Shown in pieces: positions 1 to 42,647 of a stretch of 42,647 nt of DNA. The notes beneath the pieces are model-generated. The model made no database searches. It saw nothing but the letters and a program-made list of their open reading frames with translations, and was not told where the DNA came from. Source of the stretch: an uncultured Bacteroidota bacterium. GTDB taxonomy: Bacteria > Bacteroidota > Bacteroidia > Bacteroidales > GWA2-32-17. The translations under genes and the position numbers were made by a program. Each line of letters begins with the position of its first letter. The first letter of the stretch is position 1. Location of the stretch: contig CAILUD010000070.1 in assembly GCA_903837285.1 (NCBI GenBank), positions 1-42,647 on the forward strand. Direction: 5' to 3'.

Positions 1-146
1 AATTTGTCATGAGAGAAAGTTTTTTGTTATGCAACTCAAAGTTAACCTACCTATCAGTATGTTGGTTTGAGATACTTAAATTCTTTCTCTTACTTTTTGT
101 TTTATAAAACGTTTAGGACGCTATTGGTCTTATAATTATAAATTTT

Positions 147-275
147 TTAAATAATATCTTTTGAAATTGCTTTTATTTCAATTGAATTATTCTCTCCAAT
201 ATACTCTAAAGAAATTTTAATCACATGGACTGCTGGCAACTTGCTGTAATTGTGGAGAGTACGGTCTGTTGGGCA
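147..275 (-). pseudogene. Possible degraded gene fragment in the 5' intergenic region
   Basis: The minus strand is open for about 42 codons and ends at a TAA at 147-149, with an in-frame stop just upstream at 276-278 and no start codon inside. The predicted peptide has a mixed, protein-like composition (for example HVIKISLEYIG and IEIKAISKDII), not low-complexity sequence. I do not recognise a family. It may be a decayed 3' end of a gene or part of a dispersed repeat. The rest of 1-358 shows only AT-rich DNA and the promoter of the next gene. Confidence 0.2.
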
Positions 276-327
276 TTAAAAACAAAGTATGTTAAATATT
301 AATACTCCTCAACCCATCAAAATTTCT

Positions 328-335
328 TACTTTTG
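328..335 (+). promoter_or_regulatory. Bacteroidota -7 box for the histidine kinase gene
   Basis: TACTTTTG matches the Bacteroidota -7 consensus TAnnTTTG and lies 23 nt upstream of the GTG start at 359. No convincing TTTG -33 element is present at the usual spacing, so this is a partial match. Confidence 0.4.
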
Positions 336-358
336 CAATTCTTTTCAGAAAAATAATT

Positions 359-1510
359 GTGAATATATACTCACGCAAACAGGCTTGGAAACTAATACTT
401 CTAATTATTGCAGTAATAATTGGTATATCTTCGCTTTGGGTAACTAACAATTTGGTTAAAAAACTTGAGCAAGAAGAAAGAAAGAAAATCGAGCTTTGGG
501 CCGAAGGAATGAAAGCCTTGGCTAATACACAAAATCCAGATCAGGACATAACTTTTATTTTTCAGGTAATTCGCAATAACGAAACTGTTCCGGTAATTGT
601 TACCGATAATAGAGACAGTATCGTTTTTGTACGTAATCTTGATTCTTTAAAAATAAATGACACAACATATTTACAGAGCAGGCTAGCAGACATGAAAGCT
701 CATTGCGATCCAATTGAACTTGTGATATCCGATAAACTTACCCAGTTTGTATATTATGAAGACTCTACTATCCTAATCAGGTTATTATATTATCCTTACA
801 TTCAACTGGCTGTAATTTTTCTTTTCATTTTGGTAGCATATTTTGCATTCAGTTCATCGCGTAAAGCAGAGCAAAACCAGGTTTGGGTTGGAATGGCAAA
901 AGAAACGGCACATCAGCTTGGCACGCCAATTTCGTCATTAATGGCATGGATTGAGCTACTCTCTTTAAAAAATGTAGATCAGGAAATTTTATTAGAAATT
1001 GGCAAAGACATTAAACGTTTAGAAATAGTTACCGAACGTTTTTCAAAAATAGGCTCAGGCACATCTTTGGTTCCAATAAATGTTATAGAAGTGCTAAACA
1101 ATGTTATAAGCTACATGAGAACCAGAACTTCTTCAAAAGTTCAATTTGTTTTAAACTATTCAACAACTAGCGAGTTACTGGTTCCGCTAAACCCGGCACT
1201 GTTCGAGTGGGTAATTGAAAATATTTGTAAAAATGCCATCGATTCTATGGAAAGTTCGGGCACTATAGAAATTTCATTGTATGATCAAATGCAAATGTTA
1301 TTTATTGATATTAAAGACTCGGGAAGAGGTATTTCAAAATCAAAATATAAAACTGTTTTTCAACCAGGATATACAACTAAAAAACGTGGCTGGGGCTTGG
1401 GTTTAAGCCTTTCAAAGCGAATAATAGAAGTTTATCATAATGGAAAAATATTTGTAAAATCTTCGGAAATTAATGTTGGCACTACATTTCGTATTGCTTT
1501 AAAAAAATAA
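359..1510 (+). CDS. Sensor histidine kinase, membrane-bound, orphan
   Basis: The 383-residue protein has two membrane helices, at about 12-32 and 147-165, enclosing a periplasmic sensor region of about 115 residues. The cytoplasmic part starts with the dimerisation/phosphoacceptor helix, where H185 sits in AHQLGTPISS, a variant of the usual HELRTPL found in many Bacteroidota kinases. An HATPase domain follows, with N box ENICKNAID (287-295), G1 box DSGRG (320-324) and G2 box GWGLGLSL (344-351). No HAMP or PAS domain is evident. It should autophosphorylate and pass phosphate to a response regulator, but none is encoded nearby, so signal and partner are unknown. The start is GTG; no nearby ATG leaves the first helix intact. 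Confidence 0.9.
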   Translation: MNIYSRKQAWKLILLIIAVIIGISSLWVTNNLVKKLEQEERKKIELWAEGMKALANTQNPDQDITFIFQVIRNNETVPVIVTDNRDSIVFVRNLDSLKINDTTYLQSRLADMKAHCDPIELVISDKLTQFVYYEDSTILIRLLYYPYIQLAVIFLFILVAYFAFSSSRKAEQNQVWVGMAKETAHQLGTPISSLMAWIELLSLKNVDQEILLEIGKDIKRLEIVTERFSKIGSGTSLVPINVIEVLNNVISYMRTRTSSKVQFVLNYSTTSELLVPLNPALFEWVIENICKNAIDSMESSGTIEISLYDQMQMLFIDIKDSGRGISKSKYKTVFQPGYTTKKRGWGLGLSLSKRIIEVYHNGKIFVKSSEINVGTTFRIALKK

Positions 1511-1587
1511 TTTCTGATTTTACAGTTTTTGATTAAAAATATATTTATTGGGTTAAAGTACACCTATTTACCTTTAAAAATAATGTA

Positions 1588-1623
1588 TTTGGGTTTTTTA
1601 TTCTGATAATATTTATACCTTTG
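1588..1623 (+). promoter_or_regulatory. Promoter of the DUF177-rpmF-plsX-fabH operon
   Basis: TACCTTTG at 1616-1623 is a perfect TAnnTTTG -7 box. A TTTG lies at 1588-1591, but the 24-nt spacer is longer than the usual 19-21. Transcription would begin around 1628, just before the DUF177 start codon, leaving a very short leader. Confidence 0.5.
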
Positions 1624-1640
1624 CGAAAATTTTTTTGAGA

Positions 1641-2162
1641 GTGAAAAAGATGACAGAGTTTATCATTCCTTTCATAGGTTTGAAGGCAGGTGAGCATGTA
1701 TTCAACTATGATATAGATACTTCATTTTTGAAGAAATTTGATAATTCAGAAATTAAAGGCATTGAGCTAACTGTTGAAGTAAAAATGGTAAAGAATATTA
1801 ATTTATTGGAATTCAATTTCCAATTAAACGGAAACGTACAGGTTGAGTGCGACATTTGCCTCGATAACGTAAGTTTACCCGTTGATTATCATTCTTACTT
1901 AATAGCTAAACTCGAAAATGTTGAAGATGATGAAGACGATATTATTTATCTTAAACCAGATGAAAGCGAGATAGATATATCGCAATTTATTTATGAAAGC
2001 ATAGTTTTTTCTTTACCTTTAAAAAGAGTCCATCCTGATAAAAGAGGAAAAAACAAATGCAATCCCGAAATGATTAAAAAACTAAAATTACATTTAGTTG
2101 ATAATGTTGAAGAAACCCAAGACCCTAGATGGAATGATTTAAAAAATTTGTTGAATAATTAA
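1641..2162 (+). CDS. DUF177/YceD family protein
   Basis: The protein has about 173 residues and resembles the DUF177 (YceD) family, whose gene almost always precedes rpmF. YceD-like proteins are linked to 23S rRNA metabolism in other bacteria; the exact role here is inferred. A CxxC-type pair (ECDIC, about residue 73) and an acidic stretch (VEDDEDD) are visible, and a further Cys lies in GKNKCNP. The start is uncertain: TTG at 1635, GTG at 1641 and ATG at 1650 are all in frame. I chose GTG because it gives the common short basic start before the conserved EFIIPF strand. It is separated from rpmF by only 11 nt and is surely co-transcribed with it. Confidence 0.8.
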   Translation: MKKMTEFIIPFIGLKAGEHVFNYDIDTSFLKKFDNSEIKGIELTVEVKMVKNINLLEFNFQLNGNVQVECDICLDNVSLPVDYHSYLIAKLENVEDDEDDIIYLKPDESEIDISQFIYESIVFSLPLKRVHPDKRGKNKCNPEMIKKLKLHLVDNVEETQDPRWNDLKNLLNN

Positions 2163-2173
2163 ATAATAAGAAA

Positions 2174-2359
2174 ATGCCACATCCAAAGAGAAAACACTCG
2201 AAACAAAGAAGAGACAAAAGGAGAACCCACGATAAGGCTATTGCTCCTACATTAGCAACTTGTTCAAATTGCAGCGCAACGGTACAATTCCATCATGTTT
2301 GTCCAGAATGCGGTTTCTACAGAGGCAAAAAAGCCATTGAGAAAGAGGTTGCAGTTTAA
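2174..2359 (+). CDS. rpmF: 50S ribosomal protein L32, zinc-binding form
   Basis: The 61-residue basic protein begins with the typical HPKRKHSKQRRDKRR segment and contains two CxxC pairs (CSNC at about 30-33 and CPEC at about 44-47). This is the zinc-ribbon (C+) form of L32, not the zinc-free paralogue seen under zinc limitation in some bacteria. It is a structural protein of the large ribosomal subunit. Full length for the family. It sits between DUF177 and plsX in the arrangement common to many bacteria. Confidence 0.97.
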   Translation: MPHPKRKHSKQRRDKRRTHDKAIAPTLATCSNCSATVQFHHVCPECGFYRGKKAIEKEVAV

Positions 2360-2368
2360 TTTTCGTTG

Positions 2369-3307
2369 ATGAAAATTGGTGTTGATATTATGGGTGGCGA
2401 TTTTGCCCCCGAGTTTACACTACAAGGTGCTGTAATGGCACGAAAACAACTTCCGGAAGGAATAAAGTTAGTTTTAGTAGGACCGTGCGAAAAAATTAAT
2501 TCTTTTCTTCTTGAAAATGGCGAAAATATAACAAATTACGAGGTTGTAGATGCTCCTGATGTAATCGAAATGGGAGATCATCCTTCAAAAGCGTTTGCAC
2601 AAAAACCAAAATCAAGCATTGCGGTTGGATTTGACCTTTTAAACAAAGGCCTAATTGATGGTTTTGCCAGTGCCGGAAATACCGGTGCAGTTTTGGTTGG
2701 AACAATGTATACTATAAAATCAATACTTGGTGTAATTCGTCCATGCATTGCCGCAACTGTACCGCGTAAAGACGGAAGTAATTTAATTCTTGCCGATGTT
2801 GGAATAAATCCAGATTGCAAGCCTGACGTGTTATATCAATATGCAATTTTAGCATCTAAATATGCTGAACATTTATATGGCGTTAAAAATCCGAGAGTTG
2901 GCTTGTTAAATGTAGGTTCAGAACCCGAAAAAGGCAATCTTCTTGCTAAAGCAACTTTCGATTTAATGAAAGAAACTTCACATTTTAACTTTATTGGTAA
3001 TATTGAAGGAAACGATTTATTAAACAGCGATAAAGCCGATGTAGCTATTTGCGATGGTTTCGTTGGAAATATTCTACTAAAACAAGCCGAAGGTTTTTAT
3101 CAAATGTTGAAAGAAAGCAATTTAGCAACCGATTATATTGAAAGATTTAATTTTGAAAACTATGGTGGATTACCCATTCTAGGTGTAAATAAAACTGTTA
3201 TTATTGGCCATGGAGCTTCTACTTCTAAAGCAGTAATGAACATGATACTTCTCACCTACAATGTTGAAAATTCAAAGTTAATTTACAAACTGAAAGAAAT
3301 TTTTTAA
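2369..3307 (+). CDS. plsX: Phosphate acyltransferase PlsX
   Basis: The 312-residue protein starts with KIGVDIMGGDFAPE, the PlsX signature, and has the conserved GNTGAVL and CDGFVGNI segments. PlsX converts acyl-ACP and phosphate into acyl-phosphate, the acyl donor for PlsY in glycerophospholipid synthesis; it is a peripheral membrane enzyme. An in-frame TTG at 2366 directly precedes the ATG at 2369; ATG is chosen. The gene is 9 nt after rpmF and 3 nt before fabH, so the four genes form one operon that ties ribosome protein and lipid synthesis together. Confidence 0.96.
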   Translation: MKIGVDIMGGDFAPEFTLQGAVMARKQLPEGIKLVLVGPCEKINSFLLENGENITNYEVVDAPDVIEMGDHPSKAFAQKPKSSIAVGFDLLNKGLIDGFASAGNTGAVLVGTMYTIKSILGVIRPCIAATVPRKDGSNLILADVGINPDCKPDVLYQYAILASKYAEHLYGVKNPRVGLLNVGSEPEKGNLLAKATFDLMKETSHFNFIGNIEGNDLLNSDKADVAICDGFVGNILLKQAEGFYQMLKESNLATDYIERFNFENYGGLPILGVNKTVIIGHGASTSKAVMNMILLTYNVENSKLIYKLKEIF

Positions 3308-3310
3308 ATC

Positions 3311-4306
3311 ATGCAAAATTTAAAAGCTGTAATTACTGGGGTTGGCAGTTATGTTCCTGATTATATTTTAACTAACGAGGAGCTTAGTAAAATGGTTGAT
3401 ACCACCGACGAATGGATAATGACACGTATTGGTATTAAAGAAAGACATATTTTACGCGAACCGGGAAAAGGATCGAGCGATTTAGGCTTTGAAGCTGTAA
3501 AACAGCTTTTGCAAAAAACAAATATTAAACCCGAAGAAATTGATTTGTTAATTTGTGCTACCGTTACACCCGACATGCAATTTCCTGCTACTGCTAATAT
3601 TATTTGCGATAAAGTTGGAATAAAAAATGCTTTTAGTTATGATTTAAATGCAGGCTGTAGTGGCTTTTTATACGCATTAGCTACTGGCTGTAAATTTATT
3701 GAGACTGGGAAATACAAAAAAGTAATTGTTGTTGGAACCGAAAAAATGTCATCCATTGTTGACTATACCGACCGTGCTGTTTGTCCAATTTTTGGCGATG
3801 GTGCTGGTGCAGTAATGCTCGAACCAACAACAGAAAATATTGGAATTATTGACGAAATTTTACTTTCAGATGGCGCCGGAAGAGTGCACTTACATCAGAA
3901 AGCTGGTGGTTCGGTAAAACCATCGTCTTTTGAAACCGTTGCAGCAAAAGAACATTTTATTTATCAGGAAGGACAACCTGTTTTTAAATGGGCAGTTTCT
4001 AAAATGGCCGACGTTTCGGTTGAAATTATGGAACGTAATAACATTAAACCCGAAGATCTTGCCTGGCTAGTTCCCCATCAAGCCAATATGCGAATTATTG
4101 ACGCAACAGCTAACCGAATGAATCTTGATAAAAAACAAGTTATGATCAACATTCAAAAATATGGCAATACAACTTCTGCAACTTTGCCACTTTGTTTAAG
4201 CGATTGGGAACCTTTACTTAAAAAAGGCGATAATATTATTCTATCTGCTTTTGGCGCTGGGTTTACCTGGGGCGCTATTTATTTAAAATGGGGATATAAT
4301 AGCTAA
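3311..4306 (+). CDS. fabH: 3-oxoacyl-ACP synthase III (FabH)
   Basis: The 331-residue enzyme starts fatty acid synthesis by condensing acetyl-CoA (or a branched primer) with malonyl-ACP. The Cys-His-Asn triad is complete: C116 in NAGCSGFL, H256 in VPHQANMRI and N286 in YGNTTSA. The [13 protein letters not shown] segment near residue 30 is typical of FabH. It begins 3 nt after plsX, the classical order. Length is normal for the family. A dispersed repeat starts about 15 nt after its stop codon. Confidence 0.97.
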
Positions 4307-4320
4307 AACGTATATTCTTA

Positions 4321-4397
4321 AAATAGGCCAACCTATTGTCCCTCTTTTTTGAAGAGGGTTGGGAGATGAATAAAAGAATTGGGCTATTTTATAATCC
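4321..4397. repeat. Dispersed intergenic repeat, copy A
   Basis: About 77 nt are nearly the same as 6446-6521 (copy B), including the shared block GAGATGAATAAAAGAAT and the end GGGCTATTTTATAATCC. The outer arms are imperfect inverted repeats (AAATAGGCCAA against TTGGGCTATTT). An inner hairpin pairs CCCTCTT with AAGAGGG around TTTTG. It lies directly after fabH and may also act as a terminator. It could be a MITE-like or REP-like sequence. Confidence 0.8.
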
Positions 4398-4497
4398 GCA
4401 GCATACAAATAATATAACAACAATCTCTTCTTTACATTTTAATTTCTACATACATTTCCATTTTTCTGTATAATTTTACTTTTTTAAAATTATTGTG

Positions 4498-5184
4498 ATG
4501 CGGAATTGGTTTGTTGATTTTCTTAACCTTTTTTATCCTAATTTATGCGCAGCTTGCGGCGAAAAATTGTTAACCCAAGAAAAAGTTATATGCACTAAAT
4601 GTCTTGTAGATTTACCACGAACTAATTTTCATTACGAACACGATAATCCTGTTAGTCAATTGTTTTGGGGAAGAGTTAATATTCAAAATGCTACTGCACT
4701 TTTCAGATTTCAAAAGGGTTCGCGATTTCAAGGTTTGCTACACTTACTAAAATATAAAGGCCGACAAGATGTTGGCGAAGAACTTGGGCGACAATTAGGA
4801 TTTGAATTAAAAAAATCAGAATTGTTTAATGCCGTTAATGTCGTAATACCAGTTCCGTTACATCCCAAACGAGAAAAAAAACGAGGGTATAATCAGGCAG
4901 AGTGCATTGCAAAAGGTATTGCCGAAAGTATGGGAATTGAAATGCAAGCCAGAAATATGTCTAGAAATGTTGAGACACAAACCCAAACAAAAAAATCAAG
5001 AATTGAACGCTGGAAAAATGTAGATTCGATTTTTGAAATTAAACATCCCGAAAAACTTAACAATAAACACATTCTTTTAGTAGACGATGTTGTAACAACT
5101 GGCGCAACATTAGAGGCCTGTGCTCAGGAATTATTAAAAACCCAAGGAACTACAGTAAACATTGCCGCTTTAGCAACAGCATAA
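4498..5184 (+). CDS. ComF family phosphoribosyltransferase-like protein
   Basis: The 228-residue protein begins with a double-Cys zinc-ribbon (CAACGEKL and CTKC, residues about 17-37), followed by a phosphoribosyltransferase fold with the PRPP-binding motif ILLVDDVVTTGATL near residue 195. This is the ComF/GntX layout. ComF is needed for transport of transforming DNA into the cytoplasm in naturally competent bacteria, but many ComF-like proteins lie in non-competent species and their reaction is unknown. A GTG at 4495 directly precedes the ATG at 4498; ATG is preferred. Only 4 nt separate it from the next gene. Confidence 0.9.
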   Translation: MRNWFVDFLNLFYPNLCAACGEKLLTQEKVICTKCLVDLPRTNFHYEHDNPVSQLFWGRVNIQNATALFRFQKGSRFQGLLHLLKYKGRQDVGEELGRQLGFELKKSELFNAVNVVIPVPLHPKREKKRGYNQAECIAKGIAESMGIEMQARNMSRNVETQTQTKKSRIERWKNVDSIFEIKHPEKLNNKHILLVDDVVTTGATLEACAQELLKTQGTTVNIAALATA

Positions 5185-5188
5185 AAAT

Positions 5189-6427
5189 ATGATAACCGAA
5201 AAACACAAAATAATTAACGATCCGGTTTATGGATTTATTACAATGCCTACCGGCAAGAATCATTTGCTGGTTAAACATCCATGGTTTCAAAGATTAAGAC
5301 ATATTCGCCAACTTGGGTTAGCTTTTTTAGTTTATCCCGGAGCTATTCACACTAGATTTCAGCATGGGTTAGGGGCACATTATCTTACAACCTTAGCTAT
5401 TGATGTATTAAAAAGCACAGGTCTTGAAATTACAAAAGAAGAATCATCTGCAGTATGTGCTGCAATTTTGTTACACGATATTGGTCACGGACCATTTTCG
5501 CACGCTCTGGAACATACTTTTACAAATAACATTAAACACGAAACTATCTCCGAATTATTTATGGAGGGTCTTAACAAAGAATTTGACGGGCACCTTGACT
5601 TAACCATAGAAATTTTTAAAAACAATTATAATAAAAAGTTTTTACATCAGTTGGTCTCAAGCCAGCTGGATATGGATAGATTAGATTATTTAAAACGCGA
5701 CAGTTTTTTTACAGGTGTTTCTGAGGGTGTTATTGGTAGCGACAGAATAATAAAAATGCTGAACGTTGTTAACGACAATCTGGTTGTTGATGAAAAGGGA
5801 ATTTATTCCATCGAGAAATTCTTGATCGCTAGAAGATTAATGTACTGGCAAGTTTATTTTCATAAAACAGTGTTGGCGGCAGAACAAATGCTGGTAAATA
5901 TTCTACAAAAAGCAAGAGAATTAATTCAACAGAAAGTTCCATTACAAATGACACCAATAATGTTGAATTTTTTATCTAATAACTATTCCGAAGCAGATTT
6001 ACGCAACAACCCAAATATATTAAATAACTTTTCTAAACTCGACGATAACGATTTACTTTCTTCCATAAAATTATGGGCAGAATGTGAAAACAAAGCATTC
6101 TCGCTGCTTTGTAATCGATTTATAAATAGAGAGCTATTAAAAATAGAACTGCAAAATCATCCTTTTTCTGAAGATCTTATTGACGAATATATTACTAAAA
6201 CATCAAAAATATTTGGCATTTCAAAAAAAGAAGCTACTTCATTTGTTTTCACAAATTCGGCCACAAATAATGCCTACAACGCTAACGATGATCGCATTAA
6301 TATTCTTTATAAATCAGGTGAAATTAAAGATATAACAATAGCCTCAGATATGCTAAATCTTCAGGTGCTTTCAAAAAATGTTGTTAAATACTTTTTTTGT
6401 TATCCCGAAGAATGTCGAAAACAATAA
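5189..6427 (+). CDS. HD-domain phosphohydrolase, dGTPase/SAMHD1-like
   Basis: The 412-residue protein carries an HD domain: HTRFQHGLGAHYL (54-66) supplies the first His, HDIGHGPFSH (96-105) the HD dyad, and SSQLDMDRLDYLKRD (157-171) the distal Asp. This pattern is shared with the SAMHD1/dGTPase-like branch of HD hydrolases, so a nucleotide triphosphatase activity is the best guess, though the substrate is not proven. The C-terminal 200 residues are helical without a recognised domain. It is probably co-transcribed with the comF-like gene 4 nt upstream. A copy of the dispersed repeat starts 19 nt after its stop. Confidence 0.85.
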   Translation: MITEKHKIINDPVYGFITMPTGKNHLLVKHPWFQRLRHIRQLGLAFLVYPGAIHTRFQHGLGAHYLTTLAIDVLKSTGLEITKEESSAVCAAILLHDIGHGPFSHALEHTFTNNIKHETISELFMEGLNKEFDGHLDLTIEIFKNNYNKKFLHQLVSSQLDMDRLDYLKRDSFFTGVSEGVIGSDRIIKMLNVVNDNLVVDEKGIYSIEKFLIARRLMYWQVYFHKTVLAAEQMLVNILQKARELIQQKVPLQMTPIMLNFLSNNYSEADLRNNPNILNNFSKLDDNDLLSSIKLWAECENKAFSLLCNRFINRELLKIELQNHPFSEDLIDEYITKTSKIFGISKKEATSFVFTNSATNNAYNANDDRINILYKSGEIKDITIASDMLNLQVLSKNVVKYFFCYPEECRKQ

Positions 6428-6445
6428 TACCAATTATGATTATAA

Positions 6446-6521
6446 AAAAAGCCCAACCAATTGTCCCTCTTTTTGAAGATGGTATGGAGATGAATAAAAG
6501 AATCGGGCTATTTTATAATCC
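6446..6521. repeat. Dispersed intergenic repeat, copy B
   Basis: This is the second copy of the repeat at 4321-4397, about 2.1 kb away and in the same orientation. The central hairpin has a mismatch (AAGATGG in place of AAGAGGG), while the outer arms AAAAAAGCCC and GGGCTATTTT still pair. Like copy A it lies directly downstream of a gene. Confidence 0.8.
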
Positions 6522-6589
6522 AGTGCTGCTGACAAATTGTATAATATAATCAACAGCCAATTAACACAGTAGCTAAACTGTTTAGGAAT

Positions 6590-6620
6590 TTTGATATTGT
6601 TAAATTTGGACTTACTTTTA
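6590..6620 (+). promoter_or_regulatory. Promoter of lpxD
   Basis: TTTG at 6590-6593, a 19-nt spacer, then TACTTTTA at 6613-6620 fits the Bacteroidota -33/-7 pattern with one mismatch. The start codon follows 14 nt later. Confidence 0.6.
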
Positions 6621-6634
6621 CATTTATTATTTGA

Positions 6635-7684
6635 ATGGAGTTTTCGGCAAAAAATATTGCAGCTTTTTTGAATGGAACTATCGAGGGAAACCCTGATGTT
6701 ATTGTAACATCTATTGCAAAAATTGAAGATGGCAAACCCGGAGATTTATCTTTTTTGAGTAACCTGCTTTATGAAAAATATCTTTACTGTTCCAAATCAA
6801 GCATTATTTTAATAAATAACGATTTTAAGCCTAGTCAGAAAGTAAATGCAACTTTAATTAGAGTCGAAAATGCTTATCAGGCATTTGCCGATTTGCTTGA
6901 ACTTTATCAAAAAACAATTTCATCACCAATAGGTATAGAGTCTCCAAGTTTTATTGATAACACTGCTTTAGTAAACGAAAATGTTTATATCGGAGCCTTT
7001 TCATATATTGCAAAAAATGCAACAATAGGAAAAGATTCTAAAATCTACCCGAATACCTTTATTGGCGAGAATGTAAAAATTGGTGAAAACACTTTAATTT
7101 TTTCAGGCGCTAGAATTTATCACAACTGCGTTATTGGCAATAATTGTATAATCCATTCAAATACGGTAATAGGATCAGATGGATTCGGGTTTGCACCACA
7201 GCAAGACTCTAATTATAAGAAAGTTCCTCAAATTGGCAATGTAATAATTGAAGATTTTGTTGAAATTGGCTCAAATACTTGTATCGATAGAGCAACAATG
7301 GGGTCCACAATAATCAGAAAAGGAGTAAAGTTAGATAACCTAATTCAAATTGGCCATAATGTAGAAATTGGCGAAAACACTGTTATCGCTGCTCAATCTG
7401 GCATTGCCGGATCATCAAAAGTTGGCAAAAATTGTATGATTGGCGGACAATGTGGAATTGTTGGGCACATTTCAATTGCCGATGAAGTTAAAATTGCAGC
7501 ACAATCTGGAATTAGTAACAGTATTACTAAAAAAGGCGAAATTGTACAAGGATCGCCTGCATTCTCAATAAAGAATTATCAAAAATCTTATGTTGTATTT
7601 AAAAATCTACCCGATTTACAACAAAGAATTAACCAACTTCATCACGAATTAGAATTATTGAAAGAATTACATCAAGCTCAATAA
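6635..7684 (+). CDS. lpxD: UDP-3-O-acylglucosamine N-acyltransferase LpxD
   Basis: The 349-residue protein has an N-terminal uridine-binding domain (about 1-100), then a left-handed beta-helix of many hexapeptide repeats (about 105-315; for example [20 protein letters not shown]), and a C-terminal helix. LpxD adds the second 3-hydroxyacyl chain, from acyl-ACP, to UDP-3-O-acyl-glucosamine in lipid A synthesis. The [10 protein letters not shown] segment near residue 236 contains the conserved catalytic-region His. It is followed by lpxC/fabZ after a 129-nt gap that holds its own promoter, so the lipid A genes are clustered but probably have more than one transcript. Confidence 0.96.
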
Positions 7685-7757
7685 TCTATTTTTTCACTTT
7701 TTATCCAAAATTTACTTATTTATTTTATAAAACATGCGATTAAACTATTGTTTTGTT

Positions 7758-7787
7758 TTTGTAAATTAATCACAAGCTATATCTTTG
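7758..7787 (+). promoter_or_regulatory. Promoter of lpxC/fabZ
   Basis: TATCTTTG at 7780-7787 is a perfect -7 box, with TTTG at 7758-7761 and an 18-nt spacer. It lies 27 nt upstream of the lpxC/fabZ ATG. Confidence 0.6.
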
Positions 7788-7813
7788 TCTTTTAATTAAA
7801 AAATATTCTGCCA

Positions 7814-9232
7814 ATGGCAGGCGAGAAACAAAAAACACTAAAATCACCGGTATCAATTTCCGGAATCGGCCTACATACTGGTATGCCGGCAACTGTTGTA
7901 ATTAAAACAGCACCAGCCAATCACGGCTATATTTTTAAACGTGTAGATGTTGAAGGTACTCCTACTATCAGGTCTATAATCGATAACGTTTCTGAAACAG
8001 CTCGTGGAACTACACTTGGTGAAAATGGCGTTACCGTAAACACTGTAGAGCATTTATTGAGTGCGCTTTACGGTCTAGGAATTGATAATGCCTTAATTGA
8101 AATTGACGGACCCGAAGTTCCTATTCTTGATGGTAGCGCTGGTCAAATAGTTGAAGCTATTGATAAAGCTGGAATAATGGAACAAAATGAGGCACGCGTT
8201 TTTTTTGAAATAAAACAGCCCATTACTTTTTCTGTACCCGAAAAAGGAATTGAATATTTAGTGATTCCTGATAATAGCTATAACGTAACAGTGCTAATTG
8301 ATTATAATTCAACTATTTTAGTTAATCAATTTGCGTCATTAGAAAATATCGAAAACTATAGAACTGAGATATCTACTTCACGAACATTTGTTTTTCTTCA
8401 CGAACTTGAACTTTTAGCAAAAAACGGTTTAATAAAAGGTGGCGATTTAGATAATGCTTTAGTTATTGTAGACAGACATTTACCAAAAGAAGAACTGGAT
8501 TATTTAGCAGATTTATTTCAAAAACCACATCTCGATTTTGAACCTAAAAAAGGGATACTTAATAATACCGAATTAAGACATTCTAACGAACCTGCCCGTC
8601 ACAAATTACTCGACTTAATTGGCGATCTTTCTCTTATTGGATTGCCTATAAAAGGTAAAATTATTGCAACCAGACCTGGTCACAAAACCAATATTGAACT
8701 TGCAAGATTAATTCAACAACAGATTAAAAAAGAGAAAGCAAAAAATCAAGTTCCTACTTATGATATTTATGCCAAACCATTACTTGATATAAACGAGATA
8801 AGAAAAAGACTTCCTCACCGATACCCATTTCTTCTTGTAGATAAAATTCTTGAGATGAAAGACACTTATGTGGTTGGATTAAAGAACGTAACGGTAAATG
8901 AAGGTTTTTTTGTTGGACATTTTCCCGACGAACCAGTAATGCCCGGGGTATTACAAATTGAAGCTATGGCTCAAACCGGAGGTATCATGGCATTAAGTTC
9001 AGTGCCAGATCCACAGAATTATGCAACTCTTTTCATGAAAATAGACAATGTAAGATTTAGAAATAAAGTAATTCCTGGCGATACTCTTATTTTTAGATTA
9101 GACCTTTTATCGCCTATTCGTCGTGGCTTATGCCATATGAGAGGAGTAGCAACTGTTGGAAATAAAATAGTTATGGAAGCAGAAATGCTGGCCCAGATTA
9201 TTAAAGTTACCGACGATAAACCTAAAAAATAA
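7814..9232 (+). CDS. lpxC/fabZ: Bifunctional LpxC/FabZ: UDP-3-O-acyl-GlcNAc deacetylase and 3-hydroxyacyl-ACP dehydratase
   Basis: The 472-residue fusion joins two enzymes. Residues about 5-310 form LpxC, the zinc deacetylase and first committed step of lipid A synthesis, with zinc ligand H80 in TVEHLLSALYG and the downstream LRHSNEPARHKLLDLIGD segment. Residues about 325-468 form FabZ, with LPHRYPFLLVDKI and the active-site segment GHFPDEPVMPGVLQIEA, which dehydrates 3-hydroxyacyl-ACP. Both use 3-hydroxyacyl chains, so the fusion links the branch point between lipid A and fatty acid elongation. The fusion is normal in Bacteroidota. It is followed 23 nt later by lpxA. Confidence 0.97.
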   Translation: MAGEKQKTLKSPVSISGIGLHTGMPATVVIKTAPANHGYIFKRVDVEGTPTIRSIIDNVSETARGTTLGENGVTVNTVEHLLSALYGLGIDNALIEIDGPEVPILDGSAGQIVEAIDKAGIMEQNEARVFFEIKQPITFSVPEKGIEYLVIPDNSYNVTVLIDYNSTILVNQFASLENIENYRTEISTSRTFVFLHELELLAKNGLIKGGDLDNALVIVDRHLPKEELDYLADLFQKPHLDFEPKKGILNNTELRHSNEPARHKLLDLIGDLSLIGLPIKGKIIATRPGHKTNIELARLIQQQIKKEKAKNQVPTYDIYAKPLLDINEIRKRLPHRYPFLLVDKILEMKDTYVVGLKNVTVNEGFFVGHFPDEPVMPGVLQIEAMAQTGGIMALSSVPDPQNYATLFMKIDNVRFRNKVIPGDTLIFRLDLLSPIRRGLCHMRGVATVGNKIVMEAEMLAQIIKVTDDKPKK

Positions 9233-9255
9233 TAGAACTTATTAATATCTAGTAA

Positions 9256-10056
9256 ATGAAACAACCCTTAGCATACGTTCACCCCGAAGCTAAAATTGCC
9301 AACAATGTTGTAATTGAGCCTTTTGTTACAATTGATAAAAATGTTGAAATTGGTGAAGGAACATGGATTGGTCCAAACGTAGTTATAATGGAAGGCGCAA
9401 GAATTGGTAAAAACTGTAAAATTTTCCCTGGTGCTGTTATTTCTGCTGTTCCACAGGATTTAAAATTTACTGGCGAACAAACTACTGCCGAAATAGGTGA
9501 TAATTGTTTAATTCGCGAATTTGTAACTATTAACCGCGGTACAAAAGCCAGTTATAAGACTGTTATCGGAAATAACACGCTTTTAATGGCTTACGTTCAC
9601 ATTGCACATGATTGTTTTGTTGGAAATAACTGTATTCTTGCCAACAATGCAACACTTGCCGGACATGTTGTAATTGAAGATTATGCAAATATTGGTGGCT
9701 TAGCAGCTGTTCATCAGTTTGTTCATATTGGTCCACATACATATATTACAGGAGGAAGTCTTGTGCGCAAAGATGTACCACCATTTGTAAAAGCAGCTCG
9801 CGAACCATTAAGTTATGTTGGAATTAATTCAATTGGTTTACGTAGAAGAAATTACTCTAACGAACAAATTCAGCAAATTCAAGAAATATATAGATACTTA
9901 TTCTTACGTGGACATAATATTAGTCAGGCGTTAGATTTTATCGAGAAAGAACTTCCTGCATCAAAAGAACGGGATGAAATATTACTTTTTGTAAGAAACT
10001 CAACCCGAGGAATTATGCGAGGTTATTCTAACGATAAAGATTCTTCAGTAGAATAA
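9256..10056 (+). CDS. lpxA: Acyl-ACP--UDP-N-acetylglucosamine O-acyltransferase LpxA
   Basis: The 266-residue protein is a left-handed beta-helix (hexapeptide repeats to about residue 185) with a C-terminal helical region. The catalytic-His region YVHIAHDCFVGNN (about 113-125) and NNATLAGHVVIED are typical of LpxA. It transfers a 3-hydroxyacyl chain from ACP to the 3-OH of UDP-GlcNAc, the first step of lipid A synthesis. Full length. It is the last gene of the lipid A cluster and is closed by a strong hairpin terminator. Confidence 0.97.
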   Translation: MKQPLAYVHPEAKIANNVVIEPFVTIDKNVEIGEGTWIGPNVVIMEGARIGKNCKIFPGAVISAVPQDLKFTGEQTTAEIGDNCLIREFVTINRGTKASYKTVIGNNTLLMAYVHIAHDCFVGNNCILANNATLAGHVVIEDYANIGGLAAVHQFVHIGPHTYITGGSLVRKDVPPFVKAAREPLSYVGINSIGLRRRNYSNEQIQQIQEIYRYLFLRGHNISQALDFIEKELPASKERDEILLFVRNSTRGIMRGYSNDKDSSVE

Positions 10057-10071
10057 AAAAAGTACTTTTTT

Positions 10072-10107
10072 AAAAAAAACCGCAATCAAAAAATTGCGGT
10101 TTTTTTA
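10072..10107 (+). terminator. Intrinsic terminator after lpxA
   Basis: An 8-bp perfect stem (ACCGCAAT at 10079-10086 with ATTGCGGT at 10093-10100) has the loop CAAAAA, an A run before it and a T run after it. The A and T runs can extend the stem, so it could work in both directions. Confidence 0.9.
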
Positions 10108-10157
10108 TTTTTACATGAAAATGAATTTATCTTTACGCAAAACATTCTTCGAATAAC

Positions 10158-11864
10158 GTGTCACAACTTTTCAGAAAAAAAAAGCTGTCTTCTATTCTTC
10201 ACGATGCCGAGCATCATAGCGGCACTCAAATGAAAAGAAGTTTAGGTGTTGTTGATCTTACGGCACTTGGAATTGCAGCAATTATTGGAGCAGGCATTTT
10301 TAGTACAATTGGTACCGCAGCATCTAGCGGTGGTCCGGCGGTTTCATTATTATTTATTTTTACGGCTATTGCATGTGGCTTTTCAGCAATGTGTTACGCT
10401 CGCTTTGCTTCCTCGATTCCTATTAGTGGCAGTGCTTACACTTATGCTTATGCAAGTTTTGGAGAACTAATAGCATGGATAATTGGATGGGATTTAATTA
10501 TGGAATATACTGTTGGTAATATTGCAGTAGCTATTTCGTGGAGCGATTATTTTACAAGTTTATTAAATGGCTTAGGCTTACATATTCCAGCTTTTTTAAC
10601 TGTAGATTATGTTACAGCATCAAGAGGTTTTACCGAAGCGGTTAGTCAGATGCAATCTGGTCATGTTCTTTCATCGCTTCCAAATTATATTCAGGAAGCT
10701 TATCACGCATGGAGCAATGCACCTACTTTTTTTGACTTAAAACTAATTGCCGACATTCCCGCTTTTTGTATTGTAGCTTTTATTGCAACTCTTGTTTATA
10801 TTGGAATATACGAAACTAAAGTTGCCGGAAACATAATGGTACTTTTAAAATTAGTGATACTTATTGTTATTATTACTGTAGGTGCATATTATGTAAATCC
10901 AGATAATTGGAATCCTTTTGCGCCAAATGGTTTTCCGGGAGTGTTGAAAGGTGTGGCAGGTGTGTTTTTTGCATACATAGGTTTTGATGCAATTTCTACT
11001 ACGGCCGAAGAATGCAAAAACCCCAAACGCGATTTGCCTCGTAGTATGATTTATGCTCTTGTTATAACAACAGTTTTGTACGTTGTAATTAGTCTTGTAC
11101 TTACTGGTATTGTAAATTATTCGGAATTAAATGTTGGCGATCCACTTGCGTATGCTTTTCAAAAAATTGGATTAACCCAATTCTCTGGATTTATTGCATT
11201 AGGAGCAATAATTGCAATGGCAGGCGTTTTACTTGTTTTCCAGGTTGGACAACCAAGAATTTGGATGAGTATGAGTCGAGACGGATTACTTCCTCCTCGT
11301 TTTTCAAAGTTGCATCCAAAACATAAAACTCCTGGTTTTGCAACGGTTGTAAATGGCTTTTTGGTTGCCATTCCTGCTTTATTTATGAATCTAACAGAAG
11401 TTACCGATTTAACCAGTATTGGAACATTATTTGCTTTTGTGTTGGTTTCTGGAGGCGTGCTTGTACTTGACGATAAAAAAAGTAAAACTCCACTAAATGG
11501 AAAATTTAAAATCTATTTTATCAATTCCAGATATTTTTTAATTCCAATTTGGATTGCAGTTGCAATAAGTTTATTCTTTTTAAACCGGCAAGGTTTTAAT
11601 TCAATATTTGAAGTCACTAATTTAAATTGGGCATCATCGCCTTCAATAATTTTCGCTCTTGTTGCTATCGTTGTTACAATATTTGCAGTAATAAGAGAAT
11701 GGTCGCTAATTCCAGTTCTCGGACTTTTAACAAATCTATATTTAATGTCGGAATTAGGAATTATTAATTGGATGAGATTTTTAATTTGGTTAGTTATTGG
11801 ACTTTTAATCTACTTCTTTTATAGCATGAATCATAGTAAACTAAAAAATCGAGCAACTCATTAG
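10158..11864 (+). CDS. APC-superfamily amino acid permease, CAT-like
   Basis: The 568-residue membrane protein has about 12 or more helices. It opens with a soluble stretch and then DLTALGIAAIIGAGIFSTIG (33-52), the first helix and substrate-binding signature of APC transporters. FFAYIGFDAISTTAEECKNP near residue 275 is the other conserved element and is typical of the cationic amino acid transporter (CAT) branch. It probably imports an amino acid by proton or sodium symport, or exchanges it; the substrate cannot be read from sequence. The start is GTG at 10158, 23 nt after a weak -7 box (TATCTTTA, 10128-10135). It stands alone between the lpxA terminator and the septoil-knot gene. Confidence 0.9.
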   Translation: MSQLFRKKKLSSILHDAEHHSGTQMKRSLGVVDLTALGIAAIIGAGIFSTIGTAASSGGPAVSLLFIFTAIACGFSAMCYARFASSIPISGSAYTYAYASFGELIAWIIGWDLIMEYTVGNIAVAISWSDYFTSLLNGLGLHIPAFLTVDYVTASRGFTEAVSQMQSGHVLSSLPNYIQEAYHAWSNAPTFFDLKLIADIPAFCIVAFIATLVYIGIYETKVAGNIMVLLKLVILIVIITVGAYYVNPDNWNPFAPNGFPGVLKGVAGVFFAYIGFDAISTTAEECKNPKRDLPRSMIYALVITTVLYVVISLVLTGIVNYSELNVGDPLAYAFQKIGLTQFSGFIALGAIIAMAGVLLVFQVGQPRIWMSMSRDGLLPPRFSKLHPKHKTPGFATVVNGFLVAIPALFMNLTEVTDLTSIGTLFAFVLVSGGVLVLDDKKSKTPLNGKFKIYFINSRYFLIPIWIAVAISLFFLNRQGFNSIFEVTNLNWASSPSIIFALVAIVVTIFAVIREWSLIPVLGLLTNLYLMSELGIINWMRFLIWLVIGLLIYFFYSMNHSKLKNRATH

Positions 11865-11952
11865 CTAAAATATTTCTAAACCTTTTATCTGTTATTTCGT
11901 AAATAGTTATATTTTTACTTAAAATTATGTATTCACTAAATTAAAAAAGCAT

Positions 11953-12273
11953 ATGAAATTTAAATCAACATTCATTTTATTTGGAGTAGCATCTGTAATT
12001 CTATTAAGTTTAATGTCTTTTGATACAGTAAAAGATACTCAAAGCAAAGGATGCCACGTTTTTGGAAAAGTTAAATTTGTAGAATACGGCGAAGATTACA
12101 AAGTTAAATTTGTTGACTACGGCGAAGATCTTAAAATTAAATATGTAGATTACGGCGAAGATAAAGCAGGTTGCTGGAAAGCTGTAGAATATGGTGAAAA
12201 ATTTAAATTAAAAATCGTTGAGTACGGCGAAGATATTAAAGTAAAAGAAGTTACATACGGTGAAGGCTGCTAG
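11953..12273 (+). CDS. Small secreted protein with tandem repeats, 7(1) septoil-knot-like
   Basis: The 106-residue protein has a signal peptide (about 1-25) followed almost wholly by a tandem motif of about 11 residues, roughly K-x-K-x-V-x-Y-G-E-D, seen six times (KVKFVEYGED, KVKFVDYGED, KIKYVDYGED, WKAVEYGEK, KLKIVEYGED, KVKEVTYGE). A KAGCWK segment breaks the series in the middle, and the protein ends in GC. This layout matches my memory of the 7(1) septoil-knot family (formerly DUF6150) of Bacteroidota. Three Cys residues remain after the signal peptide (near 35, 74 and 106) and could form a disulfide. Function unknown. Confidence 0.75.
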   Translation: MKFKSTFILFGVASVILLSLMSFDTVKDTQSKGCHVFGKVKFVEYGEDYKVKFVDYGEDLKIKYVDYGEDKAGCWKAVEYGEKFKLKIVEYGEDIKVKEVTYGEGC

Positions 12274-12296
12274 TAATTTTTAATAAACTTTTTTAG

Positions 12297-12337
12297 AAAG
12301 TAGAATTTAGTAAAAACTTTATTCTACTTTTTTTTTA
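12297..12337 (+). terminator. Shared terminator overlapping the end of rnc
   Basis: AAAGTAGAAT (12297-12306) pairs with ATTCTACTTT (12321-12330), followed by a T run. It should terminate the septoil-knot transcript. Its right arm contains the rnc stop codon (12324-12326, minus strand), so the two convergent genes share this DNA. Confidence 0.7.
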
Positions 12338-13055
12338 CCCTTTGCAGTGCAAATTCAGCAGCATGTTGTTCTGCTTCTTTCTTCGAATCTCCTTGCCCTT
12401 TACCAATTTCGTTACCATCAATAATTAATTTTACAACAAACACTTTTCCCGATTTTGTTGTTGAAATTTCTTCGGTACAAACAAATTCTATTTCCTTTTT
12501 TTGCTTTTGAGCCCAATCAATTACCCTACCTTTAAAATTGGTATCGGTTTCGCCTAATTTTTTTAGGTCAATATTAGGTTCAATAAGTTTGTAAATTATA
12601 AACTTTCGGGTTTTAACATAACCCATATCTAAAAAAACAGCACCAATAAAAGCTTCTAAAGCATTTCCAAGAACAGATGGTGCTAATCCACATTTATCTG
12701 TTTGAGCTTTAATATGTTTATCGAGACCAATTTTTGCTGCAAGTTCGTTAAGCGACTGTCTGTTTACAAGCCGTGATCTTAAGTTGGTTAAAAAACCTTC
12801 ATTTTCATTTGGAAATATTTCAAATAGATAGTCTGCAATAATTGCATCTAATATTGAATCGCCTAAAAATTCCAGTCTTTCGTTATTTACCGAAAATCCT
12901 TTTCCATGATAAACAGATGCCGATTTATGGACAAAGGCAAGCTCGAAATATTCTATATTGTTGGGAGCGAACCCAGTAATTTCACGAACAAAATAATAGA
13001 ATCTGTTTTTATAAATAAACAGTCCTTTTATTCTATGAAAAATATTTAAGGGCAA
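12324..13055 (-). CDS. rnc: Ribonuclease III
   Basis: The 243-residue enzyme cuts double-stranded RNA in rRNA processing and mRNA decay. The RNase III signature NERLEFLGDSILD lies near residue 58, and the second acidic segment ALEAFIGAVFLD near residue 133. A C-terminal double-stranded-RNA-binding domain (about 168-241) ends in the basic AEFALQRVKKK. The only reasonable start is TTG at 13055, 5 nt after fabF stops, as the N-terminal 60 residues contain no internal Met. It is the last gene of acpP-fabF-rnc, an order conserved in Bacteroidota. Confidence 0.95.
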   Translation of the reverse strand: MPLNIFHRIKGLFIYKNRFYYFVREITGFAPNNIEYFELAFVHKSASVYHGKGFSVNNERLEFLGDSILDAIIADYLFEIFPNENEGFLTNLRSRLVNRQSLNELAAKIGLDKHIKAQTDKCGLAPSVLGNALEAFIGAVFLDMGYVKTRKFIIYKLIEPNIDLKKLGETDTNFKGRVIDWAQKQKKEIEFVCTEEISTTKSGKVFVVKLIIDGNEIGKGQGDSKKEAEQHAAEFALQRVKKK

Positions 13056-13060
13056 ACTAA

Positions 13061-14314
13061 TTAACCTTGATGCTTCTTAAGAAGAATAGAGGCATTATGT
13101 CCTCCAAAGCCAAAGGTATTGCTTAAAGCATAAGTCACATTTCTTTGTTGAGCCTTGTGAAAAGTAAGATTGAGTTTTGGATCAATATTAGGATCGGCTT
13201 CGTGATGGTTAATTGTTGGTGGAATTGTTTGATTATTTATTGCAAGTATAGATGCAATACCTTCAACAACCCCAGCAGCACCAAGTAGATGTCCTGTCAT
13301 TGATTTTGTAGAACTGATATTTAAACTATATGCATGTTCACCAAAAACTTCTTTTATAGCTTTTGTTTCTGCAATATCTCCAAGTGGAGTAGCAGTTCCA
13401 TGAACATTAATATAATCAATTGCTTCTGGAGCTAAACCAGCTTCTTTTAATGCCATTAACATTACGTTTCTTGCTCCAATTCCTTCAGGATGAGGAGCTG
13501 TAAGGTGATAAGCATCAGCAGTTAAGCCAGATCCAACAACCTCGGCATAAATTTTTGCACCGCGTTTAATTGCATGTTCATATTCTTCAAGAATTAACGA
13601 ACCTGCACCTTCGCCCATTACAAAACCATCACGGGTTAAGCAAAATGGTCTGGAAGCAGTTTTAAAATCGTCGTTTCTTGTTGAAAGTGCCTGCATAGCA
13701 TTAAATCCGCCCATTCCGGCTTCATTAATTGCAGCTTCTGAACCACCTGTAATAATTATATCAGCTCTTCCAAGTCTGATATAAGTTGTAGCATCAATTA
13801 TTGCATGAGTTGAAGATGCACAAGCAGATACTGTACAGAAATTTGGTCCACGGAATCCATATTTAATCGAAATATGACCAGCAGCAATATCTGCAATCAT
13901 TTTAGGAATAAAAAACGGACTAAAACGTGGAGTTCCATCGCCAAGTACATAACCTCTAACTTCTTCAAGAAATGTTTCGATACCACCAATTCCAGATGCC
14001 CAAATTACCCCAGCGCGATCAAGGTCAATTTGGTCTAATGCTAAATTTGAATCTTTAATCGCTTCGTCCGCAGCCACCAGGGCATACTGGGCATATTTGT
14101 CCAATTTCCTGGCTTCTTTGCGGTCGAAGAAGTTACCTGCGTCGTAATTTTTTACTTGGCAAGCAAACTTAGTTTTAAACTTGGAAGTATCAAAGTAGGT
14201 AATTAAATCGCAACCGCTAATACCATTAACTAAGCCATTCCAATACTCTGGAATGGTATTTCCTAAAGGATTAATTGTACCAAGTCCGGTTACTACTACC
14301 CGTTTGAGTTCCAT
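13061..14314 (-). CDS. fabF: 3-oxoacyl-ACP synthase II (FabF)
   Basis: The 417-residue elongation condensing enzyme has the complete Cys-His-His triad: C165 in TVSACASSTHA, His in VHGTATPLGD and His in SMTGHLLGAAG. The N-terminal RVVVTGLGTINPLG is typical. It condenses malonyl-ACP with growing acyl-ACP. It lies 16 nt after acpP, its carrier protein, and 5 nt before rnc, forming one operon. Confidence 0.97.
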   Translation of the reverse strand: MELKRVVVTGLGTINPLGNTIPEYWNGLVNGISGCDLITYFDTSKFKTKFACQVKNYDAGNFFDRKEARKLDKYAQYALVAADEAIKDSNLALDQIDLDRAGVIWASGIGGIETFLEEVRGYVLGDGTPRFSPFFIPKMIADIAAGHISIKYGFRGPNFCTVSACASSTHAIIDATTYIRLGRADIIITGGSEAAINEAGMGGFNAMQALSTRNDDFKTASRPFCLTRDGFVMGEGAGSLILEEYEHAIKRGAKIYAEVVGSGLTADAYHLTAPHPEGIGARNVMLMALKEAGLAPEAIDYINVHGTATPLGDIAETKAIKEVFGEHAYSLNISSTKSMTGHLLGAAGVVEGIASILAINNQTIPPTINHHEADPNIDPKLNLTFHKAQQRNVTYALSNTFGFGGHNASILLKKHQG

Positions 14315-14330
14315 AAAACTTTTTTAAAAA

Positions 14331-14567
14331 TTATTTTGCATTTTTCTCAATGTAAGAAACTGCGTCTCCTACTGTTCCAATTTTTTCAGCTTGGTCATCT
14401 GGAATTGCAATATTGAATTCTTTTTCGAATTCCATAATCAATTCAACTGTGTCGAGTGAATCGGCACCTAAATCATTAGTGAAGCTAGCTTCGTTGGTAA
14501 CTTCGTTTTCGTCAACACCTAGTTTGTCAACGATTATTGCCTTAACTCTAGAAGCAATGTCAGACAT
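14331..14567 (-). CDS. acpP: Acyl carrier protein
   Basis: The 78-residue acidic protein carries the 4'-phosphopantetheine on S37 in [11 protein letters not shown]. It holds acyl chains for fatty acid, phospholipid and lipid A synthesis. ATG at 14567 gives the standard MSDIASRV start; a TTG two codons upstream (14573) is less likely. It is first in the acpP-fabF-rnc operon, with a clear promoter upstream, and is divergent from purN. Confidence 0.97.
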
Positions 14568-14615
14568 ATTCAAAAAATTTTTTGGTTAATACTAAAACTT
14601 TATAATTTTGAGAAT

Positions 14616-14648
14616 GCAAAGTAAGCTATTTGACAACGATAAATCAAA
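14616..14648 (-). promoter_or_regulatory. Promoter of acpP-fabF-rnc
   Basis: Read on the minus strand, TTTG (14645-14648), 21 nt, then TACTTTGC (14616-14623) resembles the -33/-7 pair with the -7 box shortened by one base. It lies about 50 nt upstream of acpP. Confidence 0.45.
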
Positions 14649-14719
14649 AAAAAATAGCAAAATTTGCCAAATAATTAAGAATTGATTCTGATATACAGAG
14701 ATATATAATACAATTATTT

Positions 14720-15313
14720 ATGAACATAAGCAAAGAAGAATTAATGAAAAAAAGTAAAAATATTGCCATATTTGCTTCTGGATCAGGAACTAATGCCGAA
14801 AACATAATTAGATATTTTAATCTAAATTCTAAGGTTAAAGTTTGCAAAATTTATACAAATAACGCAGAAGCTGGAGTAATTAATAGAGCAATTAACCTAA
14901 ATGTATCTGTTTTTATTTTTAACAAAGAAGATTTTAAGTATTCTACAATAATATTAGATGATTTATTATCAGAAAAAATTGATTTAATCGTATTGGCCGG
15001 CTTTCTTTGGCTTATTCCAGAAAATATTATTGCAAATTTTAAAAACAAGATAATTAATATACACCCTGCTTTATTACCAAAATATGGAGGAAAAGGAATG
15101 TATGGAAATTTTGTGCATTCTAAGGTTATTAAGATGGAGGAAAAAGAATCGGGAATAACAATTCATTATGTAAATGATAAATATGACGATGGCAATATAA
15201 TTTTTCAAGCAAAATGTGAAGTTGTGATAAATGAAACCCCTGAAAGTTTAGCTCAAAAAATTCACAAACTTGAATTCGAGCATTTTCCAAAAGAAATTGA
15301 AAAGCTATTATAA
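14720..15313 (+). CDS. purN: Phosphoribosylglycinamide formyltransferase PurN
   Basis: The 197-residue enzyme transfers a formyl group from 10-formyl-tetrahydrofolate to GAR in purine synthesis. The N-terminal IFASGSGTNAENI binds the phosphate, INIHPALLPKYGGKGMYG (about 112-129) carries the catalytic His and LLP signature, and the downstream DKYDDGNIIFQ supplies the conserved Asp region. An internal ATG at 14744 would give MKKSKNIAIF, closer to the usual family start, so the first eight residues are uncertain. It is divergent from acpP and converges closely (14 nt) on the lipoprotein gene. Confidence 0.95.
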   Translation: MNISKEELMKKSKNIAIFASGSGTNAENIIRYFNLNSKVKVCKIYTNNAEAGVINRAINLNVSVFIFNKEDFKYSTIILDDLLSEKIDLIVLAGFLWLIPENIIANFKNKIINIHPALLPKYGGKGMYGNFVHSKVIKMEEKESGITIHYVNDKYDDGNIIFQAKCEVVINETPESLAQKIHKLEFEHFPKEIEKLL

Positions 15314-15327
15314 ATTATATAAGCAGT

Positions 15328-15996
15328 CTATTGCCTTATAATTGGTATTTTTCCTATCCACCCAACATTAAAAATAAATGGTTGATTTGTTATGCTGTAA
15401 GTATTTAATGGAACAGAAAAACCAACTTGAAAAAACATTTTTACATATTTCCAGCCTAATTTAACTGTAATTGTAGGCTCAATAAAAGAATATAATCTGT
15501 TTGTGTTAAGACTTTTTTCGCTATTATTAATTTTAATAAAAACTAGTCTTTGGGTAAACGAGCCTTCAAAAATCTTACTTTTAGCTCCAATTGTTGGTTG
15601 TAAAAAGATTTTGACCAAATCTCCTTTTGACTTTCCATAATACCCATCTCTATTATATAAAGCATCAACTGTACCATAACCACCACCAGCAAATACCTCA
15701 AAGCAAGCAGCATTCTGAATTTGTAAGGTATAACCTAATCCTGTTTCACAATAATTATGTTTATGATAATGTAAGCTATCGTTGCGATTTGCAAAACTTG
15801 CATTTACCATAACTCCAAAATGATTTGTAATGGCATAAGCTAATTGAGGGTCAACACCAGATGTTCCCGTTCCAATTAATGCCTGTAATTCTCCTTTTGA
15901 TGATAATAAAGGTGTGTTTACAATATTTGGCGTATAAACAGGTGCACAAGAATAAGCAAAATATAGAATTAGCAAAAAGAAGAAAATCTTTTTCAT
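15328..15996 (-). CDS. Putative lipoprotein of unknown function
   Basis: The 222-residue protein starts with a signal peptide ending in the lipobox LYFAYSC (Cys near residue 17), so it should be lipid-anchored. The rest has alternating hydrophobic and polar residues with aromatic strand ends, suggesting a small beta-barrel or beta-sandwich related to outer membrane proteins. I do not recognise a named family. It has its own strong promoter, is divergent from the E2 gene and converges on purN. Confidence 0.75.
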   Translation of the reverse strand: MKKIFFFLLILYFAYSCAPVYTPNIVNTPLLSSKGELQALIGTGTSGVDPQLAYAITNHFGVMVNASFANRNDSLHYHKHNYCETGLGYTLQIQNAACFEVFAGGGYGTVDALYNRDGYYGKSKGDLVKIFLQPTIGAKSKIFEGSFTQRLVFIKINNSEKSLNTNRLYSFIEPTITVKLGWKYVKMFFQVGFSVPLNTYSITNQPFIFNVGWIGKIPIIRQ

Positions 15997-16007
15997 TTTA
16001 TTTTTTT

Positions 16008-16038
16008 CAAATGTATTGTAAATAGATATTTCATCAAA
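16008..16038 (-). promoter_or_regulatory. Promoter of the lipoprotein gene
   Basis: On the minus strand, TTTG (16035-16038), exactly 19 nt, then TACATTTG (16008-16015): a perfect match to the Bacteroidota pattern. The ATG follows 11 nt later. Confidence 0.75.
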
Positions 16039-16043
16039 ATAAT

Positions 16044-16074
16044 TTTGAATCTTTATACAATTGAATTAATTTAG
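16044..16074 (+). promoter_or_regulatory. Promoter of the E2 gene
   Basis: TTTG (16044-16047), 19 nt, then TAATTTAG (16067-16074) has one mismatch in the -7 box. Its -33 element begins 6 nt from that of the divergent lipoprotein promoter, so the two could compete for RNA polymerase. Confidence 0.6.
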
Positions 16075-16104
16075 CACATTATTTAGACTAAATAAATATT
16101 AAGA

Positions 16105-17406
16105 ATGGCCGATTTTGAAATGCTTTTACCCTCTATGGGCGAAGGTTTTACTGATGCTACGATTACCAAATGGCTTGTTAAAGAAGGTGATACTGTTATT
16201 GAGGATGCTCCAATTGTTGAAGTTGCAACCGATAAAGTTGACTCTGAAATTCCGTCTCCAAAATCAGGTGTAATTGAAAAGTTACTATATAACGAGGGAG
16301 ATGTAGTTCAAATTGGTGCTCCTATTTTAATTTTTAAATCAAATAAATCAACTGATTTTTCATCTATTAATTCTTCGGCTGCAAAAGAAATTTCTACCGT
16401 AGCTACTCCGGATATTATTTCTGAAAACTATTTGCCTAACATAGAGGCCGAAAGATTAATAACTGGCTCTAAAACTTTTTTAAGTCCGTTAGTTCGCCAG
16501 ATAATGAAAGAACATTTAATTTCAGAGAATGAAATAAGAAATATAACCGGCTCTGGAATAGAAGGAAGAATTACAAAGAACGATATCGAGAATTTTATAA
16601 ATATAAAATCTACTATTCAAAAATCAACAGAAGCATTAGAAATAAAACCTCAAATAAAAGAACAAGTTAAAAAACCTGAAATTTCTTTTACAACAGGTGA
16701 TGTTGAGGTTGTTGAAATGGATAGAATGAGAAAAATTATAGCCGAACACATGGTTCGTTCTGTTCAAACCTCTCCTCATGTTACTTCATTTATAGAGGTA
16801 GATGTCACAAGAATTGTAGAATGGCGAACTAAATTAAAAGATGATTTTTTAAATAAACATGGCGAAAAGCTGACTTTTATGCCTGTGTTTATTGAAGCTG
16901 CTGCAATGGCAATTAAAGATTATCCTTTAATTAACGTATCTGTTGAAGGGACTAAAATTCTAATTAAGAAAAACATTAATATTGGTATTGCCACTGCACT
17001 TCCTTCGTGGAATCTTATTGTTCCGGTAATACATAATGCAGATCAAAAAAATTTAATCGGGCTTTCTAAATCAGTAAATGACCTTGCAAACAGAGCACGA
17101 CAAAACAAACTTTTACCCGATGAAATTAAAGGCGGCACTTTTACCATTACTAACCTTGGATCATTTGGAACATATACCGGAACACCAATTATTAATCAAC
17201 CAGAAGCAGCTATTCTTGCTATTGGAACAATAAATAAAAAACCGGCGGTTATTGAAACTCCGGCTGGAGATGCAATAGCAATTAGACAGATAACAATGCT
17301 TTCTATTACTTTTGATCATAGAATTGTTGATGGTGCACTTGCCGGAGCATTTCTAAAAAGAATTGCAGAATACCTTGAAAATTTCGACATTTTAAGGAAA
17401 TTTTAA
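16105..17406 (+). CDS. 2-oxoacid dehydrogenase E2 component (dihydrolipoyl acyltransferase)
   Basis: The 433-residue protein has one lipoyl domain (about 3-77, lipoyl-Lys K44 in EVATDKVDSEIP), a peripheral-subunit-binding domain (about 129-170, ending GRITKNDIENFI) and a catalytic domain (about 200-432) with the active-site DHRIVDG, H405 and D409. It forms the core of a pyruvate, branched-chain or 2-oxoglutarate dehydrogenase. The sequence does not settle which; the single lipoyl domain and lack of neighbouring E1/E3 genes leave it open, with the branched-chain/pyruvate type more likely than the 2-oxoglutarate type. Confidence 0.92.
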   Translation: MADFEMLLPSMGEGFTDATITKWLVKEGDTVIEDAPIVEVATDKVDSEIPSPKSGVIEKLLYNEGDVVQIGAPILIFKSNKSTDFSSINSSAAKEISTVATPDIISENYLPNIEAERLITGSKTFLSPLVRQIMKEHLISENEIRNITGSGIEGRITKNDIENFINIKSTIQKSTEALEIKPQIKEQVKKPEISFTTGDVEVVEMDRMRKIIAEHMVRSVQTSPHVTSFIEVDVTRIVEWRTKLKDDFLNKHGEKLTFMPVFIEAAAMAIKDYPLINVSVEGTKILIKKNINIGIATALPSWNLIVPVIHNADQKNLIGLSKSVNDLANRARQNKLLPDEIKGGTFTITNLGSFGTYTGTPIINQPEAAILAIGTINKKPAVIETPAGDAIAIRQITMLSITFDHRIVDGALAGAFLKRIAEYLENFDILRKF

Positions 17407-17441
17407 TTACCAAAGGTCATAGTCTTAAAATATTATATTAA

Positions 17442-17470
17442 ATTGCATGATTTAATTTTGATTAGTTTTG
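17442..17470 (+). promoter_or_regulatory. Probable promoter of the first PorE-like gene
   Basis: TAGTTTTG at 17463-17470 is a perfect -7 box. ATTG at 17442-17445 with a 17-nt spacer is a weak -33 element. The start codon is 45 nt downstream. Confidence 0.45.
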
Positions 17471-17515
17471 CGGTTATCGCATTGCTGTTCATGCTATTAT
17501 TAATTTATTAATTCT

Positions 17516-19903
17516 ATGAAACAGGTATTTGTAGTATTTGTTTGTATTATAATTTTTGCATTAAATACATTCGCTCAAAAATATGATAAAGATCTTTTTG
17601 AAAAGAACTTTAACAATGCTGAAAGTTTATTAGAAAAAGGAGATTTTACTGCTGCTCTTCTAATTTACAAAGAATTGTTGCAATTGGCTCCAGAAAATGC
17701 AAATTTAAATTTTAAGGCTGGATTTTGTTATATAAACACTGTTCTTGAAAAAGCGCAAGCCATTTCTTATCTTCAAAAAGCGGTTAAAAATGTTAATCTA
17801 AAAGCTCAGCCCGAATTATATTATGAAGAATCTGCTCCAGTTGAGGCATTTCTATATCTTGCAAAAGCTTATCATCTGGATTATAAATTTGAAAAGGCAT
17901 TACTGGTAATTGATACTATTAAAACTTTGATGCCAGATTATAAAACAGAATTTATTGAAAATATTGATGATTTAGCCGAAAACTGCAATTACGGAATAGC
18001 ATTAATGAAATATCCTGTAAAGATGTTTGTTACCAACCTTGGTGGTAAAATAAATTCAGAGTTCGACGAGCATAGTCCTGTTTTTACTGCCGATGAATCA
18101 ACATTAATATTTACATCAAAAAGAAAAGGCAGTACCGGAGAAAAAATTACTGAGGACGGTCAGTGCTTTGAAGATATTTATTTGGCTCAAAAAAAAGAAG
18201 ATGGTTCGTGGTCTGATCCTGTTTCAATAAGTTCAAACATTAACACAACTGGACACGAGGCATCTATTGGCCTTTCTGTTGACGGGCAAGAGTTGTTTAT
18301 TTATATTGACGAATCAAATGTTGTAAACGAAAAAGACGGCAATATTTATTACAGTAAATTAGATGGTGAAATTTGGTCGAAACCAATAAAATTAGGCCCA
18401 ACAATTAACACAAAATTTAACGAAAATCACGCATCACTTTCTGCAGATGGAACTATGTTATATTTTACCAGCGACAAACCAGGCGGATATGGCGGTATGG
18501 ATATTTATACATCTAATAGATTACCAAACGGAGATTGGGCTCCAGCTCAAAACCTTGGAACGATAGTAAATTCAGCCGAAGACGAAATTGGACCATATAT
18601 TCATCCCGATGGAGTTACGCTTTTCTTTAGTAGTAAAAGTCACACCAACATGGGAGGATTCGATATCTTTTTTACCAGCAAAGACGAAGAAGGAGTCTGG
18701 CCAGAACCAACTAATATCGGATATCCCATAAATACAACTTCAGATGATATTTTTTATACGCCAACCCCAGATGGAAAAAGAGGTTATTATGCTTCTCAAC
18801 AAGCTGGTGGCATTGGACGAAATGATATTTATTTAATAACCCTCCCGGAAAGCGACGAAAAATCGCTTACTGTTATGTCTGGCTTAATTACCATGGCCGA
18901 CGGCACACCGTTGAACAGTGTTTCGATAACAGTTACAGATAAAGACACTAAAGAAGTTGTTGGTACGTATATTCCAAATTCCAAAACAGGTAAATATTTG
19001 TTTATTCTTAAAGCAGGAAAAAATTATAATGTAACAATAGACGCTGAAGGCTTTTTACCATTTACCGATAACCTAATGGTAAAAGAAGGAACTACTTACC
19101 AGCAAATACAAAAAGCAATAAAACTTGAGCCAATATTATTAGGCAAATTAACTAAAGAATTTTATTTTCACTTTGAGCCATCAGGCACACAGTTAAACGA
19201 TAAAGAAACAAATAACTTCGTTACAATTTCTAAAATTTTAAATTTTGCCGATAAATATTCTGCCGAAATTATTCTGCCATCGGACAATTCAAATGCTGAT
19301 TTAAATAATATTAGAGCAGAAATTATTAAAGAAAATTTAACTGATAATAAAATTCCAGAAGGCAGAATTAAAGTGCTAAAAAAACCATCGGGAACCAAAG
19401 AATCACTTGTTTTATATATTGTTACAGACAAAAACGAAAATAACACAACACAAAATCAGATTAAAACAGAGACAAATACCGATATTGTAAATAAAATTAA
19501 CAGCGAAAATGGACTAATTATTGAAAGCATCTTCTTTAAATTCGATAAGTATTCTACTAAATCATTTATTGAAAACTTAAATAATTTATCGCAATGGTTA
19601 GTTTTAAACCCAGACGCAGTTATTGAAATTACTGGCAACACTGATAATAAAGGAAGTTTTAAATATAATAAAACATTAAGTCTAAAAAGAGCGAACTTTG
19701 TAAAGAAATACCTGATTGGCAAAGGAGCAAAAAAAGAACAATTAAACACAAAAGGAGAAGGCGAAAAAAATCCAATAGCAAAAAACATTGATGTTGAATC
19801 GAGAAAACTTAACAGAAGGGTTGAATTTAAACTATTAAAAGAAGGAAAAACTCCAATAACTTTTAAACCTGTTGAAATTCCCGAACAATATAAAAACAAG
19901 TAA
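17516..19903 (+). CDS. PorE-like TPR/beta-propeller/OmpA protein (paralogue 1, long)
   Basis: The 795-residue exported protein has a signal peptide (about 1-20), TPR-like helices (27-170), a PD40-type beta-propeller (175-445, with repeated LYFTSDKPGGYGGMDIY and LFFSSKSHTNMGGFDIF blades), a carboxypeptidase-regulatory-like fold (448-542), a region resembling a decayed OmpA domain (545-640), and a canonical OmpA peptidoglycan-binding domain (660-780, with TGNTDNKG and SRKLNRRVEF). PorE of the type IX secretion system has the same TPR-propeller-CRD-OmpA order, so a role anchoring an envelope machine to peptidoglycan is likely, though true PorE identity is not shown. It is 26 nt before its short paralogue. 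Confidence 0.85.
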   Translation: MKQVFVVFVCIIIFALNTFAQKYDKDLFEKNFNNAESLLEKGDFTAALLIYKELLQLAPENANLNFKAGFCYINTVLEKAQAISYLQKAVKNVNLKAQPELYYEESAPVEAFLYLAKAYHLDYKFEKALLVIDTIKTLMPDYKTEFIENIDDLAENCNYGIALMKYPVKMFVTNLGGKINSEFDEHSPVFTADESTLIFTSKRKGSTGEKITEDGQCFEDIYLAQKKEDGSWSDPVSISSNINTTGHEASIGLSVDGQELFIYIDESNVVNEKDGNIYYSKLDGEIWSKPIKLGPTINTKFNENHASLSADGTMLYFTSDKPGGYGGMDIYTSNRLPNGDWAPAQNLGTIVNSAEDEIGPYIHPDGVTLFFSSKSHTNMGGFDIFFTSKDEEGVWPEPTNIGYPINTTSDDIFYTPTPDGKRGYYASQQAGGIGRNDIYLITLPESDEKSLTVMSGLITMADGTPLNSVSITVTDKDTKEVVGTYIPNSKTGKYLFILKAGKNYNVTIDAEGFLPFTDNLMVKEGTTYQQIQKAIKLEPILLGKLTKEFYFHFEPSGTQLNDKETNNFVTISKILNFADKYSAEIILPSDNSNADLNNIRAEIIKENLTDNKIPEGRIKVLKKPSGTKESLVLYIVTDKNENNTTQNQIKTETNTDIVNKINSENGLIIESIFFKFDKYSTKSFIENLNNLSQWLVLNPDAVIEITGNTDNKGSFKYNKTLSLKRANFVKKYLIGKGAKKEQLNTKGEGEKNPIAKNIDVESRKLNRRVEFKLLKEGKTPITFKPVEIPEQYKNK

Positions 19904-19929
19904 AAAATAAAACTTTAGAAAAATATTTT

Positions 19930-21543
19930 ATGATTAAAAAAGTCGTTTTTTTAACCTTTACAGCGTTAATAGTATTAAATCAGCTACCAGCATTCGCTCA
20001 AAAATTTAATGCAAAACAAACTTTTATAAACGCACAAAAACACATTCAACTTGGCGAAACAGTTGCTGCTCAAGAAGACTTGCTTTTGTATTACAAAAAC
20101 GACTCAACAAACTCTAACGTAAACTATTTACTTGGGCTTTGTTATTTTAAAACAGATGCAACAAAAAAACTCTGTATTCCTTATCTTTTAAAGGCAACCG
20201 AAATTAATGCTGCTTATCAGGAATCTAACGCTAAAGAGAAAAAAGCATCGCCTGAAGCATTGTGGATATTAGCACTTTCGCAATATAAAAACAGCTTGTT
20301 CGATAATGCATTAACATCGCTTGAAAAATATAAAGAATATATTTCAGCTAATGAAGTAAAGAAAAAGGATGCTGAAAAAATGATCTCCCTTTCAATAAAT
20401 GCTAAAGAATTGATTAAAACACCGGTAAAAATCAGTTTAATAAATATGGGGCAAGTTATAAACTCAGAATTTGATGACCATAGCCCTGTTTTTAATATCG
20501 ACGAAACTGTTATGATTTTTACTTCTAAAAGAAAAGGTAGCACCGGAAATTTTAAAACCAGCGATAAACAATATTTCGAAGATATTTATATTTCACGAAA
20601 AGAAAATTCGCAATGGTCGCCTCCACAAAAAATAAGCGAAAACATTAATACAATGGAACACGAAGCGTCTGTAGCGCTTTCTGCTGATGGCAACGACTTA
20701 ATAATTTATAAAGACGATGTTGGTGATGGTAATTTATATCTAAGTCATTATAATGGAACCGAATGGAGCAAACCAGAAAAGTTAAGTTCAAATGTAAATT
20801 CTAGCTATGACGAAAGCCATGCTTCAATTTCTTCTGATGGTGCAACATTATATTTTTCAAGTAACCGACCTGGTGGATTTGGTGGATATGATTTGTATAT
20901 TTCGTATCGTTTACCAAACGGTGACTGGAGTTTAGCAAAAAATGCAGGTGCTGTAATTAACACTCAACTAGACGAAAGCGGACCATTTATTCACCCTGAT
21001 GGAAGTACACTATATTTTAGCTCAAAAGGTCATAACAGCATGGGTGGATATGATTTGTTTTTTACCATTTTAAAAGATGATGGTACTTTTTCAAAACCTG
21101 AAAATATGGGCTATCCTATTAATTCTATTGACGACGATATATTTTATGTTCTTTCTGCGGATGGCAAACGAGCTTACTATTCAACTGTTCAATCAGATGG
21201 AGTTGGACTAAAAGACATATATTTAATGGATTTACTTTCATTACCCGAACGCGCATTGGTTGTTGTAAATGGGTTTATTAAAAATAAAAAAACCGGAGAA
21301 GTTGTAAAAGATGTAGTTTTAAAAATTAGCGATCTTAAAACAGGTGCTTTAATTGGAGACTTTAAACCAAATAAACAATCAGGCAAATACACTATTGTAC
21401 TTCCAAAATCAAAACAATATAAATTATCTTGCGATGGATGTGGGTTAACATTCCCATCAGATCCTTTAGTAATACCCGAAAATTCATCATTCTATTATCT
21501 TCAAAAACCAATTGTTTTAGATCCAATAGTAGAAGTAGAATAA
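19930..21543 (+). CDS. PorE-like TPR/beta-propeller protein without OmpA domain (paralogue 2, short)
   Basis: The 537-residue exported protein has a signal peptide (about 1-23), TPR-like helices, a PD40 beta-propeller with the same repeated blades (LYFSSNRPGGFGGYDLY, LYFSSKGHNSMGGYDLF) and a terminal carboxypeptidase-regulatory-like fold. It stops where the long paralogue continues into its OmpA region, so it lacks a peptidoglycan anchor. The end is clean, with no OmpA remnant visible before the GNAT gene starts 1 nt later, which suggests a designed short form, not a truncation. It probably pairs with the long protein 26 nt upstream. Confidence 0.85.
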   Translation: MIKKVVFLTFTALIVLNQLPAFAQKFNAKQTFINAQKHIQLGETVAAQEDLLLYYKNDSTNSNVNYLLGLCYFKTDATKKLCIPYLLKATEINAAYQESNAKEKKASPEALWILALSQYKNSLFDNALTSLEKYKEYISANEVKKKDAEKMISLSINAKELIKTPVKISLINMGQVINSEFDDHSPVFNIDETVMIFTSKRKGSTGNFKTSDKQYFEDIYISRKENSQWSPPQKISENINTMEHEASVALSADGNDLIIYKDDVGDGNLYLSHYNGTEWSKPEKLSSNVNSSYDESHASISSDGATLYFSSNRPGGFGGYDLYISYRLPNGDWSLAKNAGAVINTQLDESGPFIHPDGSTLYFSSKGHNSMGGYDLFFTILKDDGTFSKPENMGYPINSIDDDIFYVLSADGKRAYYSTVQSDGVGLKDIYLMDLLSLPERALVVVNGFIKNKKTGEVVKDVVLKISDLKTGALIGDFKPNKQSGKYTIVLPKSKQYKLSCDGCGLTFPSDPLVIPENSSFYYLQKPIVLDPIVEVE

Positions 21544-21544
21544 A

Positions 21545-22078
21545 ATGACTCTTGAAATAGGAAACATTCGCTTACGTGCTGTAGAGCCTATAGATATTGA
21601 TAATTTGTATGTCTGGGAAAACGATTTAGAAGTCTGGAAAGTAAGCCAAACTATTTCACCTTTTTCTAAATTTACTTTAAAAGAATATTGTTCTGTTGCT
21701 AATGTCGATTTGCAAACAGCTAAACAACTTCGATTAATGATTGAAGTTACCGAAGACTCTATTTCAACAACAATTGGTATAATTGACCTTTTCGATTATG
21801 ATGCAATTAACCAAAAAGCTGGTATTGGAATTTTAATCGGCAATAAAAATTATCGCCAAAAAGGAATTGCGAATACTGCATTAAAAATATTGGTAAACTA
21901 TAGTTTTTCTGTTTTAAATCTTCATCAACTATATTGCTTTGTTTCAACAAATAATAAAGCCAGTATTGATTTATTTCTCAAGAATAAATTTATCCAACGA
22001 GGTGTTATTAATGACTGGACTTTACATTCTAACAAATGGGAAAATGCCTGTTTTTTTCAACTAATTAATGAAAAATAA
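21545..22078 (+). CDS. GNAT family N-acetyltransferase, RimJ/RimL- or SpeG-like
   Basis: The 177-residue protein starts with the IRLRAVEPIDIDNLYVWEND pattern of the RimJ/RimL/SpeG branch and has the acetyl-CoA pyrophosphate-binding motif as YRQKGIANTALKIL near residue 118. LHQLYCFVSTNNKASIDLFLKNKF is the usual C-terminal GNAT motif B region. The substrate (polyamine, protein N terminus or small molecule) cannot be told. It begins 1 nt after the short PorE-like gene and so is translationally linked to it, an odd partner for envelope proteins. Confidence 0.88.
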   Translation: MTLEIGNIRLRAVEPIDIDNLYVWENDLEVWKVSQTISPFSKFTLKEYCSVANVDLQTAKQLRLMIEVTEDSISTTIGIIDLFDYDAINQKAGIGILIGNKNYRQKGIANTALKILVNYSFSVLNLHQLYCFVSTNNKASIDLFLKNKFIQRGVINDWTLHSNKWENACFFQLINEK

Positions 22079-22165
22079 ATAAAAAACACTATTTTCGGCT
22101 CTTAATATTAAACCATTAACAAAAAACCTCGTATAAGCCATTTTAGAAAAAAGGTTAAAGAAAAA

Positions 22166-25045
22166 ATGATGAAATTTATAGCAATATTAAAAGCTTTTGT
22201 TTGCATAATTATCTTTTTTGCAATTTCAAATACTGCTTCTGCTCAGGATTTTAAAAAGAAATTTGTTGATGCGGAATACTATTTTCTTTACGAAGAATTT
22301 AGCGAAGCATTACCAATTTATCTTGAGTTAATTGCAAAAGAACCCGACAATGCCAACATAAATTATCGTATTGGTATTTGTTTATTACACGTTCCCGATC
22401 CTGCTGAAAACAGAAAAGCACTTGCTTACCTCGAAAAAGCAATAACTAATATAAATCCGAAATATAAAGAAGGCTCATACTTAGAAAAAGGAGCTCCAAA
22501 AGATGCATTATTTTATTTAGGAAATGCATACAGAAACCTATTAGAATTTGATAACGCTGTTGAGGTTTATAAAAAATATCGCAATATACTTAATACAAAA
22601 GATGTGTTTTATATCGATTATATCGACAGAGAAATTCAATGTACACAAAACGCTAAAGAACTTGTACGATTACCTCTAAAGCTTATAACAGAAAATTTAG
22701 GTGATGTAATAAACTCACAATCAAAAATTGAAAACTGTCCAGTAATTTCTGATGACGAATCCATACTTGTTTTTACCGCAGGTGATAAAAACGTTTTTTC
22801 AGCAGAAATTGACATTAACGTAATTAATTATGATTACCAGATGGATAACATCTATTTTTCTAAAAAAGCAGAAGGAAAATGGACAGATCCTGTAAACATT
22901 ACAAAACAAGTTGGAGCAACTACCAGAACAGTTCCCGTTACTATTAGTGCCGATGGGGCTGAACTTTATTTAGTTAAAGACGATAACGACAATGGAAATA
23001 TTTATGTAAGTAATTTCAAAAACGACCATTGGTCGCAGATGAAACAACTAAATAAAAATATTAACACTAAGCAATGGGAATCGCACGCCACAATTACCGT
23101 AAACGGAAAAACACTTTTCTTTACAAGCGACAGATCGGGTGGATTTGGCGGTCTTGATATTTATCGCTCCGACAGAGATGACCAAGGAGAATGGGGACCA
23201 GCAGTAAATCTTGGACCAACAATTAACACTAAATACGACGAAGAAACTCCTTTCATTTTAAATGATAGTAAGACCATGTATTTTAGCTCACAAGGGCATT
23301 ATAGCATGGGGGGATTTGATGTTTTCCATACAACCTTACTAGATAACAGCACCTGGTCGAGTCCGTTAAATATTGGATATCCAATAAATACAGTTGGTAA
23401 CGATTTGTTTTATTTACCCAAAGCAAATGGCGTATATGCTTTTTTCCCTCTTAATAATAACGAAAGAGGAATAGGATCGAACGATATATTTAAAATCGCT
23501 GTAAGTATTCCGGATGGTATCGAAACCGAAATAATTCTTAAAGGAGACATTTCTCTTCAAGATCAGAAAAATGAACTACCACATGATTTTATAATTAATG
23601 TAATTGATAGCTTAAAAGGAGATACATTAATAAAATGCAAACCTGATTATCTTTTAAGTAATTACCTTACTCAAATAAAATCGGGAAACTTTAAAATTGA
23701 ATACAAATGTGGAGGCTACAAAACCCATTACGAAAATCTATACATTCCTGAAGTTTATACCCGTTCAGAAATTGTTATTAATGTAGAAATGATTCCTCTT
23801 GAAGTTACAAAAGGAGAATACTACGTAATAAAAAGTATTTTCTTTGATTATGGGAAATTTGACCTTAGAAGAGAATCGCTTGAAGATTTACAACGCCTGG
23901 CAGATTTAATGCAAAAGAATCCTTCTCTTTATATCGAAATTGTTGGTCATACCGATGCCATGGGTAGCGATAAATTCAATCAAAAACTATCCGAAAACAG
24001 ATCAAAAACAGCTATTGATTATTTAGTAGCACAGGGAATAGATCAAAGCCGTTTTGTTTCAAAAGGAATGGGAAAAACTCATTTTATAGCTATTAATCAA
24101 AATGCAGATGGAAGCGATAACCCAGATGGACGTCAGCTAAACCGACGTGTTGAAATGAAACTTTTAAATTCTACAGCCGAAAACATTATTGTTGAAGACA
24201 TTAAAGTTCCAGAAACTTTAAGATTTTCAAGAGAAGGCAGACAACGTTCATCAGACAGATATACAATTCTTTTACTTAAACAAAAAGGAAATAGTGTAAC
24301 GTCGGATTTAATAAATAAAATGCTGTCGCTTGTTGGTGTGTTATTGAAAACAGAAGCCTTTGCAAAAACAACAGGTTCACCAATAAACGAGACAAAAATA
24401 GACGACATGATAATGTACACTGTTGGTGATTTTGCTAATAAATCTGATGCAATGAAACTTTTAAATATAGTTATAGATGAAAAATTCCCCGAAGCTACAA
24501 TAGAAAGTCAAAACGAAATTGGAAATATTAAAAAAGAAATTAATCTTACATATAACCAAAATCAAATCGATACCGCTTCTGGTTCAGAAGATTTAACTAA
24601 ATATACCATTCAATTAAGTGCTTTAACAAAGCCAGCAGATTTGTCATTATTTAAAGCAATAAAAGGAGTTAAAGAGAATTTATGTCTCGATGGTTTCTAT
24701 AGATATACTTATGGCGAAATTGAAGGTTTAAAGGCAGCTCAAATTGAAAAACAAAGAATGATTGATCTTGGTTACCCTGGCGCATTCCTTGTAAAACTTG
24801 AAAACTTCAATAAAAAAGTTGAAATAAACGGTGAATTTACCATTCAGCTCGAATCGCTGTCAGAACCAGTAAATCTTAGTCGTTATACCCTTAAAGGTGT
24901 TAGAGAATTAATTGGAAATGACGGTAAGTATAAGTATTTATATGGCAAATTCTCTTCAGTTGACGAAGCGCGAAAGGAAATAAAGAAAATACAGAAATCA
25001 GGCTACGAAAATGCCTTCATTATTAATACCGAAAAGTTTAAATAA
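22166..25045 (+). CDS. PorE-like protein with OmpA domain and SPOR-like C-terminal repeats (paralogue 3, long)
   Basis: The 959-residue exported protein has a signal peptide (about 1-26), TPR-like helices, a PD40 beta-propeller (about 180-440), a poorly conserved CRD-like stretch (about 450-550) and a canonical OmpA domain (about 551-668, with EIVGHTDAMGS and GRQLNRRVEMKLL). Unlike its paralogue it continues for about 290 residues with three units that look like SPOR domains: about 695-790 (degenerate), 810-888 and 889-959, the last two both starting with (Y/F)TIQL and ending in a Gly-Tyr/Ala-Phe strand. SPOR domains bind denuded glycan strands, OmpA domains bind peptide stems, so it may contact peptidoglycan twice. 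ATG at 22169 is an alternative start. Confidence 0.83.
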   Translation: MMKFIAILKAFVCIIIFFAISNTASAQDFKKKFVDAEYYFLYEEFSEALPIYLELIAKEPDNANINYRIGICLLHVPDPAENRKALAYLEKAITNINPKYKEGSYLEKGAPKDALFYLGNAYRNLLEFDNAVEVYKKYRNILNTKDVFYIDYIDREIQCTQNAKELVRLPLKLITENLGDVINSQSKIENCPVISDDESILVFTAGDKNVFSAEIDINVINYDYQMDNIYFSKKAEGKWTDPVNITKQVGATTRTVPVTISADGAELYLVKDDNDNGNIYVSNFKNDHWSQMKQLNKNINTKQWESHATITVNGKTLFFTSDRSGGFGGLDIYRSDRDDQGEWGPAVNLGPTINTKYDEETPFILNDSKTMYFSSQGHYSMGGFDVFHTTLLDNSTWSSPLNIGYPINTVGNDLFYLPKANGVYAFFPLNNNERGIGSNDIFKIAVSIPDGIETEIILKGDISLQDQKNELPHDFIINVIDSLKGDTLIKCKPDYLLSNYLTQIKSGNFKIEYKCGGYKTHYENLYIPEVYTRSEIVINVEMIPLEVTKGEYYVIKSIFFDYGKFDLRRESLEDLQRLADLMQKNPSLYIEIVGHTDAMGSDKFNQKLSENRSKTAIDYLVAQGIDQSRFVSKGMGKTHFIAINQNADGSDNPDGRQLNRRVEMKLLNSTAENIIVEDIKVPETLRFSREGRQRSSDRYTILLLKQKGNSVTSDLINKMLSLVGVLLKTEAFAKTTGSPINETKIDDMIMYTVGDFANKSDAMKLLNIVIDEKFPEATIESQNEIGNIKKEINLTYNQNQIDTASGSEDLTKYTIQLSALTKPADLSLFKAIKGVKENLCLDGFYRYTYGEIEGLKAAQIEKQRMIDLGYPGAFLVKLENFNKKVEINGEFTIQLESLSEPVNLSRYTLKGVRELIGNDGKYKYLYGKFSSVDEARKEIKKIQKSGYENAFIINTEKFK

Positions 25046-25054
25046 CATGCTTTT

Positions 25055-25080
25055 TCAGGTAAAATAACCTGATTGTTTAT
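25055..25080 (+). terminator. Weak hairpin after the OmpA/SPOR gene
   Basis: TCAGGT (25055-25060) pairs with ACCTGA (25067-25072) around a six-base loop, followed by the T-rich TTGTTTAT. This could be a weak terminator or an mRNA-stabilising hairpin. Confidence 0.45.
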
Positions 25081-25086
25081 TATTAT

Positions 25087-25117
25087 TTTGTTTTGTATTT
25101 GCAATACTGTATTTTTG
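25087..25117 (+). promoter_or_regulatory. Promoter of the fourth PorE-like gene
   Basis: TTTG (25087-25090), exactly 19 nt, then TATTTTTG (25110-25117): a perfect match. The ATG follows 16 nt later, so this gene has its own promoter. Confidence 0.7.
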
Positions 25118-25133
25118 TTTAAAACTAACAAAC

Positions 25134-26765
25134 ATGAAGCAGTTTAAGCAGTTAATTTTATCGGCATTATTTATTTGCTTTGTTTTCGTTGCAATAGCTC
25201 AGCAGCAATCAAAAAGCGAGAAAAAGCGAACTTTTAATGATGCTAAACATTTTCTTTTACTTTCTAATTACACTGCTGCTTTACCTCTATTAATCAGATT
25301 ACAGCGAGCCGATACCTCAAATGCAAATTATAATTACTTAGTTGGACTTTGTTATTTAAACAACTCATTAGAAAAAGAAAAAGCTATTGCATACTTTAAA
25401 TCTGCTTCAAAAAATATTGCCGAAAAATATAAAGAACTAAACTTTAAAGAAAATAAGGCTCCATATAAAACAATGTACCACATTGGAGAATCGTACCATT
25501 TTATTTATCAGTTCGACAAAGCAGAAAATTATTTTACAAAATACAAGGAACTTGTTTTTAATAACACAAAAGAAAAACAACTTGCAGACAGATTTATAGA
25601 CATATGTAAAAATGGTACTCTTTTAACAAAAGATTCTGTTGAAATTACCATAGAAAACTTAGGCCCAAATATTAATTCGGAATTTGACGAACATACACCA
25701 TGTATTACTGCCGACGAAAAAACCATGGTCTTCACTTCGCGCAGAAGAGGCAATACCGGCGGTACTTTAACTGATGACGGAAAATACTTTGAAGATATTT
25801 ATATCTCAAAAAAAATTAATGGTGCATGGTGTTATCCCGAAAAAATAAGTAAAAATATAAATACTAACGGACACGAGGCTACTATTGGAATTTCGGCAGA
25901 CGGACAAGAATTATTTATTTACAAAGACGATTACGGAATTGGTAATATTTACATCAGTCAATTTAAAGAAAACGACTGGACTGTTCCCGAAAAGCTTGGT
26001 TCAAATATTAGTACAAAGGCCAATGAAACGCATGCCACTCTTTCTTCTAATGGTACAACTTTAATTTTTACAAGTGATAGAGGAAACGGCAAAGGCGGAA
26101 AAGATTTATATATTGTGCATCGTAACCCAACAGGTGAATGGGGTTTGGCTCAAAATATGGGCGATATTTTAAATACTCAATACGACGAAGAAGGTCCGTT
26201 TTTACATCCCGATGGAAGCACTCTTTATTTCTCTTCTAAAGGACATAACAGTATGGGCGGTTACGATTTATTTTACAGCGAACTTCAACCCGATGGCTCT
26301 TGGGGAGCGCCAAAAAATATGGGGTATCCGATTAATACAACAGCTGAAGAAGTTTATTATGTGTTATCTGCTGATGGTAAACGTGCATATTTTTCTTCCG
26401 TTCGTGAAGATGGTTTAGGTGGACGCGATATTTATGTAATGAATTTACTTTCACTTCCAGAAAGATCTTCAACGGTAATAACAGGAACCGTTAAAATGGA
26501 AGGAAATGCGGAAGTTCCAAAAAATATTGCCATTAATGTAAAAGAAGCAAAAACAGGTAAAATTGTAGGCAGTTATAAGCCAAATAAAGAAACCGGCAAT
26601 TATGTTATTATTTTAAAACAGGGTAAAGATTATATTTTTACCTGCGAAACTCCAGAATATATATTCTCGCCAGAAAGAATAAGTATTCCCGATAAAACAG
26701 CTTTTAAAGAAATAAATAAACCTATTGTTTTAAGCCCAATTGGGGTTGTTAAGAAGAAACAATAG
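25134..26765 (+). CDS. PorE-like TPR/beta-propeller protein without OmpA domain (paralogue 4, short)
   Basis: The 543-residue exported protein matches paralogue 2 in length and layout: signal peptide (about 1-22), TPR-like helices, PD40 beta-propeller (blades LIFTSDRGNGKGGKDLY and LYFSSKGHNSMGGYDLF), then a carboxypeptidase-regulatory-like fold and stop. No OmpA domain. It ends with the basic VVKKKQ. It has its own promoter, yet lies directly after the long paralogue 3, repeating the long-then-short order of paralogues 1 and 2. It converges on the siaC gene. Confidence 0.85.
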   Translation: MKQFKQLILSALFICFVFVAIAQQQSKSEKKRTFNDAKHFLLLSNYTAALPLLIRLQRADTSNANYNYLVGLCYLNNSLEKEKAIAYFKSASKNIAEKYKELNFKENKAPYKTMYHIGESYHFIYQFDKAENYFTKYKELVFNNTKEKQLADRFIDICKNGTLLTKDSVEITIENLGPNINSEFDEHTPCITADEKTMVFTSRRRGNTGGTLTDDGKYFEDIYISKKINGAWCYPEKISKNINTNGHEATIGISADGQELFIYKDDYGIGNIYISQFKENDWTVPEKLGSNISTKANETHATLSSNGTTLIFTSDRGNGKGGKDLYIVHRNPTGEWGLAQNMGDILNTQYDEEGPFLHPDGSTLYFSSKGHNSMGGYDLFYSELQPDGSWGAPKNMGYPINTTAEEVYYVLSADGKRAYFSSVREDGLGGRDIYVMNLLSLPERSSTVITGTVKMEGNAEVPKNIAINVKEAKTGKIVGSYKPNKETGNYVIILKQGKDYIFTCETPEYIFSPERISIPDKTAFKEINKPIVLSPIGVVKKKQ

Positions 26766-26915
26766 AAGTAAATTTGAATTCTTTTATTACAATTTAGTTT
26801 TTGTTAAATAGAGACTCTTAAGGACATTGTCTCCATGGTGGACAATAAATTGCACGGTGTTGGTTATATTTAACCGTTATCCTAATAATTAAAAAAGAGT
26901 AGTAGAATTGACCGC

Positions 26916-27290
26916 TTAAGATTCAATAAAACTAAAATTCAAATCAATTAATTTAGAAAAACGAGTACCCGAAGAAAGCATATCAGAATCTTCTTTTTTA
27001 TAATACCAGTTTATTGCTACATTTTGTTTTTTTGCAATATTTTCGAGTATCAATAATATTTTTGCAATTTGTTTGGCCGATGCAGTATTAAAATATTCCA
27101 AAGAAAAATTAAAAACCGTAATGTCTAATGGATCTAAAGCATATTGGTTAAGCCAGATTAAAACGGGTTCGTAAAAACCAATTGCATTTTCGGGAAGTGA
27201 ACGTTCTGAAATTTGAAATACTTTATTTACTGAATCGAGAACTACTTTTGGTGTGTCCTCTTTAGATTCTATAATTAATGCATCTAACAT
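26916..27290 (-). CDS. SiaC family regulatory phosphoprotein (DUF1987)
   Basis: The 124-residue protein matches the SiaC family, with ISERSLPENAIGFYEPVLIWL-type sequence split around residues 27-47 and the segment EYFNTASAK, whose T69 aligns with the Thr that SiaB phosphorylates in Pseudomonas SiaC (position from memory). In Pseudomonas, unphosphorylated SiaC activates the diguanylate cyclase SiaD; SiaB kinase and SiaA phosphatase set its state. No GGDEF or PP2C gene lies in this window, so the target here is unknown. It starts 1 nt after the siaB-like gene stops (TAA-T-ATG), so the pair is translationally coupled. Confidence 0.85.
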   Translation of the reverse strand: MLDALIIESKEDTPKVVLDSVNKVFQISERSLPENAIGFYEPVLIWLNQYALDPLDITVFNFSLEYFNTASAKQIAKILLILENIAKKQNVAINWYYKKEDSDMLSSGTRFSKLIDLNFSFIES

Positions 27291-27291
27291 A

Positions 27292-28419
27292 TTATTCCGT
27301 AGTTATTACGGTTTGTAACGAAAAGAATGTGCACTCATCAGAAACGTCAGAAAAAGTATACGAAATAGGGTTTCCACTCTTAATACGTAAATCAATAATG
27401 CCTAAACCAGCTTTTTTAGAACTATCAATCTCAAAATCAAAAAGACATTTGTTAAAATAATTATCAAGTTCGTCCTGAGTTAAGGAATTTACTTTCTCTA
27501 ATTTTTCTTTTAACTCATCCGACTTACTTTTATCCACGTAATTACCAGTAGTTATTGTGTAAAATCCTTTGTGCGAACCTAAAATAAAAATACCAGGGAT
27601 TCCTAACATTTTCGATTCTGGAGCATAGCCATGTTTTACAATATTCTGAAGCATTTCTACTACTATATAAAAAACTTTCTTTTTATGGCTTATGGTTCCA
27701 GTCATCTGACCTTCCAAAGAACCCAGCAATACCATTAAACTTTCCTGATTAAATGGTCCGTTAGAAACCAGTAAAATATTTTCAGCGTTAAGGGTATTAT
27801 GAATGCTTATAATATTGTTAAGACTTTCTTCTTTGTTTTCAAAATTTCCTTCTAAACCTTCCAATGATGGAATTGTGTGCAAGTAAAAAAATGAAGAATC
27901 ATCTTTTACCGGCCTAAACTGGTATAGTAATTTGTTTCCTGATTTGCGGGCCATATCAATTAAACCCAAACCGGCTCCACCTTTTGCAGATAATGAACCA
28001 TCTTCCAAAACCATTTTATAATAGCTTTTCAATTCTTCTTTTTCTAGACTATTAATGGTTTCAATAAGATTTTTAATATAATCAATATTGTCATTCATTA
28101 CCATGTTTCCAGTGGTAATAAAATACTTATCCTCCTGTTTCTGAATTACAAACAACCCATTACTATCTGGCAAATCATTTTTTGCATCATCTTGATGGCG
28201 TGTAATATTTTGAAGGCATTCTACTAAAATACTATAAACACGTTTTTTAATTTTAGAGGAGTGTTCTTCTTTTTCGAGCTTGTTTTCTGTAAGGGAAAGA
28301 ATATTATCGGTAATCTCCTGCGTGAATCTTCCGCGATATACATATCCCAGATTATCCTTCTGCATGGCTTTAAACAAAGTCAAAACAAAATTCAGAAAAT
28401 CAGCGTTTCCAGTGTGCAT
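27292..28419 (-). CDS. SiaB family protein kinase with two tandem kinase domains
   Basis: The 375-residue protein contains the SiaB (DUF6272) GHKL-type ATPase fold twice. Half 1 (about 1-190) has N box VECLQNITRHQ, the strand YFITTGN and G box GGAGLGLIDMARKSG. Half 2 (about 200-375) has VEMLQNIVKHG, YTITTGN and KAGLGIIDLRIKSG. Both keep the Asn and Gly residues needed for ATP, so neither is plainly dead. SiaB proteins known to me have one such domain of about 180 residues. It should phosphorylate SiaC, encoded next. It has a good promoter and no signal or membrane segment. Confidence 0.82.
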   Translation of the reverse strand: MHTGNADFLNFVLTLFKAMQKDNLGYVYRGRFTQEITDNILSLTENKLEKEEHSSKIKKRVYSILVECLQNITRHQDDAKNDLPDSNGLFVIQKQEDKYFITTGNMVMNDNIDYIKNLIETINSLEKEELKSYYKMVLEDGSLSAKGGAGLGLIDMARKSGNKLLYQFRPVKDDSSFFYLHTIPSLEGLEGNFENKEESLNNIISIHNTLNAENILLVSNGPFNQESLMVLLGSLEGQMTGTISHKKKVFYIVVEMLQNIVKHGYAPESKMLGIPGIFILGSHKGFYTITTGNYVDKSKSDELKEKLEKVNSLTQDELDNYFNKCLFDFEIDSSKKAGLGIIDLRIKSGNPISYTFSDVSDECTFFSLQTVITTE

Positions 28420-28436
28420 AGTTAATTTTGAACCAA

Positions 28437-28467
28437 TAAAAATACTACTTTAATACAATTCTGCAAA
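28437..28467 (-). promoter_or_regulatory. Promoter of the siaB-siaC pair
   Basis: On the minus strand, TTTG (28464-28467), exactly 19 nt, then TATTTTTA (28437-28444), one mismatch in the -7 box. The ATG follows 17 nt later. Confidence 0.6.
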
Positions 28468-28573
28468 AAACTTATGACAATTGTGCAACTGTAATTTAAT
28501 TACTTAATTCGTTATCATTTAATTTCTATATATTTAACCCTTAAAATTTTTATAAAAAAAAATAAAAAAAACT

Positions 28574-28605
28574 TTTGCCTATGTCGGCCTAAACTCCTAA
28601 TTTTG
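28574..28605 (+). promoter_or_regulatory. Promoter touching the start codon of the small lipoprotein gene
   Basis: TTTG (28574-28577), 20 nt, then TAATTTTG (28598-28605): a perfect match. The ATG begins only 5 nt after the -7 box, so the transcript would be leaderless or nearly so. Confidence 0.6.
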
Positions 28606-28609
28606 AATT

Positions 28610-28834
28610 ATGAAAAAAATTATAGTCTTTACAATCTTTATTTCGGTCATATTAATAAGCCTAAGTTCTTGTTCTGTAAGAAAATCTGGATCAATGCCAG
28701 AGTCGTCTAAAAAAGCAATGCCATCACCGGCTCCATCACCATCTGTAAAATCTGAAGTTTCGCCCGATAAAAGCGAGCCTGTGCCTGGTGCCGAAATATT
28801 AATTGAACAGGACAATAATAAGCCTCAGAAATAA
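28610..28834 (+). CDS. Small Pro/Ser-rich lipoprotein
   Basis: The 74-residue protein begins with a basic start, a hydrophobic stretch and the lipobox ISLSSC (Cys at 21). The mature part is short, rich in Pro, Ser and Lys (KKAMPSPAPSPSVKSEVSP) and probably unstructured. I recognise no family. An opposite-strand frame overlaps it almost fully but has no such features. The start codon sits directly behind a strong promoter box, so translation may begin on a leaderless mRNA. Confidence 0.65.
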   Translation: MKKIIVFTIFISVILISLSSCSVRKSGSMPESSKKAMPSPAPSPSVKSEVSPDKSEPVPGAEILIEQDNNKPQK

Positions 28835-29279
28835 TTTTGTAATTTTTATCAAGTCACGCTCGCATTTTGAATTGGTCACCTCTCGTTGCCTCTAATTTCT
28901 TTTATTTTAGATTCTTAGGTTGTTGCAAAGAAAAACAATAAAATCTTGAAATACGTTTTGAAAGAGCGGTGCGAGGGCTGTCCGCGAACGGTGTGAACTG
29001 CAATTTCTATACAATAAACATTTGAAACAAGTTATTATTGTTTAAGGAAGTTCTGTTTGTTTTTGTAATAAAAGAAATTGAAGTTGGCGTTCGTGGTGGC
29101 CTTTTTGGTTCTTTTTGGCGGTATCAAAAAGAATAAGAAAATAACATTAATACAATTTTAAACTACAACTTAGGGTTACCTTTAGTGAAATCGTTTCGCT
29201 CAGTAGGGGCTTGTAAATTGATTTTATGGTAAATGTATTTCTCATCATGTTAGCTTGGATTAAAATTCAAAACAGTTTT
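28835..29279. other. Long intergenic region with remnants of repeats
   Basis: No gene is convincing here. A 13-nt perfect inverted repeat lies at 28894-28906 and 29067-29079 (AATTTCTTTTATT and its complement), 160 nt apart. A short frame between about 29083 and 29136 ends FGSFWRYQKE, a peptide that looks like a decayed coding end. The GC content of 28965-29010 is higher than its surroundings. This may be an eroded mobile or REP-like element. Confidence 0.35.
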
Positions 29280-30530
29280 TTATTCGTGTCGTAATGCGTT
29301 TATTGGATCTAAACGCGATGCTTTTATTGCTGGAATTAAACCAGATACAAGCCCAACAATAAAGCAAAGCACTACTCCAAAAAGTATCCAAATCCATGGA
29401 ATTACAAATGGACCATCTGTTAAAAGTGAGATTAAATTTCCTGCAATAATTCCGAATATAATTCCAAATACTCCCCCTAATTGTCCAATAAAAATAGCTT
29501 CGAAAAGAAATTGCTGCTTAATTACCGACGAATTTGCTCCTAAGGCTTTTCTTGTTCCTATCTCTTTAGTTCTCTCGGTTACAGAAACTAGCATTATATT
29601 CATTAATCCAATTGATGCCCCTAATAAAGTAATTATACCTATTAAAGTAGCTGCAATTGTAACATAACTAATATTTTCCATTAGCATATTTGCCAGACTA
29701 TCGCTTTTAGATATTTCAAAATTATTAGACTCATTTAGCTTTAATCTTCGCACCATTCTAAAAATTCCTTCGGCCTCGCTAATTGAAATATCTAGTAGTG
29801 CAGGTTTTAATGGTATTACATTTATAGTAAAACTTTGTGCTCCTTCGGCATAATTCTGGCGAGCATTCATAAGTGGAATAAAACAAATTTTATCGCCAGA
29901 GCCTCCCATGCTTGAACCTTTTGATTTTATTGTACCAACAACTTTATACCTGCTGCCACCAAGCATCATAAACCTGCCTATTGGATCTACCTTTTTTCCA
30001 AAAAGATTATTAACTAATTCTTGGCCAATAACAATAGAGTATGTTCCTTGCTGCACCTCAAGCGGAGAGAAATTTCTTCCTTTTTCAACTTCATAACCAG
30101 AAACAACAAAGTAATTTTCATCTATTCCAAAGACCGCAATATTTGGATTTGTCTTTTTTGATAAATATTTTGCAGTTGCAATACTTGAAGCTCTAGTAGA
30201 AATAGAAACTGTTGCAGGGAATTCATATCGGTGTTTGAAACTAATTGCTTCACGGTAATCAATATCCTTAAACTCTGTTCTGTCTTCACCAGGCTGATGA
30301 CCCATCATTTTCCAACTTGTAATTCGGAATGTATTTGCCCCCAGACTGGTAAAATTTGAATTTAACGAACTTTTTATTGAATCGATGGCTGTTAAAATTC
30401 CTACCAGAGCCATAATTCCAAAAGCAATAATTAAAATTGTAAGAACAGTTCGTAATCTATTTGACTTTATACTATCAATAGCAATTCGAAAGTTTTCGCG
30501 ATATAAAATATTTGCCTTTATTTTTGCCAT
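29280..30530 (-). CDS. MacB/FtsX-type ABC transporter permease
   Basis: The 416-residue protein has the MacB layout: one N-terminal helix (about 27-48, LRTVLTILIIAFGIMALVGI), a periplasmic core domain (about 50-280) and three C-terminal helices (about 290-400) forming the FtsX domain, with SVTERTKEIGTRKALGA between helices two and three. Such permeases work with a separate MacA-like adaptor and an ATPase to export peptides, lipoproteins or drugs by mechanotransmission. No ATPase or adaptor gene is adjacent, so the partners must be elsewhere. Confidence 0.93.
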   Translation of the reverse strand: MAKIKANILYRENFRIAIDSIKSNRLRTVLTILIIAFGIMALVGILTAIDSIKSSLNSNFTSLGANTFRITSWKMMGHQPGEDRTEFKDIDYREAISFKHRYEFPATVSISTRASSIATAKYLSKKTNPNIAVFGIDENYFVVSGYEVEKGRNFSPLEVQQGTYSIVIGQELVNNLFGKKVDPIGRFMMLGGSRYKVVGTIKSKGSSMGGSGDKICFIPLMNARQNYAEGAQSFTINVIPLKPALLDISISEAEGIFRMVRRLKLNESNNFEISKSDSLANMLMENISYVTIAATLIGIITLLGASIGLMNIMLVSVTERTKEIGTRKALGANSSVIKQQFLFEAIFIGQLGGVFGIIFGIIAGNLISLLTDGPFVIPWIWILFGVVLCFIVGLVSGLIPAIKASRLDPINALRHE

Positions 30531-30635
30531 ATTGCATTACAAAGGTAAATAATGATTCAAGTATTTGTGTAAAATTTTAAAAACAGTTTCTAATAATTGA
30601 AAATCTTATCTGCTTTTATACGTGTAAATCTGCGT

Positions 30636-30980
30636 CTAATTTGTTTTGCTCGAATTTAATTTTGTGTATTTCCTTTTATCAATAAAATGCATTATTCCTA
30701 AATAAGGATGATGAAGCATCATTCTGGGACCAGAATATCTCATAATCTCTTTAACCTTATTTCGAATCTCTTGAGCATAGCAATGAATTGTACACATATT
30801 ACATACAGGTTTTTTATAACCATAAACACACTTATCAATTTTATGTAAAGCATAGGTCAAAACAGGCTTACAATTTTCGCATAATGCATTATTAAAACCA
30901 TGATGATGTTTACAATACATTTTTATCATCACCTCAATGGTTTCTTTTTCGCGCTTTAACCTGCCAATATCCTTTGTCAT
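30636..30980 (-). CDS. YgbA-like protein (nitrous oxide-stimulated promoter family)
   Basis: The 114-residue basic protein resembles the YgbA family (Pfam family named for a nitrous-oxide-stimulated promoter). It has many Cys and His residues in pairs: YCKHHHG, LCENCKP, CVYG, VCNMCTIHCY. They suggest bound zinc or an iron-sulfur cluster. In enteric bacteria YgbA is linked to growth under nitrosative stress; the mechanism is not settled. No NsrR-type site is evident upstream. It is followed 105 nt later by the FtsX-type permease and is divergent from the peptidase gene. Confidence 0.82.
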   Translation of the reverse strand: MTKDIGRLKREKETIEVMIKMYCKHHHGFNNALCENCKPVLTYALHKIDKCVYGYKKPVCNMCTIHCYAQEIRNKVKEIMRYSGPRMMLHHPYLGIMHFIDKRKYTKLNSSKTN

Positions 30981-31078
30981 TATGTTGTAAAATTATAAAG
31001 AAAAAATTCCATTTCGCTTTCCTTTTCAAAACCTTTTCTCAACTTTGTAAAAAGTGTAAACCTTAATGAAATTAAAAC

Positions 31079-32779
31079 ATGAAAAAACATTCCGGCCTTT
31101 TTTTATTTGCAATAATTTGCCTTGTTGCAATCAGTTGCGATAATCAGCAAAAATCAAACAACTCCGAATCTATGAATAAAGAATACGACTCACTAGTAAA
31201 AGTATTTGAAGGGAAAATAATTCCTCTGTACAAAGAAATGGCATTAGCATATTGGGATGCTTCTATTACAGGCAAAGACGAAGATTATAAAAAATCAATG
31301 GATGCCGAAATTGCTGCAAATAATATAATGTCCGACACTTCACTTTTTGCATCATTCAAAAAAGTAAAAGAATCTGGATTAATTACCGATTCTATTAAAA
31401 AACGTGAGCTCGACATGATTTATAATGGCATGCTAACAAAGCAAATTGATGGCACCTTAATGAAACAAATGGTTGAACTTTCAAACCAGATTGAAAAGAA
31501 ATTCTCAACTTTCCGTGCAGAGATTAATGGTAAAAAAGTTACAGATAATGAAATTGAAGAGATTCTTTCGGCCAGCACCGACAATAAAAAGCTTGAAAAT
31601 GCATGGGTTTCTGTAAAAAAATTAGGGCCTGTAGTTGCCGACGATATTATTAAACTGGTAAAACTTCGCAATGAAGTTGCTAAATCATTAGGATTTAACA
31701 ATTATCATGAAATGAAACTTACTCTTGATGATCAAAATCCGAAAGAAGTTGAACAACTATTTCTCGAATTAGATAATCTTACAAGCAAGTCATTTGCAAC
31801 TCTTAAAGATGAAATTGACACTTATCTTGCAAACAGATTAAAAATTAAAAAAGAAGAATTAAGACCTTGGCATTATCAAAATCGTTTTTTTCAGGAAGCA
31901 CCAAAAATTTACAATGTTGACTTAGATAGTTATTATAAAGATAAAGATATTGTTGCTTTTACAAAAGACTATTTTGGTGGAATTAACATGGACATAAGCG
32001 GTATAATTGAAAAATCTGATCTTTTTGAAAAAGAAGGAAAAATGCAACATGCATACTGTACCGATATCGACAACGAAGGTGACGTTCGTGTGCTTTGCAA
32101 CGTAACATCAAATCAAAAATGGATGGGTACAATGCTTCATGAATATGGTCATGCTTCATACGATAAATATATTGACCCTAGTTTACCATTCTTTTTACGC
32201 GAACCTGCTCATACTTTTACGACAGAAGCTGTTGCAATGATAATGGGACGCCTTGCTTCAAATTCAAACTGGATGCAATCAATGCTTAAAATTGACGATA
32301 AAGAAAAACAAAAAATATCCGAAGAAAGTTTTAAAATGCTTCGTCTAGAACAGCTTGTTTTTAGCCGTTGGGCTCAGGTAATGTACAATTTTGAAAAAGG
32401 AATGTATGCAAATCCAGATCAGGATTTAAATAAACTATGGTGGGATTTGGTTGAAAAATATCAAATGATGAAACGTCCCGAAGGAAGAAATGAACCAGAC
32501 TGGGCAACAAAAACACATATTGCAACTTCTCCATGTTATTATCACAACTATTTATTAGGTGAATTGTTAGCTTCTCAACTTAACAACTATATTGTTACTA
32601 ACATTATAAAAGGAACTGATTTTAAGAATCCTTCATATGTTAACAATAAAGAAATTGGAAATTATTTTATCGAGAAAGTTTTTAAACCTGGCCGTAAATA
32701 CTATTGGAATGATATGATAGAAAAAGCAACTGGCGAAAAACTTACTGCAAAATATTATGCAAAACAATTTGTAGATTAA
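31079..32779 (+). CDS. M2-like zinc metallopeptidase, lipoprotein
   Basis: The 566-residue protein has a signal peptide with lipobox VAISC (Cys near residue 20) and a C-terminal-half metallopeptidase domain with HEYGH (354-358) and a third-ligand Glu at 383 in TFTTEAVAM. The 29-residue step from first His to that Glu and the preceding DVRVLCNV segment resemble the angiotensin-converting-enzyme (M2) family, in which the motif is HEMGH. The remainder is helical, as in M2. A dipeptidyl carboxypeptidase acting in the periplasm or at the surface is the best guess. M3-type is an alternative. The gene stands alone with a strong terminator. Confidence 0.83.
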   Translation: MKKHSGLFLFAIICLVAISCDNQQKSNNSESMNKEYDSLVKVFEGKIIPLYKEMALAYWDASITGKDEDYKKSMDAEIAANNIMSDTSLFASFKKVKESGLITDSIKKRELDMIYNGMLTKQIDGTLMKQMVELSNQIEKKFSTFRAEINGKKVTDNEIEEILSASTDNKKLENAWVSVKKLGPVVADDIIKLVKLRNEVAKSLGFNNYHEMKLTLDDQNPKEVEQLFLELDNLTSKSFATLKDEIDTYLANRLKIKKEELRPWHYQNRFFQEAPKIYNVDLDSYYKDKDIVAFTKDYFGGINMDISGIIEKSDLFEKEGKMQHAYCTDIDNEGDVRVLCNVTSNQKWMGTMLHEYGHASYDKYIDPSLPFFLREPAHTFTTEAVAMIMGRLASNSNWMQSMLKIDDKEKQKISEESFKMLRLEQLVFSRWAQVMYNFEKGMYANPDQDLNKLWWDLVEKYQMMKRPEGRNEPDWATKTHIATSPCYYHNYLLGELLASQLNNYIVTNIIKGTDFKNPSYVNNKEIGNYFIEKVFKPGRKYYWNDMIEKATGEKLTAKYYAKQFVD

Positions 32780-32796
32780 TAATCGAAAACTCATTA

Positions 32797-32834
32797 AATA
32801 AAAAACCCAAACAAATTTGTTTGGGTTTTTTATT
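32797..32834 (+). terminator. Intrinsic terminator after the metallopeptidase gene
   Basis: The 30 nt at 32801-32830 form a perfect palindrome (AAAAACCCAAACAAA and its complement), extendable to 19 bp per arm. With its T-rich right arm it is a strong, probably bidirectional terminator. Confidence 0.9.
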
Positions 32835-32840
32835 ATACGC

Positions 32841-32988
32841 TCGTCATTCTGAACCCTTCCTTCGTCAGGATAAACTCCGTGAAGTACTTTTTCACCGAAG
32901 GTAACTATTTTCTTGCGCAGCAAAATCTATTCTAGAATATGAAGGTCTGCAGTCTAAACTAGATTTCTCGCTTTGCTCGAAATGACAA
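32841..32988. repeat. REP-like intergenic repeat with inverted ends
   Basis: The left end has TCGTCATTCTGAA and the right end TCGAAATGACAA, which are imperfect inverted copies (GTCATT and AATGAC). Inside are TTCGTCAGGATAAACTCCG, CACCGAAGG and TTTCTCGCTTTGCTCGAAATG, fragments that recur between genes in many Bacteroidota in my memory. No coding potential. It starts about 10 nt after the terminator. Confidence 0.5.
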
Positions 32989-33082
32989 TTATGATTTTAG
33001 TTAATTTTTTACTCCAAACCATCCCTGTTCAAAACTGTAAAAAACAGATATCTTTCTGTTTGTCAACATACTACACAAAAAC

Positions 33083-33113
33083 TTATTAACAAAGCCCTTA
33101 ATTTTGTTGATAA
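33083..33113. promoter_or_regulatory. Inverted repeat upstream of parA, possible operator
   Basis: TTATTAACAA (33083-33092) and TTGTTGATAA (33104-33113) are inverted copies with one mismatch, centred about 100 nt before parA and about 50 nt before its -7 box. It could bind a regulator or ParA/ParB, or be a hairpin. Confidence 0.3.
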
Positions 33114-33153
33114 ACAAACAATAGTAAAACAAGTACAGTTGGCAATTTCCGAT

Positions 33154-33161
33154 TATTTTTG
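33154..33161 (+). promoter_or_regulatory. -7 box of the parAB operon
   Basis: TATTTTTG is a perfect TAnnTTTG box 37 nt upstream of the parA ATG. I see no well-spaced -33 TTTG. Confidence 0.45.
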
Positions 33162-33197
33162 TAGCCTTAAAAATCCATATAAAAATCAAAAGCATAA

Positions 33198-33998
33198 ATG
33201 GCAAAAGTAATTGCATTAGCAAATCAAAAAGGCGGAGTTGGAAAAACAACTACGGCCATTAATCTCGCTGCAAGTCTGGCAATTTTAGAAAGCAGAATTC
33301 TAATTGTTGATGCCGATCCACAAGCAAACGCTACTTCGGGCACTGGTTTCGATGTAAAAAACATTAAAACAAGTATTTACGAATGCATTATCGATGATGT
33401 TCATCCAAAAAATATTATACTAGAAACAGAAATTAAAGGGTTGCATTTATTACCTTCTCATATTGATTTAGTTGGAGCAGAAATTGAAATGTTAAATCTG
33501 CCTAATCGAGAAAAAATGCTAAAAATGGTTCTTGAAAAAATAAGAAACGATTACGATTTTATTTTTATTGACTGCTCACCATCTTTAGGTTTAATTACAG
33601 TAAATGCCTTAACCGCAGCCGACTCTGTAATAATTCCTGTTCAATGCGAGTATTATGCTCTCGAAGGTCTTGGTAAACTGCTAAATACAATAAACATAAT
33701 TAGAAGTCGTTTAAATCCGGAACTGGAAATAGAAGGATTTTTACCAACAATGTACGACTCACGATTAAATCTCTCTAACCAGGTTTACGAAGAAGTTAAA
33801 AAACATTTCCAATCTATGGTTTTCGATTCAATTATTCCAAGAAACGTAAAACTTGCCGAATCGCCGAGTTATGGAAAACCAGTTTTATTATACGATGCAA
33901 GTTCATCAGGAGCAGTAAGCTATTTAAATTTAGCCCGTGAACTACTTCAAAAAAACGAAATGACTAAAATTAAAAACTCAGAAAAAATTCTAGAATAA
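33198..33998 (+). CDS. parA: ParA family chromosome-partitioning ATPase (Soj)
   Basis: The 266-residue protein is a deviant-Walker ATPase: KGGVGKTT (11-18) with the signature Lys, DADPQ near residue 41, and [12 protein letters not shown] near residue 118 for the other nucleotide-binding parts. It lacks the long N-terminal DNA-binding region of plasmid type Ia ParA, so it is a chromosomal (Soj) type. ParA-ATP dimers bind DNA and are moved by ParB-parS during chromosome segregation. It is 2 nt before parB, and the following envelope genes read in the same direction with tiny gaps. Confidence 0.96.
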
Positions 33999-34000
33999 AC

Positions 34001-34864
34001 ATGAACGTTAAAAAAAGTGTTTTGGGGCGTGGTTTAGAAGCCCTTATTGAAGATGCCAACACACAACGTAAAGAATTCGACGGCATTAATAAAATTAAAA
34101 TCGTTAACATTGAAAATAACCCTTTTCAGCCACGAACTCATTTTGACGAAGAATTGCTAAATGAACTTGCCGAATCGATTAAAGAATTAGGCATTATTCA
34201 ACCAGTTACTGTTCGAAAAATTGCCGATAATAAATATCAACTAATTTCTGGTGAACGAAGACTTAGAGCTTCTAAAATTGCTGGTTTAGAAGAAATTCCC
34301 GCTTTTGTTCGTGAAGCCGATGATAATGGAATGTTAGAAATGGCTTTGGTTGAAAATATTCAACGCGAAGACCTCGATGCAATTGAAGTTGCAGTTAGTT
34401 ATAATCGTTTAATTGATGAGTGTAAACTTACACAGGAAAAACTAAGCGAGCGTGTTGGCAAACAACGTTCAACCATAACAAATTACCTAAGATTATTAAA
34501 ACTTCCTCCCGAAATACAATTAGGTTTACGTCAACGTAAAATTAGTATGGGGCATGCACGAGCTCTCATAAACGTTGAAGATAACGATACCCAAATAATG
34601 ATATTTCATCAGATTTTAAGATACGATTTCTCTGTTCGCAAAGTAGAAGATGTTGTTCGCGAGTTATCTGCAGTAAGCGATAAACCAGCAACCCCAAGAA
34701 CAAAATTAACAGCAGAACTTAAACAGCTACGCGAAAAAATAAGCAAACAACTTAAATGTAAAGTTGATGTTAAAAAATCTGCTGATGGTATCGGAAAAAT
34801 TGTTTTATCATTTCAAAATGATAAAGAATTCAATAAATTAATAAATCACCTTACTAAAGAATGA
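34001..34864 (+). CDS. parB: ParB/Spo0J chromosome-partitioning protein, CTPase
   Basis: The 287-residue protein has the ParA-stimulating N-terminal VLGRGLEALI, the NPFQPR strand, the CTP-binding GERRLRA motif (about residue 85), a central helix-turn-helix (about 140-165, KLSERVGKQRSTITNYLRLL) and a C-terminal dimerisation domain. It loads at parS and slides as a CTP-bound clamp. No parS consensus was found in the window. Its last 4 nt overlap the start of the DUF5683 gene (ATGA), so the two are translationally coupled. Confidence 0.95.
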   Translation: MNVKKSVLGRGLEALIEDANTQRKEFDGINKIKIVNIENNPFQPRTHFDEELLNELAESIKELGIIQPVTVRKIADNKYQLISGERRLRASKIAGLEEIPAFVREADDNGMLEMALVENIQREDLDAIEVAVSYNRLIDECKLTQEKLSERVGKQRSTITNYLRLLKLPPEIQLGLRQRKISMGHARALINVEDNDTQIMIFHQILRYDFSVRKVEDVVRELSAVSDKPATPRTKLTAELKQLREKISKQLKCKVDVKKSADGIGKIVLSFQNDKEFNKLINHLTKE

Positions 34865-35460
34865 AGTTATTAAAAAAATCTTCTTTTATTTATTTAAAGA
34901 ACATTCCTTTAAGGGGGATGTTTTTTGTTTTAATATTAGCTTTATTTTTTCTGCCACAACTCTCTATTTCTCAAAACGTAACAAACAATACTGATTCTGT
35001 AAAAAAACATAGCCCTAAATTAGCCACATTGTTATCAACTGCTGTTCCGGGGTTAGGACAAGCTTATAACAAAAAATACTGGAAAATTCCAATTATTTAT
35101 GCAGGTATGGGTTACTGTGTTTACATGACAAGAAGAGATAACAAATTATACAAAGATTTTAAAAAAACTTATCTCGATTTATATTATTCAAGTAATCAAG
35201 ATAGCACTGTATACCTTTATGGCGTTGGTTATACTTTAAGCGGTTTAGAATCAGGAAAAAATTATTATCAGCGATACCGCGACCTTTTTGTAATATTTAC
35301 TGCTGGTCTGTATTTAATGAATATTATTGACGCAAATGTTGATGCTCATTTATTTGATTTTGACATTAGCGATGATATAAGTATGAGAATAGCACCTTCA
35401 GCAATTGATGGAGGCATGGCAGGTCCTGTTGCTGGGTTTAAAATAAGTTTAAGATTGTAA
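34861..35460 (+). CDS. DUF5683 family membrane protein
   Basis: The 199-residue protein has an N-terminal signal/anchor segment (about 18-36) and then the DUF5683 pattern: LATLLSTAVPGLGQAYNKKYWK near residue 58, a helix (IIYAGMGYCVYMT), a YRDLFVIFTAGLYLMNIIDA helix near residue 145, and a beta-rich end. The family is common in Bacteroidota and its function is unknown. It starts inside the end of parB (4-nt overlap), a link seen in this phylum between parAB and this family. It precedes the transglycosylase gene by 23 nt. Confidence 0.85.
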   Translation: MKLLKKSSFIYLKNIPLRGMFFVLILALFFLPQLSISQNVTNNTDSVKKHSPKLATLLSTAVPGLGQAYNKKYWKIPIIYAGMGYCVYMTRRDNKLYKDFKKTYLDLYYSSNQDSTVYLYGVGYTLSGLESGKNYYQRYRDLFVIFTAGLYLMNIIDANVDAHLFDFDISDDISMRIAPSAIDGGMAGPVAGFKISLRL

Positions 35461-35483
35461 TTAAATAATAAAATTTATAACAA

Positions 35484-37025
35484 ATGAAATATGTTCTCGG
35501 TTTAATTTCCTTATTTTTTTTGTTTTCATTTTCATCTGTAGCTCAAACTAATAATGAAGATACTACATTTATTAGCCCTGAAATAGATTTTCAGGATTTT
35601 TCACGAAACCTAGATAGCATGCTTACTTTATGGTATGTTCAGGGGTCGATTAACCCAACTGGAAACGGAAATAATTTTAGTTTAACAAATGACACAACAA
35701 CATTTCCATTCTATTCTGATGAAATGTATGTAGACAGGCTTGCCAGAATGAACACATACTTTGAGATGACATATAACGACATCGTTAGAAAATATATTGA
35801 ATTTTATTCTATAAAAAGAAGGCGACAGGTTGAGGTAATGTTAGGCCTTTCTGAATACTATTTTCCCATTTTTGAACAGGCTTTGGACAAACATGGACTT
35901 CCTTTAGAATTAAAATTTCTTCCTATTATAGAATCTGCATTAAATCCACGTGCTATTAGTCGTGCAGGCGCATCTGGGTTATGGCAGTTTATGTACACTA
36001 CCGGTAAAATATATAAATTAAATGTAAGTTCGTTTATCGACGACCGTCAAGACCCGGTAAAAGCATCGGAAGCAGCAGCCAGATACCTTAAAGACTTATA
36101 TGATATTTACCATGATTGGCAACTTGTTATTGCAGCCTACAATTGTGGTCCAGGAAATGTTAACAAAGCAATAAAAAGAACCGGAAAAACTACTTATTGG
36201 GGCATTTATGATCGCCTACCAAGAGAAACTCGAGGATATGTTCCTGCTTTTATTGCTGCAGCATTTACAATGACTAACTACAAAGAATTAAGACTTACTC
36301 CAAGAAAAATTGAAATGCCTACAGTAACTGATACAATTCATATTAATAAAGAACTACATTTTTTACAGGTTTCAGAAGTCCTTCAGATACCTATTGAAAA
36401 ACTTCGTCAATTAAATCCTCAATATAAAAAAGACATACTACCTGCAAATTTTGAAACGTTAACTTTAGTTTTGCCAAGTGATTATATTACACAATTTATT
36501 ACTTTAAAAGATTCCATTTTTAATTATAAAGACTCTGTTTTTTTTAGCTCTATCAGACCAAATCAATATGGAAACCCAAACAATAACAACAAAACTGTAA
36601 ATTCCTCTGGCGACGTTAGATTAAGCTATACTGTAAAAAGCGGAGATAGCTTTGGAGTAATTGCAAATAAGTTTCAGGTTACAACCGCCGATATAAAATC
36701 ATGGAATAACATTAAAAAGAATAAATTAATAGCAGGTCAAAAATTAAGCATATACGTGCCAGAGAGTAGTTCTGATAAATACAAGAAATACCTGAATGAT
36801 AAAACCAAAACAGAAAATAAGACACAACCCGTAACAAATAACAATAACGCAAATGTAGCTAAGGGCGATTATATTTATTATACCGTAAAATCGGGCGATA
36901 ATTTTTACACTATCTCAAAAAAATACACGGGAGTCACAGGCGAAGACATTATGAAACTCAATGGAATTACAAATGCCAGAAGTTTAAAAATCGGGCAAAA
37001 ATTAAAAATAAAGAAAAAAGAATAA
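35484..37025 (+). CDS. Lytic murein transglycosylase with two LysM domains (MltD-like)
   Basis: The 513-residue exported protein has a signal peptide (about 1-20), an SLT domain with catalytic E150 in FLPIIESALNP, then ASGLWQFMYTTGKIY and QLVIAAYNCGPGNV, and two C-terminal LysM domains (about 380-430 and 462-509; YTVKSGDSFGVIANKF, YYTVKSGDNFYTISKKY) joined by an Asn/Lys-rich linker. It cuts the MurNAc-GlcNAc bond to form 1,6-anhydro ends; LysM binds glycan chains. The MltD layout is clear. Downstream are two SGNH genes and an MBOAT gene. Confidence 0.93.
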   Translation: MKYVLGLISLFFLFSFSSVAQTNNEDTTFISPEIDFQDFSRNLDSMLTLWYVQGSINPTGNGNNFSLTNDTTTFPFYSDEMYVDRLARMNTYFEMTYNDIVRKYIEFYSIKRRRQVEVMLGLSEYYFPIFEQALDKHGLPLELKFLPIIESALNPRAISRAGASGLWQFMYTTGKIYKLNVSSFIDDRQDPVKASEAAARYLKDLYDIYHDWQLVIAAYNCGPGNVNKAIKRTGKTTYWGIYDRLPRETRGYVPAFIAAAFTMTNYKELRLTPRKIEMPTVTDTIHINKELHFLQVSEVLQIPIEKLRQLNPQYKKDILPANFETLTLVLPSDYITQFITLKDSIFNYKDSVFFSSIRPNQYGNPNNNNKTVNSSGDVRLSYTVKSGDSFGVIANKFQVTTADIKSWNNIKKNKLIAGQKLSIYVPESSSDKYKKYLNDKTKTENKTQPVTNNNNANVAKGDYIYYTVKSGDNFYTISKKYTGVTGEDIMKLNGITNARSLKIGQKLKIKKKE

Positions 37026-37050
37026 ATTAATCGAAAGCTCTTTTTAAGGT

Positions 37051-38538
37051 ATGAAACCACTAAAATCGCTTCTGTTTCTAATTGTAGTATTTGGAATTTT
37101 AACGCTAATTGCATGGGCTACTCCAAAAGGTGGAATAAAATTATTTAACGATTTAAAAATAAAATTCCCAACCCTTTCAAGCATTTTTAACGATAGCACA
37201 ATAAAATACGCCGACATCTCATCTATTATTAAAAAAACCGAATTAAAATCAGACAGTCTGCAATTAAATGACTCGTTGTTAACTATCGATTCTCTTAATG
37301 TTGATAGTTTAGTTACTGTTATTCAACAATTGGAGTTTCCAGATAGCGGGAGAACTGCATTATTGCCTTTTTTCAAAAACGTACAACGTAATGAAGGTTT
37401 AATAAGAGTTTTGCATTATGGAGATAGTCAGATAGAAGGAGATCGCATTACGAGCTTTATTCGCAATCGTTTTCAGGGAAGATTTGGGGGCAGTGGTGCT
37501 GGTATGGTTCCAATTGTTGAAGTGAATAATTTAAGCGGAGCCATATCATTGGACAATACCGGAGAATGGAAACGCTACACATTGTTTGGAAAAATAGACA
37601 AAACAATAAAACATAAAAAATATGGTGTAATGTTAAGCTTTAGCAGATTTGCACCAGTATATAACGATTCTATATCTAACGACACTATTATTTACGAAGC
37701 TTCTGTAAAAATACAAAAAGCTAGCGCAGCCTACGGAAACTGCTATAATTTTAGCGAAATTAAACTACTTTACGGAAATAACAAAAAGCCAGTAATGGCA
37801 GAACTATATGATGGCGATAAACTTTTAGGTTTTGAAACGTTGTTGGGAGGGCAGGATTTTAATATTGCAACATGGAAATTAACTTCTGTTCCTAAAGAAC
37901 TTACTTTAAAGTTTTCGGGAAAAGACAGTCCCGATATTTATGGGATTGCTTTTGACAGCAACAAAGGACTCGCCTTTGACAATATACCATTACGTGGTAG
38001 TTCAGGCACCGACTTCTCTCGCGGAGACTTAAGTCTATTAAAGAAAATGTATGAACAACTTAATGTAAAACTTCTTATTTTTGAATTTGGCGTAAACGTT
38101 GTTCCAAATGTCCAGGAAGATTATACTTTCTACGAAAACTGGATTTACGGTCAGCTTTCTACTTTAAAAAGAATTCATCCGGATATGGGGATAATTGTTA
38201 TAGGGATTTCTGATATGTCGCAAAAAACTGAAAATGGCTATGAGTCATATCCAAATATCGAAAAAATAAGAAATGCTCAGAAAAAAGCTGCATTCCGTGC
38301 TAATTGTGCTTTCTGGGATTTTTACCAAGCTATGGGAGGAAAAAACTCAATGCCAAGCTGGGTAAATGCCGACCCGCCAATGGCTGCAAAAGATTATACA
38401 CATTTAAGTCCAAGAGGCGCAAAAATTACAGCCGAAATGCTTTATAATGCTCTTGTTTCGGAATATAATCTTTATAAAACTACTCACACAGAAACAGCAA
38501 ATAACAAAGCACAAACTATAAAAGCCAAAAACAAATAA
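37051..38538 (+). CDS. SGNH/GDSL-type hydrolase-like protein, membrane-anchored (first of two)
   Basis: The 495-residue protein has one N-terminal helix (7-24), a Ser/Asp-rich linker to about 100, and an SGNH domain with GDSQIEGD (Ser126), the block-III segment FGVNV (Asn kept, but not the usual GxND), and the catalytic DYTH near the end (D448, H451). It resembles the extracellular SGNH proteins that transfer or remove acetyl groups together with an MBOAT protein, such as AlgJ/AlgX or PatB. The substrate is not known. It starts 25 nt after the transglycosylase gene. Confidence 0.82.
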   Translation: MKPLKSLLFLIVVFGILTLIAWATPKGGIKLFNDLKIKFPTLSSIFNDSTIKYADISSIIKKTELKSDSLQLNDSLLTIDSLNVDSLVTVIQQLEFPDSGRTALLPFFKNVQRNEGLIRVLHYGDSQIEGDRITSFIRNRFQGRFGGSGAGMVPIVEVNNLSGAISLDNTGEWKRYTLFGKIDKTIKHKKYGVMLSFSRFAPVYNDSISNDTIIYEASVKIQKASAAYGNCYNFSEIKLLYGNNKKPVMAELYDGDKLLGFETLLGGQDFNIATWKLTSVPKELTLKFSGKDSPDIYGIAFDSNKGLAFDNIPLRGSSGTDFSRGDLSLLKKMYEQLNVKLLIFEFGVNVVPNVQEDYTFYENWIYGQLSTLKRIHPDMGIIVIGISDMSQKTENGYESYPNIEKIRNAQKKAAFRANCAFWDFYQAMGGKNSMPSWVNADPPMAAKDYTHLSPRGAKITAEMLYNALVSEYNLYKTTHTETANNKAQTIKAKNK

Positions 38539-38657
38539 CAAATATCAAAACACAAATATCAAATATTATTTCCCTGTATTTGAGGAAGCTAAGCTGTAAA
38601 AGTTATAAATATTCAAGCTTTTTCAACCTTAGACTTTCAAACTTCCTGCCGGTAGGC

Positions 38658-39908
38658 ATGGCTTTTTATTTACGTTTTTTTACTTTCAACTTAATACTTT
38701 TATCTTTCAACTTTCCTTGTTTTTCTCAAGCATCAATTTTCAACCTACCAGAATATCCTTTTATTAAATACGACTTAGATCGCATCATATTTTCGCAAGA
38801 TAGCAGCAGTTACGATGGTTTATATGCTAAAATGAGCACGCTTGTTTCAAAAGGACAAGGTCAGATTAACATAGTGCACATTGGCGACTCTCATATTCAG
38901 GCCGATTATTTCTCTGGTAGAATGAGAGAGCGGTTACAAACATTCTTTCTTGGTGGTAAGGGCTCTCGTGGTTTTATTTTCCCCTTTAAATTAATTCGTT
39001 CAAATAATGCTTTTAATTTTGCAGTAAACTCAACAGGAGCATGGACAGGTTGTCGAAATATTGAAAGAAATAAATCGTGCACACTTGGTTTAGCGGGCGC
39101 ATCGGCAACAACAACAGATAGTATTTCATCATTCTCAATTCGTTTAAGAAAACAAGATTATCCTTCTTATGATTTTAACAGAGTTAAAGTTTTTCATAAC
39201 ATGGATTCTACAAGTTTTGATATAGAGACAGAAAACTATATTCTTAAACAAGAATTTGTTGACAGCGACTCGCTTGGCTACACTCTTTTCGTAATGAAAA
39301 ATTATTACGACTCATTAACTTTTTATATTACAAAAACTGATACCATACAAAAATCATTTACACTTTTCGGTATTAATCTTGAAAATGAAGATCCTGGAAT
39401 CATTTATCATTCAATTGGTGTAAACGGTGCTGAGGTTGAATCGTTTTTGCGCTGCTCCATTTTATCTTACCAACTTGCAAAACTCAAACCCGATTGGGTT
39501 ATTGTATCGCTTGGAACTAATGATTGCTACTCAACAAAGTGCAATATGCCAGCACTTGAAAGAAATCTTTTAGAGCTTATTAAATTAATTAGAATAGCAC
39601 AACCTGATGTTCCCATTCTTTTTACAACACCTGCTGATAACTATCGCAAACGCCGTTACCATAACCCCGATTGCGCTGTTGCGTCTGATGTTATAATAAA
39701 AGTAGCTAAAGAAAATAATTGCGCCTCATGGAACCTATATGAAATTATGGGTGGATATGGAAGTATGGGAAGCTGGTTAAAATCCGGTTTAGCAGCTCGC
39801 GATAAACTTCATTTTGATAAACCTGGCTATTATCTTCAGGGCGACTTATTATTTAATGCCTTTATTAAAGCTTACGATAACTACATTGATAAAAATACCG
39901 TCTTTTAA
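38658..39908 (+). CDS. SGNH/GDSL-type hydrolase-like protein, secreted (second of two)
   Basis: ATG at 38658 gives a 416-residue protein with a clean signal peptide (FTFNLILLSFNFPCFSQA). An in-frame TTG 26 codons upstream (38580) would bury that signal and is unlikely. The SGNH domain has GDSHIQAD (Ser78), SLGTND for block III and DKLHFD for the Asp-His end, so the catalytic set looks complete. It resembles the preceding gene but is clearly diverged. It ends in TAATG, overlapping the MBOAT start by 1 nt, so they are translationally coupled. A periplasmic O-acetyltransferase or esterase role is inferred. Confidence 0.85.
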   Translation: MAFYLRFFTFNLILLSFNFPCFSQASIFNLPEYPFIKYDLDRIIFSQDSSSYDGLYAKMSTLVSKGQGQINIVHIGDSHIQADYFSGRMRERLQTFFLGGKGSRGFIFPFKLIRSNNAFNFAVNSTGAWTGCRNIERNKSCTLGLAGASATTTDSISSFSIRLRKQDYPSYDFNRVKVFHNMDSTSFDIETENYILKQEFVDSDSLGYTLFVMKNYYDSLTFYITKTDTIQKSFTLFGINLENEDPGIIYHSIGVNGAEVESFLRCSILSYQLAKLKPDWVIVSLGTNDCYSTKCNMPALERNLLELIKLIRIAQPDVPILFTTPADNYRKRRYHNPDCAVASDVIIKVAKENNCASWNLYEIMGGYGSMGSWLKSGLAARDKLHFDKPGYYLQGDLLFNAFIKAYDNYIDKNTVF

Positions 39909-41422
39909 TGGAATGGATTAAAGAAATATTTTTGTATAATCCTGATAAACCAATGATCTTTTCCTCGTTGTTTTTCTGGGGATTTTTTGCTGTTACTCTT
40001 CTTGGTTATTCTATATTTTACAAAAAACATTGGTTACGAAATGCATATTTATTTGTATTAAGTTTATTTTTCTATTACAAATCAGGTGGATATTTTTTCT
40101 CGTTACTAATATTTACTACAGTTGTCGATTACTCGGTAGGGCTTGCTTTGGGGGCAATAAAAAAACAGAATAAAAGAAAACTACTAATACTGGTAAGTGT
40201 TTTTGCTAATCTTTTAGTTCTTGCATATTTTAAATATTCATACTTTTTTATTGATATAACAAATAACCTGTTAGGAACAGATTTTAAAGTTGTAAATTTA
40301 TTAGCAGATTGGACAAATAGCCTATCGGGTTCTCATTTTGATGTAAGCTCAATTATTCTACCTGTTGGAATATCATTCTATACTTTCCAATCAATGAGCT
40401 ATACCATTGATGTTTATCGCAATAAAATAGCACCAGTTAAAAACATTATCGATTTTGGATTTTTTGTAACATTTTTCCCGCAATTAGTTGCCGGTCCTAT
40501 TGTACGAGCAACAGAATTTATCCCTCAGCTTTATCAGGATTATAAACTTACAAAAAACGAATTTGGTTATGCACTTTTTCTCATCCTAAACGGATTGATG
40601 AAAAAAATGATCATTAGCGATTATATTTCAATGAATTTTGTTGATCGTGTTTTTGATAATCCAATGACGTATACCGGATTCGAAAACCTTATGGGTATTT
40701 ATGGATACGCGCTTCAAATTTATTGTGATTTTAGCGGATATACAGATATTGCAATTGGTGTTGGTTTATTGTTAGGATTTAAACTTCCTATAAATTTTAA
40801 CTCGCCTTACAAAGCAGCAAATATTACTGATTTCTGGCGACGCTGGCATATTTCACTATCAACATGGTTACGCGATTACCTATACATTTCTCTTGGCGGA
40901 AACCGCTGCAGTAAATTCCGCAGATATTTAAACCTTTTAATTACTATGGTTCTTGGCGGTTTATGGCATGGTGCAAGTTTCCGTTTTATAATATGGGGAG
41001 CAATACATGGAGTAGCTTTAGCCGGACATAAATTGTGGATGGAATTATTCCCGAATATTAAATCGGGCAATTTCTTTTTAAAATTGTTAGGAGTTTTTGT
41101 AACATTTAACCTTGTAAGTTTTGCGTGGATATTCTTCCGTGCACCTGATATGAAATCTGTAGGCGAAATGTTAAGCCAGATTGGTACTTCGTTTGGTTTT
41201 GCATTAATTCCCGATATTTTAATTTCTTACTGGATAGTATTTGCAATAATTATTGTTGGGTTTGCCATACACTGGCTACCTTCAAATTTTAAAGAGTTTT
41301 ACCGCGGTGCGTTTATTAAAACTCCTATATGGTTAAAAGTAATCATTACCGTACTTGTTGTTATCATTATCTTTCAAGCCAAATCAAGCAACGTACAACC
41401 ATTTATTTATTTTCAGTTTTAA
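39908..41422 (+). CDS. MBOAT family O-acyltransferase (AlgI/DltB/PatA-like)
   Basis: The 504-residue membrane protein has many helices and the MBOAT signatures: LPVGISFYTFQSMSY, FFPQLVAGPIVR, WRRWHISLSTWLRDYLY (H314) and GGLWHGASF (H354, the catalytic His). MBOAT proteins take acetyl groups from cytoplasmic acetyl-CoA and move them through the membrane to an SGNH partner. Here the partners are the two genes upstream. With a transglycosylase in the same run, peptidoglycan is a likely acceptor, but exopolysaccharide acetylation (as AlgI) is equally possible. Its last 12 codons are repeated 221 nt downstream. Confidence 0.92.
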   Translation: MEWIKEIFLYNPDKPMIFSSLFFWGFFAVTLLGYSIFYKKHWLRNAYLFVLSLFFYYKSGGYFFSLLIFTTVVDYSVGLALGAIKKQNKRKLLILVSVFANLLVLAYFKYSYFFIDITNNLLGTDFKVVNLLADWTNSLSGSHFDVSSIILPVGISFYTFQSMSYTIDVYRNKIAPVKNIIDFGFFVTFFPQLVAGPIVRATEFIPQLYQDYKLTKNEFGYALFLILNGLMKKMIISDYISMNFVDRVFDNPMTYTGFENLMGIYGYALQIYCDFSGYTDIAIGVGLLLGFKLPINFNSPYKAANITDFWRRWHISLSTWLRDYLYISLGGNRCSKFRRYLNLLITMVLGGLWHGASFRFIIWGAIHGVALAGHKLWMELFPNIKSGNFFLKLLGVFVTFNLVSFAWIFFRAPDMKSVGEMLSQIGTSFGFALIPDILISYWIVFAIIIVGFAIHWLPSNFKEFYRGAFIKTPIWLKVIITVLVVIIIFQAKSSNVQPFIYFQF

Positions 41423-41426
41423 TGAG
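41383..41426 (+). repeat. 44-nt direct repeat, copy 1 (MBOAT 3' end)
   Basis: This stretch, from ATCAAGCAACGTACAACC to TTTTAATGAG, covers the last 13 codons of the MBOAT gene and its stop. Copy 2 is at 41604-41647 with 3 mismatches in 44 nt. Confidence 0.9.
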
Positions 41427-41603
41427 CCACACAGAGTCTCCTGAAAGGGACTCTGTGCATTTCTATATTCTTTCGCCATTGCATAAGTTATCTCCTGCAA
41501 TCAGTTATTTCCAGCCTTCATCGCTATTGCTTCTCAGAGTCCTTTTTTAAGTATTCGCGAGTTTTTCTGCATTCTGTTAAAAGAGACTCTGAGGAAAATA
41601 GAG
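41427..41603. mobile_element. Hairpin-rich 177-nt segment between direct repeats, MITE-like
   Basis: The heptamer CAGAGTC occurs four times in alternating orientation. Two palindromes result: CACAGAGTC (41430-41438) with GACTCTGTG (41449-41457), and CTCAGAGTC (41533-41541) with GACTCTGAG (41585-41593). The outermost pair, CAGAGTCTC (41432-41440) and GAGACTCTG (41583-41591), could act as terminal inverted repeats. No gene is present. It looks like a small non-autonomous insertion or a remnant. Confidence 0.45.
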
Positions 41604-41647
41604 ATCAAGCAACGTACAACCATTTATATCTTTTCAATTTTAATGAG
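41604..41647 (+). repeat. 44-nt direct repeat, copy 2
   Basis: This is a displaced copy of the MBOAT 3' end. In the MBOAT frame it would encode SSNVQPFISFQF and stop; the functional end is SSNVQPFIYFQF. Of the three base differences, two are synonymous. Confidence 0.9.
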
Positions 41648-41736
41648 TTAAATGCTTTGTTGTTGTAAAAAAATAATTTATATTTGAGTTTAACTACTTA
41701 TTTAGAATATTAAACAATTAGTCTACCTTAAAACAA

Positions 41737-42459
41737 ATGACAAAACTTATGTTTGATCTATTAACTAAATTATATAAAAACTTATTTATATCAAGCATTA
41801 ATATGCTTATTCTGTGTGTTTTAATACTAAATATAAGTTCCTGCAAAAAAGATAAAAAGGCAGAAACAAAAGTTTTTTCTGTATTATCCCAAAGTAGTTC
41901 TGACACACTAATGCAATGTCACAGATATGATATTAGATGGGAAGGCGGAATAGAAGGAGATGTTTGTATTAATTTATTAAAAAACGGTGTAGTTCAGCAA
42001 GTAATAACAAGTAGCACAAAGAATGATGGTATATTTAGCTGGTATGTTCAAAAAATACCTGCTTTAATTGGAAATAATTGTTTTAAAATTCAGGTTGTTA
42101 GCTTAAGTGATAATTCTGTAACAGGACAAAGCAATGCGAATTTCACAATTATAAATGATAATACATCATACGCAAAACGAATAGAATTAATAAGCCCAAA
42201 TGGTGGTGAAGTATGGGGTAGTGGGTTACCTCACTCTATTATATTTGAAAAAAACTTCACAGAAAACGTGAATATTTATATGTATATTGGAAACAGTTCA
42301 TATGGACAATTAAACAACAATCCTGGTGATACCATTATTGTTTACTGTGCAAATTGGCCTACCAATACAAATTATAAAATTAAAGTAGCAAGCGTACTCG
42401 ATCCAAATGTTTGTGATTTTAGTGATGACTATTTTGAACTAAGTGGAGGGGGAAAGTAG
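41737..42459 (+). CDS. Putative lipoprotein with Ig-like/Kre9-KNH-type domains
   Basis: The 240-residue protein has a long N-terminal signal with lipobox ILNISSC (Cys36), followed by KKDKK. ATG at 41749 is an equally good start. Two similar beta-rich units follow: about 50-135 (CHRYDIRWEGG...GIFSWYVQ) and about 145-238 (LISPNGGEVWGSG...NYKIKVASVLDP). The P-N-G-G-E-x-W opening is typical of the Kre9/KNH-like Ig-fold domain seen in surface proteins. The first unit seems to lack its opening strand. Function unknown; it may be a surface adhesin fragment or binding protein. It is preceded by the hairpin insert. Confidence 0.72.
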   Translation: MTKLMFDLLTKLYKNLFISSINMLILCVLILNISSCKKDKKAETKVFSVLSQSSSDTLMQCHRYDIRWEGGIEGDVCINLLKNGVVQQVITSSTKNDGIFSWYVQKIPALIGNNCFKIQVVSLSDNSVTGQSNANFTIINDNTSYAKRIELISPNGGEVWGSGLPHSIIFEKNFTENVNIYMYIGNSSYGQLNNNPGDTIIVYCANWPTNTNYKIKVASVLDPNVCDFSDDYFELSGGGK

Positions 42460-42505
42460 AAATAGATGACGGATCAATTCGCCAGCGAACGCCATGACGA
42501 GCTAA

Positions 42506-42647
42506 TTAATTTCTTCCTCTTAATATAGTAATAAAAACACCATCAAAGTTAGCGTCTGGTGCTGGTGCTGGCGATAAGATTATTTTACCGTATGGGTCAA
42601 TTAAAAAATATGATGGAAAGGCTTTAACATTATACATGTTTTTTAAT
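42506..42647 (-). CDS. C-terminal end of a TlpA/thioredoxin-like protein (partial)
   Basis: The minus strand is open from the window edge to a TAA at 42506-42508. It encodes about 46 residues including YNVKAFPSYFLIDPYGKII and ending FDGVFITILRGRN. The V-x-A-F-P-S-Y-F-L-I-D-P-x-G-K-I pattern is the cis-Pro strand of TlpA-like thioredoxins. The CxxC active site would lie outside the window. A PAPAP stretch near the end is slightly unusual. Confidence 0.7.
   Translation of the reverse strand, partial: LKNMYNVKAFPSYFLIDPYGKIILSPAPAPDANFDGVFITILRGRN

Follow-up and report, generated by a model that had tools for sequence, protein, structure and literature searches.

A tandem SiaB-type kinase of Bacteroidota as a candidate asymmetric pseudo-dimer acting on the SiaC protein encoded beside it

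What would two SiaB-type kinase domains do in a single polypeptide? Among partner-switch kinases with this fold, those with solved structures, RsbW and SpoIIAB, are homodimers (PMC7340262). SiaB of Pseudomonas aeruginosa is reported to phosphorylate SiaC at Thr68, with Glu61 as the predicted catalytic residue, and to run with it as a 2:2 complex in size exclusion (PMC7647112). Here we analyze a 42,647-nucleotide stretch of DNA from an uncultured Bacteroidota bacterium, hereafter the window, which is the complete contig C70 of a 4.29-Mb draft genome and in which one gene encodes two such domains. The initial annotation, made from the sequence, proposed that the two halves form an internal dimer, or that one acts on SiaC while the other senses a signal or works as a phosphatase.

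The gene is read from the minus strand, the forward strand of the same interval carrying stop codons all along, and is organized as follows.

27292..28419, minus strand: tandem SiaB-type protein kinase, 375 residues, two DUF6272 domains, ATG start, open reading frame running from 28419 to 27292
27865..28419, minus strand: half 1, residues 1-185, with Gly147-Gly148 ahead of the G box and Arg158 kept
28192..28221, minus strand: N box of half 1, ECLQNITRHQ, residues 67-76, with the catalytic-type Glu67 and Asn71
28105..28119, minus strand: ITTGN strand of half 1, residues 101-105
27952..27981, minus strand: G box and lid end of half 1, GGAGLGLIDM, residues 147-156 (AGLGLIDM, 149-156)
27832..27873, minus strand: short linker between the halves, about residues 183-196, placed from the secondary structure of the model
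27295..27849, minus strand: half 2, residues 191-375, a diverged SiaB domain with the ATP core kept
27628..27657, minus strand: N box of half 2, EMLQNIVKHG, residues 255-264, with Glu255 and Asn259
27541..27555, minus strand: ITTGN strand of half 2, residues 289-293
27388..27417, minus strand: G box of half 2, KKAGLGIIDL, residues 335-344 (AGLGIIDL, 337-344)

Pfam DUF6272 matches the protein in two stretches (247.5 bits, E 3.1e-74, cut-off 26.6), as does the NCBIfam model SiaB_fam_kinase, NF038262 (269.3 bits, cut-off 85). In the profile search of the genome each half alone exceeds the Pfam cut-off, with 145.7 and 107.9 bits, and the halves align to each other with 34% identity over 175 columns (E 1e-30). 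Each half has a G box and an N box with its catalytic-type Glu and Asn. All the motifs quoted in the initial annotation, i.e. the N box, the ITTGN strand and the G box, occur once per half within the 375 residues, in agreement with its claim of two complete tandem SiaB-type kinase domains; a profile match limited to one half, named there as the result that would speak against it, was not what we found. The score for NF038264, the equivalog of the biofilm regulation kinase SiaB, is 143.4 bits and lies below the cut-off of 225, and by sequence the window kinase is a relative of this Pseudomonas-type equivalog, not the equivalog itself. Across 147 open reading frames, repeats included, the HMM gap separating the halves has a median of 17 and a range of 10-24.

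Two further features lie upstream of the gene. At 28610-28834 on the plus strand, divergent from the kinase gene, lies a 74-residue open reading frame which, judged by eye, begins like a signal peptide and carries an LSSCS motif of the lipoprotein type. Positions 28850-29275 form a 426-base intergenic stretch that is missing from the congeners L108 and L073, where the flanks meet with an overlap of 8-9 bases. Pieces of it recur in the same genome (24 match rows, itself included), and it therefore looks like a repeated inserted element.

The AlphaFold model of the tandem kinase (mean pLDDT 82.4, pTM 0.82) has a loop at the lid site in both halves, each modeled with low confidence (residues 141-150 with a mean pLDDT of 58, residues 331-340 with one of 56). 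A second half lacking the ATP lid, the other contrary result foreseen by the initial annotation, is thus not what the model gives. In a sequence search of the PDB, the SiaB stretch came from half 1 only (E 5.6e-13 to the SiaB crystal chain 6kko_A). Half 2 matched 6kko_A by structure alone, with Z 18.0 and rmsd 2.5 over 166 residues, the next matches being chains of UsfX, SpoIIAB and RsbW at Z 10.9 to 12.9.

The two-domain design is common to many Bacteroidota, usually along with its own SiaC. Among the own genome and 40 relatives, DUF6272 occurs in 22 of 41 genomes and at least one tandem protein in 17 of 41, including all ten genomes of the own family in this sample (27 tandem open reading frames, on fetched DNA). 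A sample of 149 genomes from the order contains DUF6272 in 64, and a tandem protein is present in at least 32 of these 64, with two domains in one open reading frame verified on DNA for each; 30 of the 32 were among the matches listed in the order sample and two come from the 41-genome sample. The count of architectures proposed by the initial annotation hence gives a form that is not rare. In a phylum sample of 198 genomes, 17 match DUF6272, 13 of them above the cut-off, and two, G000 and G085, carry a tandem protein (G085 confirmed on DNA). Scanning named genomes with the tandem alignment returned two domains in one open reading frame at all of the best 80 loci, three of which are cut by a contig end. 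The record titles of these 80 loci are mostly Bacteroidales, Salinivirgaceae or plain Bacteroidetes, with a few Sphingobacteriaceae or Flavobacteriales and three Chlorobi/Chlorobiota.

Other arrangements of the domain were also encountered. Two consecutive tandem genes, i.e. four SiaB domains, are found in L083 (3491-5738) and L122 (5947-8213), the second copy having a broken G box in its second half. In L230 (1880-3466) one SiaC accompanies two adjoining SiaB genes of one domain each, a two-to-one ratio without fusion, and the nearest tree rows of these SiaBs are each other and another single SiaB. L098 and L099 contain paired single SiaB genes in which the G box is altered to the GGANIGL type, together with one SiaC in L098 and three in L099. 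In L191 (633-2552), a protein of 639 residues carries one SiaB domain near its C-terminus, preceded by about 490 residues that have no Pfam match at E 0.001.

Directly following the kinase gene in the window is the gene of its candidate substrate.

26916..27290, minus strand: SiaC, 124 residues, starting one base past the kinase stop codon, Pfam SiaC 113.8 bits
27084..27086, minus strand: codon of SiaC Thr69, the equivalent of the phosphorylated Thr68 of Pseudomonas SiaC

Partners were counted in a set of 126 distinct tandem proteins, the window included, four pairs of which are more than 97% identical, using SiaB and SiaC HMMs built from the domains found, minus one 78-residue open reading frame and duplicate rows of the window. 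The tandem sets were gathered for being tandem, and the counts show what accompanies tandem proteins and not how frequent these are. For 87 of the 126, a separate SiaC gene lies no more than 400 nucleotides downstream on the same strand, with a median gap of 5 nucleotides between kinase and SiaC (70 measured, in an earlier set of 101). In another 20 a natural fusion joins SiaB, SiaB and SiaC in one chain. Fifteen have no SiaC nearby, and in four the contig end is reached. Pfam finds DUF6272 in two stretches plus SiaC in each of three fusions submitted to it, the AlphaFold model of a natural fusion has a pTM of 0.63 and gives no guide to the half that holds SiaC, and fusion to SiaC accounts for four changes on the tandem tree. 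Among the 107 SiaCs paired with tandem kinases, 93 have Thr in the phospho-acceptor column, 13 have Ser and one has Lys. A role of SiaC as substrate of the tandem kinase, as the initial annotation stated for Pseudomonas, fits well with its position as the next gene, its presence in the same chain in 20 of 126 proteins and a Thr or Ser acceptor in 106 of 107 paired SiaCs. Inspection by eye of the genes 3' of 12 of the 15 SiaC-less tandem kinases revealed no common neighbor; only L135 and L139, which are sister proteins, are followed by the same gene.

A SiaC tree was built from 107 tandem-associated rows, 41 single-associated rows (36 different, five loci being present twice) and two orphans. 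One branch separates the tandem-associated from the single-associated rows with an SH-aLRT of 86, in an alignment with few columns for many rows, and the kind of partner changes once on the tree, compared to a mean of 36.1 after shuffling. As the two kinds of SiaC fall on either side of one branch, kinase type and SiaC subfamily have travelled together. Separately, we searched for coevolution between each half and SiaC by mean-field DCA, on 107 tandem-SiaC pairs with an effective number of 92. The signal was rejected as noise, because a few columns were linked all-to-all and pairs within domains were not enriched.

Likely opponents of the tandem kinase are SpoIIE/PP2C proteins, judging from gene content and gene order. 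The own genome gives 49 SpoIIE/PP2C match rows, some proteins giving two, against three SiaB proteins and five SiaC. Counting every fetched tandem locus, whatever its downstream room, the operon end faces a directly convergent SpoIIE/PP2C gene at 15 of 125 distinct loci, with a few-base overlap in 7 of the 15. In the congener L108, whose tandem kinase is 97% identical to that of the window, a TPR-SpoIIE protein is directly convergent with SiaC, and a Y_Y_Y/PAS-SpoIIE protein lies behind it. In the window a PD40 gene occupies the place of this convergent phosphatase, and contig C70 has no SpoIIE match row, i.e. no SiaA-type PP2C was found near the operon. A 90% identical copy of the first L108 phosphatase, with a second phosphatase beside it, is located on contig C78 of the own genome.

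The SiaB complement of this genome consists of one tandem and two single SiaBs (L094 and L095), with a SiaC beside each. The pair in L094 (1719-5001, contig C9) directly follows two CheR-like genes and a CheB methylesterase gene. The other two SiaC genes, in L096 (972-4576) and L097 (4207-4593), have no adjoining SiaB, and that of L096 is convergent with a SpoIIE protein of 1057 residues. A GGDEF profile search of the own draft genome gave 0 matches, and the same search was positive in 8 of 14 control genomes, so that the output of SiaC cannot run via a diguanylate cyclase of the SiaD type encoded in this draft sequence.

How old the tandem form is can be approached through trees of the separated halves. 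When 36 diverse tandems are analyzed together with 12 singles, the first halves all fall on one side of a branch (SH-aLRT 99), and so do the second halves (SH-aLRT 88). This split is recovered again from 31 tandems and 40 singles, with values of 99 for the first halves and a weak 53 for the second. In free quick trees the singles sit between the two halves. Constraining both halves to one clade gives a likelihood better by 38.6 and a p-AU of 0.93, a topology that is not rejected and is no proof either. A single, old origin of the tandem form is consistent with these trees, and it may have occurred by internal duplication or by the joining of two paralogues.

The halves are not equivalent, and the regions in which they differ most are the following.

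Within 27295..27849, minus strand: half 2, with Lys-Lys replacing the Gly-Gly of the lid and Ile replacing Arg158
28273..28350, minus strand: strand beta1 and helix alpha1 of half 1, residues 24-49, corresponding by position to the RsbW dimer-interface element and showing the strongest half-specific divergence
27700..27777, minus strand: beta1/alpha1 counterpart in half 2, residues 215-240

We compared the 126 tandem proteins with 43 single SiaBs, one pair of which is more than 97% identical. The ATP core, defined as the N-box Glu, both Asn and the glycines of the G box (E, N, N, G, G), is complete in 36 of 43 singles and 121 of 126 first halves. Among second halves it is complete in 117 of 126, and a contig end cuts one of the other nine. 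The N-box Glu is present in all 126 first halves and in 124 second halves, the equivalents of N71 and N105 are present in 126 of 126 in each half, and Ser replaces Gly150 in five first halves. The lid behaves differently. Glycine 148 is found in every first half, in all 43 singles and in P. aeruginosa SiaB, but only in 19 of 126 second halves; the pair Gly-Gly at 147-148 occurs in 124 first halves, 33 singles and three second halves, in which Lys-Lys is commonest (31 of 126); and a basic residue at 158 is seen in all first halves, 37 of 43 singles and 18 of 126 second halves. The mean JSD between the halves is 0.44 in beta1 plus alpha1 and 0.45 in the lid, compared to 0.22 elsewhere (p 3e-5 and 0.004, respectively, neighboring columns being non-independent), and the 26-residue window starting at residue 24 ranks first of 148 in half-to-half divergence. 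Half 2 is also less conserved, with a column entropy of 2.30 bits vs 1.94 bits in half 1 (p 9e-8).

Over all columns, the two halves are about equally distant from the single SiaBs (mean JSD 0.237 for half 1 vs 0.229 for half 2, p 0.45). In beta1 half 1 is the further one, at 0.405 vs 0.205, and in the lid the order is reversed, at 0.185 vs 0.385; the lid alone clearly marks half 1 as SiaB-like. In RsbW, beta1 and alpha1 are described as forming the dimer interface of a SpoIIAB-like assembly (PMC7340262). With the interface placed by analogy to RsbW, we read the divergence of beta1/alpha1 and of the lid as that of two protomers specialized for each other.

Based on these analyses we propose, with a probability of about 0.53, that the tandem kinase is a covalent, asymmetric SiaB pseudo-dimer, in which half 1 would phosphorylate the SiaC of the next gene and half 2 would be a nucleotide-binding regulatory partner. 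The halves would pack as the two protomers of a dimer of the SpoIIAB/RsbW type. Half 1, as its conserved residues and the homology to P. aeruginosa SiaB suggest, would be the working kinase, binding ATP and phosphorylating Thr69 of SiaC. Half 2 would bind nucleotide as the regulatory protomer, with a variable and differently charged lid, and would position or gate half 1, possibly also the docking of SiaC. Gene neighbors and the precedent of SiaA suggest that the phosphate is removed by SpoIIE/PP2C phosphatases, and the phosphorylation state of SiaC would then control a partner other than a GGDEF diguanylate cyclase of the own genome. What other bacteria assemble as a matching pair of subunits thus appears to be built here into one lopsided chain. 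Of the options raised by the initial annotation, the internal dimer is favored by analogy, as the halves diverge most at the interface element of the RsbW type, and so is a split of roles between the halves, since the lid residues of single SiaBs are kept by half 1 and mostly lost in half 2.

The same comparisons allow other divisions of labor. Half 2 may be an active kinase too, because the ATP core is kept in 117 of 126 second halves, and the protein would then be a tethered version of the normal SiaB dimer, with doubled sites or a raised local concentration and with lid differences that are neutral or tune the kinetics. The near-universal Glu and the invariant Asn equivalents of half 2, its overall nearness to the single SiaBs, the action of P. 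aeruginosa SiaB as a 2:2 complex (PMC7647112) and the loci L230 and L098, where two adjacent single SiaBs without lid asymmetry are accompanied by one SiaC, all agree with two working sites. The near-absolute difference between first and second halves at positions 148 and 158 and the higher entropy of half 2 argue against them, as do the second halves with a broken core, which represent four changes on the tree, and we regard two active kinases as somewhat unlikely. The broken cores also bear on an exchange of roles, in which half 2 would be the part specific for SiaC and half 1 an allosteric part or one for another substrate. Where downstream room was available, the adjacent SiaC is missing in 6 of 7 proteins with a broken second half compared to 9 of 115 with an intact one (Fisher p 8e-6). 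The four changes, however, provide only three independent testable pairs, too few for significance, so that the association is a hint only; moreover, it is the lid of half 1, not that of half 2, that resembles the single SiaBs, and the exchanged roles appear improbable.

Some histidine kinases are bifunctional, and this is the sole precedent that we counted for half 2 as a phosphatase of phosphorylated SiaC, the remaining option of the initial annotation. It finds no support in our data and is in our view very improbable: half 2 keeps an ATP core of the kinase type, and the 49 SpoIIE rows of the own genome and the convergent PP2C genes at 15 of 125 loci offer other candidates for the reaction. 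In P. aeruginosa, SiaC is reported to be dephosphorylated by SiaA, an enzyme of the PP2C type (PMC7647112).

Extending the asymmetric pseudo-dimer to the lineage as a whole, we tentatively suggest a separate branch of partner switching in Bacteroidota, possible rather than probable at present, in which a catalytic half is combined with a non-phosphorylating, nucleotide-binding half that reads ATP/ADP or a ligand. Such a branch would have its own SiaC subfamily, with SiaC incorporated into the chain in several lineages, and an output other than c-di-GMP.

The kinase family, the SiaC partner and the general mechanism are already known from Pseudomonas, whereas a literature search of listings and abstracts, most subscription journals lying outside it, gave no paper on the tandem two-domain form, on the SiaC subfamily that goes with it or on the three-domain fusions. 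As in P. aeruginosa SiaB of the SiaABCD system (PDB 6kko), both halves belong to the same domain family, and the neighboring SiaC has a Thr phospho-site. Unlike Pseudomonas SiaB, which has one domain and dimerizes, the chain described here has two domains with fixed half-specific differences. The system further differs from SiaABCD in that the SiaC of the tandem kinase belongs to a separate subfamily and the own genome has no GGDEF match, implying that the target of SiaC signaling to be found in this organism is one other than that known. The single SiaB/SiaC pairs L094 and L095 of the own genome are of the same family and likewise have their own SiaC next to the kinase, but they are single-domain proteins with a Gly-Gly lid, and their SiaCs fall on the other side of the SiaC tree. 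A weak NCBIfam match in two stretches (52.1 bits, below the cut-off of 100) links the tandem kinase to the slr1658 superfamily regulators of cyanobacteria. The GHKL fold is shared with SpoIIAB and RsbW (half 2 with Z 12.2 to 1til and 1th8), which are described as dimeric and as phosphorylating a partner of the STAS type (PMC7340262). These are homodimers that also bind a sigma factor, and what each protomer contributes is hard to ask of them. The tandem kinase, in contrast, is one chain with unlike halves; with two different protomers fixed in it by evolution, each active site can be mutated separately.
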